Assembly (NCBI RefSeq): GCF_025420585.1
Contig: NZ_JAOEGB010000007.1
Location: forward strand, 62,001-126,000
Reading direction: 5' to 3'
Origin: Planotetraspora sp. A-T 1434
GTDB taxonomy: Bacteria; Actinomycetota; Actinomycetes; Streptosporangiales; Streptosporangiaceae
DNA length: 64,000 nt
Shown: piece by piece, positions 1-64,000 of the stretch
Numbering within the stretch: position 1 is the first letter of the stretch
How the letters are laid out: every line of letters starts with the position of its first letter
The notes under the pieces: model-generated
Told to the model about the DNA's origin: nothing
The model's input: only the letters and a program-made list of their open reading frames with translations
Databases searched by the model: none
Made by a program: the position numbers and the translations under genes

Positions 1-865
1 CATCGCGCACCACCGGAGTCACGAGCACGGCGCTCCGCTGCCGCATGCCGATGGCCTGGCGGAGCAGGTCGGAGGCCCGGAGCCGGGGGTTGGTCCGCTC
101 GTCCACGGCGTGGTTGATCAGGGCGAGCGAGAAGGCCGTCAGCGCGATGCCGAGGCCGGGGATGACGAACGTCCACCACGCGCCCTGCAGGAGCGCCGAG
201 CCGTTCTGCGCCCAGAACAGCATGGTGCCCCAGGTCACCTGACCGCTGTCGCCGAGTCCGAGGAACTCCAGCGACGCCTCGGCGCCCACGGCGAAGATCA
301 CCTGGTTGACGAAGAAGGCGGCGACGATCGACAGCATGTTGGGCAGCAACTCGACCGCGAGGACGCGCCACCGCGACTCCCCCGCCAGCCGCGCGGCGGC
401 GATGAACTCCCGCTGCCGCAGGCTGAGCGCCTGCGAGCGGAACAGCCGCGCGCCGAACGCCCATCCGGTGAGGCTCAGCACCGCGACGATCGTCACCGGC
501 CCGGGAGGGAGGAACGCGGCCAGCACCACGATGAGCGGCAGGCCGGGCAGCACGAGGAACACATTGGTCAGCGACGAGAGCACGTCGTCGGTCCGGCCGC
601 CGGCGTAGGCCGCGAGCAGGCCGACCGCGAGGCTGATGAGCGTCGTGATCAGGGCGACCGCGAACGCGATGAGCAGCGAGACGCGGCAGCCGTACAGGAA
701 CTGGCTGAGCACGTCCTGCCCCTGGCCGGTGGTGCCGAACAGGTGGGCCGCCGACGGCGGCTCGTTGATGCCGCCCACGCCCTTCGCGGGGTCGTAGGGC
801 GCCAGCGGCGGGCCGAGGGCCGCGCAGAGCGCCAGCAGGACGAGGGTGACGACCCCGAACCTCAT
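1..865 (-). CDS. Peptide/oligosaccharide ABC transporter permease, DppC/OppC type (3' end outside window)
   Basis: Inner-membrane permease of a family 5 (dipeptide/oligopeptide/nickel-type) ABC importer. The reading frame from the ATG at 865 stays open to the window edge (288 codons). It begins with a hydrophobic segment followed by LAPYDP, typical of DppC proteins, and holds an EAA cytoplasmic loop (EFIAAARLAGESRWRVLAVE, then LLPN) that contacts the ATPase. Its ATG overlaps the stop of the upstream DppB-like gene (ATGA), so the two are translationally coupled and probably form the heterodimeric channel. The ATPase genes would be expected beyond the left edge. The substrate cannot be read from sequence; the neighbouring ROK regulator hints at a sugar rather than a peptide, which is inference. 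Confidence 0.9.
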   Translation of the reverse strand, partial: MRFGVVTLVLLALCAALGPPLAPYDPAKGVGGINEPPSAAHLFGTTGQGQDVLSQFLYGCRVSLLIAFAVALITTLISLAVGLLAAYAGGRTDDVLSSLTNVFLVLPGLPLIVVLAAFLPPGPVTIVAVLSLTGWAFGARLFRSQALSLRQREFIAAARLAGESRWRVLAVELLPNMLSIVAAFFVNQVIFAVGAEASLEFLGLGDSGQVTWGTMLFWAQNGSALLQGAWWTFVIPGLGIALTAFSLALINHAVDERTNPRLRASDLLRQAIGMRQRSAVLVTPVVRD

Positions 866-1845
866 GCCGCCACCACCTGCCGGACGCGCGGGTCGAGCAG
901 GGCGTACAGAGAGTCCACGATGAAGTTCGCGGCCAGGACCGACAGTGTGATGATCAGAAAGAGCGCCTGCATGAGCGGATAGTCCACGGTCGTGACGGCC
1001 TGAAGGAGCAGGAAGCCGAGGCCGGGATAGGAGAAGACGATCTCGGTGAGGATCTGCCCGCTGAAGACCATGCCGACGGCCATCCCCAGCATGGTCACGT
1101 TGGGGAGCAGCGCGTTGCGCACCGCGTGCCGCAGCAGGATGTGCCGGGGCGCGAGGCCCTTCGCCTCGGCGAGCGTCAGGTAGTCCTCGGACAGGACGCC
1201 GACCATCGCGTTGCGCATGTTCAGCGTCCAGCTTCCGACCGACACCAGCACGATGGTGAAGACGGGCAGGGCCAGATGGGTGGCCACGCTCCCGGCGAAC
1301 TCCAGCGTGAGCGCCGGCTCCAGGCCGTCGTCGTAGGCGTGCCCGAGCGGGAACACGCCCCAGTCGAACGCCAGCAGGTACATCAGGAGCAGCGCCAGGA
1401 AGAAGTAGGGAAAGGAGCCGACGAAGATCAGGCTCGGCGGCGCGACCCGGTCGACGATCCCCGACCTGCGCCAGGCGGCCACCGCCCCGAGCGCGCAGCC
1501 GATGACGAAGCTCGCCGCGACGCTCACCACGCCGAGGAGGATCGACCAGCCGAGCCCGGTCGCGATGACGTCGGTCACCGGTGACGGGAACTGCGACAGC
1601 GACACCCCGAGGTCGCCGTGCAGGAGGGCCCACAGGTAGCGGCCGTACTGCACGACGAGCGGGTCGTCGGTGAGCCCGTACGCCTCCCGGAGCCCGTCCA
1701 GCGCCGCCGGGGTGAGCTGGGTCGAGTAGTTGGCGAACATCGTGCTCGCCGGATCTCCGGGGGCGAGCCGCGGGAGGAAGAAGTTCACGCTGACCGCGAC
1801 GAAGGCCGCGAGCGCGTAGAAGCCCAGCCTGCGCAGGAGGTACAC
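862..1845 (-). CDS. ABC transporter permease, DppB/OppB type
   Basis: Partner permease of the preceding DppC-type protein (327 residues, the usual length). It starts MYLLRRLGFYALAAF with the first membrane span. An EAA loop near residues 205-235 reads EDYLTLAEAKGLAPRHILLR followed by NALLPN, the signature that docks onto the ATPase. The family has six membrane segments with a large periplasmic loop after the first. It follows the solute-binding protein gene by only 3 bp and overlaps dppC by 4 bp (ATGA), so it belongs to the ROK-SBP-permease operon. Confidence 0.92.
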   Translation of the reverse strand: MYLLRRLGFYALAAFVAVSVNFFLPRLAPGDPASTMFANYSTQLTPAALDGLREAYGLTDDPLVVQYGRYLWALLHGDLGVSLSQFPSPVTDVIATGLGWSILLGVVSVAASFVIGCALGAVAAWRRSGIVDRVAPPSLIFVGSFPYFFLALLLMYLLAFDWGVFPLGHAYDDGLEPALTLEFAGSVATHLALPVFTIVLVSVGSWTLNMRNAMVGVLSEDYLTLAEAKGLAPRHILLRHAVRNALLPNVTMLGMAVGMVFSGQILTEIVFSYPGLGFLLLQAVTTVDYPLMQALFLIITLSVLAANFIVDSLYALLDPRVRQVVAA

Positions 1846-1848
1846 CGG

Positions 1849-3594
1849 CTACACCGACCGCAGCTTCGGGTAGACGAGGAACGTCGACGGGGTGCTCTGG
1901 AGGGTGAGCGGCGCGTACGGATCCTTCTCGGTGGGGAAGCCGGTGACGCGCCGGGTGTTGTACAGCCCCCAGTCGGGCTGCTCGTAGAGCGGGACGACCG
2001 GGGCCTCGCGGGAGAACAGGGCCTCCAACTGCTTGGAGAGCGCCTGCTGGGCGGCGAGATCCGGAGTGGCGGCGAACTCCGCGAGCAGCTTGTCCGCCTC
2101 GGCGCTCTTGTACCGCTGGACGTTGAGCGCGGAGGCCGTGCCGACGGGCTTGTAGGTCGCGCTCGACATCATGCCGCGGAAGAACTCGAACGGCGTGGCC
2201 GTCCGCTCCGCGCTGCCCAGGGTCAGGTCGAACCTGCCCTGGTAGGTGGAGTCGGTCCAGGTTTCGTAGGCGATGGTCTTGAGCTCGACCCGGATGCCGA
2301 CCTCCTTGAGGTTGTCTGCGACGCACTGCGAGGAGGAGATCCAGTCGTTCCAGCCGGTCGGCACGATGATCGAGAGCTTGAGCGGCGTGCCGTCGGGCAG
2401 CGTGCGGAATCCGTCGGCGCCCTTCTTGAGCCCCGCCTCGTCGAGCAGCGCGCCCGCCTTCGCGGCGTCGTGGCCGACCCACGACGCGCCCTCCTGGACC
2501 ACGGCGGGGTCGATCCAGTCCTTGTACGGCCCGCTCGGCAGGCCCGTGGCGTTCGCCGGGGCGCTCTTGCCCCAGACGGCGATGTCGATCATCCGCTGCC
2601 GGTCGAGCGCCAGGCTGACCGCCTTGCGGACGCGGACGTCGTCGAACGGCTTCTTCTCGGTGTTGAGCATGAGATAGACGCAGGTCGTGCGCGGCCACCA
2701 GTAGCCGAAGTGCTGGGGATCGCGCGAGACGAAGGTCTTGTCCGGGTCGGGGACCAGGCCGCCCCAGTCGATCTGGCCGCCGATCGTGGCCGCGCTGATC
2801 TGGTCGTTGCCGGAGAAGGCCGGGATGTTGAGGCCGCCGACGCCGAGCTTCTGCCAGTAGTGGGGGTTGGCGGTGAGCTGGTACCGCTGGGGCTGGAAGC
2901 TCTTGACGACCGTGAACGGGCCGGTGGCGACGGGGTCGGGATTGGTGTGCTTGACCGGGTCGGGGATCGACGACCAGACGTGCTCGGGCACCACGAACTG
3001 GCTGACCAGGATGTAGAGCGCGGGCGAGTACGGCTTCGTCAGGGTGAAGCGCACGGTCGCCGGGTCGACCGCCTCGACCGAGGCGAGGTAGTCCTCCCAG
3101 GCCCCCGACGCGGGCCCGATCAGGCCCTTGTTCCGCTTCATCAGCTCGAACGTGAACACGACGTCGGACGCCTGGAACGACTTCCCGTCGGACCACTTCA
3201 CGTCGTTCCTGAGCGTCAGGTCGAGCCGCGTGGGGCCGTTCCACTCGGCCTTGCTCGCGATCCAGGGGTCCAGCTTGCCGGTGGCCGAGTTGTTGATCAT
3301 CAGCGGCTCGTACATGGCCTTGAGGGCGGCCCAGCGCGAGGTCGGGGAGAACGGGTTGAAGTTGCGGGTGAAGTTGCGGCTGCTCTCGGCGACGAGCGTC
3401 ACGAGCGCGGTTCCGGCCGGCCGGCCGGAGGGCGAGGTCTTCGACGGGGTGGTGGATCCGCAGGCGGTCGCCGCGACACCCAGGGCGAGGACGCCCGCGC
3501 CTCCGATGAAGGCGCGACGGGTAACGGGGCGGGAGACGGGCTCGCGGGAGACGTGGGGGCAGAAGGCGGGGTGACGGGTGACGGTGTGGCGCAT
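1849..3594 (-). CDS. Family 5 extracellular solute-binding lipoprotein
   Basis: Ligand-binding component (SBP_bac_5) of the ABC importer, 581 residues. The N-terminus has a twin-arginine-like RRAFIGGAG stretch, a hydrophobic segment and a lipobox (VAATACGS), so it is probably exported by Tat or Sec and lipid-anchored. Family hallmarks include KWSDGKSFQASDVVFTFELM and AVSLALDRQRMIDIAVWG. The ORF is open 19 codons further upstream to 3651; I chose the ATG at 3594 because GAGG lies 6 nt before it and the signal sequence then begins near the start. It follows the ROK gene by 19 bp with no sign of a terminator. Members bind peptides, nickel, opines or oligosaccharides; the ligand here is unknown. 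Confidence 0.92.
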   Translation of the reverse strand: MRHTVTRHPAFCPHVSREPVSRPVTRRAFIGGAGVLALGVAATACGSTTPSKTSPSGRPAGTALVTLVAESSRNFTRNFNPFSPTSRWAALKAMYEPLMINNSATGKLDPWIASKAEWNGPTRLDLTLRNDVKWSDGKSFQASDVVFTFELMKRNKGLIGPASGAWEDYLASVEAVDPATVRFTLTKPYSPALYILVSQFVVPEHVWSSIPDPVKHTNPDPVATGPFTVVKSFQPQRYQLTANPHYWQKLGVGGLNIPAFSGNDQISAATIGGQIDWGGLVPDPDKTFVSRDPQHFGYWWPRTTCVYLMLNTEKKPFDDVRVRKAVSLALDRQRMIDIAVWGKSAPANATGLPSGPYKDWIDPAVVQEGASWVGHDAAKAGALLDEAGLKKGADGFRTLPDGTPLKLSIIVPTGWNDWISSSQCVADNLKEVGIRVELKTIAYETWTDSTYQGRFDLTLGSAERTATPFEFFRGMMSSATYKPVGTASALNVQRYKSAEADKLLAEFAATPDLAAQQALSKQLEALFSREAPVVPLYEQPDWGLYNTRRVTGFPTEKDPYAPLTLQSTPSTFLVYPKLRSV

Positions 3595-3613
3595 GTCTAC
3601 CTCATTGGGGGTT

Positions 3614-4762
3614 CTACCGACCGGCTGTGCCGGCGGTGAAGAGCTGCTCACGGGCCAGGGAAAGGGCGAACTCGACCGCGCCCGCCCGTACGGCGTTGCC
3701 GCTCACCGTGCTGGTCGCGAGCGGGGTCTGAGCCAGCGGCGTGCCCGCGAGCCGGGCGGCGACCCGCTCGCGTAACGCCTTGCCGCCGGCACGGCACAGT
3801 GGCCCCCCGAGAACCACCAGGTCGGGGTCGAGGACCCCGATGACGCCGGTCAGCGCGACGGCGACACGGGCGGCGAGGTCGGCGAGGAAGGCGGGGTGAC
3901 CGCCCGTTATCGCGTCATCCGCCCCGAGACCGTGTGCCTGGGCCAGCGCGGCGACGGCCTCCGCGCCGAGGATCTGGTCGAGCGGGCCGCCCTCCGGCCC
4001 GAAGACGCGGCCCACCTCCACGGGGTCGGGCACCACGACCGAGCCGATCTCGCCGCTCCGGCCGGTGGCGCCGCGCCAGAGCGCGCCCTTGAGCACGACT
4101 CCCGCGCCGATCCCCTGGCCCAGCCAGAAGAGCACGAAGTTCTCGGCGCCGACGGCCGCGCCCTTGACCATCTCCTCCACGGCGACGAGGTTGACGTCGT
4201 TCTCCATGTGGACCCGGTCGTTGCCGAGCGCGGCGCGGAGCGGACCGAGCGGGTGCACGTCGCTCCAGCTCGGCACCTGGATCGCCGAGGCCAGCCGGTC
4301 GCCGTTGACGTCCACGACTCCGGGCATCCCGATGATGATCCGGTCGAGATCGCTCACCTGGATGCCCGCGGCCGTGGTGGCGTCCGTGAGGGCGGCGGAC
4401 AACGTCTCGATCGCGTCGTACGGCTCCGGCGTCGGTATGCGGCGCTCCCCGACGATCTCGCCGGTGAGATCGGCCACCGCCACGTCGAGGGCGGACGGTG
4501 TGACGTCCACTCCCGCGACGTAGGAGGAGGACCCGTCCAGGGTCCACATGTGGGCGGCCGGGCCCGCGCTGCCCGGCTTCCGGCCGCCCTTGCGCACGAG
4601 CCGAGCCGACTCCAGACGCCGGAGCACCTCGGCCGTGGCGGCTTTCGACAGGCCGGTGAGGCTCTCCAGTTCGCCACGGGTGAGCGGCCCGCGGCCCAGG
4701 AGCAACTCCAGGGTGGCGCGCTCGTTGAGGGTCCGCAGGAATCGGGGGCTACCGGCCGGCAT
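3614..4762 (-). CDS. ROK-family transcriptional regulator lacking the zinc motif
   Basis: Probable repressor of its own ABC operon. Residues 8-75 form a winged helix (LTRGELESLTGLSKAATAEV), followed by a ROK sugar-kinase-like domain with GVDVTPSALDVAVADLTG and GVVLKGALWRGATGRSGEIG. The usual ROK zinc site (GH...CxCGxxGC) is absent: after GEIGS comes VVVPDPVEVGRVFGPEGG, with no cysteines. The ATG at 4762 has AAGGA 8 nt upstream; an in-frame ATG three codons earlier (4771) sits directly against the AAGG and is less likely. First gene of the ROK-SBP-permease unit, preceded by a promoter and an inverted repeat. Confidence 0.88.
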   Translation of the reverse strand: MPAGSPRFLRTLNERATLELLLGRGPLTRGELESLTGLSKAATAEVLRRLESARLVRKGGRKPGSAGPAAHMWTLDGSSSYVAGVDVTPSALDVAVADLTGEIVGERRIPTPEPYDAIETLSAALTDATTAAGIQVSDLDRIIIGMPGVVDVNGDRLASAIQVPSWSDVHPLGPLRAALGNDRVHMENDVNLVAVEEMVKGAAVGAENFVLFWLGQGIGAGVVLKGALWRGATGRSGEIGSVVVPDPVEVGRVFGPEGGPLDQILGAEAVAALAQAHGLGADDAITGGHPAFLADLAARVAVALTGVIGVLDPDLVVLGGPLCRAGGKALRERVAARLAGTPLAQTPLATSTVSGNAVRAGAVEFALSLAREQLFTAGTAGR

Positions 4763-4778
4763 CGGCTTCATCCTTAAT

Positions 4779-4799
4779 CGTCTGGATAGTTTCTAGACG
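4779..4799. promoter_or_regulatory. Inverted repeat, candidate ROK operator
   Basis: Arms CGTCTGGA (4779-4786) and TCTAGACG (4792-4799) are complementary at 7 of 8 positions around TAGTT. The repeat sits between the predicted transcription start (about 4802) and the ROK start codon, where a bound repressor would block the operon. Assigning it to this ROK protein is inference. Confidence 0.55.
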
Positions 4800-4808
4800 G
4801 TTAGCGGG

Positions 4809-4837
4809 ATGCTAGAAGCTGCGGCTTTGCGCGTCAA
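4809..4837 (-). promoter_or_regulatory. Promoter of the ROK-SBP-permease operon
   Basis: On the minus strand, TTGACG (4837-4832) is followed after 17 bp by TAGCAT (4814-4809), a good sigma-70-type pair. It lies between the stop of the small upstream gene and the ROK start, so transcription would begin near 4802, just before the inverted repeat. Confidence 0.55.
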
Positions 4838-4871
4838 TGCCCACGAAGGAGGTTCCGAGAGGAGTTCGGAC

Positions 4872-5075
4872 CTACAGGGGATCCACCCGGCGGAGGAACC
4901 CGCGCGCGTCGAGGAAGTCGGCGAGCGACTGGCGGTGGTCCTCGCAGGCCATCCAGACCTTCTCCCGCTCGGGCGGGTGGATCTTGGGGTTGTTCCAGAC
5001 AACGGCGTACACCGCCACGGCCCCACAGCCCCTCGCCGAGCAGACCAGCGGCTCCCCCATCGGCAGCCCCGCCAT
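4872..5075 (-). CDS. Small conserved actinobacterial protein with a Cys motif (unknown function)
   Basis: A 67-residue protein of unknown function. It reads LVCSARGCGAVAVYAVVWNN, then PKIHPPEREKVWMACEDH, then a C-terminus ending FLDARGFLRRVDPL. This matches a family of short actinobacterial proteins that I recognise by sequence; database names such as 'acetone carboxylase' for them appear to be propagated errors. The two close cysteines, the later Cys and the His suggest a small metal-binding fold, which is inference. It diverges from the MFS unit and precedes the ROK operon, with no evident functional link to either. Confidence 0.72.
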   Translation of the reverse strand: MAGLPMGEPLVCSARGCGAVAVYAVVWNNPKIHPPEREKVWMACEDHRQSLADFLDARGFLRRVDPL

Positions 5076-5126
5076 GAACCAAGCCTAGTGGAGCCGGATT
5101 TGTCCTATTTGCCCCGATCCAATAAG

Positions 5127-5165
5127 TTGCCTCAGGAAACCATCCCGTATGATTGCCTTAGGCAA
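5127..5165 (+). promoter_or_regulatory. Two TTGCCTnAGG palindromes with promoter elements: candidate MarR operators
   Basis: TTGCCTCAGGAAA (5127-5139) and the perfect palindrome TTGCCTTAGGCAA (5153-5165) have centres 26 bp apart. A TATGAT hexamer (5148-5153) lies between and just touches the second copy, with TTGCCT of the first copy 15 bp upstream as a possible -35. Protein bound at either copy would cover the promoter of the MFS-YceI-MarR unit. The MarR gene at the end of the unit is the obvious candidate regulator (inference). Confidence 0.55.
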
Positions 5166-5186
5166 CTATTGGGCGAAAGGACATTG

Positions 5187-7646
5187 ATGCCAACCGCGGT
5201 ACCAGAAAGAGTGCGGACGACGGCGCCTGAATCGGGCGCGCCGATGACGCACCGGCAGATCCTGGAGGCGCTGTCGGGCCTGCTCCTCGGCATGTTCGTG
5301 GCGATCCTGTCGTCGACCGTCGTGTCGAACGCGCTGCCGACGATCATCGTCGATCTACACGCGAGCGAGACCACCTACACCTGGGTGATCACCGCGGCCT
5401 TGCTCGCGACCACGGTCTCTACTCCGATCTGGGGCAAGCTCGCGGACCTGATGAGCAAGAAGCTGCTCGTCCAGGCCGGCCTCGTGGTCTACGTCATCGG
5501 CTCGGCCATCGCCGGGCTGTCGCAGAATCCCGGCATGCTGATCGCCGCCCGGGTCGTCCAGGGCCTCGGCGCGGGCGGCCTCACCGCCCTGGCGCAGGTC
5601 ATCATGGCGGTGATGATCGCGCCGCGTGAGCGCGGCCGCTACTCCGGCTATCTGGGGGCCGTCTTCGCCCTCGCCACCATCGGCGGCCCGCTCATCGGCG
5701 GCGTCATCGTCGACACCTCGTGGCTCGGCTGGCGCTGGTGCTTCTACGTCGGCGTGCCGTTCGCCGTCATCGCGCTGGTCGTCCTGCAGAAGACGCTGCA
5801 CCTCCCGACCCGCACGCGCGAGGTCAAGGTCGACTGGATCGGCGCGGCGCTCATCGCCGCCTCGGCATCCCTTCTCCTCGTCTGGGTGTCCTTCGCCGGC
5901 AACAAGTACGACTGGCTTTCGTGGCAGACCGCCGCCATGGTCGGCGGCACAATCGTCCTGGCGCTGCTCTTCCTGCTGGTGGAGTCGAGGGCCGCCGAGC
6001 CGATCGTCCCGCTGCGCCTGTTCCGCAACCGGACGATGAGCCTGGCCGTGGTGGCGAGCCTTCTCGTCGGCGTCGCGATGTTCGGCGCGACGACCTTCCT
6101 CAGCCAGTACTTCCAGCTCGCCCGTGGCGAGACGCCCACGATGGCCGGCGTCATGACCCTGCCGATGATCTTGGGTCTCGCCGTCTCGTCCACCGTGGCG
6201 GGCCAGATCATCACCCGCACCGGACGCTGGAAGGTCTTCCTGGTCATCGGCGGGCTGTTCCTCACCGCCGGATTCGCCCTGATGGGAACCCTGCGTTTCG
6301 ACACCGCCTACTGGCAGGTGGCGATCTACATGGTGTTCCTCGGCATCGGCGTCGGAACCACCATGCAGAACCTCGTCCTGGCGGTGCAGAACCAGGTCAG
6401 GCCGAGCGAGCTCGGCGCGGCCAGCTCGGTCGTGGCCTTCTTCCGCACCCTCGGCGGCGCGATCGGCGTCGCGGCGATCGGCGCCGTGCTCGCCTCCCGG
6501 ATCACCGGGTATCTGGAGGAGGGCCTCGCGAGACTGGGAGTCCACAGCACGCCGGGTGGCGGCTCCCTCCCCAAGATCTCCACGCTGCCCGCCCCCGTCC
6601 GCGAGGTCGTCGAGAGCTCCTACGGCCACGGCATCGGCGACGTGTTCCTCTACTCGGCGCCCTGTGCCCTCATCGCGCTGATCGTCATCCTGCTCGTCAA
6701 GGAGGTCCCGCTGCGCACGGCGCACACCGAGCAGGCGACGGCCGAAGCACCCGCGCCCGTCCGGAGCCCCGTCCCGCACGGCCGCCACGCCCACAACGGC
6801 GACCGCGGCCCGCTGCCCCAGCGCGTACGGCGGGAGCCCCAGCCTGTTCCCAGCGCCGTCATGCTGGAGGCGGCCGACCACCTCGCGCAGCTCACCCCCG
6901 GCGGCAGCATCCGCGGCTTCATCCGCAACGGCGAGGGCGTCCCGGTGCCCTACGCAAACCTGACGCTGATCGACCTTCGCGGGCACCAGCTCTCCCGCGC
7001 GACCGCGCAGGCGGGCGGCCGGTACGACCTGTGGACTCCCGGCAGCGGCACATTCGTCCTCATCGCCTCGGCGGCCGAGCACGAACCACAAGTGGCGACC
7101 CTCGTGGTCGGTGACCAGCCGCTCGACTTCGACCTGACGCTCACCAGCTCGGGCGGGCTCGCCGGCACCGTGCGCGACAGAAACGGCGTGCCCGTCCCGG
7201 ACGCGATGGTGATCCTCACGGACCTGCGCGGCGAGGTGGTCGTCTCCTGCACGACCGGGGCCGACGGCGGCTTCTCCTTCACGGGAACGGCGGCCGGGAC
7301 CTACACCCTCGCGGTCAGCGCCACCGGCCACCGGCCCGCCGCGTTGCCGGTGGAGGTGGGAAGCGGGCAGAACAGGCAGGATGTCGAGCTGCTCCCCGGG
7401 GCCAGACTCCGCGGCACGGTCCGCGTCAAGGGCGGCGGCCCCCTGCTCGACGCCCGCGTCACGCTGCTCGACCCCGCGGGCAACGTCGTCGGCACCGCGA
7501 CCACGGGCGAGGACGGAGAGTACGGCTTCGCCGACCTGGCGAACGGCCAGTACACCGTCATCGCGACCGGCTACCCGCCCGTGGCCGACACCGTCAACCT
7601 CACCGGCGAGGACGCCCACGACATGTGGCTGGGTCACCTGGCATGA
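5187..7646 (+). CDS. DHA2-type MFS efflux protein fused to three carboxypeptidase-regulatory-like domains
   Basis: An 819-residue fusion. Residues 25-510 are a 14-TM drug:H+ antiporter of the EmrB/QacA type (SSTVVSNALPTIIVDLHASE, GWRWCFYVGVPFAVIAL). After a charged Pro-rich linker, residues 558-819 hold three beta-sandwich repeats of the CarboxypepD_reg type, each with a GxVxxxxGxPVPxAxVxLxDxxG-like start and a GxYTVxATG-like end. The start at 5187 has AAAGGA 6 nt upstream; the ORF is open 126 codons further upstream, but that stretch has no coding character. Its stop overlaps the next gene's ATG (ATGA), and the YceI partner carries the same kind of domain. Efflux of a hydrophobic compound handed to YceI is a plausible role, not shown. 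With 14 TM segments and a cytoplasmic N-terminus, the C-terminal repeats would be predicted to lie inside the cell, which is unusual for such domains. Confidence 0.88.
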   Translation: MPTAVPERVRTTAPESGAPMTHRQILEALSGLLLGMFVAILSSTVVSNALPTIIVDLHASETTYTWVITAALLATTVSTPIWGKLADLMSKKLLVQAGLVVYVIGSAIAGLSQNPGMLIAARVVQGLGAGGLTALAQVIMAVMIAPRERGRYSGYLGAVFALATIGGPLIGGVIVDTSWLGWRWCFYVGVPFAVIALVVLQKTLHLPTRTREVKVDWIGAALIAASASLLLVWVSFAGNKYDWLSWQTAAMVGGTIVLALLFLLVESRAAEPIVPLRLFRNRTMSLAVVASLLVGVAMFGATTFLSQYFQLARGETPTMAGVMTLPMILGLAVSSTVAGQIITRTGRWKVFLVIGGLFLTAGFALMGTLRFDTAYWQVAIYMVFLGIGVGTTMQNLVLAVQNQVRPSELGAASSVVAFFRTLGGAIGVAAIGAVLASRITGYLEEGLARLGVHSTPGGGSLPKISTLPAPVREVVESSYGHGIGDVFLYSAPCALIALIVILLVKEVPLRTAHTEQATAEAPAPVRSPVPHGRHAHNGDRGPLPQRVRREPQPVPSAVMLEAADHLAQLTPGGSIRGFIRNGEGVPVPYANLTLIDLRGHQLSRATAQAGGRYDLWTPGSGTFVLIASAAEHEPQVATLVVGDQPLDFDLTLTSSGGLAGTVRDRNGVPVPDAMVILTDLRGEVVVSCTTGADGGFSFTGTAAGTYTLAVSATGHRPAALPVEVGSGQNRQDVELLPGARLRGTVRVKGGGPLLDARVTLLDPAGNVVGTATTGEDGEYGFADLANGQYTVIATGYPPVADTVNLTGEDAHDMWLGHLA

Positions 7647-8476
7647 GCACCGACATCCGGCGCGGCCTGCAGGCCGTCGTCCGAACCAGAGACGGCTGGG
7701 CCGTACAGAACGCCGTCGTCACCGTGACCGACATGTCCGGGCAGCAGGTCGCCAGGGTCGAGGCGGACACCGACGGCACGGTGATGAGCGGCCCGCTGCC
7801 GCCCGGCGTCTACACCGTTGTCGTCACCGCGATCGGTTACGCGCCCGTCGCGTCGACCGCGATGGTGACCGCCTCCGGCGCCGCCGAGCTGGGCGCCCTC
7901 GTGCTCGCCCGGCAGGGCGGCAGGGAACTGCCGCCGCCCGGCGTGTGGATCGTCGACCCGGCGCACTCGACGGTCGCCGCGACGGCCCAGCACCTCGGGC
8001 TGTCCAGCGTGCGGGGACGCTTCGGCGACTTCGCCGCGCGCATCGAGATCGCCCCCGACGTCGAGAGGTCCACCGTCAGCGCCCAGATCAACGCGACGTC
8101 GATCGAGACCGGCAACGGCACACGCGACGATCACCTGCGCTCGGCCGACTTCCTGGACGTCGAGCAGCACCCCGCCATCACCTACCGTGGCAGCGGCGTC
8201 TCCGCCGCCGGCCCGGACCGGTGGACGGTCCACGGCGAGCTGACCCTCGGCGGCATCACCCGCCCGGTCGACCTCGACCTGTCCTACCTCGGCACGGGCC
8301 CCGACCTGTGGGGCGGCCTGCGCGCCGCGTTCCACGCCGTCGCCGAGCTGCGCCGCGACGACTTCGCGATGAACTTCAACCAGATCGTGCAGGCCGGAAT
8401 CGCCCTGGTCGGCGCCACACTGAAGATAGAGCTCGAAATCCAGGCCGTGCATGAGACGACACTGCCGCCGGCCTGA
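7643..8476 (+). CDS. YceI-family protein with N-terminal carboxypeptidase-regulatory-like domain
   Basis: 277 residues. Residues 1-90 are a beta-sandwich repeat resembling those at the end of the upstream MFS protein (GLQAVVRTRDGWAVQNAVVT, then PPGVYTVVVTAIGYAPVAS). Residues 100-270 are a YceI lipocalin-like barrel (GVWIVDPAHSTVAATAQHLG, VRGRFGDF, ITYRGSGV, GGITRPVDLDLSYLG). YceI proteins bind long isoprenoid or fatty amide chains in a barrel pocket. No signal peptide is seen, so it may be cytoplasmic. Start chosen at the ATG overlapping the MFS stop. Confidence 0.9.
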   Translation: MSTDIRRGLQAVVRTRDGWAVQNAVVTVTDMSGQQVARVEADTDGTVMSGPLPPGVYTVVVTAIGYAPVASTAMVTASGAAELGALVLARQGGRELPPPGVWIVDPAHSTVAATAQHLGLSSVRGRFGDFAARIEIAPDVERSTVSAQINATSIETGNGTRDDHLRSADFLDVEQHPAITYRGSGVSAAGPDRWTVHGELTLGGITRPVDLDLSYLGTGPDLWGGLRAAFHAVAELRRDDFAMNFNQIVQAGIALVGATLKIELEIQAVHETTLPPA

Positions 8477-8512
8477 TCGTCTTCGATACATTGGGCCGGC
8501 ACTGGAGGAACG

Positions 8513-8995
8513 ATGACGAAGGCCCAGACAACCACGATGGCCACCACCGCGAGCGCGCGGGAGGCCTACTGCTCGGTCGAGCAGCAGCTCAGCGTTCTCT
8601 TCCGGCGGGCCCGTGCGCTCTCCGCCGAGATGGGCCGCCGGGTCCATCCCGACCTGGAGCCCGGCGCGTACGGCCTGCTGATCCGGCTTGACGATGTGGG
8701 TCCGGCGCGGCCCAGCGACCTCGCGACCTATTTCGGCGTCGGCAAGGCCACCATCAGCCGCCAGCTCAAGGCGCTTGAGGAGCTCGGCCTGATCAGGCGT
8801 GAGCCAGACTCCCTCGATGGCCGCGCCCATCTGCTGGCCCTGACCGAGGAGGGGCGGCAGCGGCTCCACCGGGCCCGGGACGCGCGCCAGAAGGCGTTAC
8901 GTGAGCGGCTCGACACCTGGCCGGAGGACGAGGTGTGGCTGCTCGCGCGGATGCTCGCCCGGCTCAACGCCCTGACCGCGGACGACCTAATCTAG
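8513..8995 (+). CDS. MarR-family transcriptional regulator
   Basis: 160 residues with a winged helix-turn-helix: LEPGAYGLLIRLDDVGPARP, SDLATYFGVGKATISRQLKA (recognition helix), then wing residues EPDSLDGRAHLLALTEEG. The ATG follows GGAGG by 5 nt and lies 36 bp after the YceI gene, so it is the third gene of the MFS-YceI-MarR unit. MarR proteins bind palindromes as dimers and are released by hydrophobic ligands, which fits autoregulation through the paired palindromes near 5.15 kb. Its last 9 bp overlap the convergent split-barrel gene. Confidence 0.92.
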   Translation: MTKAQTTTMATTASAREAYCSVEQQLSVLFRRARALSAEMGRRVHPDLEPGAYGLLIRLDDVGPARPSDLATYFGVGKATISRQLKALEELGLIRREPDSLDGRAHLLALTEEGRQRLHRARDARQKALRERLDTWPEDEVWLLARMLARLNALTADDLI

Positions 8996-9367
8996 GACGA
9001 TCCGCACGCCGATGGTTCCCTGAGGGCCGCGCCGCAGCCTGCTCGTCCAGATCGTCAGCCGGCCGGCCAGGCCGTACTTGCCCATGACGAGCCGGCCCAC
9101 ATGGTAGATCCGCTCGTCGGGCAGCAGCTCCGCGCGACCTCTGACGGCCTCACCCCGCAGCCTGCCCCGGATGTCGCAGGGCGCGACGGTCACCTCGGGG
9201 TTGTTGCGGATCCGCTTGACCTTGCCGGAGTCGCGGACCGTCCAGACGACCAGGGCGTCACCGTCCCGCACCGCCCAGACGGGAGTGGCGACGGGCGTGC
9301 CGTCCCGTCGGAAGGTCACGACTGACACGTACTTCTCAGCGCCGAGCCGCTCAACCGGTGTTGTCAT
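8987..9367 (-). CDS. PPOX-class split-barrel protein, probably F420-dependent
   Basis: 126 residues matching the short actinobacterial flavin/deazaflavin split-barrel family: EKYVSVVTFRRDGTPVATPV, then WTVRDSGKVKRIRNNPEVTV, then GRLRGEAVRGRAELL. The KxxRIRxNPxVTxAPCD stretch is typical of members annotated as F420-dependent reductases; the cofactor is inferred. The gene starts 17 bp inside the 3' end of the P450 gene, so the two are probably co-transcribed from the cobN operon. Members reduce biliverdin, quinones or other conjugated substrates; this substrate is unknown. Confidence 0.85.
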   Translation of the reverse strand: MTTPVERLGAEKYVSVVTFRRDGTPVATPVWAVRDGDALVVWTVRDSGKVKRIRNNPEVTVAPCDIRGRLRGEAVRGRAELLPDERIYHVGRLVMGKYGLAGRLTIWTSRLRRGPQGTIGVRIVLD

Positions 9368-10592
9368 CGCCCGACTCTAGCCTGACCGGCAGCCGTGCGA
9401 GCCGCCAGGAGCCGGGCAGGAGCTGACGTTCCAGTTTGTCCGGCTCCACGGCCAGGGCCAGGCCGGGGAAGCGCCGGAGAAGCGCCTCGAAGGCCACCTC
9501 CGCCTCCTGCCGGGCCAGCGCCGCGCCCAGGCAGTAGTGGAGGCCCTGCCCGAATCCGACATGGGCCTCCGTCCGCTGACGGGTGAGGTCGAGCCGTCCG
9601 GGGTCGTCGAACTCGCGGGGGTCGTGGTTGGCGGCGACGAGCACGGCCATGACCGCCTCGCCCCGCCTGACCGGCATGCCGCCGATGTCGAGGTCCTCGG
9701 TCGCGTAACGCATCCGCGTCGCCTGAACGGGGCCGCACCAGCGCATGAGCTCGTGTACGGCTCTCGGCAGGAGGCCCGGCTCGCCGCGAAGCCGGGCGAG
9801 CTGGTCGGGATGCGTGAGGAGGGCGACGACGCCGTTGCCGATCAGATGCGCGGTCGTCTCGTGCCCGGCGAGGACGAGCGTCAGGACCATCGTGATCATC
9901 TCGGTGTCGCCGAGCCGGTCGCCGTCCTCGTCCTGGGCGCGGATCAGCCCGGTGAGCAGGTCGCCGGTGGGCTCGGCGCGACGCCGTACGATCAGCTCCT
10001 GGACGTGCGCGACCATCTCCCGCAGCGGCGCGGCGAAGGTCCCGGGTTCGAGCGACACGAGGGCTCTGCCCCACTCCCGCCACCGGGGACGGTCCTCCTC
10101 GGGGATGCCGACCAGCTCGCAGATGACCGTGATCGGCAAGGGATAGGCGAATCGCTCCATCAGATCGACCACGCCGTCCAGCCCGTCGAGCAGGCTCTCG
10201 GTGATTTCCTCCACGCGTGGCCGCAGCTCGGAGACCCGGCGGGCGGTGAACGCACGCGACACGAGCTTGCGCAGCCGGATGTGGTCGGCGCCGTCGACGT
10301 CGAGGACACCGTCCAGGACATACTTGGCGTATTCCGGAGGGATGCCACGCGCCCGGATCATCTGGTCGCGGAGGTCGCGCACGTCCATGCCGGGGACGCC
10401 GGCGGGGTTGTTGACGAAACGCGGGTCGCTCAGCACCACCTTGACGTCGTCGTATCGGGTGACGAGCCAGATCGGCGCATCGACGCCGGGGAACGTCGCG
10501 CGCGCCATCGGCGCCTGCTCCCGCAGCCGTGCGAATCCCCCGAACGGGTCGCCCATCAGTTCCGGGTCCATCAGATCGACCGATGCACTCAT
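9351..10592 (-). CDS. Cytochrome P450
   Basis: Soluble bacterial P450 of 413 residues. The I-helix oxygen-activation motif AGHETT, the K-helix ExxR (ELMR) and the heme loop FGQGLHYCLGAALARQEAEV with the Cys thiolate ligand are all present, so it should be active. It starts MSASVDLMDPELMGDPFGGF. The gene lies 17 bp downstream of cobN with no terminator visible, and its end overlaps the split-barrel gene, which places it in the riboswitch-controlled cobN transcript. Its substrate is unknown; the closest general type is the CYP107/105-like actinobacterial group. A longer open frame that reaches back into cobN is only an antisense-type frame shadow. Confidence 0.93.
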   Translation of the reverse strand: MSASVDLMDPELMGDPFGGFARLREQAPMARATFPGVDAPIWLVTRYDDVKVVLSDPRFVNNPAGVPGMDVRDLRDQMIRARGIPPEYAKYVLDGVLDVDGADHIRLRKLVSRAFTARRVSELRPRVEEITESLLDGLDGVVDLMERFAYPLPITVICELVGIPEEDRPRWREWGRALVSLEPGTFAAPLREMVAHVQELIVRRRAEPTGDLLTGLIRAQDEDGDRLGDTEMITMVLTLVLAGHETTAHLIGNGVVALLTHPDQLARLRGEPGLLPRAVHELMRWCGPVQATRMRYATEDLDIGGMPVRRGEAVMAVLVAANHDPREFDDPGRLDLTRQRTEAHVGFGQGLHYCLGAALARQEAEVAFEALLRRFPGLALAVEPDKLERQLLPGSWRLARLPVRLESGDDNTG

Positions 10593-10609
10593 GCCCCACC
10601 CCCATACGG

Positions 10610-13600
10610 CTATACCCAGGTATCGGTGCCGCCTTCGATGTCGCCTTCGACCTTGAGGTAGACCTCCCGCAGGTCCTGGAGGATGTCGGGGTCGGGGTGC
10701 GCCCACATGTTCCGGTCGGCCGCCTCCAGCAGGCGCTCGGCGATGCCGTGCAGGGCCCACGGGTTCGACTCGGTGAGGAACCGCTGGTTCTCCGGGTCCA
10801 GCACGTAGGTCGCGGCGAGCGTGTCGTACATCCAGTCGGCCACCACGCCTGTCGTCGCGTCGTATCCGAAGAGGTAGTCGACGGTGGCGGCCAGCTCGAA
10901 GGCGCCCTTGTACCCGTGCCGCCGCATCGCCGCGACCCATCGGGGGTTGACCACGCGGGCGCGGAAGATCCGGGCCGTCTCCTCCGACAGGGTCCGGGTG
11001 CGGACCGCGTCCGGCCGGGTGCTGTCGCCGATGTACGCCGCCGGAGCCTTGCCGGTGAGGGCGCGGACGGTGGCGATCATCCCGCCGTGGTACTGGAAGT
11101 AGTCGTCGGAGTCCGCGATGTCGTGCTCGCGCGTGTCGACGTTCTTCGCGGCCACCGCGATGCGCCGGTAGGCGGCCTCCATGTCCTGCCGGGACGGCGT
11201 GCCGTCCATGTCCCTGCCGTAGGCGAAACCGCCCCACACCGCGTAGACCTCGGCGAGGTCGGCGTCGTCGCGCCAGTTGCGGCTGTCGATCAGCGGGAGC
11301 AGGCCGGCGCCGTACGCCCCGGGGCGGGAGCCGAAGATCCGTGTGGTGGCCCGCCGCTCGTCCCCGTGGACGGCCCGGTCGGCCATGACGTGGGCCCGCA
11401 CGTAATTGAGCTCTTCGGGCTCGTCCAGGCCGGCGACCAGCCGTACGGCGTCGTCCAGCATGACCACCACGTGGGGGAACGCGTCGCGGAAGAAACCGCT
11501 GATCCGGACGACGACGTCCACGCGGGGACGGCCGAGCTCGGCCGCCGGGATCGGCGTGAGACCCGTGACCCGGCGGGACGCCTCGTCCCACTCGGGGCGG
11601 ACGCCGAGAAGCGCGAGGACCTCGGCCACGTCGTCCCCGGCGGTGCGCATCGCGCTGGTGCCCCAGATCGACAGCCCGACCGAGCGCGGCCAGTCGCCCG
11701 TGTCGGCCCGGTAGCGCTCCAGCAGCGACTCGGCCATCGCCTGCCCGGTCTCCCAGGCGAGGCGGCTCGGCACGGCCTTGGGGTCGACCGAGTAGAAGTT
11801 CCTGCCGGTGGGGAGCACGTTCACCAGGCCGCGCAGCGGCGACCCGCTGGGCCCCGCGGGAACGTAGCCGCCGTCGAGCGCGTGCAGCACCGCGTCGATC
11901 TCGCCGCTCGTCTTGGCCAGCCGCGGCACGATCTCGGTGGCGGCGAACGTCAGGATTTCCGAAACCCGGGACGGTACGGCCATCGCCTCGCAGACCTCCC
12001 CGGCCGCGGCCGGATCCCAGCCACGGGCTTCCATCCCTTCGACGAGCGCCGCCGCCACCGTCTCGGCCTGATCGGTGTCGACGCGCCCGGCGGTGCCGTC
12101 CTCGCTGAGGCCGAGCGCCTCACGCAGCCCAGGAAGCGCCTCGCTCCCCGCCCAGATCTGCCGGGCTCTGAGCATCGCGAGCACCAGGTCCACGCGCGCC
12201 TGCCCGGCCGGAGCCTCGCCGAGCACGTGCAGGCCGTCCCGGATCTGCACGTCCTTGACCTCGCACAGCCAGCCGTCGACGTGCAGCAGGAAGTCGTCGA
12301 ACTCCGCGTCGTGCGGCCGGTCGTCCAGGCCCAGGTCGTGGTCGAGCCGGGCGGCCTGGATCAGCGTCCAGATTTGGGCCCGGATGGCGGGCAGCTTGGC
12401 CGGGTCCATCGCGGCGATGGAGGCGTGCTCGTCGAGGAGCTGCTCCAGCCGGGCCATGTCCCCGTAGGTGTCGGCGCGCGCCATCGGCGGCACGAGGTGG
12501 TCCACAAGCGTGGCGTGCGCGCGCCGCTTGGCCTGGGTGCCCTCCCCCGGGTCGTTGACGAGGAACGGGTAGATCAGGGGCAGGTCGCCCAGCGCGGCGT
12601 CCGGCCCGCAGGACGCGGACATCCCGGCGGACTTGCCGGGCAGCCACTCCAGGTTGCCGTGCTTGCCGACGTGGACCACCGCGTGCGCGCCGAACCCGTC
12701 GGCGAGCCAGCGGTAGGCCGCCAGGTAGTGGTGGCTGGGCGGCAGGTCGGGGTCGTGGTAGATGGCGATGGGGTTCTCGCCGAACCCGCGCGGCGGCTGC
12801 ACCATCACCACGACGTTCCCGGCCCGCAGCGCCGCCAGCACGATTTCCCCGTCGGGGTCGCGGGACCGGTCGACGAACAGCTCGCCCGGCGGAGGGCCCC
12901 AGTGCCGCTCCATGTCCGCGCGCAGGTCCTCAGGCAGCGTGCCGTACCAGGCGCCGTAGCTCTCGGCGGAGATCCGTACCGGATTCCCGGAAAGCTGCTC
13001 CTCGGTGAGCCAGTCCTGGTCCTGGCCGCCCGCGGCGATGAGAGCGTGGATGAGCGCGTCGCCGTCCTGATCAGCCACGCCGGGCAGCTCCCCTATGTCG
13101 TAGCCCCGCTCGCGGAGGGCGGCCAGCAGGCGGACCACGCTCTTCGGCGTGTCGAGCCCGACCGCGTTGCCGATCCGCGCGTGCTTGGTGGGATAGGCCG
13201 ACAGCATGACCACGACGCGCCGGTCCGCCGGAGGCACGTGGCGCAGCGTGGCATGCCGTACGGCGATGCCGGCGACGCGGGCGGCGCGCTCCTGGTCGGC
13301 CACGTAGACCGTCAGCCCCTCCTCGTCGACCTCCTTGAAGGAGAACGGCACGGTGATGATCCGGCCGTCGAACTCCGGGATCGCCACCTGCGAGGCGGCG
13401 TCGAGAGGCGACAGCCCGTCGTCGCTGGCCGCCCACGTCTCCCGGTCGCCGGTGAGGCACAGGCCCTGCAGGATCGGAATGTCGAGCCGGGCCAGCGCCC
13501 CCACGTCCCACGCCTCGTCGTCCCCGCCCGCCGACGCCGTCGCGGGACGGCTGCCGCCGGCCGCGAGCACGGTGACGATCAGCGCGTCCGCACGGCCGAG

Positions 13601-14209
13601 CACGTCGAGCAGCTCCGGCTCGGCGGTGCGGAGGGAGGCGCAGTAGACCGGCAGGGGGCGGCCGCCCGCGTTCTCGATCGCGGCGCACAGCGACTCGACG
13701 AAGCCGGTGTTCCCGGCCACGTGATGAGCGCGGTAGTAAAGGACCCCCACGACCGGGCCGTCGCCGGTCGAGTCGCGTTCGAGGACGCCCCAGCTCGGCA
13801 GCGGAGCCGGAGGGGCGAACCCGTGCCCGGTGAGCAGCACCGTGTCGGACAGGAAGCGATGCAGCTCGGCCAGGTTGTCCGGGCCGCCGTGGGCGAGATA
13901 CGCGTGGGCCTCGGCGCACACGCCGCCGGGGACGGTGGACAGCTCCATCAGCTCGGCGTCGGGGGCCTGCTCGCCGCCGAGCACGATGACGGGACGGGGA
14001 CCCGCCAACAGGGCGTCCAGGCCCTCCTCCCAGACCCGGCGCCCGCCGAGCAACCGGACCACCACGAGCTCGACGCCGTCGAGCAGGGGCGGAAGGTCGG
14101 CGACGGCGAGCCGGGCGGGGTTGCCCAGCCGGTACGGCGCACCGCTCGCGCGTGCACTGAGAAGGTCGGTGTCCGAGGTGGACAGCAGCAGGATGGGCAG
14201 CTCGCGCAC
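10610..14209 (-). CDS. cobN: Cobaltochelatase subunit CobN
   Basis: Large subunit of the ATP-dependent cobaltochelatase that inserts Co2+ into hydrogenobyrinic acid a,c-diamide; about 1199 residues. N-terminal ILLLSTSDTDLLSARASG is typical of actinobacterial CobN, and family blocks such as HVGKHGNLEWLPGKSAGMSA and DSDDYFQYHGGMIATVRALT are present. I chose the GTG at 14209 (GAGGA 8 nt upstream) over the in-frame GTG at 14224. A cobalamin riboswitch precedes it. The ATPase partner is probably the I/D fusion at 28.9-31.0 kb, which replaces CobS/CobT. Confidence 0.95.
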   Translation of the reverse strand: MRELPILLLSTSDTDLLSARASGAPYRLGNPARLAVADLPPLLDGVELVVVRLLGGRRVWEEGLDALLAGPRPVIVLGGEQAPDAELMELSTVPGGVCAEAHAYLAHGGPDNLAELHRFLSDTVLLTGHGFAPPAPLPSWGVLERDSTGDGPVVGVLYYRAHHVAGNTGFVESLCAAIENAGGRPLPVYCASLRTAEPELLDVLGRADALIVTVLAAGGSRPATASAGGDDEAWDVGALARLDIPILQGLCLTGDRETWAASDDGLSPLDAASQVAIPEFDGRIITVPFSFKEVDEEGLTVYVADQERAARVAGIAVRHATLRHVPPADRRVVVMLSAYPTKHARIGNAVGLDTPKSVVRLLAALRERGYDIGELPGVADQDGDALIHALIAAGGQDQDWLTEEQLSGNPVRISAESYGAWYGTLPEDLRADMERHWGPPPGELFVDRSRDPDGEIVLAALRAGNVVVMVQPPRGFGENPIAIYHDPDLPPSHHYLAAYRWLADGFGAHAVVHVGKHGNLEWLPGKSAGMSASCGPDAALGDLPLIYPFLVNDPGEGTQAKRRAHATLVDHLVPPMARADTYGDMARLEQLLDEHASIAAMDPAKLPAIRAQIWTLIQAARLDHDLGLDDRPHDAEFDDFLLHVDGWLCEVKDVQIRDGLHVLGEAPAGQARVDLVLAMLRARQIWAGSEALPGLREALGLSEDGTAGRVDTDQAETVAAALVEGMEARGWDPAAAGEVCEAMAVPSRVSEILTFAATEIVPRLAKTSGEIDAVLHALDGGYVPAGPSGSPLRGLVNVLPTGRNFYSVDPKAVPSRLAWETGQAMAESLLERYRADTGDWPRSVGLSIWGTSAMRTAGDDVAEVLALLGVRPEWDEASRRVTGLTPIPAAELGRPRVDVVVRISGFFRDAFPHVVVMLDDAVRLVAGLDEPEELNYVRAHVMADRAVHGDERRATTRIFGSRPGAYGAGLLPLIDSRNWRDDADLAEVYAVWGGFAYGRDMDGTPSRQDMEAAYRRIAVAAKNVDTREHDIADSDDYFQYHGGMIATVRALTGKAPAAYIGDSTRPDAVRTRTLSEETARIFRARVVNPRWVAAMRRHGYKGAFELAATVDYLFGYDATTGVVADWMYDTLAATYVLDPENQRFLTESNPWALHGIAERLLEAADRNMWAHPDPDILQDLREVYLKVEGDIEGGTDTWV

Positions 14210-14247
14210 GGCACATGTCCTCACTCGGGGTCCGCGCCCCGGGTCGT

Positions 14248-14362
14248 GGTCCAGAACGGCCAGGAGTGTTCTGGCTCCCGGACCTGGGCTGACGCCCTCG
14301 TCCGGTGACAGTGGCGGGACCGCGCCGGATTCGCACCGGCTTCCCTCCTCGTGCCGTCGCCC
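14248..14362 (-). ncRNA. Cobalamin riboswitch upstream of cobN
   Basis: On the minus strand the leader shows the conserved core GGGAAGCCGGTGCGAATCC, then GCGGTCCCGCCACTGT with the B12 box complement at 14309-14315, and GGGAGCCAGAAC further 3'. A 7-bp inverted repeat (CCAGAAC 14251-14257 / GTTCTGG 14268-14274) follows, close to the cobN start, and could be the expression-platform or kissing-loop element. Ligand binding should shut down cobN and the co-transcribed P450 and split-barrel genes. A CATAAT hexamer (14370-14365) upstream is a possible -10. Confidence 0.93.
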
Positions 14363-14393
14363 CCATTATGCGGGTTTGTTGCGTAAGCCGGAC

Positions 14394-14399
14394 TAACAT
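14394..14399 (+). promoter_or_regulatory. Candidate -10 of a leaderless cobG transcript
   Basis: TAACAT ends 7 nt before the GTG start of cobG, the spacing expected if transcription starts at the start codon itself. No Shine-Dalgarno sequence precedes the GTG and no clear -35 is seen. Confidence 0.35.
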
Positions 14400-14406
14400 C
14401 ATCGAC

Positions 14407-15696
14407 GTGGGTCTTACCGACGTTTCGGAACGATCCGGGCCAGACGCATGCCCGGGGGCGTTTCAGACGCATTCGGCCGCTGACGGCGCCGTCGCTCGGA
14501 TCCGCGTACCGGGCGGCATCCTCACCGCCCGGCAACTGCGCGAGCTCGGCCACACCGCCGCGTCCCTCGGCTCGGGCGTCATCGAGCTGACGTCCCGCGC
14601 CAACGTCCAGATCCGCGGCCTGCACGGCGAGGCGGAGCGGAGCTTAGCGACGCGGATGGCCGCCGCCGGGCTGCTCCCCTCGGCGACCCATGAACGCGTG
14701 CGGAACATCCTGGCCTCCCCAATGGCGGGGCTGGACGGTCAGGGCCTCATCGAGGTGGCCCCGCTGGTCCGCGAGCTCGATCTGGCCATCCGCTCCCGCC
14801 CGGTGCTCGCGGATCTGCCCGGCCGGTTCCTGTTCGCCGTGGACGACGGCAGAGGCGACGTGGCGGCCCTCGGCGCCGACATCGCCCTCCTCCCCCCCTC
14901 CTTCGTGCTGATCGCGGGCCAGGACAGCGGGCTGCGCGTCAGCCCGGAGGAAGCCGTACCCGTCATGGTGGCGGCGGCCGAGGCGTTCCTCGCCGAACGC
15001 GGGTCGGCCGACTCCAAGGCCTGGCGGATCGCTGAACTCCCCGATGGCCCCGCGAGGATCGCCGCCCGCCTCGGCGGCCACGCCGCCGCGTCACCCCTCC
15101 TCCAGCCGGGAGACGGAGGCGTCGCGACAGTCGCCGGAAAGCAGCTGGGAGCGCTGGCGCAGCCCGGCGGCTGGACCGCGCTGTCCGTCATGCCGCCGCT
15201 CGGCCGCCTGTCGGCCGCTCAGGCCCACGCCGTCGCCACCGCCGCCGACACAGGCGATGGGGAGATCCGCCTCACCCCGTGGCGCGGCGTCATCGTGCCC
15301 GGCTTGACGTGGGCCGACGCCGAGCTGTGGCTCCCCCGGCTGGCGGACGTCGGCCTCATCACCGACGCCTCCTCCCCGTGGACGGGAGTGACGGCCTGTA
15401 CGGGACGGCCCGGCTGCGCCAAGTCCCTGGCCGATGTCCAGGCCGACGCCATTCGAGCGATGGCGGGCGCCGGTGCCCGGGGCGCGGCGGAAGCTCTCCC
15501 GGTGCACTGGGCCGGTTGCGAACGCCGCTGCGGACGGCCGAGCGGGCCCGCCGTGCTCGTCGTCGCCACCGGCCACGGCTACCGGGTGGACGCCGGTGGG
15601 CGGAGCGTGTCATGCACGGGCATTGAGGAAACGGCTTCCGCGATCAGCACGACGCGCACGACAGCCGATGGGCCGGCGGGCACGACAGAGCCATGA
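14407..15696 (+). CDS. cobG: Precorrin-3B synthase CobG
   Basis: Oxygen-dependent monooxygenase of the aerobic cobalamin route that converts precorrin-3A to precorrin-3B before ring contraction; about 429 residues. It has nitrite/sulfite reductase-like half-domains (IELTSRANVQIRGLHG at about residue 57) and the Fe4S4-siroheme-type cysteines CTGRPGC and CERRC near residues 340-380. I start at GTG 14407, where homology begins soon after; the frame is open to 14305 but that part overlaps the riboswitch. It diverges from cobN and converges on cbiD with 14 bp between stops. Confidence 0.9.
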   Translation: MGLTDVSERSGPDACPGAFQTHSAADGAVARIRVPGGILTARQLRELGHTAASLGSGVIELTSRANVQIRGLHGEAERSLATRMAAAGLLPSATHERVRNILASPMAGLDGQGLIEVAPLVRELDLAIRSRPVLADLPGRFLFAVDDGRGDVAALGADIALLPPSFVLIAGQDSGLRVSPEEAVPVMVAAAEAFLAERGSADSKAWRIAELPDGPARIAARLGGHAAASPLLQPGDGGVATVAGKQLGALAQPGGWTALSVMPPLGRLSAAQAHAVATAADTGDGEIRLTPWRGVIVPGLTWADAELWLPRLADVGLITDASSPWTGVTACTGRPGCAKSLADVQADAIRAMAGAGARGAAEALPVHWAGCERRCGRPSGPAVLVVATGHGYRVDAGGRSVSCTGIEETASAISTTRTTADGPAGTTEP

Positions 15697-15710
15697 GCCC
15701 CGCCCCACCC

Positions 15711-16787
15711 TCACCCGGCTCGGCCGACTATGATCCCCGCGCGGTCGATCACCACGACGTCGACGTCGACTGGGGCGCCGCGCAGGACCCCGAGGGCGGC
15801 GACCCTTGCCCGTTCCGCGACCAGGTCCCCCAGCGGCAGACCGGTCTCCTGGCAGAGCTGGAGCGCCTGCAGTGCCGTGTTGGCGTGCCTGACCCGATCG
15901 GCCAGGTCCTCGGCGCCGCCCGCCTTCCTCACCAGCGCGGCGAGCGCCTCCGTACTGACCTGCGAGCGGCCCGAATGCAGATCCAGGTGCCCGTCCGCGA
16001 GCTTGGAGAGCTTGCCGATGCCACCGGCGACCGTCAACCGGGGAATCGGGTGCCTGCGCAGGTATTTCAGCACGGCCCCGGCGAAGTCGCCCATGTCCAG
16101 GAGCGCGTCTTCGGGCAACCCGTAGAGCTCGGTGGCCACATTCTCCGACGTGCTGCCGGTGCACGCGGCGACGTGCCGATGCCCCGCCGCCCGCGCGACG
16201 TCGATCCCGCGCCGGATGCTGTCGATCCACGCCGAGCACGAGTACGGCACCACGATGCCGGTGGTGCCGAGGATGGAGAGCCCCCCGAGGATGCCCAATC
16301 GGGGATTCCAGGTGTGGCGCGCCAACTCCTCCCCGCCCTCCACGGAGATCTCCACGATGACGTCGCCGCTGCCGCCGTACAGTCCGGCGATCCGCTCGAC
16401 GTGCTCGCGCATCATCTGCCGGGGCACCGGGTTGATCGCCGGCTCGCCCACATCCAGCGGCAACCCCGGCTTCGTCACCGTCCCCACGCCCGGCCCGGCG
16501 CGGAACGTGACGCCGGTCCCCGGAGCGCCGTGCCGTACGGTCGCGGAGATCAGCGCGCCATGAGTCACATCGGGGTCGTCCCCGGCGTCCTTGACCACCC
16601 CGGCCCGCGAACCTCCGCCAGGGGTCAGCTCCTCCACGGCGAGCGCGAACGCCGGACACTGACCGCGTGGCAGCACGATCTCCACGGGATCGGGGAACGA
16701 CCCTGTGAGGAGTGCCGTGTACGCGGCCGTGGTGGCCGCCGTGGCACACGCGCCAGTGGTCCAGCCGTGCCGAAGACCGGTGCTCAT
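15711..16787 (-). CDS. cbiD: Cobalt-precorrin-5B (C1)-methyltransferase CbiD
   Basis: SAM-dependent C1 methylation and deacylation step of the corrin ring; 358 residues. The N-terminus LRHGWTTGACATAATTAAYT and the GVVKDAGDDPDVTHGALISA block are diagnostic of CbiD. In the classical aerobic route CobF performs C1 methylation, and CbiD is normally the anaerobic-route equivalent; here it sits beside oxygen-dependent cobG and no cobF is seen. It diverges from cobK across 35 bp. TACATC about 8 nt before its ATG could serve as a -10 for a leaderless start. Confidence 0.93.
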   Translation of the reverse strand: MSTGLRHGWTTGACATAATTAAYTALLTGSFPDPVEIVLPRGQCPAFALAVEELTPGGGSRAGVVKDAGDDPDVTHGALISATVRHGAPGTGVTFRAGPGVGTVTKPGLPLDVGEPAINPVPRQMMREHVERIAGLYGGSGDVIVEISVEGGEELARHTWNPRLGILGGLSILGTTGIVVPYSCSAWIDSIRRGIDVARAAGHRHVAACTGSTSENVATELYGLPEDALLDMGDFAGAVLKYLRRHPIPRLTVAGGIGKLSKLADGHLDLHSGRSQVSTEALAALVRKAGGAEDLADRVRHANTALQALQLCQETGLPLGDLVAERARVAALGVLRGAPVDVDVVVIDRAGIIVGRAG

Positions 16788-16822
16788 GCGTCAAGGATGT
16801 ACCAGTTTGGGCGGAGCCTCCC

Positions 16823-17614
16823 ATGAGGGCGGGCGTCCTGATCCTGGGAGGGACCGGCGAGGCACGGCGACTGGCGGAGACGCTGGCACGAGAGCCGCGG
16901 CTTCGCGTGATCTCCTCACTGGCAGGCCGGGTGCGCGACCCCAAGCTCCCGCGGGGAGAGGTACGCGTCGGGGGGTTCGGGGGCCCGGACGCCATGGCGG
17001 ACTGGCTGCGTGAGCAGGGCATCTCCGCCGTGGTGGACGCGACCCACCCGTTCGCCGAACGGATCACCGCCTCGGCGGTGCGGGCCACGTCGGCGGCCGG
17101 GGTCCCCCTGCTTGTCCTCCGCCGGCCCGGGTGGCGGGAGGAGCCGGGCGACGACTGGCACTGGACGGCGTCACTGCCGGAAGCGGCCGCGCGGCTTCCC
17201 ACGCTGGGCCGCCGGGCGTTCCTCACCACGGGACGCCAGGGCCTGCCCGCCTTTGCCGGCCTGGACGACCTGTGGTTCCTCATCCGTACGGTCGACCCGC
17301 CCGAGCCGCCGCTTCCATCGAGGTTCCGCCTGCTGCTCGACCGGGGCCCTTACACGCTGGACAGTGAGCTGTCCCTCATGCGGGAGCACCGCGTCGACCT
17401 GCTGGTCACCAAGGACAGCGGAGGAACGATGACCATGCCGAAGCTCACCGCCGCCCGGGAGCTCGGCCTGCCCGTCGTCGTGGTGCGGCGTCCCGCCCTG
17501 CCCGACGTTCCCACGGCCGGGACCGTCGAACAGGCCCTGGCCTGGCTCGACGGCCTCCTCCATCTGGACGAACGGGTCAAGATCCGGGAGCGAGCCCCGC
17601 ATCGTAGGCGATGA
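16823..17614 (+). CDS. cobK: Precorrin-6A reductase CobK
   Basis: NADPH-dependent reduction of precorrin-6A; 263 residues. Opens with VLILGGTGEARRLAETLARE (nucleotide-binding loop) and has DATHPFAERIT, LTTGRQGL and LLVTKDSGG, all family hallmarks. The ATG at 16823 follows GGAG by 7 nt. The last 38 bp overlap the 3' end of the convergent response-regulator gene. Confidence 0.93.
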   Translation: MRAGVLILGGTGEARRLAETLAREPRLRVISSLAGRVRDPKLPRGEVRVGGFGGPDAMADWLREQGISAVVDATHPFAERITASAVRATSAAGVPLLVLRRPGWREEPGDDWHWTASLPEAAARLPTLGRRAFLTTGRQGLPAFAGLDDLWFLIRTVDPPEPPLPSRFRLLLDRGPYTLDSELSLMREHRVDLLVTKDSGGTMTMPKLTAARELGLPVVVVRRPALPDVPTAGTVEQALAWLDGLLHLDERVKIRERAPHRRR

Positions 17615-18230
17615 TGACGAGCTGAACCCGGTCGCGGGCATCCAGCTTGGTCAGCAGCCGCGTCACGTACGTCTTGACGGTGGCGACGCTGACGAACAGT
17701 TCGGCGGCGATCTCCGTGTTGGATCGGCCACGTGCGACCAGTGTCAGGACTTCGCGTTCCCGCCCGGTGATGCCCTTCAGCACGGGGGACGCGAGAGCGG
17801 GCAGGGGGCGGCCGGCGAACTCCCCGATCAGCCGTCGGGTGACACTCGGCGCGATCAGGGCGTCACCGGCGGCGACCACGCGGATCGCCGCGAGGATGTC
17901 GTCCAGAGCCATGTCCTTGACGAGGAACCCGGACGCGCCGGCGCGCAGCGCGCCGTAGACGTAGTCATCGTCATCGAAGGTGGTCAGGATGACCACCCGT
18001 GCCCCGCTGGGACCGGAGATGATCAGCCGGGTGGCGTCGATGCCGTCCATTCCGGGCATGCGGATGTCCATCAGGACGACGTCGGGGCGCAGGTCCTCGG
18101 CGAGCCGTACGGCTTGCGCGCCCGTCTCGGCCTCACCGGCGAGCTCAAGGTCGGGAGCCTCGGTGATGACCATCCGCATCGCGGCGCGGATCAGCGCCTG
18201 GTCGTCGGCGAGCACGATGCGGACGGTCAT
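17577..18230 (-). CDS. NarL/LuxR-type response regulator
   Basis: 217 residues. Receiver domain 1-120: VLADDQALIRAAMRMVI acidic pocket, phosphoacceptor Asp in VVLMDIRMPGMDG, Thr in ILTTFDDDDYV and Lys in FLVKDM. A LuxR-type helix-turn-helix follows: LTLVARGRSNTEIAAELFVS, then VATVKTYVTRLLTKL. Its ATG overlaps the histidine kinase stop (ATGA), so the pair is coupled. Targets are unknown; the adjacent hydrolase-acyltransferase pair is a candidate by position only. Confidence 0.94.
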   Translation of the reverse strand: MTVRIVLADDQALIRAAMRMVITEAPDLELAGEAETGAQAVRLAEDLRPDVVLMDIRMPGMDGIDATRLIISGPSGARVVILTTFDDDDYVYGALRAGASGFLVKDMALDDILAAIRVVAAGDALIAPSVTRRLIGEFAGRPLPALASPVLKGITGREREVLTLVARGRSNTEIAAELFVSVATVKTYVTRLLTKLDARDRVQLVIIAYDAGLAPGS

Positions 18231-19432
18231 CGCACTCCCTCCGGCAGGGGAAGACGGGCCGTCACTCGGAAACCACCTTCGGGACGAGGCGCGGCGGAGA
18301 ACTCCCCACGCAGGAGGCCGACCCGCTCGCGCATTCCGACCAGGCCATATCCGCTTCCCGCCGGACGGCCACGACCGTTCCCCCCGTCGATCACCTCAAT
18401 GGACAGCTCGTCGTCCCGGAAGTCGATGAGCGCCTCGCAGGAATGGGTTCCGGCGTGGCGCACCACGTTGGTGACCGCCTCCTGGATGATCCGGTAAGCG
18501 GAGATATCGATATCAGCAGGCAGCGGGCGCCGCTCGCCCAGCCATCGCACATCGACGCGGACTCCGGCGTCCGTCACGGTCGCCGCCAGCCGGTCGACGT
18601 CGGCCAGCCCCGGCGCCGAGCCGGACGCCGCCGGCTGTGGGGGCTGCCCCGGCTCGGCTTGCCGGAGCGCGGCGACCATGCGGCGCAGCCCGGACAATGC
18701 CTCCCGGCCGACCGTCTCGATCTCGCCCAGCGCCTCCCGCGCCCGTCCGGGCTGGGTCTCGATAACCCGCCCTGCCGCGGCGGCTTGCAGGGCGATGACG
18801 CCGATGCTGTGCGCGACGACGTCATGCAGCTCACGCGAGATGCGCAGCCGTTCGTCGGTGACCGCCTGGGCGGTCGCCAGTGCGACCAGTTTCCCGGCAT
18901 GCTCGCGAGCCTGGTGCACAGAATGCCCTACCAGCCAGGCGATGACCGTCGTCATCGCCACCGCCAGTTCCGCGGAGGTTCCGACGCTCCAGCCGCACAA
19001 CAACCGGGTGGTCAGATAGCCGGCGAGTACGGCGAGCGCACAGGCCACGGCGACGACCCCTGTCCGGCGCGCTCTGGTGGACGCGATGAAATAGAGCGCC
19101 ACGTCGACGGCCAGGAACTGGGCCAGCGGGATCTCCCCGACTCCCAGAGGGAGAGTCTCGATCACGGAGGCGGCGAGGAACAGGGTGAGGGCGCGCAGCG
19201 GCCGGCGGGGCAGCAGAGCGCTTCCAGCCAGCACGAGGCCGGTCGCCACTCCCAGGTAGGTCAGCCCGTCCCACCGGAAGACGAGGACACCGGCCGGCAC
19301 GGCGGACATGGACTCGCCGGGCAGCCTGACACGGATGAGAACCGTAAAGGCCACCCCCGCGCACCAGGTCACCGTCGTCCAGACACCCGGCGGCACCCGC
19401 TTGAGGAAAGGCGGAGGCGGTGCGACGTGCAT
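18227..19432 (-). CDS. DesK/NarX-like sensor histidine kinase
   Basis: 401 residues. Several hydrophobic segments (about residues 15-170) form the sensor, followed by a HisKA_3 dimerisation helix with the phosphoacceptor His in ISRELHDVVAHSIGVIALQA and an HATPase domain (YRIIQEAVTNVVRHAG, then GSGYGLVGMRERVGLLRGEF). I start at the ATG at 19432; the frame is open 19 codons further. The sensor has no recognisable ligand-binding domain outside the membrane. Confidence 0.92.
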   Translation of the reverse strand: MHVAPPPPFLKRVPPGVWTTVTWCAGVAFTVLIRVRLPGESMSAVPAGVLVFRWDGLTYLGVATGLVLAGSALLPRRPLRALTLFLAASVIETLPLGVGEIPLAQFLAVDVALYFIASTRARRTGVVAVACALAVLAGYLTTRLLCGWSVGTSAELAVAMTTVIAWLVGHSVHQAREHAGKLVALATAQAVTDERLRISRELHDVVAHSIGVIALQAAAAGRVIETQPGRAREALGEIETVGREALSGLRRMVAALRQAEPGQPPQPAASGSAPGLADVDRLAATVTDAGVRVDVRWLGERRPLPADIDISAYRIIQEAVTNVVRHAGTHSCEALIDFRDDELSIEVIDGGNGRGRPAGSGYGLVGMRERVGLLRGEFSAAPRPEGGFRVTARLPLPEGVR

Positions 19433-19564
19433 GATCAGAGGGTAACGGCTCGGTATTGAACCGGCATCGGACCAAAGTCGTACATCCACGGTCTACAGAC
19501 GCCCCGAGGAATGCCACCGGCGGTCCGACGCGGCGTCGATGCCCCGTCCGGCACCGTCTGCGGG

Positions 19565-20530
19565 GTGAGCGAATCCGACCGGCTCCGGCTCAGCCGTACC
19601 CCCCTCGCAGCCCTCATCGCCACATTGGTGGTGCTTCCGGTGACGCATGTGGCACGCGCGGCGGCCGTCCCGGCGCCCACCCCTGCGGCGCTGGGCCCGT
19701 TCCGGGCCGCGACCCACGAAGCCCTGGCCCAGAGATACGCCGTGAGCCGGGCCGGCATCCTGGCCGCCGAAGAGACGGCCTCGGCCCACGGAGACCAGTG
19801 GCGTGCGACGATGCTGCACGCGATGGCGGATCCCACCCGCCGGTTCCTGTCGTTCGACGGCCGCGACGGCGGCCGGGCCATGGAGGTGTTCGGGGACCTG
19901 GCGACGGCGGACCGGATCGCGGTGGTGGTCCCCGGCGCCGACACCAACCTCGACAAGTACGGAATCCTGCGCGGCAGTTCGCTGAGGCTCTCCCAGGCGC
20001 TCGGCCAGCGATCCGCTGTCATCGCGTGGCTCGGCTACCACACGCCCAGCACGGTGAGCGCCGAGGCGCTGACGACCGGCCGGGCCGACGCGGCCGTCCC
20101 GCACCTGCGCGCGTTCGTACGCCAACTGCGCGCCGCGAGGCCCCACGCCCGTGTCACCCTCCTGTGCCACTCGTACGGCGGCGTCGTCTGCGCCCGGGCC
20201 GCCTCAGACATGGACGTCGCCGACATCGTCCTGGTCAGCAGCGCGGGCACGACCTTCGACAACGTTGCCGCGCTGCGCACCAAGGCCACCGTCTGGGCCG
20301 GCCGGGGCAGCGGCGACTGGATCGCCTACGTGCCGCACGCGCGGCTGCGCCTTCCCTTCGCGACCATCGGATTCGGTGCGGACCCGCTGTCCCCGCGGTT
20401 CGGCGCACGGCTTTTCGAAGCCGGCGACGGCGGCCACAGCGACTACCTGAAGGCCGGCTCCCCGTCGCTGAGGAGCATCGTCGCGATCGTTGCGGGACAG
20501 GCTCCCGCCCAGGTGGGCCGCGATGCGTGA
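19565..20530 (+). CDS. Secreted alpha/beta hydrolase (DUF1023-like)
   Basis: About 321 residues. Residues 10-35 are a signal-peptide-like hydrophobic stretch ending HVARAAA. The core has VVVPGADTNLDKYG, AWLGYHTPS and the nucleophile elbow LLCHSYGGVVC, where the first Gly of GxSxG is replaced by Cys, followed later by GHSDYLKAGS supplying the catalytic His. This matches actinobacterial DUF1023 hydrolases of unknown substrate. GTG at 19565 is chosen because the signal sequence follows. The gene overlaps the acyltransferase by 8 bp. Confidence 0.8.
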   Translation: MSESDRLRLSRTPLAALIATLVVLPVTHVARAAAVPAPTPAALGPFRAATHEALAQRYAVSRAGILAAEETASAHGDQWRATMLHAMADPTRRFLSFDGRDGGRAMEVFGDLATADRIAVVVPGADTNLDKYGILRGSSLRLSQALGQRSAVIAWLGYHTPSTVSAEALTTGRADAAVPHLRAFVRQLRAARPHARVTLLCHSYGGVVCARAASDMDVADIVLVSSAGTTFDNVAALRTKATVWAGRGSGDWIAYVPHARLRLPFATIGFGADPLSPRFGARLFEAGDGGHSDYLKAGSPSLRSIVAIVAGQAPAQVGRDA

Positions 20531-21716
20531 CCTCATCCGGCGCATCGAGGCCGCGACGCCCTCCGGCCGTGACCGCGGCGTCGATGGACTGCGGGCCGCA
20601 GCCATCCTGGGCGTGGTGCTCGGCCACTGGCTGGTGACCGCCCTGGTCGTCGACAGTGGCACGATACGCGTCGGCAGCCCGCTACGGAGCATGCCGCACC
20701 TCGCCCCCGTCTCCTGGGTGTTCCAGACCATGGCGGTCTTCTTCGTGGTGGGCGGGCAAATGGCCGTGAAGAGCCGTTCCTCCGCCCGCGTCAGGGGCGA
20801 GAGCTACACCCGGTGGCTCGGCATCCGAATGGCCCGCTTGTTCCGGCCGGTCGCCGTCGTGCCGGCGGTGTGGAGCATGGTGGTGGTCACGATGCTCGCC
20901 TTGGGCGCCGACCTGCGAACCGTATTCGCCCTGGCCAAGCTGGTGTGGTCGCCAATGTGGTTTCTGCTGGTCTTCGCAGGGCTGACGGCCGCGACGCCGC
21001 TGGCCGCCAGGACGCATCCGCTTTGGCCGCTCGCCGTCGTCGCGCTCACCGACCTGGTCCGGTTCGGCCTGGGCGGCCCCGCGTGGCCGGGGTGGATCAA
21101 CTACATGGCCGGTTGGCTGGTGCCGTACTGCCTCGGCGCGTCTTGGGAACGCGGCCGCCTCTGCGGGCGCGCGACCGCGTGGGGGCTGCTGCTCGGCGGC
21201 GCCGCCGCCACTGCCGCGCTGGTCCTGTGGGCCGGCTATCCGGCCTCCATGGTCGGCGTGCCGGGTGCCCGCGTCTCCAACCAGGCCCCGCCCACCCTGG
21301 CGGCCGTCACCTTCGGCCTGGCCCAGTGCGGGGCGGCGCTGCTGCTGGTTGGCCCGCTCCGGCGGCTGCTGCGCCGCCCGGCCGCCTGGGCGGTGGTGAC
21401 GGCGGCCAACCTGTCCGCCATGACGATCTTCCTTTGGCACCAGACCGCCCTGATCGCGGTCACCGCTACCGGCATGCTGACGGGCGAGGCCCTGCCGGGC
21501 CTGCACACCGTCCCTGACACCCCCGGCTGGGTGTTCGCCCGGCTCGCCTGGCTGCCTGCCTTCATGGTTGCCCTACTCGTCTGCTGCGCCGCGTTCCTTT
21601 CGTACGAGCGGGGACGTCCGCGGCAAGAGGTGCCGTACGAAGTGTCAGGCCGGATGGCGGCGGGGGGTGAAGACGACGGGCCGTCCCTCTCGCTCGACGA
21701 CGCGTGTCGTCGATGA
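20523..21716 (+). CDS. Membrane acyltransferase (Acyl_transf_3 family)
   Basis: 397 residues, about ten hydrophobic segments. It begins RDRGVDGLRAAAILGVVLGH, the family's catalytic-His region, and has FFVVGGQMAVKS and TIFLWHQTALIAV. Such proteins O-acylate sugars, glycolipids or peptidoglycan at the membrane. It overlaps the upstream hydrolase (ATGCGTGA). The last 22 codons run antisense into a copy of the 3' end of cobIJ (21645-21760); before a 1-kb insertion this gene and cobIJ were probably convergent and overlapping. Confidence 0.85.
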   Translation: MRDLIRRIEAATPSGRDRGVDGLRAAAILGVVLGHWLVTALVVDSGTIRVGSPLRSMPHLAPVSWVFQTMAVFFVVGGQMAVKSRSSARVRGESYTRWLGIRMARLFRPVAVVPAVWSMVVVTMLALGADLRTVFALAKLVWSPMWFLLVFAGLTAATPLAARTHPLWPLAVVALTDLVRFGLGGPAWPGWINYMAGWLVPYCLGASWERGRLCGRATAWGLLLGGAAATAALVLWAGYPASMVGVPGARVSNQAPPTLAAVTFGLAQCGAALLLVGPLRRLLRRPAAWAVVTAANLSAMTIFLWHQTALIAVTATGMLTGEALPGLHTVPDTPGWVFARLAWLPAFMVALLVCCAAFLSYERGRPRQEVPYEVSGRMAAGGEDDGPSLSLDDACRR

Positions 21717-21760
21717 GCCGATCACCAGCAGGCAGCGCAGTCGACATCGGCCGGGTCGAG
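21645..21760 (-). pseudogene. Displaced copy of the 3' end of cobIJ
   Basis: The minus strand encodes [20 protein letters not shown] and then VVFTPRRHPA plus a TGA stop, the same C-terminus as intact cobIJ (which ends RRYPAH). DNA at 21650-21760 matches 22675-22786 at about 95% (I see four substitutions and a one-base gap). Both copies run in the same direction. This is best read as the original 3' end of cobIJ, separated by insertion of the 1-kb islet. Confidence 0.85.
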
Positions 21761-21857
21761 GAGCACCGGGCAGTACATATATGCGCCGCTGCGTCGAGTC
21801 GACGTCGATGCAGGCGACCGTCCCCCTCGAAGCCGAGCCCTGAGGTAGCGTCGTGTC

Positions 21858-22169
21858 ATGAGCGCCCAGCCCATCCACGATCCGTGGCAAGATCCCGAGG
21901 CCATCCTTCGCGGCCTTCCTGAGCAGTACCGGCCCCTTTTCTTGGAGCAATACCAGGAGGCGTGGGAGGCCGCGCGAGAGCCGGGCAAGTACCATCTCCT
22001 GCCCGAACTGTTGCACACGTGGTGGCTGAGCTCGATCGCTTACAACGACCCCCGCCATGAGGAGGCGGTGCGCGAGATCCTCGAGGAGAAGGGTGAGCGG
22101 ATCCCCATCGAGGAGGCCATCCCTGATTGGGAGGAGCGCCTGGCGCAGGCCCAGGTCCGGCGCCGGTGA
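21858..22169 (+). CDS. DUF6247-like small protein, probable antitoxin
   Basis: 103 residues, rich in Glu, Trp and Pro: DPEAILRGLPEQYRPLFLEQ, then YQEAWEAAREPGKYHLLPEL. This agrees with actinobacterial DUF6247 proteins, which are usually paired with a small RelE/ParE-like partner. The stop overlaps the GTG of that partner (GTGA). It lies inside the cobIJ-flanked islet, consistent with an addiction module that outlived its element. No clear Shine-Dalgarno sequence. Confidence 0.7.
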   Translation: MSAQPIHDPWQDPEAILRGLPEQYRPLFLEQYQEAWEAAREPGKYHLLPELLHTWWLSSIAYNDPRHEEAVREILEEKGERIPIEEAIPDWEERLAQAQVRRR

Positions 22170-22414
22170 GCTACCGCGTCGAACTGCGCGGGCTGGCCCT
22201 GACCAAGATGAAGGACTTCCCTACCGAGGCGCTCACCGCGCTGGTAGCGCGGGCCGCCGACTTGGTGCGCGAGCCCTGGGATGCCAGGGTGGCCAGACCG
22301 GGCACGGCCGATTTCCGCCAGACGACGTTCGGCGACGGCATGGGCATCTTGTGGTTCCACCTCGACGCGACGGCCGAGCTGATCGAAATCTATGACCTGA
22401 TCTGGGCGGGCTAG
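22166..22414 (+). CDS. RelE/ParE-like small protein, probable toxin
   Basis: 82 residues. YRVELRGLALTKMKDFPTEA, then FRQTTFGDGMGILWFHLDAT, then ending LIEIYDLIWAG. The short alpha-beta layout with a final strand resembles RelE-superfamily partners of DUF6247. GTG start at 22166 overlaps the upstream stop, so translation is coupled. Toxicity is inferred from arrangement only. Confidence 0.62.
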   Translation: MSYRVELRGLALTKMKDFPTEALTALVARAADLVREPWDARVARPGTADFRQTTFGDGMGILWFHLDATAELIEIYDLIWAG

Positions 22415-22454
22415 GCCGACCCGCGCACGCTGTTCCTAGGCGAGATCGCCGTGA

Positions 22455-22660
22455 CCACCTTGGATGCCTTACCCCCCGCCACGCCTCCAGGTCCTCGTCC
22501 AGCACGGCGCATACCCTCGGTCACGTCCCGTACCGGCCGGACATGCTCGTGTCCTCGTGGCCCATCCGCTCGACCTTCAGAGCTTGTAAGCATGCCGGGA
22601 AGCGCCATGAGTTCACTGCGGCGACGGTTACAAGGCCGTTCCATCCTTCCCGGTTGGGGG
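22455..22660 (-). pseudogene. Decayed tyrosine recombinase (integrase) C-terminus
   Basis: Read across frames on the minus strand, the segment gives VERMGHEDTSMSGRYG, then (after a frameshift) VTEGMRRA, then (after another) VLDEDLEAWRG. This is the conserved tail of actinobacterial element integrases, with the catalytic Tyr in RYG. The upstream R-H-R catalytic part is missing, so it cannot be functional. Confidence 0.75.
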
Positions 22661-22666
22661 GCAGCA

Positions 22667-24226
22667 CTAATGAGCCGGATAGCGGCGGGGGGTGAAGACG
22701 ACAGGCCGTCCCTCTCGCTCGACGACGCGTGTCGTCGACGAGCCGATCACCAGCAGGCACCGCATGTCGACATCGGCCGGGTCGAGCTTTGCCAGAGTGG
22801 TGACGCGCAGGGTCTCCGCCGGTCCCCCGACGTCCCGCCCGATGACCACCGGCGTGTCCGGGCCGCGATGCCGTAACAAAAGGTCCCTCGCCGCGGCCAC
22901 CTGCCACGTACGGCTCCGCGACGCCGGGTTGTAGACGGCGATCACGAGATCGGCCGCCGCGGCGGCGGCGAGGCGGTCCGCGATCACGTCCCAGGGCTTG
23001 AGCCGGTCGGACAGGGAAAGGACGCAGTAGTCGTGCCCCAGCGGCGCCCCTGCCCGGCTCGCGACCGCCTGGGCGGCGGTGAGCCCGGGGACCACGCGGA
23101 CCGGCACATCCGCGTACTCGGGCTCGCATGCCACCTCGAGGACCGCGCTCGCCATGGCGAACACCCCAGGGTCTCCCGAGGACACCACCGCGACCCGGGA
23201 CCCCTCCTTGGCCAGCCGCAGCGCGTGCGCCGCCCGCTCGGCCTCCACGCGGTTGTCCGTGGGATGCCGGCGCTGGCGGGGGTTGGGCGCCACCCGGTCG
23301 AGGTACGGGCCGTACCCGACGAGATCATCCGCGGTCGCGAGGGCGTCCTGGGCTTCGGGCGTGAGCCAGGGACGGCCCGCCGGGCCGAGCCCCACTACGA
23401 CGACCTCCCCCCGAGACGCCGCCGCCGGCCCATCGGCAGCCGACTCCACCCGGACGGCGGACGGCGTGTCGATCCTGCTGGGGAGGATGGCCACCGAGAA
23501 GTACGGAACCTCCTCGGGGGCCACGTCGGCGAGCCGTTCGATCCGCTGACGGTCAGTGGTGGCCCGCTCGACGTACCAGGCGTCGTCCAGGCGGCCCGCC
23601 TGCTCCAGCGCGTCCCGCACAGACGTGAACGTACGGCCCAGCTTCAGGATCGCCGCCGAGTCCGTGGCGGCCAGCCGTACGGCGAGCTCTTCGGGCGGCA
23701 GCGTCCCGGGCAGGACGGTGAGGGTCTCGTCCCGCTCGACGAGCGGGCGGCCGAGCACCGCGGAGGCCGCGCTGACGGACGTGACGCCGGGGACGACCTC
23801 TGTCGGGTAACGGTCCGCCAGGCGCTTGTGCAGGTGCATGTAGGAGCCGTAGAAGAGTGGATCTCCCTCGCAGAGCACGACCACGTCACGTCCGGCGTCG
23901 AGGTGCGCCGCGAGTCGCTCGGCGCACGTGACGTAGAACTCCTCGATGGCCCCGCGGTAACCGCCCGGATGGTCGGTGGTCTCCGTGGTGACGGGATAGA
24001 TCAGTGCTTCCTCGATCTGGTCGCCGCGAAGGTACGGCGCGGCCACCGCGCGGGCGATGCTCCGGCCGTGCCGGGCACTGTGGTAGGCGATCACGTCCGC
24101 CTCACGGACGAGACGCGCGGCCTTCACCGTGACCAGTTCCGGATCCCCGGGCCCGAGCCCCACGCCGCGCAAACGCCCCACCGGCGCAGGCTCCCGGCCG
24201 CCGGGCTCGCTGATCTTGTCGCTCAT
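22667..24226 (-). CDS. cobIJ: Fused precorrin-2 C20- / precorrin-3B C17-methyltransferase CobIJ
   Basis: 519 residues with two tandem tetrapyrrole methylase domains. Residues 15-255 (CobI): [53 protein letters not shown]. Residues 270-519 (CobJ): [73 protein letters not shown]. CobI makes precorrin-3A and CobJ contracts the ring after CobG, so the fusion and cobG act on consecutive intermediates. The ATG overlaps the cobH stop (ATGA), with GAGGAAGA before it. It is the last gene of the nine-gene riboswitch operon, and its 3' end is duplicated 1 kb downstream. Confidence 0.94.
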
Positions 24227-24888
24227 TCTTCCTCGCTCGCGATCGCGTTGAGGGCCGCCGCGGCCAGCGCGCTCCCACCTCGGCGCCCGTGCACCACCAG
24301 GTAGTCGAGGCCGCCGTGCTCGGCCAGCGCCTGCTTGGACTCGGCGGCGCCGATGAAGCCGACCGGCACGCCGAGGACGGCGGCGGGCCGCCCGGCGCCC
24401 TCCCCCACCAGTTCGAGAAGCCGGAACAAGGCAGTGGGGGCGTTGCCGATCGCCACCACGGCGCCGTCGAGCCGGTCCCGCCAGAGCTCCAGCGCCGCCG
24501 CGCTGCGGGTCGTCCCGAGTTGGCGGGCCAGGTCGGGCACGCGGGGGTCGCCGAGGGCGCACAGCACCTCGTTATCGGCCGGCAGCCGCCGGCGGGTCAC
24601 TCCGGAGGCCACCATCGTCGCGTCGCACAGAATCGCCGCGCCCGCTCGGAGCGCCGCCCGCCCGGCGGCCACCACGCCGGGGGACCAGGCGAGATCGGCG
24701 ACGAGGTCCACCATCCCGCAGGCGTGGATCATCCGCACGGCCACCCTGGAGACGTCCTCCGGCAGGCCGGCGAGATCCGCCTCAGCGCGGATGGTGGCGA
24801 AGGACCGGCGGTAGATCTCCGCGCCGTCCCGGATGTAGCCGTCCCGGATGTAGCCGTCCCGGATGTAGTCGTCCTGGATGTAGTCGAT
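24223..24888 (-). CDS. cobH: Precorrin-8X methylmutase CobH with no canonical start codon
   Basis: Catalyses the final C11-to-C12 methyl migration giving hydrogenobyrinic acid. Core motifs present: [74 protein letters not shown]. The first in-frame ATG/GTG is at 24744, which would delete about 48 conserved residues. Upstream of that the frame continues to an ATC at 24888 preceded by AAGGAG at a 6-nt spacing; ATC, or less likely a CTG at 24900, must be the start if the gene is intact. The N-terminus carries four 15-bp tandem units ([20 protein letters not shown]). With the ATC start it is 221 residues, slightly long for the family. Confidence 0.85.
24826..24885 (-). repeat. 15-bp tandem repeat at the 5' end of cobH
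   Basis: Four consecutive 15-bp units (24885-24871, 24870-24856, 24855-24841, 24840-24826); the last two are identical (GGCTACATCCGGGAC) and the first two differ by one or two bases. They stay in frame and insert extra five-residue units before the conserved GAEIYRRS. This looks like slippage expansion of a single ancestral unit. Confidence 0.85.
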
Positions 24889-24899
24889 GACGAGCTCCT

Positions 24900-25652
24900 T
24901 CAGTCGATCGCGTCGCGGTGCCGCGCGGCGGAGTAGAGGTGGCTGTCGGGGAACTCGGAAGCGGTCAGCACCGCGCCGACGATGACCACGGCCGTGCGGA
25001 CCACGCCCGCTTCGCGCACCCGCCCGGCGATGTCGGCCAGGGTGCCCCGCAGGACCACCTCATCGTCCCTGCTCGCGCGGGCCACCACCGCGACCGGGCA
25101 GCCCGCGCCGTAGTTGGGGGTCAGCTCCTCCACCAGCGTCTCGATGCGCTGGACCGCCAGGTGCAGCACCATCGTGGACCGGCTGCGGCCGAGCGTGCCG
25201 AGGTCCTCCCCCGGAGGCATGGGAGTGGCGCGCGCCGACGTCCGGGTCAGCACCACCGTCTGGCCGACTCCGGGCACGGTGAGCTCGCGCCCGAGGGACG
25301 CGGCCGCGGCGGCGAAGGCCGGGACACCCGGTGTCACGTCGTACGGCACGCCCTCCGCGTCAAGGTGGCGCATCTGCTCGGCCATCGCGCTGAAGATCGA
25401 CGGGTCGCCGGAGTGCAATCGGGCCACGTCATGCCCGGCGGCGTGGGCGGCCAGCATCTCGGCGACTATCTCGTCCAGCGTCATGCGGGCGGTGTCCACC
25501 AGCCGCGCGCCGGGGGGCGCGTGCTCCAGCAGCTCCTTGGGCACGAGCGACCCCGCGTAGAGGCAGACCGACGAGGCGGCGATCAGGTCGCGCCCGCGCA
25601 CGGTGATGAGGTCGGCCGCACCCGGCCCGGCCCCGATGAAGTGCACCGTCAT
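24900..25652 (-). CDS. cobM: Precorrin-4 C11-methyltransferase CobM
   Basis: 250-residue tetrapyrrole methylase: [89 protein letters not shown]. It methylates C11 in the aerobic route. The ATG overlaps the cobL stop (ATGA), and the stop lies 11 bp before the proposed cobH start. Part of the nine-gene operon. Confidence 0.95.
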
Positions 25653-26866
25653 GATGCCGCCTCTCTGGTCGCCGTCCACACCAGGACGGGCATCGCCGGC
25701 CGCCATGCGGTGAATCCTCCGACCGGCGCGGCCCGGTCGACCGCGATCCGGACCAGGTCGCCGCCGACCTTGCCGTGCCAGGCGGCCACGACCGACTCGG
25801 ACTCCAGGGTCACCGCGTTCACCACGAGCCTCCCGCCGGGGCGCAGGGCCTCCCAGCACGCCTCGACGGTGCCCGGCACCGTGGCGCCGCCGCCGACGAA
25901 GACCGCGCCGGGTGGTTCGAGGCCCGCGAGAGCCTCCGGAGCCGTGCCGTGCACCACCCGCAGTCCGGGCACGCCGAGGGCCGCCGCGTTCCGCGCGATC
26001 CGGGCCGCGCGTTCGGCGCGGCTCTCGACCGCGACCGCCCGGCAGGCGGGATGGGCGCGCATCCACTCGATGGCCACGCTCCCGGCCCCTGCGCCCACGT
26101 CCCACAGCAGCTCACCCGGCTCGGGAGCGAGCCGCGACAGCGTCACCGCGCGGACCTCGCGCTTCGTCAGTTGCCCGTCATGCTCGAACGCCTCGTCCGG
26201 CAGCCCGGGAACGCACGGCAGCGGCGACACGCCCGGCTCGGGCCGGAACTCCACGGCCACGACGTTCAGCGGGCCGATCTCCGCGACCTCCGTGTCCCAC
26301 CGTTCGGCCGTGCTCGTCACCTGGCGCTCGCCCGGGCCGCCGAGCTGTTCGAGCACGGTCATCACGCTGCGGCCGTACCCCCTGGCGACCAGCAGAGCCG
26401 CGACCTGGCCGGGAGTGGCGGCGTCGGCGCTCAGGACGACGACCCGGCCCCGCACGAAGGGGTGCAGCGACTCCACCGGGCGGCCGACCAGGCTCACGAC
26501 CGCCGTTTGCTCGACCGGCCAGCCCATCCTGGCGCAGGCCAGCGAGACCGACGAGGGATGCGGCAGCACCCGGACCCGGTCGGCCCCGAGCAACCGCACG
26601 AGCGTCGTGCCGACCCCGTAGAACATCGGATCGCCGCTGGCCAGCACGCATACGGCCTGGTGGGCTCGCTCGGCGAGCAGCCCTTCGACGGCCGGCAGCA
26701 TCGGCGAGGGCCACGCGACGCGCTCCGCGCCGGTGTCCGGCACGAGCGCGAGCTGCCGCGCGCTGCCCATGAGGACCTCCGCGGCGTCTATCTCCCGCCG
26801 GGCGACCGGAGACAGCCCGGCCCAGCCGTCGGCGCCGATGCCGACGACGGTCACCAGGCCGCTCAT
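25649..26866 (-). CDS. cobL: Precorrin-6Y C5,15-methyltransferase (decarboxylating) CobL
   Basis: 405 residues with two domains. Residues 1-205 are a CbiE-like tetrapyrrole methylase (VTVVGIGADGWAGLSPVARR, VLASGDPMFYGVGTTLVR, LPHPSSVSLACARMGW). Residues 215-405 are a CbiT-like Rossmann methyltransferase (LTKREVRAVTLSRLAPEPGE, WDVGAGAGSVAIEWMR, AVFVGGGATVPGTVE). The fused form is typical of the aerobic route. ATG overlaps the cobB stop (ATGA). Confidence 0.95.
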   Translation of the reverse strand: MSGLVTVVGIGADGWAGLSPVARREIDAAEVLMGSARQLALVPDTGAERVAWPSPMLPAVEGLLAERAHQAVCVLASGDPMFYGVGTTLVRLLGADRVRVLPHPSSVSLACARMGWPVEQTAVVSLVGRPVESLHPFVRGRVVVLSADAATPGQVAALLVARGYGRSVMTVLEQLGGPGERQVTSTAERWDTEVAEIGPLNVVAVEFRPEPGVSPLPCVPGLPDEAFEHDGQLTKREVRAVTLSRLAPEPGELLWDVGAGAGSVAIEWMRAHPACRAVAVESRAERAARIARNAAALGVPGLRVVHGTAPEALAGLEPPGAVFVGGGATVPGTVEACWEALRPGGRLVVNAVTLESESVVAAWHGKVGGDLVRIAVDRAAPVGGFTAWRPAMPVLVWTATREAAS

Positions 26867-28260
26867 GCGCCGGCAGCCGCTCGTGACCGCCCGGCTTCCG
26901 ACACCAGCCTCCGGGCGAGGTGAGGGCTTCCGGCCCAGTGCAGGTGCACGTAGGACGCGGCCAGCCGCGGCCCGCCGTACCCGTCGGCCCCGTCCCGCCA
27001 TCGGTAGAGCGGCGGCACGTCACTCGCCGGGCTGACGCGCGTGCGGTGGAACTCGTGGCCGTCGTAGCGCTCGCCCTCCCGGGTCAGCACCGAGTCGCGT
27101 ACGGCCACGGCCCGCCGATAGCCGAGCGTGAGCGTGCCCGTCATGGTGGCGGTGGCGTCCACGACCCCGCACATGGGACGGCCGTCCAGCTCCCGGCACA
27201 GATAGAGCAGCCCGGCGCACTCGGCCACGATGGGCCCGCCGAACGCGGCGACCTCCCGCCGGAGCGGCTCGTTGGCCGACAGCTCGGCCGCGTACACCTC
27301 GGGGAACCCACCGGGCAGCACGAGGGCCGACGAGCCAGTGGGAAGGGTCTCGTCGCGCAGCGGGTCGAAGACGGCCACGGTGGCCCCGGCCGCCTCGATC
27401 AGCTCGGCCTGCTCCGCGTACCCGAACGTGAACGCCTTGCCCCCGGCCACCGCCACGACCACCTCACCGTCACCGTCACCGTCAGGGCCTTCCTCGGCAG
27501 GAATGCCGGCGAGGGCCTCGCGCGGGTTCCACGAGGGGGCGTTGAGGGGGGACGCGCCGCGGGCGAGCCGTACGAGCGCCTCCAGGTCGCAGGTGGCCGT
27601 CACCAGCTCGCCCAGCGCCGCCACCGCGCTCACCGCTTCCGCCGTCCGCTCGGCGGCAGGCACGAGGCCGAGATGGCGGGAGGGCGTCGCGGCCACTTCG
27701 GCACGGGGGATCGCCCCGAGCACCGCGACCCCCGTCTCGGCGAGCGCGTCGCGGCAGATCTGCTCATGCCGGGGCGAGCCGACCCGGTTGAGGATCACGC
27801 CGCCGATCCGCACGCGGGTGTCGTAGGAGGCGAACCCGTGGACCAGCGCGGCCACCGATCTCCCCTGCCCCGACGCGTCGACGACCAGCACGACCGGCGC
27901 GTCGAGCAGGCGCGCGACATGGGCCGTGGACGCGAGGTCGCCGCCAGAGGCGCCGTCGTACAGCCCCATCACACCCTCGATGACGGCGATCCCGGCCCCG
28001 GCGGCACCATGCGGTCCGGCGGCACCGTGTAGGAGCAGGGGCTCGATCAGCGCCTCGCCGACGAGCCAGGGGTCGAGGTTCCGCCCCGGGCGCCCCGCGG
28101 CCAGCGCGTGGTAGCCGGGATCGATGTAGTCCGGCCCCACCTTGTGCGGCGAGACCGTGAAGCCCTTGGCCGTCAGGGCCGCCATCAGCCCGGTGGCCAC
28201 CGTCGTCTTGCCGGATCCCGAGGAGGGCGCCGCGATGACGAGGCGCGGAAGCTCAGGCAC
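26863..28260 (-). CDS. cobB: Hydrogenobyrinic/cobyrinic acid a,c-diamide synthase (CobB/CbiA)
   Basis: Glutamine-dependent amidation of side chains a and c; 465 residues. N-terminal P-loop LVIAAPSSGSGKTTVATGLM, with HKVGPDYIDPGYH and ALVHGF; C-terminal class I glutamine amidotransferase with VLPGGFPEVYAAELSANEPL and the nucleophile Cys in VAECAGLLYLCREL, then GHEFHRTRV. GTG start at 28260 preceded by a purine-rich GGAGGGGCAGGA. It lies 33 bp after cobO. Confidence 0.95.
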   Translation of the reverse strand: MPELPRLVIAAPSSGSGKTTVATGLMAALTAKGFTVSPHKVGPDYIDPGYHALAAGRPGRNLDPWLVGEALIEPLLLHGAAGPHGAAGAGIAVIEGVMGLYDGASGGDLASTAHVARLLDAPVVLVVDASGQGRSVAALVHGFASYDTRVRIGGVILNRVGSPRHEQICRDALAETGVAVLGAIPRAEVAATPSRHLGLVPAAERTAEAVSAVAALGELVTATCDLEALVRLARGASPLNAPSWNPREALAGIPAEEGPDGDGDGEVVVAVAGGKAFTFGYAEQAELIEAAGATVAVFDPLRDETLPTGSSALVLPGGFPEVYAAELSANEPLRREVAAFGGPIVAECAGLLYLCRELDGRPMCGVVDATATMTGTLTLGYRRAVAVRDSVLTREGERYDGHEFHRTRVSPASDVPPLYRWRDGADGYGGPRLAASYVHLHWAGSPHLARRLVSEAGRSRAAAGA

Positions 28261-28293
28261 TCCTGCCCCTCCCCCGTGAACGGGTCGCGCCGA

Positions 28294-28896
28294 TCACCAT
28301 TCGATGCCCTTCTGACCCTTCTGACCCGCGTCCATGGGGTGCCTCACCTTGGCCATCTCCGTGACCAGGTCGGCGGTCTCCAGCAGGCGCGGATGGGCGT
28401 CCCTGCCGGTGATCACCACATGCTGGATGCCGGGACGGCCCGCGAGAGCGGCCACCACGTCCTCCACATCGATCCACCCCCATTTGATGGGGTAGGTGAA
28501 CTCGTCCAGCACGTACAGCCGGTAGGTCTCGGCCGCGAGGTCGCGCTTGATCTGCTCCCATCCCTCACGGGCGTCGGCGGCGTGGTCCTCCTCGGCGCCC
28601 GCCTTCTTGATCCACGACCAGCCCTCGCCCATCTTGTGCCACGCGACCGTGCCTCCCGCGCCCGACTCGCTGAGCACGGCCAGGGCCCGCTCCTCGCCCA
28701 CCCGCCACTTGGCCGACTTGACGAACTGGAAGACCCCGACCGGCCAGCCCTGGTTCCACGCGCGGAGGGCGAGACCGAACGCCGCGGTCGACTTCCCCTT
28801 GCCCGGGCCGGTGTGGACGAACACCAGCGGCCGGGTGCGCCGCTGCCTGGTCGTGAGGCCGTCGTCCGGCACCGCCGCCGGCTTACCCTGAGGCAT
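28294..28896 (-). CDS. cobO: Corrinoid adenosyltransferase CobO (BtuR/CobA type)
   Basis: Transfers the adenosyl group from ATP to the cob(I) corrinoid; 200 residues. The P-loop HTGPGKGKSTAAFGLALRAW, GVFQFVKSAKW, the switch-like YVLDEFTYPIKWGWID and ITGRDAHPRLLETADLVTEM are family hallmarks. The start lies 1 bp from the stop of the chelatase fusion gene, so it is coupled to it. Confidence 0.95.
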   Translation of the reverse strand: MPQGKPAAVPDDGLTTRQRRTRPLVFVHTGPGKGKSTAAFGLALRAWNQGWPVGVFQFVKSAKWRVGEERALAVLSESGAGGTVAWHKMGEGWSWIKKAGAEEDHAADAREGWEQIKRDLAAETYRLYVLDEFTYPIKWGWIDVEDVVAALAGRPGIQHVVITGRDAHPRLLETADLVTEMAKVRHPMDAGQKGQKGIEW

Positions 28897-28897
28897 G

Positions 28898-30952
28898 TCA
28901 GGCCGCCTTCCTGCGCTCCCGGACGAGCTCGCGCAGCCCGTCCGCGGCCAGTTCCTCCAGCCGTACGGCTTCGCCGCCCAGCCGTCCGGCCAGCCGTCCG
29001 GCGAGGCCGAGCCGTACGGGCCCGCTCTCGCAGTCGACCACGACGGCGGTCACGCCGCGCAGCAGCGCGGCGGCGCGGTCCACGTCGGCCGTCGCGCCCG
29101 ACGTGACGCGCCCGTCGGTCACCACGACGAGCAGCGGCCTGCGTGACGGGTCGCGGAGCCGCTCGACCCGCAGCACCTCGGCGGCCCGGCGCAGGCCCTC
29201 GGCGAGCGGCGTGCGCCCGCCCGTGGGCAGGGAACGCAGCCGGGCCGCGCCCGCCTCCACCGAGGAGGTCGGGGGAAGCACCAGCTCCGCGGCGGAACCG
29301 CGGAACGTCACGAGGCCGACCTTGTCGCGCCGCTGGTAGGCGTCGAGGAGCAGGCTCAGCACGGCCCCCTTGACGGCCCCCATCCGGCGGCGAGCCGCCA
29401 TCGACCCGCTCGCGTCCACGGCGAAGAGCACGAGGTTGCCCTCGCGGCCCTCCCGTACGGCTTCGCGCAGGTCGCCGGGCCGCACCACCAGCCCGGGCCC
29501 GGTCCTGCCGCGTTCGCGCTGGTGAGGGGCCGCCGCGCGGAGGGTCGCCGTGAGATGGGGCGAGGTGAGGCGGCCCACCGGCGCCCGCGAGCCCGAGACC
29601 CGGCCATACGGCGTGCGGGCTCGTGACCGCCGTCCGGGGCTGCCCGTGCCGAGCCCCGGGACGGTCAGCGCACGCACCCGGTACGGCTCGCCCGGCCGAG
29701 CGGTGGACGTGGCCGCCTGGCCGTTCCCCGCGCCGCCGGCTTCGCCATCTTCTGCGCCGCTCGCGGGCGCATCCGCCTGGCCGTTCTCCGCGCTGTCCGA
29801 CTCGCCGAGCCCGCCGGCGGGCTCCTGATCGCCGTCCCGCCGGGAGCCCGAACCCGGGTCGGGATCGGGATCGGCGTCGGGATCGGCGTCGGGATCGGCG
29901 TCGGGGTCGGCGTCGGGGTCGGGGTCGGGTTCCGGCTCGGAGTTGTCGAGAAGCTCGTCCAGCTCTGACTCGTCGAGGCCGGGGGCGTCGAAGGGATCGC
30001 GGCGGCGCCGGTGCGGCAGGGCCAGGCGGGCCGCGGCCCGCACGTCCTCGGCGGTGACCTCCGTACCGCCTCGCCAGGCCGCGTGGGCGACGGCGGCGTG
30101 GGCGGTGATCAGGTCGGCCCGCATGCCGTCCACGCCGAACGCGGCGCAGACGGTGGCGATCTGCCGCAGCGCGGCGTCGGAGAGCGCCACGTCGCGCAGG
30201 CGGCCCCGGGCCTCGGCTATGCGAGCGGCCAGCGCCCGCTCCTCCGCCGTCCATCGGGCGGCGAAACCCTCGGGGTCGTCCTCAAAGGACAGCCGCCGCC
30301 GCACCACCTCGGCGCGCTCGCCGGGGTCGCGTGACGCGGTCACCTCGACGGTCAGCCCGAATCGGTCGAGGAGCTGGGGCCGCAGCTCCCCCTCCTCCGG
30401 GTTCATCGTGCCGACCAGCAGGAAGCGCGCCGGGTGCCGTACGGACACCGCGTCGCGCTCGACGTAGCAGGTGCCCAGCGCGGCGGCGTCGAGAAGCAGG
30501 TCCACCAGGTGGTCGTGCAGCAGGTTGACCTCGTCCACGTACAGCACGCCCCGGTGGGCGGCGGCGAGCAGGCCGGGCTCGAAGGACTTCACGCCTTCGG
30601 TCAGCGCGCGTTCGAGGTCGAGCGAGCCGACCAGGCGGTCCTCGGAGGCTCCCACGGGAAGCTCGGCCAGCCTCGCGGGCCGCACCGACGCGTCGGGCCG
30701 GGGTCCGTGCGGCCCGTCGGGACAGGCGGGCTCCGGCGCGGCGGGGTCGCAGGAGAACCGGCATCCGGGTACGACGGCGACCGGCGGCAGCAGCGCCGCG
30801 AGCGCCCGCACGATGGTCGACTTGGCGGTGCCCTTCTCGCCTCGGATGAGCACCCCGCCGGTGCGCGGCGACACGGCGTTGAGGATCAGTGCCAGCTTGA
30901 GCTGATCGAGCCCCACGATCGCCGTGAACGGATAGTGGCGCGCGTCAGGCAT
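28898..30952 (-). CDS. Chelatase ATPase: fused ChlI/ChlD-like (VWA) subunit, probable cobaltochelatase partner of CobN
   Basis: About 684 residues. Residues 1-310 form an AAA+ chelatase I domain: [20 protein letters not shown], Walker [62 protein letters not shown] linker near 330-370 is acidic with Asp-Pro/Asp-Ala-Asp repeats. The C-terminal third is a VWA domain with a MIDAS motif ([20 protein letters not shown]). Such I/D fusions stand in for CobS/CobT in actinobacteria, with CobN as the large subunit (family knowledge). The ATG at 30952 has GAGG 5 nt upstream; an in-frame ATG at 30970 is possible. Confidence 0.9.
29833..29945 (-). repeat. Asp-Pro / Asp-Ala tandem repeat in the chelatase linker
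   Basis: Hexamer-based tandem repetition (GGGTCGG/GGCGTCG units on the plus strand) encodes alternating DPD and DAD units followed by a DPDPGSGS tail. It joins the AAA+ and VWA halves. Acidic Pro-rich linkers are usual in I/D fusion and ChlD proteins; this nearly perfect version is prone to slippage. Confidence 0.8.
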
Positions 30953-30990
30953 CTGGCCTCGTTCTGTCATGAGTCATCGGTCGCTCCCGC

Positions 30991-31731
30991 TCACGCGGGG
31001 AGCGCGGGAGCCGGAGCGTAGCGGGACGTGAGCACGCGCTCGGCCAGCGGGCCGAAGATCAGTCCGACGCCCGCCCACAGGGTGACCTGCGTGCCCAGCG
31101 AGGCGAGCCGGAACCTCCACAGCAGAACGGCCGGGAAGTGGGCCGGCACCCCGTCGATCACCGGGAGCAGCAGGCACGCGACGGTCACGGCGACGAGGAA
31201 CGCGGCCACGGCGAGCAGCGTCGCGTTCCAGCCGCCGTAACGGGGGGCGAGGCGGCGGCGCAGGTAGAGCGCCACAGCGGCGAGGGCCACCGAGCCGGCG
31301 ACGAGCGCGAAGTACACGACGGTCCGCTCCCGGATGGAGTCCGGGTCGCCGACCCCCGGCGGGTTCGCCGGGTACTTCAGGAACGGCACCAGCGCGACGG
31401 TGACGAACGCCCCGAGCGCGATCAGGGCCGCGGTGGCTCTCGCGCTCAGGGCTCCGAGGCGCCCGTAGGCGAATGCGAACACGAGCGCGAAGACACCGCC
31501 GATCGCGACGCCGTAGACGCCGACGGCCGTGGCGAGCCCCACAGTCGACTGCACGGCGCGGCTGAACGGCTCGGGTTCGGCCGCCTCCTCCGCCGCGTGC
31601 CCGACATGGGCGCCTTCCAGGACGATGGCACGCCCGAGCTCCGGCTCGCCGAAGACCCAGGCGAAGACGAGGGCGAGGACAGCGGCGACCAGGCCCGCGA
31701 GCATGCCGCGGACCAGCAGGTTTCTCACCAT
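30991..31731 (-). CDS. cbtA: Cobalt transporter subunit CbtA
   Basis: 246 residues with about six membrane segments. The N-terminus LLVRGMLAGLVAAVLALVFA and the His/Glu-rich GAHVGHAAEEAAEPEPFSRA after the first span match CbtA, a predicted B12-regulated cobalt uptake protein. Located between cbtB and the chelatase fusion, so metal uptake and metal insertion lie in one transcript. Transport is predicted for the family by riboswitch association and neighbourhood. Confidence 0.9.
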   Translation of the reverse strand: MVRNLLVRGMLAGLVAAVLALVFAWVFGEPELGRAIVLEGAHVGHAAEEAAEPEPFSRAVQSTVGLATAVGVYGVAIGGVFALVFAFAYGRLGALSARATAALIALGAFVTVALVPFLKYPANPPGVGDPDSIRERTVVYFALVAGSVALAAVALYLRRRLAPRYGGWNATLLAVAAFLVAVTVACLLLPVIDGVPAHFPAVLLWRFRLASLGTQVTLWAGVGLIFGPLAERVLTSRYAPAPALPA

Positions 31732-31751
31732 TGCGGTGACTCGTCCCCTTG

Positions 31752-31964
31752 TCAGTGACAGGGGAAGCCGAGCAGGTGACGGCCGTCGTGCACGAACTCG
31801 TGCACGCCGTTCCCGGAGATCAGGGCGGTGACGCCCTGCTCCGCGCCGACGAAGTAGAGGAGGACGATGGCCAGGACGCCGGCGAAGACGGCCCAGGGGA
31901 TCAGCTCGCGGACCGGAATGCTGACCGGAACGGGCTGGGAGTGGGGAACGGCGGCTTGAGCCAT
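31752..31964 (-). CDS. cbtB: Cobalt transporter subunit CbtB
   Basis: 70 residues: one membrane span (PWAVFAGVLAIVLLYFVGAE) and a C-terminal His-rich tail (VHEFVHDGRHLLGFPCH), the hallmark of CbtB. ATG with GAGGAGG 8 nt upstream. First gene after the second cobalamin riboswitch; cbtA follows after 20 bp. Confidence 0.92.
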   Translation of the reverse strand: MAQAAVPHSQPVPVSIPVRELIPWAVFAGVLAIVLLYFVGAEQGVTALISGNGVHEFVHDGRHLLGFPCH

Positions 31965-31984
31965 GGGAAGAGCCTCCTCGGGAT

Positions 31985-32095
31985 CACGCGTCCCAATTGG
32001 GGTGGCGGTGACGATGGAGGGTCTGACTCCCGGTCCCGGAGGACCGGTCACAGTGGCGCGGCCGTGCCAGAGTCTCGCTGGCTTCCCCACATCAT
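31985..32095 (-). ncRNA. Cobalamin riboswitch upstream of the cbtB-to-cobIJ operon
   Basis: On the minus strand the core reads GGGGAAGCCAGCGAGACTC, then a GCGCCACTGTGACCGG box (CAGTGGC on the plus strand at 32051-32057), then GGGAGTCAGACC. It lies between the promoter at about 32.12 kb and cbtB. Binding of adenosylcobalamin would repress cobalt uptake, the chelatase and six cob genes together. Confidence 0.9.
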
Positions 32096-32110
32096 CATTA
32101 ATGTCGCTTT

Positions 32111-32140
32111 ACGCTACGACGCGACCCACCGCAGCGTCAA
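32111..32140 (-). promoter_or_regulatory. Promoter of the cbtB-to-cobIJ operon
   Basis: Minus strand TTGACG (32140-32135), an 18-bp spacer and TAGCGT (32116-32111). Transcription would start near 32104, giving a leader that carries the whole riboswitch. It backs onto the divergent phosphatase-like gene. Confidence 0.5.
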
Positions 32141-32158
32141 TTGAGCAAAAGGTTCCGA

Positions 32159-32704
32159 ATGACCGTCCGTCTAGTCCTTGTTTGTCACGGTTACACCGAG
32201 GCGATGCGCCGGGCGGCGTTCCCCCTCGACGAAGAACTGGACGAACGGGGGCTGCGGCAGGCCTCCGACGCCGCTCCCCTGTACGCCGCAGTGAAGAGCG
32301 CCTCCTGCGGGCCGTCGCGGTGCTGCCGGGAGACCGCCGCCGCCCTGGGGCTGCGCGCCGAGGTCGACGAGGGGCTGCGCGACTGCGACTTCGGCCACTG
32401 GGCCGGGAGGTCGCTCGCCGAGGTCCAGGCGGCCGATCCGGAGGGCGTCCGCGCCTGGCTGACCGACCCGTCCGCGGCCCCGCACGGGGGCGAGCCGGTC
32501 CTCGCCCTCGTCGATCGGGTCGGCGCGTGGCTGGCCTCGGCCGCGAGCGGGGTCGCGGTGACGCACCCCGCCGTGATGAGGGCCGCGGTCGTGCACGTGC
32601 TCCGCACGCCGGCCGAGTCGTTCTGGGCAATCGACGCCGAGCCGCTCTCCCGCGTCTCGCTCACCGGCCACGGGGGTCGCTGGCGACTGCGTTTCACTGA
32701 TTGA
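32159..32704 (+). CDS. Histidine-phosphatase-fold protein with altered RHG motif
   Basis: 181 residues of the phosphoglycerate mutase/alpha-ribazole phosphatase superfamily. The usual RHG catalytic start is LVCHGYTEA here, Cys replacing Arg. Other elements remain: [32 protein letters not shown] and the second His in [15 protein letters not shown]. The position in the cobalamin locus suggests a CobC-like role removing phosphate from a ribazole or cobalamin phosphate, but loss of the first Arg makes activity uncertain. ATG 32159 has AAAAGG 6 nt upstream; the TTG at 32141 is less likely. Its last 11 bp overlap cobQ. Confidence 0.8.
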
Positions 32705-34235
32705 CGCCGCCTGGCGGAAGCGCCGGCAGGCCCGCGGGGGCGCCCTTCTCGATGAGCGCGAGCAGCGCGTCCGTGTCGACGTGCCGCTCGATCAGGTCGC
32801 CGAGCGCGTCGAGCTGCCGCTCCCTGAGCGCGGCGAAGGACACCCCCGCCGACGGCACGAAACCGGTCCTCCCCGCGGCGGACGCGACCTCGGCCAGGAA
32901 GGCCCGGCGGAACTCGTCGTTCTCGAGCGCGCCGTGCCAGGTCGTGCCCCAGACGGCTCCCGCCCGGCAGCCGTCCAGGAACGGCTCGGCGCCGCCGTCC
33001 CTCGACACGATCCCGTGGTGGATCTCGTAGGCCTCGACGCGGCAGCCGAACGCCTCTCCGACCGGCCGGGCGAGGGTCTTGCCCGCCGCGAACTCGACGG
33101 TGGCGGGGAGCAGGCCGAGCCCCTCGACCAGCCCCGCGCCCGACTCCACGTCGTCGCGGATCCACCGCGCGAGCATCTGGTAGCCGCCGCAGATCCCGAG
33201 GACGGGCCCGCGCCGCTCCGCGATGGCCGACGCGAAGCCGGTACGGCGGAGCCATCCGAGGTCACTGACCGTGGCCCGCGATCCCGGCAGGATCACCAGG
33301 TCGGCCTCGGCGATCTCCGCGACGTCCCCGGGTGAGCTGAGGAACCTGACCACGACGCCGGGCTCCGCCATGAGGGCGTCGATGTCGGTGAAGTTCGAGA
33401 TCCTGGGATAACGCACCACGGCCACCCGCAGGCTCCGCCCCGGACCGGGCGGAGCCTGCCGGACGCCCTGGTTGTCCAGGGCGAGCGAGTCCTCCAGGTC
33501 CATCCAGAGCCCGTCGAGCCAGGGCAGCACGCCGTACACGGGGCGTCCGGTGAGATCCCGCAGCGTGTCGAGGCCGGGGGCGAGAAGCTCGGGCGCGCCG
33601 CGGAACTTGTTGATCAGGAATCCGCCGATCAGCGCCTGGTCCTCGGCGTCGAGCAGCGCGAGCGTGCCGTACAGGGACGCGAAGACGCCGCCGCGGTCGA
33701 TGTCCCCGACGACGATCACAGGGATGCCGCCGGCGCGGGCCAGCCCCATGTTAGCGATGTCGCCCCTGCGCAGATTGATCTCCGTGGGGCTGCCGGCCCC
33801 CTCGCAGACGACCACGTCGAAAGCCGACCGAAGCCGCTGGTAGGACTCCAGCGCGACCTGCCTGAGGCGGTCCTTGTACGCGCCGTACTCCATGGCGTCC
33901 ACATCGGCCAGCGGCCTGCCGAGGACCACGACCTGGCTCCGCCGGTCACTGCCCGGCTTCAACAGGATCGGGTTCATGTCGGCGGTGGGCTCCAGACCTG
34001 CGGCCTGCGCCTGCGCGACCTGCGCCCGCCCGATCTCGGCGCCGTCCGCGGTGACGTACGAGTTGAGCGACATGTTCTGCGCCTTGAACGGCGCGACCCG
34101 GACGCCGCGACGGGCGAGCCAGCGGCAGATCCCCGCCGTGACCACGCTCTTGCCCGCGTCCGAGGTCGTGCCGGCGACCAGCAGCGTCCCCTTGACCGTC
34201 CCCTTGACCGTCTCTTCTGACGTCCCATTCAGCAC
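32694..34235 (-). CDS. cobQ: Cobyric acid synthase CobQ (CbiP)
   Basis: Amidates side chains b, d, e and g of adenosylcobyrinic a,c-diamide; 513 residues. P-loop [54 protein letters not shown], the amidotransferase nucleophile in [15 protein letters not shown], and late EIHHG. GTG start at 34235 without a clear Shine-Dalgarno sequence. The 5' end contains a 12-bp tandem duplication (34188-34211) giving TVKGTVKG before the conserved domain. Not preceded by a recognisable riboswitch. Confidence 0.95.
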
Positions 34236-34744
34236 AGGCCAACGATGCCAGCACCTGGCCGGCTCCCCCTGCCCGGTAGGGGATTCCGCTCTGGACCGCT
34301 CCTTTCGTGTTTCTTCAAGAGTTAGTCAAAGAGCTGTATTGACACATAAACGTAACAGTCATAGCGTCCCCTCGGAGGCATACCACAGCCGCCGGAACGC
34401 CGGCCGTCCAGCCAAAAGCGGGGCGACCGGCGGCCACCCGGCGGGCATGTGGGGGACCATCCGCCCGCACTCCGAAGAAGGGAGATCCCCGCGGCCTGCC
34501 CATTCGGTACGGCAGGCGCAGGGCGGCGACCGCTCAGTCACCGGAGCGGTCCAGGCCCGAGCCACGCCGGCGCCCGCGTCCTCAGCGGAACACGCCGGTC
34601 TCCCCCGATGGGTCTCCAACGCGCCTGTCCGCCCTGCCGGCACGTGGCATGGCCGCCCTCCTGGCACCGGACGCGGACAGCGCAGCGAGTCCATTCACCC
34701 CCCGCATTGGACAGTGATGCCGCGCCGCGGCAGAGGAGGGTTTC
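34236..34744. promoter_or_regulatory. 509-bp intergenic region: promoter and long leader of the lectin/beta-helix gene
   Basis: No gene with coding character is visible. On the plus strand TTGACA (34339-34344), a 17-bp spacer and TAGCGT (34362-34367) make a strong promoter. The resulting leader would be about 370 nt and contains a hairpin with 8-bp arms (GACCGCTC 34528-34535 / GAGCGGTC 34544-34551). The AT-rich stretch 34310-34370 also lies upstream of cobQ on the other strand and may hold its promoter. Confidence 0.45.
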
Positions 34745-36982
34745 GTGACCCTGAACAACGACCACGTCGGCGTGGTCTCCCACCCACCACGCCGTGAGCG
34801 GCGATTGATGCCGCTCACGCTGGTCCTGGCGACGCTCGCCACGGTGGGCCTGACGGTGACGGTGATGCCGAGCGCCACGGCGGCCGTCCTGCCGACCGGC
34901 TGGACGACCGTGGTCAGCAAGAACAGCGGCAAGTGCGTGGACGCCCGGGCCGCGGCCTCGGCGAACGGCACCGCCGTACAGCAGTACAGCTGCAACGGCA
35001 CCGCCGCCCAGCTCTGGCAGTTGCAGGCGACGAGCGGCGGCTACTACCGCGTCAACAGCAACCTCAACGCCGCGCAGGTCTGGGACGACACCAACGTCTC
35101 CACTGCCGACGGCTCCCCCATCCAGCTCTGGACCTACAGCAGCGGTAACAACCAGCAGTGGCTGCCGGTGGAGGAGGCCGGAGGCACCTACCACTTCGTC
35201 AACCGCCACAGCGGCAAGTGTCTCGACGTGCCCGCCGCCTCGACCGCGGACAGCGTGCAGTTGCAGCAGTACACCTGCAACGGCACGGCGGCCCAGTCGT
35301 TCACCCTGGGAGCGGGTCCGACACCGACGCCCACTCCGACGTCGGGCAATCCGGACCTCGGGCCCAACGTCAGCGTCTTCGACCCGTCGATGTCCGCCTC
35401 GGCCATCCAGAGCAAGCTGAACTCGGTGTTCAGCCAGCAGGAGAGGAACGAGTTCGGCGGCAACCGCTTCGCGTTCCTGTTCAAGCCCGGCACCTACAAC
35501 GTCGACGTCAACGTCGGCTACTACACCCAGGTGCTCGGTCTAGGAGCGTCGCCCGACAATGTGACCATCAACGGCGGAGTGCACGCCGAGGCCGACTGGG
35601 ACAACGGCAACGCCACCCGGAACTTCTGGCGCGGCGCCGAGAACCTTTCGGTGAACCCGCCGGGCGGCACGGACCGGTGGGCGGTCTCCCAGGCCTCGCC
35701 GTACCGCCGCATGCACGTCCGCGGCGACCTCCAGCTCGACGACGGGGGCTGGTCCAGCGGCGGCTGGATCTCCGACTCGAAGATCGACGGCCAGGTGCGG
35801 TCGGGCACGCAGCAGCAGTGGATCTCCCGGAACTCCCAGTTCGGCAGTTGGGCCGGCTACAACTGGAACATGGTCTTCGTCGGCGTGAACGGCGCGCCCG
35901 CGACCAGCTTCCCCGACCCGCCGTACACCACTGTGGGGACGACGCCGGTCGTCCGGGAGAAGCCGTTCCTCTACGTCGACCAGGCGGGCGCCTACCAGGT
36001 GTTCGTACCGGCGCTGCGGACGAACTCGCAGGCCACCACCTGGGTGGGCAGCACTCCGGCCGGGTCGTCGATCCCAATCGACCAGTTCTTCATCGCCAAG
36101 CCGGGCAACACCGCCGCCGACATCAACGCGGCGCTCAGCCAGGGCAAGAACCTGCTGTTCACCCCAGGCATCTACCACGTCAACGACACCATCAGGGTGA
36201 ACCGTCCCGACACGGTCGTGCTCGGCATCGGCCTGGCCACGATCATGCCGGACAACGGCGTCACCGCGATGTCCGTCGCCGACGTCGACGGAGTGAAGAT
36301 CGCGGGCCTGCTCATCGACGCCGGCCCGACGAACTCGTCGCTGCTCATGCAGGTCGGCCCGGCCGGCTCGACCGCGAACCACACGGCCGACCCGATCTCC
36401 TTGCACGACGTGTTCTTCCGCATCGGCGGCGCGGCGGTCGGAAAGGCGACCACCAGCCTCGTGATCAACAGCAACAACGTCATCGGCGACCACATGTGGC
36501 TCTGGCGCGGCGACCACAGCTACGGCGTCGGGTGGAACAGCAACACCGCGGACACCGGCCTCATCGTCAACGGCAACGACGCCACGATGTACGGCCTGTT
36601 CGTCGAGCACTACCAGAAGTACGAAGTCATCTGGAACGGCAACGGCGGCCGGACGTACTTCTTCCAGAACGAGTTCCCCTACGACCCGCCGGACCAGGCC
36701 TCCTGGATGAACGGGAGCACCCGCGGCTACGCCGCCTACAAGGTGGCCAACTCCGTCACCACCCATGAGGCATGGGGCCTCGGCAGCTACTGCTACTTCA
36801 ACGTGAACCCCAGCGTCGTCGCAGAGCGGTCGTTCGAGGTGCCGAACACGCCCGGCGTGAAGTTCCACAGCATGGTGGCGGTGTCCCTTGGCGGCAAGGG
36901 AACCATCAACCGGATCATCAACAACACCGGCGGCCCGGTCAACGCCTCCAACTCGACGGTGAAGGTGTCCAACTACCCGTAA
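34745..36982 (+). CDS. Secreted ricin-B-lectin / right-handed beta-helix protein (GH55-like), probable glucan-active
   Basis: 745 residues. A signal-like hydrophobic stretch near residues 22-45 ends PSATAA. Residues 48-190 are a ricin B lectin (CBM13-like) module with Q-x-W-type repeats (SGKCVDARAAASANGTAVQQ, SGKCLDVPAASTADSVQLQQ). After a [10 protein letters not shown] linker comes a large beta-helix domain (FAFLFKPGTYNVDVNVGYYT, GYYTQVLGLGASPDNVTING, REKPFLYVDQAGAYQVFVPA). Similar proteins carry misleading 'adenylyl cyclase' or 'coagulation factor 5/8' labels; the fold resembles GH55 exo-beta-1,3-glucanases and pectate-lyase-like enzymes. GTG 34745 is preceded by GAGGAGGG. Activity on beta-glucan is inferred from neighbours. 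Confidence 0.8.
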   Translation: MTLNNDHVGVVSHPPRRERRLMPLTLVLATLATVGLTVTVMPSATAAVLPTGWTTVVSKNSGKCVDARAAASANGTAVQQYSCNGTAAQLWQLQATSGGYYRVNSNLNAAQVWDDTNVSTADGSPIQLWTYSSGNNQQWLPVEEAGGTYHFVNRHSGKCLDVPAASTADSVQLQQYTCNGTAAQSFTLGAGPTPTPTPTSGNPDLGPNVSVFDPSMSASAIQSKLNSVFSQQERNEFGGNRFAFLFKPGTYNVDVNVGYYTQVLGLGASPDNVTINGGVHAEADWDNGNATRNFWRGAENLSVNPPGGTDRWAVSQASPYRRMHVRGDLQLDDGGWSSGGWISDSKIDGQVRSGTQQQWISRNSQFGSWAGYNWNMVFVGVNGAPATSFPDPPYTTVGTTPVVREKPFLYVDQAGAYQVFVPALRTNSQATTWVGSTPAGSSIPIDQFFIAKPGNTAADINAALSQGKNLLFTPGIYHVNDTIRVNRPDTVVLGIGLATIMPDNGVTAMSVADVDGVKIAGLLIDAGPTNSSLLMQVGPAGSTANHTADPISLHDVFFRIGGAAVGKATTSLVINSNNVIGDHMWLWRGDHSYGVGWNSNTADTGLIVNGNDATMYGLFVEHYQKYEVIWNGNGGRTYFFQNEFPYDPPDQASWMNGSTRGYAAYKVANSVTTHEAWGLGSYCYFNVNPSVVAERSFEVPNTPGVKFHSMVAVSLGGKGTINRIINNTGGPVNASNSTVKVSNYP

Positions 36983-37010
36983 AGATCGCGGAAGTAGGCT
37001 TCACGCAGAG

Positions 37011-37039
37011 TCGGCCCCGCTGGTAATCAGCGGGGCCGA
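37011..37039 (+). terminator. Terminator of the lectin/beta-helix gene
   Basis: Perfect 12-bp stem TCGGCCCCGCTG / CAGCGGGGCCGA (37011-37022 / 37028-37039) with a 5-nt loop, 29 bp after the stop. Confidence 0.8.
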
Positions 37040-37118
37040 TTCGCGCTTCCTCACCGGTGCCGATCAGCGTCACGCTCCGGACGCCGGGCTCGTGAGCCTG
37101 TGGCCGCGCGCGGCGAAG

Positions 37119-37151
37119 CCGCGGCGCCGTCGCGTCCTGACGGCGCCGCGG
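37119..37151 (-). terminator. Terminator of the GH16 gene
   Basis: Perfect 13-bp stem CCGCGGCGCCGTC / GACGGCGCCGCGG (37119-37131 / 37139-37151) with a 7-nt loop, 16 bp beyond the GH16 stop on the minus strand. It stands back to back with the plus-strand terminator. Confidence 0.75.
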
Positions 37152-37167
37152 CAGCTTCGGTGCTCGG

Positions 37168-38406
37168 CTAGTTGATCGTCCACTTCTGGTTGGCGCCGCC
37201 GGAGCAGTCCCAGATCTGCAGGGGCGTGCCGTCGGCCGAGCTCACGTTGGTGGCGTCCAGGCACTTGCCGAGCGCGCGGAGTGTGCCGTCGCCGGGGGCC
37301 GTCCACTTCTGCGCCGCCGTGCCGTTGCAGTCGTAGAGCTGGACCTTCGTCCCGTTGGCGCTGTTGGCTCCCGCCACGTCCATGCACTTGCCCAGGGCCC
37401 GGAGGGTGCCGTCCGAGCCGACGGTCCACTGCTGGGCGGCGGTGCCGTTACAGGTCCAGAGCTGGACCTGGGTGCCGTTGACGGAATTCGCGCCCGCGAC
37501 GTCCACGCACTTCCCGCCGTAGCCGGTGATCTTCTTCGCGGTGCCGCCGCCTCCACCTCCGGCGGTGTCGGTGACGCGCACGTAGTCGACGACGAGCTGC
37601 TGCGGGAAGACGGTGGTGGCGTCGGGGTCGCCCGGCCAGTAGCCGCCGACGGCGAGGTTGAGGATGACGAAGAACGGGTGGTTGTAGACCCACGTCCTGC
37701 CGCCCAGGTCGGCGGGCGTGCGGGTCTGGTAGGCGACGCCGTCCACGGACCAGGTGATGGTGTTGGGCGACCAGTCGATGGCGAAGGTGTGGAAGCCGTC
37801 GGCGAACTTCTGACCCCCCGGCAGGGTGTAGGGGGCGCCGATGCCTCCGGAGCCGAAGTAGCCGGGGCCGTGCAGGGTGCCGTGGACCGTGCTCGGCTCG
37901 AAGCCGACGTTCTCCATGATGTCGATCTCGCCGCTGTCCGGCCACTGAACGTCGCCGATGTTGCTGCCTAGCATCCAGAAGGCCGGCCACATGCCCTGGC
38001 CGCGCGGGATCTTCATGCGGGCCTCGAAGCGGCCGTAGGCCTGTGTGAACCTGCCTGCCGTGTTCAGCCGGGCCGAGGTGTACTGGCAGCTGCCGTACCA
38101 GCAGTTGTAACCCGCGGGGTTCTCCCGGCGTGCGGTGATCACCAGGTTGCCCTGGCCGTCGAGGGAGGCGTTCCTGGTGCTGTTGGTGTAGTACTGCCGC
38201 TCGTGGTTGTTGACGTTGTCGCCTGTCTCCAGCTGCCACTTGCCGCCGTCGACGGCGCTACCGGCGGGCCCGGTGAAGTCGTCGAAGAAGGTGACGGTGG
38301 CGGCGGAAGCGGGCGCCGGGGTCAGCGTGCCGTACGTCGAGACGATCGTGACGGCCGCCAGGAGCGCGAGGCCGCGCCGGCGGATCCCGGGCAGGCTGAT
38401 TGACAT
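37168..38406 (-). CDS. Secreted GH16 endo-beta-1,3-glucanase with C-terminal ricin B lectin
   Basis: 412 residues. Signal peptide 1-35 (RRRGLALLAAVTIVST, ending PASAA). GH16 domain about 37-280 with the catalytic motif SGEIDIMENVG (nucleophile and acid/base Glu) and WPAFWMLG; the motif with Met is the laminarinase type. A Gly-rich linker leads to a ricin-type lectin (residues 290-412) of three repeats, each with a GKCxDxAGANS start and a Q-x-W end. Secreted; should cut beta-1,3-glucan. The lectin is almost the same as that of the GH30 enzyme 2.6 kb away. Confidence 0.93.
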   Translation of the reverse strand: MSISLPGIRRRGLALLAAVTIVSTYGTLTPAPASAATVTFFDDFTGPAGSAVDGGKWQLETGDNVNNHERQYYTNSTRNASLDGQGNLVITARRENPAGYNCWYGSCQYTSARLNTAGRFTQAYGRFEARMKIPRGQGMWPAFWMLGSNIGDVQWPDSGEIDIMENVGFEPSTVHGTLHGPGYFGSGGIGAPYTLPGGQKFADGFHTFAIDWSPNTITWSVDGVAYQTRTPADLGGRTWVYNHPFFVILNLAVGGYWPGDPDATTVFPQQLVVDYVRVTDTAGGGGGGTAKKITGYGGKCVDVAGANSVNGTQVQLWTCNGTAAQQWTVGSDGTLRALGKCMDVAGANSANGTKVQLYDCNGTAAQKWTAPGDGTLRALGKCLDATNVSSADGTPLQIWDCSGGANQKWTIN

Positions 38407-38661
38407 GTGCCGGCTCCTTTCGGGGGTGAGCGGAGCGATGAGCCACTGGGCGCGCGAAAGCCGGGAGCGTCGCCAGGACCGGGCGGGCAGGCTCCACCCC
38501 TGGCGAGGACGCCGCTCCAGTGGTGTAAGGGAGGGACCCGCGACTAGCGAGGAATGGTCGACCCGGACCCTTTTACGCCACTTAGTTAATGCTATGAATT
38601 GAACCGTGATGGATCACAATGGGTCAAGAGGCTGGCGGGGACACGACGGAGAGCGCGGCAC

Positions 38662-39969
38662 ATGGCGATGAGGCGAGCGACGGCCCGCGACGTGCGCCGG
38701 GCCAACCGGTCCGTCGTGCTCACCAAGATCTACTCGGAGGGGCCGCTGAGCCGTCACGACCTGACCCGGTTGACGGCGCTGTCCCAGGCCAGCGTGAGCA
38801 CTCTGGTGGCCGAACTGCTGGAGGAGGGGCTGGTCGAGGAGGCCGGGCTGGTCGAGTCCGACGGAGGCCGCCCGCGCACGCTGCTCCGGGTGTCCCCGGC
38901 GTACGGTCATGTCATCGGCGTCGATGTCGGCGAGACGCGCATCCAGGTCGAGCTGTTCGACCTGTCGATGACCGCGCTGGCCAAGACCGACCGCCCGATC
39001 GAGCCGGGCAGGATGGATCCGTCCGAGGTCGTCGGCCACGTGCTCGACGGCATCGGCTCGGTGACCGGCCAGGCGGGCGTCACCGAGTCGGCGCTGCTCG
39101 GCGTCGGCATGGCCGTCTCCGGCGTGGTCGACCAGGGTGACGACGGGCTCGTCCACGCGCAGACGCTCGGATGGGACGGCGTGCCGCTCCGGGCCATGCT
39201 GCGCGCCGGCACCTCAGTGCCCATCCACATCGACAACGGGGCCAAGACCCTGGGCCAGGCCGAGATGTGGTTCGGCGCGGGCCGGGGCGCTCAGCACGCG
39301 GTGATCGCGCTGGTCGGCTCGGGCGTCGGGGCGGCCGTCGTCGCCGGCGGGATGAGCTATCGCGGCGCGCGGAGCAGCGCGGGCGAATGGGGCCACACGA
39401 CGCTCGTCTTCGGCGGGCGGCTGTGCCGGTGCGGCGCCCGCGGGTGCCTGGAGGCGTACGTCGGCGCGGAAGGCGTCCTCGACCGGTTCCGGGAGGCCAA
39501 CCGCGGCCGTCCGGCGGAGGCCGCCGACGAGGAGTCGGCCATCGGAGCCCTGATGGCGGCCGCCGACGAGTCGCGGACCGCGCGGCGCGTCCTGTCGGAG
39601 ACGGTGGAGTATCTGGGCGCGGGGATAGCCTCGCTGATCAACCTGTTCAACCCCGAGCGGATCATCCTCGGGGGCTGGGCGGGGCTGGCCCTCGGGGCGC
39701 GCTGGCTGCCGGAGATCCGGGCCGCCGCGGGCGAGCACGCGCTACGGCGCCCGTTCTCCCAGGCGAAGATCGAGATGTGCCGGCTCGGCCAGGACGCGGT
39801 GGCGCTCGGCGCGGCGACGCTGCCGGTGGCCGAGCTGCTCGCCACCGGCGGGACGGCGCGATCGGCCTCCACGACCCCCCTAAGCACCCTGAGCCCGGTG
39901 AGTCCAGCGAGCCCCCTGAGTCCGGTGAGCCCGGTGCGGCCCCTGGCGGGACCGCACCGGGCCGGGTGA
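38662..39969 (+). CDS. ROK-family transcriptional regulator (beta-glucan locus)
   Basis: 435 residues. Winged helix at 10-70 (SRHDLTRLTALSQASVSTLV), then ROK domain: VIGVDVGETRIQVELFDLSM, IDNGAKTLGQAEMWFGAGRG, SAGEWGHTTLVFGG and the zinc site CRCGARGCLEAYVGAEGVL. The C-terminus ends in a Ser-Pro-rich tail of SPVSP/SPLSP-like repeats. The ATG at 38662 is chosen because the frame before it has no coding character. It diverges from the GH16 gene and converges with GH30, 5 bp apart. Likely regulates one or both; an AT-rich stretch at 38570-38610 is a candidate operator region. Confidence 0.88.
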   Translation: MAMRRATARDVRRANRSVVLTKIYSEGPLSRHDLTRLTALSQASVSTLVAELLEEGLVEEAGLVESDGGRPRTLLRVSPAYGHVIGVDVGETRIQVELFDLSMTALAKTDRPIEPGRMDPSEVVGHVLDGIGSVTGQAGVTESALLGVGMAVSGVVDQGDDGLVHAQTLGWDGVPLRAMLRAGTSVPIHIDNGAKTLGQAEMWFGAGRGAQHAVIALVGSGVGAAVVAGGMSYRGARSSAGEWGHTTLVFGGRLCRCGARGCLEAYVGAEGVLDRFREANRGRPAEAADEESAIGALMAAADESRTARRVLSETVEYLGAGIASLINLFNPERIILGGWAGLALGARWLPEIRAAAGEHALRRPFSQAKIEMCRLGQDAVALGAATLPVAELLATGGTARSASTTPLSTLSPVSPASPLSPVSPVRPLAGPHRAG

Positions 39970-39974
39970 GCGCT

Positions 39975-41819
39975 CTAGACGGTCCACCTCTGGTTGGCTC
40001 CGCCCGAGCAGTCCCAGATCTGCAGGGGCGTGCCGTCCGCGGAGCTCACACCCGTGGCGTCCAGGCACTTGCCGAGCGCCCGGATGGTGCCGTCGGCGCC
40101 GACGGTCCAGGTCTGCGCCGCCGTCCCGTTGCAGTCGTAGATCTGCACCTTGGTCCCGTTGGCGCTCGACCCGCCGGCCACGTCGAGGCACTTGCCGAGC
40201 GCGCGGATCGTGCCGTCGGCGCCGACGGTCCACTGCTGGGCCGCCGTGCCGTTGCACGTCCAGAGCTGGACCTGGGTGCCGTTGGCGGAGCCGGCGCCCG
40301 CCACGTCCACGCACTTGCCGCCGTAGCCGGTGATGGCCGTGGCGCCGCCTCCGCCGCCGGACTGCGTCCCCGCCCAGGTGAAGGTCGCGGACGTCTTGGT
40401 CGGCAGTGTGTAGGTGAACGACTGGCCGCCCCAGTTCACCTTGACCGACTGCGGGCCGCCGGTGTTGTTGTACGCGATGAGGGCCTTGCTCCCGTCGGGG
40501 TTCTTCCACGCGACGTTCGGCACCGAGGAGTTCGCCGTGGAGTCGATGCGGTACGCCCCGGGCTTCACGAACTTGGTGAGGTGGCCCATCGTGTAGTACT
40601 CGATCGTGTAGTCGACCTGGCCGTGCCTCGCGTCGCCGTTGTGCACGGTGATCAGGCCGGTGCACTTGTCGCAGCCGCCGGCGTGCGGGCCGTAGTTCTG
40701 GTCCACGGCGAGGCTCCACTTGACCCAGCTGCGGTCCCAGTTGCGGGTGTAGTCGACCAGGTTGAGCATGTCCTCCGTCTGCTGGTTGGCGATCCACGTG
40801 CCGCCGGAGTGCTCGGTCATGTAGTGGTTGATCGACGGGTACTGGTTGTGCACGGTGGTCTGCAGGTTCACGTCGCCGCCGTACCCGTGCCACGCGATCC
40901 CGCCGAACAGCGGGTCGCTCCGGATGGCGGAGTCGGACAGCGGCACCGAGCCGAAGTCGTTGTAGTCGCCCCAGTTCCAGTCGAGGACGAGGGTCTTCGC
41001 CGTGATGCCGGCGTCGCGGAAGGCCGGCCAGAGGTTGTTCTTCATGAAGTAGGCCAGGCCCGAGCCGTTCCAGTTCATGGAGGCGTAGGTCGTGCCGGGG
41101 CCGCAGCAGTTGGGCTCGTTGGACACCGACACGTAGTCGGTCTTGACTCCTTGCGCCTGGTAGGCCTGGACGTACTTCACGAAGTACTGCGCGTACATCG
41201 GGTAGTACTCGGACTTGAGCCAGCCCTGGTTGACGAAGCTGTTGTTGTCCTTCATCCAGGCGGGGGCGCTCCAGGGCACCGCCATGACCTTCAGGTTCGT
41301 GTTGAGCGCCTTCGCCTGCTTGGTCAGCGGGAGCACGTCGGCGAGGTCGTGCGCGATCGAGAAGTCGCCCAGGTCGCAGCACGTGTCGTCGTAGGAGTAG
41401 TTGTACCGGGCGAGGTCCGAGGCGCCCATCGGGTTGCGCAGGAACGCCAGTCCAATGCCGTCGACCGGGTCGAACAGCTTCCGCATGACGGCGTCGCGTG
41501 CCGTCGGGGTGAGCGCGCCGCTGCTGTTCATCAGCCAGGCGGCGGTGTCGGTGAACGACGCGCCGCCCCCTTCGAACTGCTGGTACGTGGTGTTCTCGTT
41601 GACGGTGACCGTCTGGTTGCCCGCCGGGCTGCTCGCCGCGAACGCGATGGGCGTCTGCGGCTGCAACCCGCGGGTGACGACCCGGCCGCCGGAGTCGGAC
41701 GTGGTGGTCAGCCAGATGTTGACGGCCTCGCCCGCGGCCTGCGCCGCGGGGGCCTGGACGACGCCGAGTCCGGCGCCCGCGAGAAGCAGGGCGCCGGCCA
41801 GGGCCAGCCGTGATGGCAT
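39975..41819 (-). CDS. Secreted GH30 glucanase with C-terminal ricin B lectin
   Basis: 614 residues. Signal peptide 1-28 (ALAGALLLAGAGLGVV, ending AAQAA). GH30 domain about 35-480: QQFEGGGASFTDTAAWLMNS, LKVMAVPWSAPAWMKDNNSF, acid/base Glu in VSNEPNCCGPG, nucleophile Glu in YMTEHSGGTW and a late beta-sandwich. A Gly-rich linker and a three-repeat ricin B lectin (490-614) follow. GH30 members include beta-1,6-glucanases and glucosylceramidases; a beta-1,6-glucanase fits the neighbours. Secreted. Confidence 0.9.
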   Translation of the reverse strand: MPSRLALAGALLLAGAGLGVVQAPAAQAAGEAVNIWLTTTSDSGGRVVTRGLQPQTPIAFAASSPAGNQTVTVNENTTYQQFEGGGASFTDTAAWLMNSSGALTPTARDAVMRKLFDPVDGIGLAFLRNPMGASDLARYNYSYDDTCCDLGDFSIAHDLADVLPLTKQAKALNTNLKVMAVPWSAPAWMKDNNSFVNQGWLKSEYYPMYAQYFVKYVQAYQAQGVKTDYVSVSNEPNCCGPGTTYASMNWNGSGLAYFMKNNLWPAFRDAGITAKTLVLDWNWGDYNDFGSVPLSDSAIRSDPLFGGIAWHGYGGDVNLQTTVHNQYPSINHYMTEHSGGTWIANQQTEDMLNLVDYTRNWDRSWVKWSLAVDQNYGPHAGGCDKCTGLITVHNGDARHGQVDYTIEYYTMGHLTKFVKPGAYRIDSTANSSVPNVAWKNPDGSKALIAYNNTGGPQSVKVNWGGQSFTYTLPTKTSATFTWAGTQSGGGGGATAITGYGGKCVDVAGAGSANGTQVQLWTCNGTAAQQWTVGADGTIRALGKCLDVAGGSSANGTKVQIYDCNGTAAQTWTVGADGTIRALGKCLDATGVSSADGTPLQIWDCSGGANQRWTV

Positions 41820-42140
41820 GGGGGGTCTCCCTTGTTGGGGGGCACAGGGGAGCGGTTACGGCCTCGGTCCGGAGAGCGCATGGCTGCGCCGACCGGTCCC
41901 GCCTCGCAGGCGAACCCGCCGTATATCTCCGCCCGTACGGCCCTGCCCGGCGACGCACATGGCGGCGATGCAGTGGTAACACGTCTGTAAAGGACGCGCA
42001 ACAGGCGAAGCCCCGGGAAACGAGTCGGTAACGCAACCTTGACGCAGGTCAGACTTCGGCTCTTGAATCTCAAATCGAAATAAGTATCAAAGTTGGGCAC
42101 GCCGGGGTGGCACCCAACACTTCCACGGAAGGTGGAGTTG
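41820..42140. promoter_or_regulatory. 321-bp divergent control region between GH30 and the sugar ABC operon
   Basis: No gene with coding character is visible. Its right half is unusually AT-rich. On the plus strand TTGAAT (42063-42068), a 16-bp spacer and TATCAA (42085-42090) form a possible promoter for the ABC operon. TTGACG (about 42039) with a nearby CAGGTCAGA is a second candidate. A ROK operator is expected here, but I cannot delimit one with confidence. Confidence 0.4.
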
Positions 42141-43424
42141 ATGCGCAGAGGGCACCGACTGGGCGCTGCCGCCCTGGCCGTCACCGCGATGCTCGCCGCG
42201 CTCGCGGCGTGCGGGAGCGGCGGCTCCGGCAACGGAGGCGGCGGAAGCCAGGGCAAGACCAAGATCGTGATCGGCACGTTCGGAGAGTTCGGCTACGAGC
42301 CTCTCTACGCCGAGTATGAGAAGCTCCACCCCGATATCGACATCGTGGCCCGGGTCACCAAGGCCGAGGACCACCACAAGAACCTGGCGGCGCATCTCGC
42401 CACGAACCAGGGCTCGGCCGACATCGAGGCGATCGAGGAAGGCTGGATCGGCCAGTTCAAGGCCCAGCCCGACAAGTTCGTCAACCTGCTCGACCTGGGC
42501 GCGGGCGACCTCAAGTCCCAGTGGCCCGAATGGAAGTGGCAGACGTCGGTCTCCAAGGACGGCAAGCAGATCGGGCTCGGCACCGACGTCGGCGGCATGG
42601 CGATGTGCTACCGCACCGACCTGTTCAAGAAGGCCGGCCTCCCCACGGACCGCGACCAGGTCTCCGCGCTCTGGAATGACTGGGACAGCTACATCGCCAC
42701 CGGCAAGAAGTTCGCCGCGGCGAAGGTCCCCGGCGCGGCGTTCTTCGACGGCCCGACCGTGATGTACCGGGCGATCCTCGGCCAGGCGGACGTCGGTCTC
42801 TACGACACCAGTGACAACGTCGTCGTCGAGAGCAACCCGTCCGTACGGGGGGCGTTCGACAAGACGATCGAGGCGATCAACGCGGGGCTCTCCGCGAAGA
42901 TCATCGCTTGGTCGCCGGACTGGAACGCCGGCTTCCAGAAGGGCAGCTTCGCCACCATCGCCTGCCCGGCGTGGATGCTGGCCCAGATCCAGGACCTGGC
43001 GAAGGACTCCGCCGGCAAGTGGGACGTCGCCAAGATCCCCGGCGGCACCGGCAACTGGGGCGGCTCCTTCCTGACCATCCCCAAGCAGAGCAAGCACCAG
43101 AAGGAGGCCTTCGCCCTGGCCAAGTGGCTGACCAGCCCCGAACAGCAGGCCAAGGTCTTCCGCGGCGCGGGCCTGTTCCCCTCGACCCTCACGCTGTACA
43201 AGGACCCGGTCATCACGGACTTCAAGAGCCCGTTCTTCAACAACGCCCCGGTCGGCAAGATCTTCTCCGACTCCGTGGCGACGATGAAGCCGCAGTACCT
43301 GGGCCCGAAGGCCGGTGACATCAACACCGCCATCATCAACGGCCTCACCCGCGTCGAACAGGGCAAGCAGTCGCCCGACCAGGCATGGCAGCAGGCGGTC
43401 TCGGAGATCAAGCAGATCGTCTAG
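42141..43424 (+). CDS. Sugar ABC transporter substrate-binding lipoprotein
   Basis: Family 1 solute-binding protein, 427 residues. N-terminal signal ends in the lipobox LAALAACGSGG, so it is lipid-anchored outside the membrane. Core features: IVIGTFGEFGYEPLYAEYEK, LGTDVGGMAMCYRTDLFKKA, FLTIPKQSKHQKEAFALAKW, SPEQQAKVFRGAGLFPS. Start at 42141 with GGTGGAG upstream; the frame is open 16 codons earlier. With the two permeases and GH1 it suggests uptake of beta-glucan oligosaccharides (inference). Confidence 0.93.
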   Translation: MRRGHRLGAAALAVTAMLAALAACGSGGSGNGGGGSQGKTKIVIGTFGEFGYEPLYAEYEKLHPDIDIVARVTKAEDHHKNLAAHLATNQGSADIEAIEEGWIGQFKAQPDKFVNLLDLGAGDLKSQWPEWKWQTSVSKDGKQIGLGTDVGGMAMCYRTDLFKKAGLPTDRDQVSALWNDWDSYIATGKKFAAAKVPGAAFFDGPTVMYRAILGQADVGLYDTSDNVVVESNPSVRGAFDKTIEAINAGLSAKIIAWSPDWNAGFQKGSFATIACPAWMLAQIQDLAKDSAGKWDVAKIPGGTGNWGGSFLTIPKQSKHQKEAFALAKWLTSPEQQAKVFRGAGLFPSTLTLYKDPVITDFKSPFFNNAPVGKIFSDSVATMKPQYLGPKAGDINTAIINGLTRVEQGKQSPDQAWQQAVSEIKQIV

Positions 43425-43437
43425 CCTGCGGCATCAC

Positions 43438-43472
43438 GGCCTCGGCATCGCGTCACCGGCGATGCCGGGGCC
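43438..43472 (+). terminator. Intercistronic stem-loop between binding protein and permeases
   Basis: Arms GGCCTCGGCATCGC (43438-43451) and GGCGATGCCGGGGCC (43458-43472) pair with one mismatch around a 6-nt loop. No U-tract follows. Such stems often cause partial termination or protect the upstream mRNA, so that the binding protein outnumbers the permeases. Confidence 0.6.
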
Positions 43473-43494
43473 TGCCCCCTTGAAGGAGTTCGAC

Positions 43495-44400
43495 GTGAAA
43501 AGCTGGCTGTACCGCGCCGATGTGAAGGCGTCGCCGTACCTCTACATCTCCCCGTTCTTCCTGGTGTTCGGCGCACTCGGCGTGTTTCCGCTGCTCTACA
43601 CGGCATGGGTCTCGCTCCACAAGTGGAGCCTCCTGTCGGAGCAGCACACCTTCGTGGGCATCGACAACTACACACACCTGCTCCACGACTCGTTCTTCTG
43701 GAACGCCCTGGGCAACACGGTCTCCATCTGGGTGCTGTCCACGGTGCCGCAGTTGGTGCTCGCGCTGCTGCTGGCGCACATCCTCAACAACCGCCTGCGC
43801 GGCGAGACCATCTGGCGCACCGGCCTCCTGCTGCCCAACCTCGCCAGCGTCGCCGCCGTCGCGATCATCTTCGGTCAGCTCTTCGGGCGCGACTTCGGCC
43901 TGATCAACTGGGTGCTCGGCCTGGCGGGCGGCGGCCACATCGACTGGCACGCGGGCACGGCGACCTCGCAGCTCGCAATCTCGATAATGATCATCTGGCG
44001 CTGGACCGGCTACAACGCGCTGATCTACCTCGCCGCCATGCAGGCTGTGCCCGATTCGCTGCACGAGGCGGCCATCATCGACGGCGCCAGCTCACTGCAG
44101 CGCCTCCGCAAGATCACCATTCCCGCGATCCGGCCGACCATCATCTTCACGGTGATCGTGTCGACGATCGGCGGGATGCAGGTCTTCACCGAGCCTCTGC
44201 TGTTCGGAGCCGGAAGCAACTCACTCACCGGCGGCTCCGACCGGCAGTTCCAGACCCTGTCGCTATACCTGTACGAAGTCGGGTTCGGCCGATACGACTT
44301 CGGCTACGCCTCCGCGACCGCCTGGATGATGTTCCTGGTGATCGCGCTGGCCGCCATCGGCAACTACCTGCTCACGCGACGCATCCGGAGGGCAGGATGA
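43495..44400 (+). CDS. Sugar ABC transporter permease (MalF type)
   Basis: 301 residues, six membrane segments, EAA loop SLHEAAIIDGASSLQRLRKI followed by TIPAIRPTI. GTG at 43495 chosen because AAGGAG lies 6 nt upstream; an ATG 11 codons earlier (43462) is in frame but lies within the stem-loop. Overlaps the next permease by 4 bp (ATGA). No ATPase gene is adjacent, as is usual for actinobacterial sugar importers that share MsiK. Confidence 0.92.
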   Translation: MKSWLYRADVKASPYLYISPFFLVFGALGVFPLLYTAWVSLHKWSLLSEQHTFVGIDNYTHLLHDSFFWNALGNTVSIWVLSTVPQLVLALLLAHILNNRLRGETIWRTGLLLPNLASVAAVAIIFGQLFGRDFGLINWVLGLAGGGHIDWHAGTATSQLAISIMIIWRWTGYNALIYLAAMQAVPDSLHEAAIIDGASSLQRLRKITIPAIRPTIIFTVIVSTIGGMQVFTEPLLFGAGSNSLTGGSDRQFQTLSLYLYEVGFGRYDFGYASATAWMMFLVIALAAIGNYLLTRRIRRAG

Positions 44401-45284
44401 CCGCCACGCTCACCCGCACGCCGACTTCGACCGCGGGCAGCCGTCTCAGCCGGCTCCGCCGCGTTCGCCGCCTACGGCCCGGCCCGCTCACCTACCTCAC
44501 CCTGACCGCGTTCGTGTTCTTCTCCGCGTTCCCGCTGTACTGGAGCGTGGTCGTCGCCTCGCGGGACAACTCCGTCCTCGGCCGGGTCCCCCCGCCGCTC
44601 TTCCCCGGCGACCAGCTCATCGCGAACCTCCGCCGGGTGTTCGACACGGTGCCGTTCGGCCTGGCCATGGTGAACTCGCTGATCGTGTCCTCGGTGATCA
44701 CGTTCAGCGTCGTGCTGTTCTCCACGCTCGCCGGGTTCGCCTTCGCGAAGCTGCGCTTCCGCGGCCGTCCGGGACTGTACGTCGCGGTCATCGCCACAAT
44801 GATGGTCCCGACCCAGCTCGGCATCATCCCGCTCTACATGCTGATGGCCAAGCTGGAGCTCATCGACAGCTTGTACGCCGTCATCGCGCCCAACCTGGTC
44901 AGCGCGTTCGGCGTGTTCTTCATGACGCAGTACCTCACCGCGGCTCTGCCGACGGAGCTCCTGGAGGCCGGTCGCGTCGACGGCGCCACCACGATCAGGC
45001 TGTTCTGGCACGTCGTGCTGCCGGTGGCCCGGCCCGCCGCGGCGGTCCTCGGCATGCTCACCTTCATGAACGCGTGGAACGACTTCTTCTGGCCGCTGGT
45101 CGTCCTCACGCCGGAGAACCCGACCGTGCAGGTGCTGCTGTCGAGCATCGCCAGCGGCTACTTCACCGACTACTCACTGACCCTGACCGGCACCGCACTG
45201 GCGACCCTGCCGTTGATCCTCGTGCTCGCGGTGCTGGGCAAGCAACTGATCCGTGGAATCATGCAAGGAGCTGTTAAGGGATGA
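44397..45284 (+). CDS. Sugar ABC transporter permease (MalG type)
   Basis: 295 residues. A basic N-terminal tail is followed by six membrane segments, with the EAA loop LPTELLEAGRVDGATTIRLF and then HVVLPVARP. Start overlaps the MalF-type stop, and its stop overlaps the GH1 start (both ATGA), so the operon is tightly coupled. Confidence 0.93.
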   Translation: MTATLTRTPTSTAGSRLSRLRRVRRLRPGPLTYLTLTAFVFFSAFPLYWSVVVASRDNSVLGRVPPPLFPGDQLIANLRRVFDTVPFGLAMVNSLIVSSVITFSVVLFSTLAGFAFAKLRFRGRPGLYVAVIATMMVPTQLGIIPLYMLMAKLELIDSLYAVIAPNLVSAFGVFFMTQYLTAALPTELLEAGRVDGATTIRLFWHVVLPVARPAAAVLGMLTFMNAWNDFFWPLVVLTPENPTVQVLLSSIASGYFTDYSLTLTGTALATLPLILVLAVLGKQLIRGIMQGAVKG

Positions 45285-46663
45285 CTCAGACTGACGACCG
45301 CACCGCGACCGGGCTGGCTTTCCCGGCCGGTTTCCGATGGGGTGTGGCGACCGCGTCCTACCAGATCGAAGGTGCGGCCTCCGAGGACGGCCGGACACCC
45401 TCGATTTGGGACACCTTTGCGAGAACCCCGGGCCGTGTCCATCTCGGGCAGACCGGTGACGTCGCCTGTGACCACTATCACCGCTATGCCGACGACGTGG
45501 CGCTCATGCGAGACCTGGGGGTGGGCACCTATCGCTTCTCGGTGGCCTGGCCGCGGATCAAGCCGGACGGCACCGGGCCGGTGAACACCCGTGGCCTTGA
45601 CTTCTACGACCGGCTCGTCGACGCCCTCCTGAACGCCGGCATCGACCCCATGGCCACGCTGTACCACTGGGACCTGCCGCAGATCCTGGAGGACCGGGGC
45701 GGCTGGACGAACCGGGATGTGGCCTACCACTTCGCCGACTACGCGAGCGCCGTGTACGCGCGTCTCGGCGACCGCGTCCGCACGTGGACGACGCTCAACG
45801 AGCCGTGGTGCTCCTCGTTCCTCGGCTACTCCAGCGCCGACCACGCGCCGGGCCGTACGGATCCGGGGGCGGCCTTCCTCGCGGTGCACCACCTGCTGCT
45901 CGGGCACGGGCTGGCGGCCCACGAGCTGCGCGCCGCGGGCGCGCAGGAGGTGTCCGTCACGGTCAACCTGAGCCCGGTGACCCCCCGCGACGCGGCCGAC
46001 CAGCACGACGTGGCCGCGGCCCAGCTCGTGGACGGCCTGCACAACCGGATCTTCCTCGACCCGATCCTGCGCGGGCGCTACCCGGCGGACATGCTGGAGC
46101 TGGTGGCCCGCTTCGCCGGCCTGGGCCACATCTCCGACGGAGACGACGCGGTCATCGCGGCCCCGATCGACTTCCTCGGCGTCAACTACTACGCCCCGAC
46201 CCACGTTGCGGCCAAGGTCGGCGCCCCGGCGACGGCCAAGTTCCCCGGCTCGGAAGGGGTCATCTTCCCCGACCAGCCCCTGCCGGTGACCGGCATGGGG
46301 TGGCCCATCGAGGCCGACGGCCTGCGCCGCCTCCTCGTACGGCTCGCGGCGGATTACCCGTCGACCCCGTTGCTGATCACGGAGAACGGGGCGTCGTTCC
46401 CGGACTTCGCCGACAACGGCCGGGTGGCCGACGACGACCGCATCGACTACCTGCGCACCCACCTGATCGCCGCCCACCAGGCGATCCAGGAGGGAGTCGA
46501 CCTCCGCGGCTACCTGGCGTGGTCGCTGATGGACAACTTCGAATGGGCCTACGGCTACGAGAAGCGGTTCGGCCTGGTCCACGTCGACTACGCGACCCAG
46601 GAGCGCCTGCCCAAGGACAGCGCCCTGTGGTTCCGCGAGGTCATCGCGAGGAACGCGGTCTGA
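45281..46663 (+). CDS. GH1 beta-glucosidase
   Basis: 460 residues, no signal peptide, so intracellular. Acid/base Glu in TWTTLNEPWCSS and nucleophile Glu in LLITENGASFPD; WGVATASYQIEGA at the N-terminus and YLAWSLMDNFEWAYGYEKRF at the C-terminus are family signatures. It would cleave imported oligosaccharides to glucose. Translationally coupled to the importer genes. Confidence 0.95.
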   Translation: MTQTDDRTATGLAFPAGFRWGVATASYQIEGAASEDGRTPSIWDTFARTPGRVHLGQTGDVACDHYHRYADDVALMRDLGVGTYRFSVAWPRIKPDGTGPVNTRGLDFYDRLVDALLNAGIDPMATLYHWDLPQILEDRGGWTNRDVAYHFADYASAVYARLGDRVRTWTTLNEPWCSSFLGYSSADHAPGRTDPGAAFLAVHHLLLGHGLAAHELRAAGAQEVSVTVNLSPVTPRDAADQHDVAAAQLVDGLHNRIFLDPILRGRYPADMLELVARFAGLGHISDGDDAVIAAPIDFLGVNYYAPTHVAAKVGAPATAKFPGSEGVIFPDQPLPVTGMGWPIEADGLRRLLVRLAADYPSTPLLITENGASFPDFADNGRVADDDRIDYLRTHLIAAHQAIQEGVDLRGYLAWSLMDNFEWAYGYEKRFGLVHVDYATQERLPKDSALWFREVIARNAV

Positions 46664-46669
46664 CCTGCG

Positions 46670-46895
46670 GCGTTACCGGCTGGCCCACAGCGGGCCGCGC
46701 AGCGTGAGCTCGTGCACGGCCGGATCCTGGAGATCCGCCAGCCGGTGACCGGCTCATTGGCGTGCGCACGCCGCCGGTGACCAGCCTGGCCTCCTCCGCG
46801 ATCGAGGGCTCGACGATCCGCCGGTGCACCCTGTCCCGCAGGGCCTCGGCCCTCCTGGTCACGGCCTCCACACAGCGGTCCGCGACCGATCTCAC
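46670..46895 (-). pseudogene. Possible decayed gene fragment of unknown family
   Basis: Minus-strand frame pieces read RCVEAVTRRAEALRDRVHRR, then IVEPSIAEEARLVTGG, and, after a frame change, GHRLADLQDPAVHELTLRGP ending LWASR plus stop. Both look like coding sequence but no complete frame joins them. I do not recognise the family. The 277-bp space between GH1 and the ROK pair holds nothing else I can name. Confidence 0.3.
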
Positions 46896-46940
46896 CAGAT
46901 CATTTCCAGTCTTAATACAGAAAGAAAAATAAGCGGGGCG

Positions 46941-48176
46941 TCAGCAGGCGGAGATGGCGCGGGGGCTGCCGCCCGCGGCCAGGAAGTCGGCGATCGGCAG
47001 CGTGGCCGCCCCCAGAGCCACCGCGTCCCGGCCGAGCTGGCCGGGCTCGATCTTGACCTTGGCGTAGGCGTGGGGCAGCGCGTGCCGCCGCGCGGCGTCC
47101 CGTACGGCGGGCAGGATCTCCGGGGCCAGCAGCGCGCCGGCCCACCCGGAAAGGATCACCCGCTCGGGGCTGAGCACGTTGACGAGGTTGGCGATGCCGA
47201 CGCCGAGGTATTCCGCCGCGTCGTCGAGGGCGTCCCGCGCCGCGCCGCCGTCGCGAGAGCGCGCCACGAGTTCGGCCAGCCCGCCCTCCAGATCCGTCGC
47301 GACCAGCGGCGTGCTGGAGCGGCGGCTCCGGTAGTCGGCCAGGATGGCCTCGGCCCCGACGTACGCCTCCAGGCACCCCCGCGAGCCGCACCGGCAGGGC
47401 TGACCCCGCACCACGATGACGGTGTGCCCCCACTCGCTGGCCATATTGCTGGCGCCGTGGAACGGGTTGGAGCCTGTGGTCAGCGCGGCGCCGAGCCCCG
47501 CGCCGAGCAGGGCCACGACCGCCTGCCCGGATCCGCGTCCCGCCCCCCGCCACATCTCGGCCTGGCCCAACGTCCGCGCGCAGTTGTCGATGTGGAGCGG
47601 CGCGTGGATCTCCCGCCGCAGCGTCTCGGCGAGGGGAACGTCGGACCAGCCGAGGATCGGGGCGTGGACCAGGCTGCTCGGCGAGGGTTCCACCGCGCCC
47701 GGCACGCCGACTCCGACGCCGAGCAGCCCGTGCGGGTCCACCCCGACCTGCTGGCAGACCTCCCGCACGCCGGCGATGACCAGCCGCGCCACCAGTCCGG
47801 GCTCGAACTCCTCGGACCCGATGGCGTACGACGCGGTGGCCACGGTGGACAGGGCTCCGTCGAAGAGCCCGACCTTGACGCAGGTCTCGCCGATGTCGAC
47901 CCCGGCGACGTGGCCGAGGCCGGGGCGGATGGCGAGAAGCTTGTGCGGACGCCCGCCGCCGGAGTCGACGGACCCGGCCTCCGCTACGAGGCCGTCGTCC
48001 AGCAGATCGGTCACGACGTTGCTGATGGTGGCCGCGCTCAGGCCGGTGGCCCGGGCCAGCTCCAACCTGCTCGCGGGACCTTCGACATAGAGATGCGAGA
48101 GCACCATCGACCGGTTGTGGCGGCGCAGACCACGGGTTGTCGTCTGGGTCGTCGTCTGCCGGATCGCTTGCGTCAC
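46941..48176 (-). CDS. ROK-family transcriptional regulator (second of tandem pair)
   Basis: 411 residues. Winged helix about 18-75 (SRLELARATGLSAATISNVV), then ROK domain: HVAGVDIGETCVKVGLFDGA, PLHIDNCARTLGQAEMWRGA, the Zn-site His in MASEWGHTVIVVRGQP and the cysteines in CRCGSRGCLEAYVGAEAI. GTG at 48176 overlaps the stop of the other ROK gene (GTGA), so both are made from one message. Longer open frames through this region are shadows of the upstream ROK gene. Confidence 0.9.
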   Translation of the reverse strand: MTQAIRQTTTQTTTRGLRRHNRSMVLSHLYVEGPASRLELARATGLSAATISNVVTDLLDDGLVAEAGSVDSGGGRPHKLLAIRPGLGHVAGVDIGETCVKVGLFDGALSTVATASYAIGSEEFEPGLVARLVIAGVREVCQQVGVDPHGLLGVGVGVPGAVEPSPSSLVHAPILGWSDVPLAETLRREIHAPLHIDNCARTLGQAEMWRGAGRGSGQAVVALLGAGLGAALTTGSNPFHGASNMASEWGHTVIVVRGQPCRCGSRGCLEAYVGAEAILADYRSRRSSTPLVATDLEGGLAELVARSRDGGAARDALDDAAEYLGVGIANLVNVLSPERVILSGWAGALLAPEILPAVRDAARRHALPHAYAKVKIEPGQLGRDAVALGAATLPIADFLAAGGSPRAISAC

Positions 48177-49390
48177 GTCAGTGAGTGTGCCAGCCCGGCC
48201 GCCGGGCGGGCGGCGCGGCCGTCCTGGCCCGAGACGAGGAAGTCCTCGACGACCAGGGTGGCCGCGCCGAGGGCGACCGCCTCCGGGCCGAGCGCGCCGA
48301 CCTGGATGGACGCCTGGGAGAAGGGCCTCGGGAGGGAGTTGCGCTCGGCGGCCTCCCGGATCTCGGTCAGGAACTCCCGTCCGAGGAGATGCCCCGCCCA
48401 GCCGCCCAGGATGATCCGCTCGGGATTGAACAGGTTGATGAGGTTGCCCAGCCCGGCCCCGAGATGGCGGACGGCCTCCTCCAGCACCGGACGAGCCCCC
48501 GGGTCCGCGACCAGCGCCGCGAGAGCGCTCTCTTCGTCCACGGTCGCCAGGTCGGCGCCGGCCTGCGCCAGGATCGCCTCGGCGCCGACATACGCCTCCA
48601 GGCACCCCTTGTGCCCGCAGCGGCACGGCCGCCCGTCGAGGGCGATCGTGGTGTGACCCCACTCCCCCGCGCTGCTGGCCACGCCGCGATAGGTCACGCC
48701 GTCGGTGATGATGCTCGCTCCGATGCCCGAGCCGATGAGGGTCATGACCATGTGCCTGGCGCCCTGGCCCGCTCCGAACCAGAGCTCGGCCTGACCCATG
48801 GTCTTCGCGCCGTTGTCCACGAACACCGGGATCGAGGTGCTCTCGCGGACCAAGGCCCGCAGCGGCACGCCGTCCCAGCCGAACGCGTTGGCGTGAATCA
48901 GCAGATCGGGGCCCTGCTCGACGACGCCGGGCACCCCGATGCCCATGCCGAGCACGTCGGACTCGTCGATCCCCGCGTCGGCGAGGACCGTCTTCAGCCC
49001 CTCGACGATGTGGCGGACGACCACGCCGGGCTCGTGGTGGCCGGGGTCGAGGGCGTACTCCCTGGAGGCCTTCCGCGTCATCGCCAGGTCGAACAGCTCG
49101 ACGCGGACGCGCGTCTCGCCGACGTCCACACCTAGAACGTTCCCATACGACGGGTCGACCCTGAGCATGATCCGCGGACGCCCGCCGTCGGAGTCGACGG
49201 CCCCTGCCTCCACCACGATGCCGTCCGCGATGAGGTCGCCGATCACGTTGCTCACCGTCGCCGGGCTCAGCCCCGTGACCTGGGCCAGCTCCAGCCTGCT
49301 CAGCTCTTTGGCGAAATAGAGCGTCCACAGGAGCACTGACCGGTTACCCCTCCGCACGTCGCGGAGCGTTCCCCTCTTCGGACGGCCCAT
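48173..49390 (-). CDS. ROK-family transcriptional regulator (first of tandem pair)
   Basis: 405 residues. Winged helix about 20-75 (SRLELAQVTGLSPATVSNVI), ROK domain with VLGVDVGETRVRVELFDLAM, PVFVDNGAKTMGQAELWFGA, Zn-site His in SSAGEWGHTTIALDGRP and cysteines CRCGHKGCLEAYVGAEAILA. It resembles the ROK at 38.7 kb closely. The AT-rich stretch just upstream (GATTAATTCAAATGTTATTC, 49404-49423) is a candidate promoter/operator in otherwise GC-rich DNA. Confidence 0.91.
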   Translation of the reverse strand: MGRPKRGTLRDVRRGNRSVLLWTLYFAKELSRLELAQVTGLSPATVSNVIGDLIADGIVVEAGAVDSDGGRPRIMLRVDPSYGNVLGVDVGETRVRVELFDLAMTRKASREYALDPGHHEPGVVVRHIVEGLKTVLADAGIDESDVLGMGIGVPGVVEQGPDLLIHANAFGWDGVPLRALVRESTSIPVFVDNGAKTMGQAELWFGAGQGARHMVMTLIGSGIGASIITDGVTYRGVASSAGEWGHTTIALDGRPCRCGHKGCLEAYVGAEAILAQAGADLATVDEESALAALVADPGARPVLEEAVRHLGAGLGNLINLFNPERIILGGWAGHLLGREFLTEIREAAERNSLPRPFSQASIQVGALGPEAVALGAATLVVEDFLVSGQDGRAARPAAGLAHSLT

Positions 49391-49606
49391 CGCTACTCCC
49401 CCCGCGATTAATTCAAATGTTATTCCAACCTATCCCGTAGGTTTCGTGCGCGCGCGGCTCACCAGGCACAGTGACGGACTCGAGACCGTCCGGCGACCAC
49501 CCCGTTGCCGCCGCCGCTCCCCTCCGGGGCGGATCCGTCTCGCTCCTCCCAAGGTGCAGACTTTCTGGAACGGGTAGGCATAGCCCCGAGAGAGGAAGTG
49601 GCCGCC

Positions 49607-50764
49607 ATGGCGGACGAGAGCCCCACTGTGAAGGGGGCACCCCCGGCCCGAGCCGCCACGCCGGAGGCAGGGGGAAAGAAGGAGCAGGGCGCCGTCGCCG
49701 AGGATGACCGGCCGTTCGGGCGGCCGGGCCGGCCGTTCAACCGGCGGTCCCCGTTCTTCATCGGGATGACGGCCGCGGCCGGGGTCGCCGTCACGTACGC
49801 CGCGATCCAGCTCGTGATCAGCGCCCGTGACGTTCTCGTGCTGATCGGGCTGGCGCTGTTCCTGGCGATCGGGCTCAACCCCGCGGTGGAGTGGCTGGTG
49901 CGCAAGGGCCTGCCGCGCTGGGCGGCGGTCAGTGTGATCATCGTGACGACGCTGGCGCTGGTGGGCGGCTTCCTGGCGCTGGCCATCCCCGCCCTCGTCG
50001 AGCAGGGCAGCCAGTTCGCGGCGCAACTGCCGGAGTACGCGCGCAGCATGCAGGATCACCATTCCCTTCTGGGGAGCCTCAACGAGCGCTTTCACCTGCA
50101 ACAGCGCCTGACCGAGCTCACTTCGGGAGGCGGGACCGGGATCTCCCTCGCCACCGGAATTCTGGGCGCCGGCCGGATCGTCCTGAGCACCGCCGCGGCC
50201 TTCTTCGTGGTCTGCGTCCTCATGGTGTACTTCCTCGCCGACCTGCCGCGCATCACCAAGACGCTCTACCGGTGCGTGCCGTACTCACGGCGAGCCCGGG
50301 TCACCCTCATCACCGACGAGATCCTGACGAAGGTCGGCGCGTACGTGCTGGGCAACCTGATCACGTCGGTGATCGCGGGTGTCGCCACGTTCGTCTGGCT
50401 GGAAATCTTCGGCGTGCCGTACGCCGTGCTGCTGGGGATCTTCGTCGCGCTGGTCGATCTCATCCCGGTGGTGGGCTCCTCGATCGGCGGGCTGATCGTC
50501 TGCCTCGTGGCGCTCACGGTCTCCGTGCCCGTGGCGCTCGCCACGCTGGGGTTCTACGTGGCCTACCGGTTCGTGGAGGACTACCTGATCGTCCCCAAGG
50601 TCATGGGCAAGGCGGTGGAGGTGCCCGGCGTGGTCACCGTCCTGGCCGTGCTCATCGGCGGCACGCTGCTGGGCATGATCGGCGCCCTCATCGCCATCCC
50701 CGTCGCGGCCGCCGTACGGCTGTTCCTCCGGGAGATCGCCTTCCCCCGCCTGGACAGATCATGA
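49607..50764 (+). CDS. AI-2E-family permease
   Basis: 385 residues with about eight membrane segments. DUF20/AI-2E signatures: GLALFLAIGLNPAVEWLVRK, VYFLADLPRITKTLYRCVP, VPYAVLLGIFVALVDLIPVV, GSSIGG, VEVPGVVTVLAVLIGGTLLG. Family members are exporters or antiporters of varied or unknown substrate. A disordered charged N-terminal tail of about 45 residues precedes the first span. ATG at 49607 with GAGGAAG upstream; the frame is open 34 codons earlier. Confidence 0.9.
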   Translation: MADESPTVKGAPPARAATPEAGGKKEQGAVAEDDRPFGRPGRPFNRRSPFFIGMTAAAGVAVTYAAIQLVISARDVLVLIGLALFLAIGLNPAVEWLVRKGLPRWAAVSVIIVTTLALVGGFLALAIPALVEQGSQFAAQLPEYARSMQDHHSLLGSLNERFHLQQRLTELTSGGGTGISLATGILGAGRIVLSTAAAFFVVCVLMVYFLADLPRITKTLYRCVPYSRRARVTLITDEILTKVGAYVLGNLITSVIAGVATFVWLEIFGVPYAVLLGIFVALVDLIPVVGSSIGGLIVCLVALTVSVPVALATLGFYVAYRFVEDYLIVPKVMGKAVEVPGVVTVLAVLIGGTLLGMIGALIAIPVAAAVRLFLREIAFPRLDRS

Positions 50765-50786
50765 CGGACGCCCGAACCTGGGAGCC

Positions 50787-51137
50787 ATGGGAATCATGGA
50801 GACGATAGGCCAGGTCCAGACCGGCGCGACCGTGAAGCGCGTCTTCGGAGAGCCGATCACCCAGGACGGTGTGACGGTCATCCCGGTCGCCAAGGTGAGC
50901 GGGGGCGGCGGAGGAGGCAGCGGCAAGCAGGAGGGCGGCCGTCCCGGAGAGGGATCCGGGGGCGGCTTCGGCCTCAGGGCCACCCCGGTCGGAGTGTTCG
51001 TCATCAAGGACGGCGCGGTCCGCTGGGAGCCGGTGGTCAACCTCGACCGGGTCATCCTGGGCGGCCAGATCATCGCCATCGCGGCGCTGCTCACCGCGCG
51101 CACGATCGCGCGCCTGCGAGCCAAGCGGAAGCGGTGA
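50787..51137 (+). CDS. GerW/YtfJ-like sporulation family protein
   Basis: 116 residues. TVKRVFGEPITQDGVTVIPV, VAKVSGGGGGGSGK, GFGLRATPVGVFVIKDGAVR and a C-terminal hydrophobic helix followed by a basic tail match the GerW (YtfJ) family, linked to spore germination in Bacillus and widespread in actinobacteria. It follows the AI-2E gene by 22 bp and may be co-transcribed. A second in-frame ATG lies three codons on. Confidence 0.88.
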   Translation: MGIMETIGQVQTGATVKRVFGEPITQDGVTVIPVAKVSGGGGGGSGKQEGGRPGEGSGGGFGLRATPVGVFVIKDGAVRWEPVVNLDRVILGGQIIAIAALLTARTIARLRAKRKR

Positions 51138-51240
51138 CCACCCGGCCAGACGGGATGACCCTATGGTCGACACCGCTTGAGCCGCGTATTGCCATGTCGC
51201 CGGTAACGTGACTCCCACTCGCGAGAGAGGGGAGCTCGCC

Positions 51241-51735
51241 ATGTCCGATGCCGAGACTGTCGTGGGCCGGATGATAAACGCGCTCAACGAACACGACCTC
51301 GACCGGGCCATGCGGTTCTTCAGTGGTGACGTCGTCGGCGTGGGCCCAGGAGGCCAGGCCGAGGGCCACGCGGAGGTCGCCTCCTACTACACCGCTTTCG
51401 TCGACGCCTTCCCCGACGTACGGATGACCGTCTGGAGCACCGTGGCCCGTGACGACCTCGTGGTGGTCGAAGGGATGTACACCGGGACCCATCGGGGACC
51501 CGTGCTGCTGCCCGGAGGCGGAAGCATCGAGGCGACCGGCCAGGGCATCAGCCTGCGCGCCTGCGTGGCCTTCACCGTGAAAGACGACCAGATCGTGAGC
51601 TACCAGAGCTACTACGACCAGTTGGAGCTGTTCGCCCGCCTCGGCGCGAAGCTCGTTCCCGCTATTGACGGACCCTGCTGCAACACTTCCCCGCATGGGA
51701 GTGTTCTGCGACTATTTCAGCGCCGCCGCCGATGA
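51241..51735 (+). CDS. SnoaL-like (NTF2-fold) protein with altered C-terminus
   Basis: 164 residues. Residues 1-130 fit the SnoaL-like polyketide cyclase/steroid isomerase fold (VVGRMINALNEHDLDRAMRF, YYTAFVDAFPDVRMTVWST, VEGMYTGTHRGPVLLPGG). The last 25 residues (about from PAIDGPCCN) have no family character and overlap the next gene by 41 bp, so the original stop may have been lost. ATG preceded by GGGGAG. Enzymatic role unknown. Confidence 0.8.
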   Translation: MSDAETVVGRMINALNEHDLDRAMRFFSGDVVGVGPGGQAEGHAEVASYYTAFVDAFPDVRMTVWSTVARDDLVVVEGMYTGTHRGPVLLPGGGSIEATGQGISLRACVAFTVKDDQIVSYQSYYDQLELFARLGAKLVPAIDGPCCNTSPHGSVLRLFQRRRR

Positions 51736-52156
51736 GGACGCCGCCGCTGTCCACGCCTGGCCCGCCGGTCCCACCTGCCCGCCCGACAACGTCGGCGCCA
51801 AGGACACCGTGGAGCTCAAAGGCATCGACCCGGTCGTCATGATGGGAACCCTTGAGGCGCTTCTCACCGGTCTCCCCTACGACCAACTCGTCGACCGGCC
51901 GAGACACGGCGCGGTGCTGAGAGACAACGAAGACGGTGGTGGCGGCATCCTGACCATCACCGACGAGTTCACCGCCGCTCTTGCCGCGGCGACCGATGAG
52001 CGAATCCGCACGGTAGCGGAGCCATGGTCCCAGACGGAGGAGTTCTGGGGGCGCGGCGATCCCGCCGAGCTGGCTGAGCTGCTCCAGGACCTGCGTGATC
52101 TGGCCGTACGGACCATCCGGGACGGCCACCGCCTGTACTGCTGGTGGTCCCTCTAA
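51695..52156 (+). CDS. DUF1877-like protein of unknown function
   Basis: 153 residues. MGVFCDYFSAAADEDAAAVH at the start and TEEFWGRGDPAELAELLQDL followed by LAVRTIRDGHRLYCWWSL at the end resemble actinobacterial DUF1877-type proteins. No catalytic motif is evident. ATG at 51695 lies within the tail of the SnoaL-like gene and has no clear Shine-Dalgarno sequence; the frame is open 10 codons earlier. Confidence 0.7.
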   Translation: MGVFCDYFSAAADEDAAAVHAWPAGPTCPPDNVGAKDTVELKGIDPVVMMGTLEALLTGLPYDQLVDRPRHGAVLRDNEDGGGGILTITDEFTAALAAATDERIRTVAEPWSQTEEFWGRGDPAELAELLQDLRDLAVRTIRDGHRLYCWWSL

Positions 52157-52255
52157 GACGGATCGCCGACGAGCGTCTCCCGCAGGTGGTCGGTCACCTC
52201 CGCAGCACGCGCCCGCGTGAATCCCCAGCGTATGACGTACGGCTCGGCGGGATGA
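52156..52255 (-). pseudogene. Possible gene tail without a start
   Basis: Minus strand reads NHPAEPYVIRWGFTRARAAE, then VTDHLRETLVGDPS and a TAG stop. It has the look of a conserved C-terminus but there is no start codon and nothing upstream in frame (that side is the Pro-rich gene). I do not know the family. Confidence 0.3.
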
Positions 52256-52258
52256 TTT

Positions 52259-52828
52259 CTAGCGGAGGGTGGCGAAAGCGACGGACGCGGCTGCGGCGAT
52301 CATGGTGGAGAGGATGACCATCACGACCACGGTGGCCAGGGGGTTGCGCCGCCGTCGGACCGGGTGCGCCGCCTGAGGGGCGCGCAGGCGGTGGGCGGGC
52401 ATGATCGACGGGGACGGCCGGTGCACCTCCATGGGCGGTCGGGGCTCGTGCCGGACCGGCGGGGCGGGCCGGGCCGACGGAGGAGGCGGCGCCGGGGGCC
52501 GTACGGGTTGCGGCGGCCGTGGCGCCCTGGGCGGCCGATGCGGCTTCGGGGGCGCCGCTTTCGGCGGCGGCACGGCCTTCGGAGGCGCGCAGAGCGGCCG
52601 GCAACCACAGGGACGGGCCCCGATGCCGATCCCGGCTTTGACGCCCACCAGCGTGGACAGGTCCACGCAGATGGTGATCTCCAGCCCGTGATCGTGGTCT
52701 CGGGGGCGCGCCTCCAGTGCGGCGTCAGCGGCGCCCGAGGCGGGCATGGCGATCCCCGCGCCGACGAGCGCGAACCCCGCGAGCGCTCCCGCCAGCAGCA
52801 CGGCCATGCGTTGGACTGCCATGGTCAT
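52259..52828 (-). CDS. Proline-rich membrane protein of unknown function
   Basis: 189 residues, not a recognised family. An N-terminal signal-like segment (MAVLLAGALAGFALVGAGIA), a central Pro-rich region (about 75-135, PPKAVPPPKAAPPKPHRPP type) and one C-terminal membrane helix (LATVVVMVILSTMIAAAASV). A short His/Asp stretch RDHDHG precedes CVDLSTLVGVKAG and a Cys cluster (PCGCRPLC). The ATG overlaps the DUF4239 stop (ATGA), so the two are coupled. Confidence 0.65.
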   Translation of the reverse strand: MTMAVQRMAVLLAGALAGFALVGAGIAMPASGAADAALEARPRDHDHGLEITICVDLSTLVGVKAGIGIGARPCGCRPLCAPPKAVPPPKAAPPKPHRPPRAPRPPQPVRPPAPPPPSARPAPPVRHEPRPPMEVHRPSPSIMPAHRLRAPQAAHPVRRRRNPLATVVVMVILSTMIAAAASVAFATLR

Positions 52829-53592
52829 CGACCCTCGGGGATCCGCTGGAACTCCTGGAGAGCGCTCAGGAAGGCGTCGGGCTTGACCGCCAGGCCGCCC
52901 CTGAACACATGGGAGATGTCCCAGGTCAGGTAGATGCCGACGCCAAGAAGAGCCGCCATCGCCACCAGCGGCACGATGGCCTGCCCACGGGGCCGGGCTC
53001 CGGCCAGGAACGGGAAGACGAGCACGATGATCCCGGTCACGATGGTCAGGATCAGCACGCCCGGGGGCGGTGCGGCCGCGGCGTCCGCCGCTCGCTGGCG
53101 GCGGGCGGCCGACAGATCGGCCACCCGGTCGAGGACCGCGCTCTTGGCGCTCCGCGCGTCGTCACCGGTCACGCTCAGGGCGGTGACCTGCGTGCGCAAG
53201 GTGTCGAGGCGTGCGGAACCCTCCGGGCTGAGCCTGCCCGTCGCCATCACCGGCCATTCCTTGTCGAGCACGAAGCTGACGTAGTCGCGGAGTTCCCTCT
53301 GCACCTCGCCGCCCGCGGGGGCGGGAAGCTCGGCCGCCGACCAGTAGGTCTCGACGGCCGCCTGGCCCTCGGCGTAGGTGTTCTGCCGGGCGGAGTCGGC
53401 CGTCGTCCACGGAACGACGATCGCGATGGCGAAGACCAGCAGGAACAGGGAGGACAGCATCGCTCCCGAGTGCCCCGCCGAGGTGCCACGGGGCTCGCGG
53501 TCGTCGGTGCCGAAGTCCAGTTTCCGGAACAGGAAAGCGGCCAGGGCCACCAGGCCGATCGCCGCGGTAACAGCCAGTACGCAGACGAGCAT
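52825..53592 (-). CDS. DUF4239 membrane protein
   Basis: 255 residues with four hydrophobic segments (about 2-22, 45-65, 175-195, 205-225). GAMLSSLFLLVFAIAIVVPW and DYVSFVLDKEWPVMATGRLS are characteristic of DUF4239, a bestrophin-like family of unknown function. Coupled to the Pro-rich gene downstream. Confidence 0.82.
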   Translation of the reverse strand: MLVCVLAVTAAIGLVALAAFLFRKLDFGTDDREPRGTSAGHSGAMLSSLFLLVFAIAIVVPWTTADSARQNTYAEGQAAVETYWSAAELPAPAGGEVQRELRDYVSFVLDKEWPVMATGRLSPEGSARLDTLRTQVTALSVTGDDARSAKSAVLDRVADLSAARRQRAADAAAAPPPGVLILTIVTGIIVLVFPFLAGARPRGQAIVPLVAMAALLGVGIYLTWDISHVFRGGLAVKPDAFLSALQEFQRIPEGR

Positions 53593-53739
53593 GAACCATC
53601 CTCATGGACAAGTTGCGATATGGACAGAGTGCGAGATGGACAGAGTACGATCACTTACCGTCACATGACTATCACATAAGGTGAGCTTGAGGGGGGCGGT
53701 ACGGAGAAGTGGAAGGATCGTCAGCGGGGGTGAGGCCAC

Positions 53740-54111
53740 ATGCGCGTGGTGATCGCGGGCGGGCACGGCAAGATCGCTCTGCTGCTGGAAAGGCTGCTCG
53801 CGGAGCGGGGCGACCAGCCGGTGGGCCTGGTCCGCAACACCGGCCACGAGGCGGACGTCCGGGCGACGGGCGCGGAGGCCGTGCTGTGCGATCTGGAGCG
53901 GGCCGCGGCCGGCGAGGTGGCGGAGATCCTCGTAGGGGCGGGGGCCGTGGTGTTCGCCGCGGGCGCCGGGGCCGGCAGCGGAGTGGCCCGTAAGTACACC
54001 GTCGATCAGGGGGCGTCGGTCCTGCTGGCCGACGCGGCCGAGCGGGCCGGGGTGCCGGGCTTCGTCCAGATCTCCTCCATGGGCGCGGGCTCCGTCCTGG
54101 TCTTCCGCTGA
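53740..54111 (+). pseudogene. Truncated NAD(P)-binding epimerase/SDR-like gene
   Basis: 123 residues. VIAGGHGKIALLLERLLAER (nucleotide-binding Gly motif), LVRNTGHEADVRATGAEAVL, VVFAAGAGAGSG and VPGFVQISSMGAGSV follow the atypical NAD(P)H-binding SDR family, which is normally about 210-220 residues. The frame ends soon after QISSMG, before the expected YLRAKxxAE active-site region. The following 179 bp up to the SPW gene do not restore it, so this is a 3'-deleted gene. Confidence 0.72.
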
Positions 54112-54290
54112 CGCGCCCGGGGATGAGGCCGGCCATGGCTTTGGGGGAGGCGCGCCCCGGCGAGCAGCTTCGGCCTCGCCCGCGATGACGCTCGGTTAGG
54201 AAATCCTGACGGATTGGAGTGTTGACCGGGCGGTCAATCAGGCCGACCGTCGAGATCAAAGGTCACCTCTCCCTATGTCCGGAGGCACCG

Positions 54291-54638
54291 ATGGATCTCA
54301 CGAGATCGTTGTCCGACGTCGTCGCCCTGCTCGCGGGCCTGGTCGCGGTGCTCGCGCCGTTCTTCTGGGCCGGTGACGTCAACGCGGCCAACCTGCCGCT
54401 GCTCATCCTCGGGGCGCTCCTCGTCGTGTCCGCCCTGTGGGCGATCCTCGGCGCCGGGGGCGCCGGCTCCTGGGTCACCGCCGCGTTCGGGGCGCTGCTG
54501 TTCGTGTCGCCGTGGGCGTTCAACTTCGACGGTCACTCGTCCGCCGCGTGGACCGCGTGGATCGCCGGCGCCGTCACGGTCGTCGTCGGCCTGCTGACCA
54601 CCCTCCAGGCACGCACCGCCGCACCCACGCGCGCCTGA
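54291..54638 (+). CDS. SPW-repeat membrane protein
   Basis: 115 residues with four hydrophobic segments and two SPW-type repeats (GLVAVLAPFFW and LLFVSPWAFNFDGHSSAAWT). The SPW family is of unknown function and common in soil bacteria. GGAGG lies 6 nt before the ATG. The frame is open 24 codons earlier without coding character. Confidence 0.85.
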   Translation: MDLTRSLSDVVALLAGLVAVLAPFFWAGDVNAANLPLLILGALLVVSALWAILGAGGAGSWVTAAFGALLFVSPWAFNFDGHSSAAWTAWIAGAVTVVVGLLTTLQARTAAPTRA

Positions 54639-54781
54639 TCCGGCACACACTCATCGGTACGGCCCCGCCCGGCCCTCGCCCTCCGGCGACCGTCGGGCGG
54701 GGCCTTGACATTGGACACGTACAGGCCCAGGCTGTTGCGCATAGCGCTGCTCGTTCCGCCTGACGAAACCGGGTCTGCCGC

Positions 54782-55099
54782 ATGATCCCTGCGTGCCCGC
54801 TGGCCGCCCTCCCCCGGGGCGAAGCCTTCCGCCTCGACGCCGTCGAACCCCCCATCGCGGTCTTCCACACCGACGACGGCGAGCTGTACGCGGTGGACGA
54901 CACCTGCACCCACCAGGACGCCTCGCTCGCCGACGGCTGGCTGGAGGGCTGCGAGGTCGAGTGCCCGCTGCACGCCTCGCGGTTCGACCTGCGCACGGGG
55001 CAGGTCGACGCCCCACCGGCCAAGCTGCCCGTCCGGACGCACGGCGTGGTGGTCGAGGAGGGCACCGTCTACGTCGTGCCGTCGGGGGAGGCCGCGTGA
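54782..55099 (+). CDS. Rieske [2Fe-2S] ferredoxin
   Basis: 105 residues. Cluster ligands CTH (CTHQDASL) and CPLH (ECPLHASRFDLRTG) are intact. Small Rieske ferredoxins pass electrons from a reductase to a Rieske oxygenase. Its stop overlaps the GTG of the oxygenase (GTGA), so it is very likely its dedicated carrier. No reductase gene is next to it. No convincing Shine-Dalgarno sequence precedes the ATG. Confidence 0.9.
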   Translation: MIPACPLAALPRGEAFRLDAVEPPIAVFHTDDGELYAVDDTCTHQDASLADGWLEGCEVECPLHASRFDLRTGQVDAPPAKLPVRTHGVVVEEGTVYVVPSGEAA

Positions 55100-56244
55100 C
55101 CACGAGCAGCCTGCCCCCGAGCGTCATCGCGACCCTGCCCGGCGGCTACTACACCCATGAGAACATCTTCGCGCTGGAGCAGGCGCGGATCTTCGAGTCG
55201 ATGTGGTTCTGCGTCGTCCGCGCCGCCGACCTGGCCAAGCCCGGCGCGTTCAGGACGGTGCAGGTCGGCCGGGAGAGCGTGCTCGTCACCCGGGCCAGGG
55301 ACCAGTCGATCCGCGCCTTCCTCAACGTCTGCCGCCACCGCGGCGCCCGGATCAAGACGGAGGAGTCCGGCGAGGTCAGGCGGGCCTTCCAGTGCCCCTA
55401 CCACGCGTGGACGTACGACCTCGAGGGCAAGCTGATCGCCGCGCCCAACCTCACGAAGATGCCCGACATCGACCGGGTGGAATACGGCCTGGTCAACGTG
55501 CACGTGCGGGAGTGGCTGGGCTACGTGTGGGTCTGCCTCGCCGACGAGCCCGAGCCCTTCGAGGAGGAGGTGCAGGGCCAGGTCGTGAGCCGCCTCGGCG
55601 ACCTGGACTCGATCCACAACTACGGCATCGAGAGCCTGGAGGTCGCCCGCCGGATCGTCTACGACGTGAAGGCGAACTGGAAGCTCATCATTGAGAACTT
55701 CATGGAGTGCTACCACTGCGCGACGATCCACCCGGAGCTCGTCGAGGTGCTGCCGGAGTTCGCCGAGGGGCTCGCCACGCAGCTCTACGTCGGGCACGGC
55801 GCCGAGTTCGGCGAGGGCGTCGAGGGCTTCACGGTGGACGGCTCGCCGGGAGCGGACCGGATCCCCGGGGTCAGCGAGACGCAGGACCGCCGGTATTACG
55901 GCCTCACGGTCAGGCCGCTGATGTTCATCAACCTCGTGCCAGACCACGTCGTCATCCACCGGATCTTCCCGCTCGCAGCGGACCACACGGTCCTCGAGTG
56001 CGACTGGCTGTTCCGTGCGGACGTGGTGCGGAGCGGGCGCGACCTGGAGCCGTCGATCGAGCTGTTCCACCGGGTCAACGTGCAGGACTTCGAGGCCTGC
56101 GAGAGGTGCCAGCCCGCGATGAACTCCCGCGCGTACGCCAGGGGCGGGGTCCTCGTGCCGACGGAGCACCACATCGCCGGCTTCCACGAGTGGGTGCTCG
56201 ACCGGCTCGGCACCGGTCAGCTCGGCACCGGTCAGCCGACGTAG
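55096..56244 (+). CDS. Rieske oxygenase alpha subunit, probable glycine betaine monooxygenase (GbcA-like)
   Basis: 382 residues. Rieske domain with CRHRG and CPYHAWTYDLEGKL; catalytic domain with the mononuclear iron site in IENFMECYHCATIHPELVEV. GbcA-like oxygenases demethylate glycine betaine to dimethylglycine plus formaldehyde. The gene cluster (choline dehydrogenase, dimethylglycine oxidase, sarcosine oxidase) supports betaine as substrate; a related quaternary amine is possible. GTG overlaps the ferredoxin stop; GGGGGAGG precedes it. The last 13 bp overlap the convergent iclR gene. Confidence 0.85.
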   Translation: MTTSSLPPSVIATLPGGYYTHENIFALEQARIFESMWFCVVRAADLAKPGAFRTVQVGRESVLVTRARDQSIRAFLNVCRHRGARIKTEESGEVRRAFQCPYHAWTYDLEGKLIAAPNLTKMPDIDRVEYGLVNVHVREWLGYVWVCLADEPEPFEEEVQGQVVSRLGDLDSIHNYGIESLEVARRIVYDVKANWKLIIENFMECYHCATIHPELVEVLPEFAEGLATQLYVGHGAEFGEGVEGFTVDGSPGADRIPGVSETQDRRYYGLTVRPLMFINLVPDHVVIHRIFPLAADHTVLECDWLFRADVVRSGRDLEPSIELFHRVNVQDFEACERCQPAMNSRAYARGGVLVPTEHHIAGFHEWVLDRLGTGQLGTGQPT

Positions 56245-57011
56245 CCCAGGCGGTGGCTGATGTCGTCGGCGCCCGCGATCAGGACGGGGGCGAGCTCGTG
56301 CATCCGCTTCTCGCCGAAGCGGTAGGCGGGGCCGGACGCGCTGACCGCGGCCACGACCTCGCCCTCGTAGGACCGGATGGGCGCGGCGATGGCGTTCAGC
56401 CCGATCTCGTACTCCTCGACGGTCACCGCGTACCCCCGCTGGCGGGCCTCGCCGAGCTGCACCCGGAGGACGTCGGCCGAGGTGATGGTGGCCGGTGTGT
56501 AGCTTTCGAGGCCCGCCGCGGCGATGAGCCGGTCGCGGTGGCGTTCGTCCAGGTAGGCCAAGAGGACCTTGCCGCTCGACGTGGCGTGCAGGGGCGTGAG
56601 CTGCCCGACCCAGTTGTGCGCGGTGACCGCCGAGGGACCGCGCACCTGGTCGAGGTTGACCGCGTAGTGCGAGCGGACGACCGCGAGGTTCACCGTCTCG
56701 CCGATCTCCTCGGCGAGACGGCGGCAGACGGGACGGCTCTGCTGGGTGAGGTCGAGCCGGGCGGCCACGCCGCCGGCCAGGCGGACGATGCCGAAGCTGA
56801 GCCGGTACTTGCCCCGGTCCTCGGCCTGCTCGACGAGGCCGCGGGACTCCAGCGCGCCGAGCAGCCGGAAGGCGGTCGACTTGTGCACCTCGATCTCGGC
56901 CGCGATCTCGCTCACGCCGGCCTCGCGTCGCCGCGAAAGGATCTCCAGGATGCTGATGGCCCGATCGACGGACTGGACGCCGCCGCCGGCGCTGGTGGAG
57001 TCATCGGCCAT
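56232..57011 (-). CDS. IclR-family transcriptional regulator
   Basis: 259 residues. N-terminal winged helix (VQSVDRAISILEILSRRREA, VSEIAAEIEVHKSTAFRLLG) and C-terminal effector domain (GQLTPLHATSSGKVLLAYLD, GYAVTVEEYEIGLNAIAAPI). It lies between the oxygenase pair and the divergent choline dehydrogenase, so it probably controls both sides in response to a choline/betaine catabolite (inference). ATG at 57011. Confidence 0.93.
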   Translation of the reverse strand: MADDSTSAGGGVQSVDRAISILEILSRRREAGVSEIAAEIEVHKSTAFRLLGALESRGLVEQAEDRGKYRLSFGIVRLAGGVAARLDLTQQSRPVCRRLAEEIGETVNLAVVRSHYAVNLDQVRGPSAVTAHNWVGQLTPLHATSSGKVLLAYLDERHRDRLIAAAGLESYTPATITSADVLRVQLGEARQRGYAVTVEEYEIGLNAIAAPIRSYEGEVVAAVSASGPAYRFGEKRMHELAPVLIAGADDISHRLGYVG

Positions 57012-57073
57012 AGCGCGACTGTACAGGCCGACCTCACAGCCCTGATCAACATCATCCTGCGCGGGAGGCAGAC

Positions 57074-58702
57074 ATGTACGACTTTGTCATAGTCGGCGGT
57101 GGATCGGCCGGCAGTGCACTGGCGAACCGGCTGTCCGCCGACCCCGCCAACCGGGTGCTGGTGCTGGAGGCGGGCCGTCCCGACTATTTCTGGGACGTCT
57201 TCATCCACATGCCGGCGGCGCTGACCTTCCCCATCGGCAGCCGTTTCTATGACTGGAAGTACGAGTCCGAGCCGGAGCCGTGCATGAACGGCCGCCGGAT
57301 CTACCACGCCCGGGGGAAGGTCCTGGGCGGGTCGAGCAGCATCAACGGGATGATCTTCCAGCGTGGCAACCCTCTCGACTACGAGCGCTGGGCGGCCGGC
57401 CCCGGCATGGAGACCTGGGACTTCGCGCACTGCCTGCCGTACTTCAAGCGGATGGAGACCTGTCTCGCGGCCGAGCCGGGCGACCCGATGCGCGGGCACG
57501 ACGGGCCGTTGGTGCTGGAGCGCGGGCCGGGGGGAAATCCGCTGTTCACGGCGTTCTTCGAGGCCGTGCAGCAGGCCGGCTATCCGCTGACCGACGACGT
57601 GAACGGGTTCCAGCAGGAGGGCTTCGCCCGCTTCGACCGGAACATCCGCCGGGGGCGCCGCCTGTCCGCGGCCAGGGCGTACCTGCACCCGGTGAAGAAG
57701 CGCCCCAACCTGGAGATCAGGACGCGGGCGTTCGTCAGCAGGATCCTGTTCGAGGGGAAGCGGGCGGTCGGCGTCGAGTACAACGGCCGGACCGTCCGGG
57801 CGGGCGAGGTGATCCTCTGCGGCGGCGCGATCAACTCGCCGCAGGTGCTCCAGGTCTCGGGCGTCGGCGACGCCGCCGAGCTCAAGGCGCTCGGCGTGGA
57901 CGTCGTCCACGACCTGCCCGGCGTCGGGGAGAACCTGCAGGACCACCTCGAGGTCTACATCCAGTACGGCTCGAAGCAGCCCGTCTCCCTCCAGCCGGCC
58001 ATGAAGTGGCGCAACCGGCCATGGATCGGGGCGCGGTGGCTGTTCCTGCGCGAGGGCCCCGGAGCCACCAACCACTTCGAGGCGGGCGGCTTCACCCGGA
58101 GCAACGACGACGTGGCCTACCCGAACCTGATGTTCCACTTTCTGCCCCTGGCGGTCCGCTACGACGGCAGCTCGCCTGCTGGCGGGCACGGCTACCAGGT
58201 GCACATCGGGCCGATGTACTCCGACGCCCGCGGCTCGGTGAAGATCAAGAGCGCCGATCCCCGGGTGCGTCCCGCGCTGCGGTTCAACTACCTGTCCACC
58301 GCGCAGGACCGGCGCGAGTGGGTGGAAGCCGTCCGGGTCGCCCGCCGCATCCTCAACCAGCCCGCGATGGATCCGTACAACGCCGGAGAGCTGTCGCCGG
58401 GGCCGGGCGTGGAGACCGACCAGGAGATCCTCGACTGGGTGGCCAGGGACGGGGAGACCGCCCTGCATCCGTCGTGCACAGCGCGCATGGGCGTCGACGA
58501 GCTGTCCGTCGTTGATCCGCTGACCATGAGGGTGCACGGCCTCGAAGGGCTCCGGGTGGTCGACGCGTCGGTCATGCCGTACGTGACGAACGGCAACATC
58601 TACGCGCCGGTGATGATGATCGCGGAGAAGGCGGCCGACCTCATCCTGGGCAACACCCCCCTGCCCGCCGAGCGGGTCGAGTTCTACCGTCACCACAAAT
58701 GA
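57074..58702 (+). CDS. betA: GMC oxidoreductase, probable choline dehydrogenase (BetA-like)
   Basis: 542 residues, FAD-dependent. ADP-binding [23 protein letters not shown] signature 1 [20 protein letters not shown], signature 2 [20 protein letters not shown], active-site HPSCTARMG and C-terminal [20 protein letters not shown]. This is the BetA subgroup oxidising choline to betaine aldehyde or betaine. GGGAGG lies before the ATG. The 62-bp gap to iclR is the control region. It is 103 bp upstream of the dimethylglycine gene. Confidence 0.9.
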
Positions 58703-58805
58703 AGATCGCCATGCCCTCCGGATGTTCTTGACAGTGGGATGGGGCTGGGGGACGCTGTTGCGGAGAGCGCATACTGTTTCGGGATGCGCAACGACGGAGG
58801 TGTGC

Positions 58806-61232
58806 ATGGCTGGCCCACGCGTCGTCATCATCGGGGCTGGTGTCGTCGGGGCCGCCCTCGCCGAGGAGCTCTCCGCCAGAGGCTGGAACGCCATCACCGT
58901 CGTCGACCAGGGTCCCGTGCCGGCCACGGGCGGCTCGTCGTCCCACGCCCCCGGGCTCGTGTTCCAGACCAACGCCTCGAAGACGATGACCGAGATGGCC
59001 CGCTACACGGTCGAGAAGCTCAGCGCGCTCGGCTGCTTCCTCCAGGTCGGCGGGCTCGAGGTGGCCACCACGCCGGAACGGCTCACGGAGCTGCGCCGCC
59101 GCCACGGCTGGGCGACCGCGTGGGGGGTCGAGGCCCACCTGCTCGGCCCCGAGGAGTGCGCGGCACGCCACTCGCTGCTGGGCCCCGTGCTCGGCGGCCT
59201 CTTCGTCCCGACCGACGGCCTCGCCAAGGCCGTGCGGGCCGTGGACGTCCAGCTCAGACGGGCACGGGACCGGGGCGTCCGCGTTCTGGAGCGGCACGAG
59301 GTCCTCGGCATCCTGGTGGTGGACGACCGGGTCGCCTCCGTCCTGACCAGCGGCGGCGAGATCCCCGCCGACATCGTCGTGTGCTGCGCGGGCATCTGGG
59401 GGCCCCGGATCGCGCGCATGGCCGGGATGACCCTGCCGCTCACGCCGCTGGCCCACCAGCTCGCCTGGACGGGGCCGGTCCCCGGGCTGGCCGGCCAGGC
59501 CGACGAGGCCGTCCGGCCGATCCTCCGCCACCAGGACGCCGACCTCTACTTCCGCGAACGGTTCGACCGGCTCGGCATCGGCTACTACGGCCACCGCCCC
59601 ATGCCCATCAGCGCCGACGAGATCCTCTCGGTCGACGCCGCCGAGGTCATGCCGTCGGTCCTGCGATTCACCGAGGACGACTTCGCCCCCGCCTGGGCCG
59701 AGACCCGTTCGCTGCTGCCGTCCACCCGGGAGACGAAGATCGAGGAGGGCATCAACGGCCTCTTCTCGTTCACGACCGACAACATGCCGCTGCTCGGGGA
59801 GTCCGCCGAGGTCAAGGGCTTCTGGGTGGCCGAGGCCGTCTGGGTGACGCACTCGGCCGGCGTGGGCCGGGCCATGGCCGAGTGGCTGGCCGACGGACAC
59901 TGCTCGTCGTTCGACCTGCACGAGTGCGACGTCAACCGGTTCGAGCCCCACCAGCTCGCGCCCGGCTACGTCCTGGCCCGCGACTGCCAGAACTACGCCG
60001 AGGTCTACGACGTCATCCACCCACTGGAGCCGCCGGCCGACCTGCGGCCGCTGCGGACCAGCCCGTTCTACGCCAGGGAGCGCGAGCTGGGGGCCTACTT
60101 CCTGGAGGCCGGCGGCTGGGAGCGGCCCCAGTGGTACGACGCGAACGCCCGCCTCCTGGAGGGCAGGGACATCCCGCATCCGGGCGACTGGGCGGCCCGC
60201 CACTGGTCGCCCATCGTCGGCGCGGAGGCCCAGGCGTCCCGCGAGTCGGTCGCGATGTACGACATGACGGCTCTCAAGCGCATCGAGGTCAGCGGGCCGG
60301 GGGCCACGGCCTTCCTCCAGCGGCTCTCGACCGGCGACGTGGACAAGCCCGTCGGCTCGGTGACCTACTGCCTGCTCCTCGGCGAGGACGGCGGCATCCG
60401 TAGCGACATCACCGTGGCGAGGCTCGGCCGGGATCTCTACCAGGTGGGCGCCAACGGCAACCTCGACCTCGACTGGTTCCACCGCCACGCGGGCGACGAG
60501 CCGGTCGTCATCCGCGACATCACGGCCGGGACGTGCTGCGTCGGCGTCTGGGGGCCGCGCGCCCGCGAGGTCCTGGAGCCGCTGGCCGGTCCCGGTTTCG
60601 GCGCGAACGGCTTCCGCTACTTCCGGGGGAAGAAGGCCCACGTCGGCACCGTGCCCGTCACCGCGCTCCGGCTCTCCTACATCGGTGAGCTCGGGTGGGA
60701 GCTCTACACGACGGCGGACCTGGGCGCCAAGCTCTGGGACACCGTGTGGGCCGCGGGCGAGCCGTACGGAATCATCGCGGGCGGCCGGGGGGCCTTCAAC
60801 AGCCTGCGGCTGGAGAAGGGCTACCGGTCCTTCGGCACGGACATGACCTACGAGCACGACCCCTACGAGGCGGGCCTCGGCTTCGCCGTCAAGGGGGGCG
60901 CCTCATCGACCAAGGGCGACTTCATCGGCCGGGAGGCGCTGCTCGAACGCCGCCAGGCCGTACGGCGGCGCCTGACCTGCCTGACGATCGACGGCCCCGA
61001 GGCCGTGGTCATGGGCAAGGAGCCCGTCTACGACGGCGAGCACTGCGCCGGGTACGTCACCAGTGCGGCCTACGGCTACACCGTCGGCAGGGGCATCGCC
61101 TACGCCTGGCTTCCGGTGGAGCTGTCGGCGCCGGGTCAGGTGCTGCACATCGGATATTTCGACCGGCGAATCCGCGCGGTGGTCGCCGAAGAGCCGCTGT
61201 TCGACCCCGCCATGGAACGCCTGCGCGGCTAG
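58806..61232 (+). CDS. Dimethylglycine oxidase/dehydrogenase (FAD-GcvT fusion)
   Basis: 808 residues. N-terminal DAO-type FAD domain (VVIIGAGVVGAALAEELSAR), with GGSSSHAPGLVFQTNASKTM; the His at about residue 47 corresponds to the His that carries covalent FAD in Arthrobacter dimethylglycine oxidase. The C-terminal half is a GcvT-like tetrahydrofolate domain (AMYDMTALKRIEVSGPGATA, LRLSYIGELGWELYTTADLG, LRLEKGYRSFGTDMTYEHDP). It converts dimethylglycine to sarcosine, transferring the methylene group to THF. Closely follows that enzyme across its length. ATG at 58806 with GGAGGTG upstream. Confidence 0.92.
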   Translation: MAGPRVVIIGAGVVGAALAEELSARGWNAITVVDQGPVPATGGSSSHAPGLVFQTNASKTMTEMARYTVEKLSALGCFLQVGGLEVATTPERLTELRRRHGWATAWGVEAHLLGPEECAARHSLLGPVLGGLFVPTDGLAKAVRAVDVQLRRARDRGVRVLERHEVLGILVVDDRVASVLTSGGEIPADIVVCCAGIWGPRIARMAGMTLPLTPLAHQLAWTGPVPGLAGQADEAVRPILRHQDADLYFRERFDRLGIGYYGHRPMPISADEILSVDAAEVMPSVLRFTEDDFAPAWAETRSLLPSTRETKIEEGINGLFSFTTDNMPLLGESAEVKGFWVAEAVWVTHSAGVGRAMAEWLADGHCSSFDLHECDVNRFEPHQLAPGYVLARDCQNYAEVYDVIHPLEPPADLRPLRTSPFYARERELGAYFLEAGGWERPQWYDANARLLEGRDIPHPGDWAARHWSPIVGAEAQASRESVAMYDMTALKRIEVSGPGATAFLQRLSTGDVDKPVGSVTYCLLLGEDGGIRSDITVARLGRDLYQVGANGNLDLDWFHRHAGDEPVVIRDITAGTCCVGVWGPRAREVLEPLAGPGFGANGFRYFRGKKAHVGTVPVTALRLSYIGELGWELYTTADLGAKLWDTVWAAGEPYGIIAGGRGAFNSLRLEKGYRSFGTDMTYEHDPYEAGLGFAVKGGASSTKGDFIGREALLERRQAVRRRLTCLTIDGPEAVVMGKEPVYDGEHCAGYVTSAAYGYTVGRGIAYAWLPVELSAPGQVLHIGYFDRRIRAVVAEEPLFDPAMERLRG

Positions 61233-61244
61233 CGAAGGATCGAG

Positions 61245-62459
61245 ATGCGCGACTTCCCGGAGCATCCGGACTGGCTGTGGAGCAGCCCCCAGCCGAAACG
61301 GTCCTACGACGTGGTGATCGTCGGAGGCGGGGGCCACGGCCTGGCGACAGCCTACTACCTGGCCAAGAACCATGGGATCACCGACGTGGCCGTGCTGGAG
61401 CGCGGCTGGCTCGCGGGCGGCAACATGGCCCGCAACACGACGATCATCCGGTCCAACTACCTGTGGGACGAGAGCGCGGGCATCTACGAGCACGCGCTGA
61501 AGCTGTGGGAGGGACTGGAGGAGGACCTCGGCTACCCCATCCTGTTCAGCCGGCGCGGCGTGCTGAATCTCGCGCACAGCCTCCAGGACGTCCGCGAAAG
61601 CGTGCGCCGGGTTCACGCCAACCGGCTCAACGGTATCGACGCCGAATGGCTCGGCCCGGAGGAGGTCAAGGAGGTCTGCCCGATCGTCAACGTCTCGCCC
61701 GGCGTGCGCTATCCGGTGCTCGGCGCGACCTACCAGCCGCGCGCCGGGATCGCCAAGCACGACTACGTGGCGTGGGGCTACGCCCGCGCCGCGGCGGCGA
61801 TGGGCGTCCATCTGGTCGAGAACTGCGAGGTCACCGGCATCGAGGTGACCGGCGGGCGGGTGCGGGCCGTGGAGACGGCCCAGGGCCGGATCGCGGCGGG
61901 CACGGTGGCGCTGTGCGCCGCCGGGCACTCGTCCGTGGTCGGCGCGATGGCCGGGGTGAAGCTGCCGCTGCAGAGCCACCCCCTCCAGGCGCTCGTCTCC
62001 GAACTGCTCGAGCCGGTGCACCCGACCGTCGTCATGTCGAACGCCGTACACGTCTACGTCAGCCAGGCCCACAAGGGCGAGCTCGTCATGGGCGCGGGCA
62101 TCGACGCGTACAACTCCTACCGGCAGCGCGGCGCCTTCCACATCATCGAGCGGCAGATGTCGGCGGCCCTGGAGCTCTTCCCGATCTTCGCGCGGGCGCA
62201 CGTCCTGCGGACATGGGGCGGGGTGGTGGACGTCAGCCCGGACGCCTCGCCCATCGTCGGGCCGACCCCCGTCGAGAACCTGTACGTCAACTGCGGCTGG
62301 GGCACCGGCGGCTTCAAGGCCACACCGGGAGTGGGGTGGTGCTACGCGCACACCATCGCCCACGGGGAGCCCCACCCGCTCAACGCCCCCTTCTCGCTCG
62401 AACGGTTCACCACCGGCGCGCTCGTGGACGAGCACGGCGCCGCCGCCGTCGCCCACTGA
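61245..62459 (+). CDS. soxB: Sarcosine oxidase subunit beta
   Basis: 404 residues. FAD-binding [40 protein letters not shown] (the His-Arg/Asn region near FMN/FAD), [20 protein letters not shown] and [14 protein letters not shown] are typical of the heterotetrameric enzyme's beta subunit. It oxidises sarcosine to glycine with formaldehyde passed to THF. ATG 12 bp after the dimethylglycine gene, with GAAGGA before it. Confidence 0.95.
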
Positions 62460-62502
62460 AACGGCCCACTGAAAACGGCCCACTGAAAACGGCCGACTGA
62501 AG
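62451..62502 (+). repeat. Tandem repeat across the soxB stop and soxD leader
   Basis: Four copies of GCCCACTGA (the last GCCGACTGA), spaced by AACG or AAACG; the first contains the soxB stop codon. Unit length is about 14 bp. Confidence 0.8.
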
Positions 62503-62516
62503 GGAACGCCTCATCG

Positions 62517-62762
62517 ATGCTGCTGATCCCCTGTCCCTGGTGCGGGCCGCGTGACGAGGCCGAGTTCCGTTACGGCGGGCAGGCGCACGTCGCCTACCCC
62601 GAGGACCCTGCGGCGCTCTCCGACGAGGAGTGGGCGCGGTACCTGTTCTTCCGCGACAACCCCAAGGGCCGGTTCGCCGAGCGGTGGAACCACACGGCGG
62701 GTTGCCGCCGCTGGTTCAACGTGGTCCGCGACACGGCCACCAACGAGTGGGTGAGCGCATGA
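62517..62762 (+). CDS. soxD: Sarcosine oxidase subunit delta
   Basis: 81 residues with the zinc motif LIPCPWCGPRDEAEF, RYLFFRDNPKGRFAERWNH and a final Cys in AGCRRWFNVVRDT. SoxD is the small zinc-binding subunit of heterotetrameric sarcosine oxidase. AAGGGAA lies about 10 nt before the ATG. Overlaps the alpha subunit gene (ATGA). Confidence 0.95.
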   Translation: MLLIPCPWCGPRDEAEFRYGGQAHVAYPEDPAALSDEEWARYLFFRDNPKGRFAERWNHTAGCRRWFNVVRDTATNEWVSA

Positions 62763-64000
62763 CGTCCCATCATCGGCGACATCGGCGGCCGGGGTTCGGG
62801 GGCGAGCCGCTGCGGTTCCGCTTCGACGGGCAGGACTACGAGGGCCTCCGCGGCGACACCCTGGCCTCCGCGCTCCTCGCCAACGGCGTGCGGACGGTCG
62901 CGACCAGCGCCGCGCTCGGCCGCCCAAGGGGGATCTACGCCTCCTGGACCGAGGAGCCGAACGCGATCGTCCAGATCGAGCACCCCTTCCCCGAGCCGAT
63001 GCTGCAGGCCACGACCGTCGAGCTGTACGACGGGCTGGTGGCCACCGGCCTGACGGGGAGGGGCCGGCTGAGCGACCGGCCCGACCCGGCGCGCCACGAC
63101 GCGGTCCACGCGCACTGCGACGTGCTGGTGGTCGGCGCCGGACCGGCCGGGCTGGCGGCCGCGCGGGCCGCTGCCGGCTCGGGCGCACGGGTGATCCTCG
63201 CCGACGACCGGCCCATCGCGGGCGGCAGCCTGCCGGACACGGCCGAGACCGTTGACGGCGTGCCCGGAGCGGCGTGGGCCTCGGCCGTGGCCGCCGACCT
63301 GGCGGGCCGTCCCGACGTGCGGGTGCTCAGCCGCACCAGCGTGTTCGGCTACTACGACGACAACTACCTGGTCGCGGTCGAACGCCGCGGCGAGTGGGGT
63401 GGTCAGGGACGGGCGCGGGAGCGGGTCTGGCGCATCAGGGCCGGTCGGGTCGTGCTGGCCACGGGAGCGCACGAGCGGCCGATCGCCTTCGCCGACAACG
63501 ACCGGCCCGGTGTCATGCTCGCCGGGGCCGCCCGCGCCTACGCCAACCGCTACGGCGTCCTTCCGGGCCGCCGTGCGGTCGTGTTCACCGCCGGCGACAG
63601 CGCCTACGCCGCCGCCCGCGACCTCGCGTCCGCCGGCGTGGAGATCGCCGCCATCGTGGACGTACGGCAGGCGCCCGGCGCTCGCTGGGACGGTGCGGAG
63701 ATCCTCTCCGGGCACGTCGTCACCGGCGTGGGCGGCGACGGGGCCGTCTCCTCGGTGAGCGTTTCGGACGGGCGGGAGATCCAGGCCGACCTGCTTCTCG
63801 TGTCGGGCGGCTGGAACCCGGTGGTCCACCTGTTCGGCCAGGCGGGCGGGGAACTGCGCTACGACGAGGGAATCGGCTCTTTCGTCCCCCGCTCCGCCCG
63901 GCAGGCCCTGGAGGTCGCCGGGGCCGCTCGCGGGGTGTTCAGCCTGTCCGGTTGTCTGGAGGACGGCGCCGCCGCCGGGGCGCGCGCCGCCGAGGCGGCC
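62759..64000 (+). CDS. soxA: Sarcosine oxidase subunit alpha (3' end outside window)
   Basis: Open frame of 414 codons to the window edge; the full protein is usually about 950-1000 residues. N-terminal 2Fe-2S-fold-like region (LRFRFDGQDYEGLRGDTLAS, RPRGIYASWTEEPNAIVQIE), then NAD-binding CDVLVVGAGPAGLAAARAAA and VVLATGAHERPIAFADNDRP. Carries NAD and part of the THF-linked activity. Translationally coupled to soxD; the gamma subunit gene would lie beyond the edge. Confidence 0.94.
   Translation, partial: MTSHHRRHRRPGFGGEPLRFRFDGQDYEGLRGDTLASALLANGVRTVATSAALGRPRGIYASWTEEPNAIVQIEHPFPEPMLQATTVELYDGLVATGLTGRGRLSDRPDPARHDAVHAHCDVLVVGAGPAGLAAARAAAGSGARVILADDRPIAGGSLPDTAETVDGVPGAAWASAVAADLAGRPDVRVLSRTSVFGYYDDNYLVAVERRGEWGGQGRARERVWRIRAGRVVLATGAHERPIAFADNDRPGVMLAGAARAYANRYGVLPGRRAVVFTAGDSAYAAARDLASAGVEIAAIVDVRQAPGARWDGAEILSGHVVTGVGGDGAVSSVSVSDGREIQADLLLVSGGWNPVVHLFGQAGGELRYDEGIGSFVPRSARQALEVAGAARGVFSLSGCLEDGAAAGARAAEAA

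Follow-up and report, generated by a model that had tools for sequence, protein, structure and literature searches.

Protein-coding genes account for 14 of the 51 sites in one Streptomyces survey, according to excerpts of that work (PMC9513070), and the same excerpts contain a precedent for an element eroded until a partial integrase, its cargo and two direct repeats were left. For actinomycete elements, excerpts of PMC9513070 and PMC3218068 give repeat lengths of 11, 46 and 93 nt and an attL that measures 81 bp; the latter paper describes rep and FtsK-like tra genes for AICEs. The SGI1 island is reported, in an excerpt of PMC8409611, at the 3' end of the protein-coding trmE gene. In view of the survey counts as excerpted, a protein-coding attachment site is less unusual than was held in the first-pass annotation of the locus described here.

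The locus lies in a 64-kb stretch of DNA, which was analysed as a whole and is referred to as the window. It consists of an islet of ~0.9 kb that contains a DUF6247/RelE-like gene pair and a broken tyrosine-integrase tail, flanked by two copies of the cobIJ 3' end (Table 1). We favour, with moderate confidence, the interpretation that this islet is what remains of an integrative element that used the cobIJ 3' end for attachment.

Table 1. Features of the cobK–cobIJ region (positions in the window)
Feature	Position	Strand	Comment
cobK, usual convergent cobIJ neighbour in relatives	16712..17614	+	similarity to relatives ends near 17557
Cassette: response regulator, histidine kinase, hydrolase, acyltransferase	17577..21644		inserted separately
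Displaced copy of cobIJ 3' end, proposed other att site	21649..21760	-	stop codon 21645-21647, just beyond repeat
Inverted repeat, 8-bp arms, 4-bp spacer	21694..21713		within 35-bp identical core of displaced copy; same in gene copy
DUF6247 protein, proposed antitoxin	21858..22169	+	Pfam PF19760, E 2.9e-11
RelE-like protein, proposed toxin	22154..22414	+	coordinates of the open frame searched; likely start ~22166
Tyrosine-integrase C-terminal remnant with RYG tyrosine	22411..22653	-	frameshifted, internally deleted
cobIJ (precorrin-2 C20- / precorrin-3B C17-methyltransferase fusion), target gene	22667..24226	-
Gene-side repeat copy, proposed att site within intact cobIJ	22674..22786	-

Direct repeat of the cobIJ 3' end

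Self-comparison of the window revealed that the last 113 bp of cobIJ are directly repeated as 112 bp, with 95.6% identity over 113 columns (E 1e-44), in agreement with the ~111-bp repeat of the first-pass annotation. Seven further direct pairs listed in the window at E <= 1e-6 have identities of 64-84%. The displaced copy is attached to no cobIJ body and has one base fewer in its GTCGACATG stretch. As annotated, both copies encode complete C-termini, ending with RRYPAH-stop in the intact gene and RRHPA-stop in the displaced copy. The draft genome comprises 136 contigs, and an assembly artefact might be suspected; it is highly improbable given that the copies differ by ~4.4% and the site is located ~84 kb inside a 292-kb contig.

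The annotation proposed to look for a core identity block at both ends of the islet; the two copies share a 35-bp identical core. Its inverted repeat is a possible candidate for the recombination core; as proof of such a core the palindrome is weak, with arms of at least 8 bp in 5 of 93 relatives and in 44 of 2000 shuffles.

Among 40 distinct cobIJ ends read in the family, 29 terminate in PA-stop, five in PS-stop, three in P-stop, and one each in PV-stop, PAE-stop and an unlike sequence. The PA ending of the displaced copy is thus the relatives-like one, and the PAH ending of the present gene was seen in no relative read. The target gene is complete and the displaced end lies on the far side of the islet; the site-by-site signal is mixed. 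At codon 17 the commoner form is in the displaced copy, although it was expected in the gene copy, and at codon 44 the displaced copy has His where Tyr is invariant. The displaced copy would equally keep the native ending after any other insertion that duplicates 112 bp at this position.

Gene content of the islet

The G+C content of the islet is 66.4%, compared with 71.1% for the window. In a Pfam scan of five islet frames only DUF6247 was matched; Pfam searches gave no match for the RelE-like frame or for the frames of the integrase tail, and NCBIfam and PADLOC searches gave none for the pair. An AlphaFold model of the RelE-like protein (mean pLDDT 81.7, two-row alignment) was compared with the PDB, and the top eleven matches are RelBE/HigBA chains (best E 8.4e-3, none <= 0.001), which lends modest support to a predicted RelE fold for the second frame. 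By sequence and model, the two genes could form a toxin-antitoxin-like pair, with the roles proposed in Table 1. No xis, rep or tra genes were recognised in the 0.9-kb islet.

The broken integrase tail retains GH...RYG, which we take to be a tyrosine-integrase motif. With the search restricted to the 1155-bp stretch, the minus-strand MGHEDTSMSGRYG matches the intact 524-aa integrase of a relative (E 2e-6); the alignment is secure at ~22411-22587 and weak on to ~22653. Relative to this integrase, the tail has undergone a frame change and lost ~90 nt (~30 codons) after RYG. The annotation's observation of the pair and of a frameshifted tail with the tyrosine of RYG holds. The integrase is too eroded for its target to be inferred.

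Intact relatives of the integrase

In the genome G028 (locus L038), an intact integrase, a RelE-like gene and a DUF6247 gene occur in the same order as in the islet. The integrase and RelE ends have the same 4-nt overlap, and the 3' end of a tRNA-Pro gene lies beyond the pair. An integrase of this subfamily adjoins a RelE-like gene in two of 30 RelE-like loci, namely the window and G028.

A tRNA gene with its 3' end toward the integrase is found in 15 of 20 subfamily loci, and among the loci examined tRNAs are the only target-type neighbours of subfamily integrases. The window contains no tRNA in its 64 kb. In all 15 tRNA loci the integrase is directed against the tRNA gene, whereas the integrase and the cobIJ fragment of the window have the same direction. 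Copies of the tRNA-Ile 3' end, 43 bp in G222 and 47 bp in G201, are 100% identical to the query and lie on the tRNA strand ~43 kb away; these are probable att pairs, shorter than the 112-bp repeat of the window. No tRNA-end copies were detected within 40 kb of eight intact integrases. Judging from such relatives, the original element in the window was probably much larger than 0.9 kb.

cobIJ loci in relatives

As the annotation had advised, the locus was compared with those of relatives, where the cobIJ 3' end is present without the islet. A search for the DUF6247 and RelE-like genes at the cobIJ loci of 21 relatives found neither; on this result and on the integrase neighbours of the 30 RelE-like loci above, the idea that the pair is native to this site was rejected. 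The annotation also proposed to search for intact integrases beside cobIJ 3' ends: none of the subfamily was found in the 80 named cobIJ loci, within up to 10 kb per side (tblastn E <= 1e-4). In the 79 testable named loci there is no direct repeat of the cobIJ end longer than 32 bp.

A search of viral_contigs for an isolated cobIJ end with an integrase gave 13 stretches matching the pattern, none of which was confirmed. The sole phage match, an UNVERIFIED Pseudomonas phage record, was rejected because it contains a cobJ-like open frame of 572 aa rather than a fragment of att size. Plasmid searches matched 74 records; among the 40 matches listed, named features are cobalamin genes and many rows are unannotated.

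The G253 genome carries an adjacent 111-column duplication of its own cobIJ end with no element and an 11-bp repeat at its bounds, hence the cobIJ-end stretch can duplicate by itself. The duplication in the window could similarly be independent of an integrase: a staggered break or homology-aided joining would have trapped a fragment bearing the pair and an integrase tail that was broken beforehand, and the 112 bp would have been duplicated through fill-in or through a single crossover. Besides G253, the occurrence of the subfamily at tRNAs rather than at cobIJ, the polarity reversed relative to tRNA loci, and the cassette, which shows that the junction accepts other insertions, speak for this scenario. 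It requires, however, the coincidence that an integrase remnant and the pair, in the G028 tRNA-side order, are bounded by a repeat of a gene 3' end, and we consider it unlikely.

The cobK-cobIJ junction

cobK is convergent with cobIJ in 48 of the 80 named loci, with an overlap or a gap <= 200 bp in 41 of the 48. The junction is too tight for the islet in these 41 loci, which also lack the cassette and so do not represent the exact pre-insertion site. In the window the usual tail of cobK is replaced, and the frame of the acyltransferase continues into the displaced copy up to 21716. From this overlap the annotation inferred that the acyltransferase gene and cobIJ were the original convergent partners. 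The relatives are arranged differently: cobK faces cobIJ there, and the acyltransferase is part of the cassette. The two genes may have been convergent in the lineage of the window just before the arrival of the element.

The interval from cobK to the displaced copy holds the cassette as well, implying at least two insertions at the junction. One could suppose that the whole 5.1-kb cobK-cobIJ interval is an accretion of two elements at one site, one of them with the four-gene cassette, and that the outermost att copy by cobK was deleted. The back-to-back arrangement of cassette and islet between genes that are neighbours in relatives and the altered cobK tail would fit this model, and accretion at a single site is documented (PMC9513070, in excerpt). 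But near cobK the cobIJ end was not found a third time, the regulator-kinase-hydrolase-acyltransferase order (~4 kb) is present elsewhere in relatives' genomes, and the G+C content of the cassette, 71.4%, is that of the window; accretion therefore seems improbable. The cassette is a separate insertion, unrelated to the element of the islet, that would have entered the junction before or after it.

Discussion

The proposal of the annotation that a decayed element used the cobIJ 3' end as its attachment site remains the best-supported reading because of the subfamily at gene 3' ends, the order of the G028 module and the islet-free cobIJ ends in relatives. It is not proven, as no intact element or second case is seen at cobIJ, the polarity is opposite in 15 of 15 tRNA loci and the integrase is so eroded. 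In the favoured reading, a tyrosine integrase would have recombined the chromosomal cobIJ 3' end with an attP that carried a similar stretch. The element would have supplied the last bases of cobIJ and a new stop codon, keeping the gene whole, and the old 3' end would have moved to the other side of the element, where the second copy is found. Later deletions presumably took nearly the whole element, including most of the integrase, of which the tail alone is left. The toxin-antitoxin-like pair remained open, perhaps since its loss is costly. We speculate, with rather low confidence, that a lineage of the otherwise tRNA-targeting subfamily switched to the cobIJ 3' end with reversed site orientation, and that the family has a small hot spot for insertions at the cobK-cobIJ junction.

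If the favoured reading holds, actinomycetes have in cobIJ a biosynthetic gene among their probable protein-coding attachment sites, and the islet is a clear fossil whose toxin-antitoxin-like pair has outlasted the element itself. Protein-gene targets and comparable decay are already documented; in the literature searched we found no report of cobIJ as a target or of cobalamin genes as attachment sites. The locus also calls for caution, in that a repeat and a neighbouring gene are insufficient to establish the ancestral order; according to the relatives, the original partner is cobK.

The G028 module resembles the islet in its gene order, the convergent 4-nt overlap and a target-type gene adjoining the pair, and differs in its tRNA neighbour, opposite polarity and intact integrase. 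SGI1 at trmE (PMC8409611, in excerpt) similarly entered a protein-coding gene at its 3' end; it has another host, and the window holds a fossil only. In contrast to the AICEs and ICEs, some of them decayed, that are described in excerpts of PMC9513070 and PMC3218068 and have tyrosine integrases at the 3' ends of genes, the locus has a cobalamin-gene target, a 112-bp repeat and no recognised replication or transfer gene. It shares with them the direct repeats of the target-gene end, the partial integrase and the small cargo, and the islet looks like an ordinary, almost eroded gene-end insertion.

Duplication of the cobIJ 3' end

The window (G000:C104:62001-126000) belongs to a 7.78-Mb draft genome in 136 contigs. 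Its self-comparison confirmed the direct repeat of the cobIJ 3' end that the first-pass annotation had described around a DUF6247/RelE-like gene pair and a broken integrase tail. The last 113 bp of cobIJ ahead of the terminal codons are repeated in direct orientation as the 112-bp displaced copy (95.6% identity, E 1e-44, start-to-start distance 1025 bp). The integrase tail contains MGHEDTSMSGRYG and shifts frame; some 90 nt that follow RYG in its relative from the family genome G028 are missing. No tRNA was found within the 64-kb window. Other repeats of about 140-385 bp, 76-84% identical, are located at 37178-40360.

Features of the cobK-cobIJ region (window positions)
Feature	Position	Strand	Remarks
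cobK	16712-17614		similarity to relatives lost near 17557
Cassette	17557-21644		after cobK; response regulator, histidine kinase, hydrolase, acyltransferase
Displaced copy	21649-21760		second cobIJ 3' end
DUF6247 gene	21858-22169		between copies; Pfam E 2.9e-11
RelE-like ORF	ends 22414		between copies; overlaps DUF6247 gene
Tyrosine integrase tail		minus	between copies; 3' end overlaps RelE-like ORF end by 4 nt
Gene copy	22674-22786		within intact cobIJ
cobIJ	24226-22667	minus

Distribution of cobIJ ends

The cobIJ C-terminal peptide was matched in 236 of the 341 family genomes, three of which (the host, G314 and G328) have two matches. The host's matches are on a single contig 1 kb apart; the second matches in G314 and G328 are on different contigs. 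The class-wide sample has a match in 151 of 394 genomes and two matches in the host and G046 only, the second one in G046 being on another contig (E 0.001). The host is the only genome of its genus in the set searched, and the three nearest cobIJ ends in the named genome collection, possibly without the host itself, are from Sphaerisporangium. In 79 named cobIJ loci the gene end has additional direct hits, all of them weak and none longer than 32 bp; the eightieth, L194, has 94 bp downstream and was left out of this test. An intact integrase adjoining the cobIJ 3' end was also sought, and none of the G028-type subfamily was found in the 80 named loci, which cover up to 10 kb per side.

A weaker pair of cobIJ ends, missed by the peptide search of the 341 genomes, was found in G253 (L091 8986-9211, G253:C34). 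It is an adjacent tandem duplication (111 columns, 86% identical) bounded by the 11-bp repeat GACCCCGAGCG, and looks like slippage or short-repeat recombination. An UNVERIFIED Pseudomonas phage Y13 record (OQ572414.1; L258 2393-4111) contains a 572-aa cobJ-like open frame.

The cobK-cobIJ junction

The cobK gene is convergent with cobIJ in 48 of the 80 named loci (30 overlapping, 11 separated by 200 bp or less, seven by more) and on the same strand in five; 27 have no cobK match within the stretch covered. Relatives carry the four-gene order of the cassette elsewhere in their genomes, and five of the ten stretches fetched (L279, L280, L281, L287, L288) have it in full. Similarity of the acyltransferase stops some 10-34 bp short of the displaced stop in 17 of 19 relatives' loci and earlier in two, and the window gene continues past this end into the displaced copy. 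The acyltransferase and cobIJ had been supposed to be originally convergent; on these sequence comparisons, the usual facing of cobK and cobIJ, the cassette's occurrence elsewhere and the end of similarity argue that the acyltransferase is not the ancestral partner of cobIJ. It may have been a neighbor of cobIJ already before the element's arrival. The junction has received at least two insertions. Near cobK, the window shows no further copy of the cobIJ end beyond these two.

In Sphaerisporangium corydalis, an ORF named by eye as methyltransferase-like lies between cobIJ and cobK (L084 5367-6275, also L149), which suggests that the junction accommodates other genes.

The integrase subfamily and the RelE-like/DUF6247 pair

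RelE-like homologs were found in 56 of the 341 family genomes. Among 30 loci read, the window's included, a DUF6247 match adjoins the RelE-like gene in 27 and a G028-type integrase in two, the window and G028; hence the pair is common and not bound to this integrase. The protein model of the RelE-like product modestly resembles RelE/HigB toxins (best E 8.4e-3), its sequence profile places Rv2866 at E 0.11, below unrelated chains, and neither protein of the pair has a match in NCBIfam or PADLOC. The RelE-like protein is a putative toxin and the DUF6247 protein a putative antitoxin.

G028 has an intact 524-aa integrase, convergent with the RelE-like and DUF6247 genes and with the same 4-nt overlap as in the window; a tRNA-Pro 3' end lies beyond the pair. 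Integrases matching it at E 1e-70 or better are present in 20 of the 341 family genomes, the host not included. A tRNA is present in 15 of these loci, always with its 3' end facing the integrase 3' end, at a distance of 9-123 bp except in G028 (698 bp, with the pair in between); five have none within the stretch covered. A search up to 40 kb from eight subfamily integrases showed no second tRNA end. When the search was extended, with one tRNA-Ile end as query, it gave same-strand copies identical to the query, of 43 bp (G222) and 47 bp (G201), about 43 kb from the tRNA, and additional copies at greater distance in G222. The copies 43 kb away make it probable that the subfamily duplicates gene 3' ends as direct repeats and that its elements can be about 43 kb in length. 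Other tRNA-Ile 3'-end copies of 43-48 bp, in G222:C1 near 1.36-1.39 Mb and G028:C1 near 0.24-0.26 Mb, suggest other integrated or decayed elements.

In all 13 genomes with both places listed, the integrase and cobIJ either are on separate contigs or lie over 200 kb from each other. The other seven are G114, with a weak cobIJ-end match whose place is not listed, and six genomes without a listed match.

Origin of the two copies

The 40 distinct family cobIJ ends read, before the stop, PRRYPA (29), PRRYPS (five), PRRYP (three), PRRYPV (one) and PRRYPAE (one), and one is unlike these; none ends in PAH. Ends in the named loci are more variable, and PAH is absent from them too. In the window, the displaced copy ends in PA and the functional cobIJ in PAH. 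A core block of identity at both ends, suggested for inspection by the first-pass annotation, is present as a central 35 bp identical in both copies. The site-by-site comparison gives a mixed signal. Upstream of the block, the displaced copy is odd twice (a lost base, and TCA, found in none of 99 relatives) but has the commoner form at codon 17. Downstream, two codons and the stop take the rarer form in the gene copy, but in the displaced copy His replaces a Tyr invariant in the 99 relatives. Such differences fit a crossover in the 35-bp block followed by decay; other insertions with duplication would fit them too. A decayed element that used the cobIJ 3' end as its attachment site is the best supported reading and a reasonably probable one; most of the remaining probability falls to a duplication of the cobIJ end that arose without the integrase.

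Comparison with known systems

One account of AICEs (PMC3218068) places the vast majority of those with tyrosine recombinases in tRNA 3' ends, with the pSLS subfamily as the exception. It also reports an attL of 81 bp. Since a literature search, judged by titles, gave no report of a cobalamin gene as an integration target, cobIJ is probably a new target gene for the known gene-end integration behavior. The remnant is dead, and its mechanism is ordinary.
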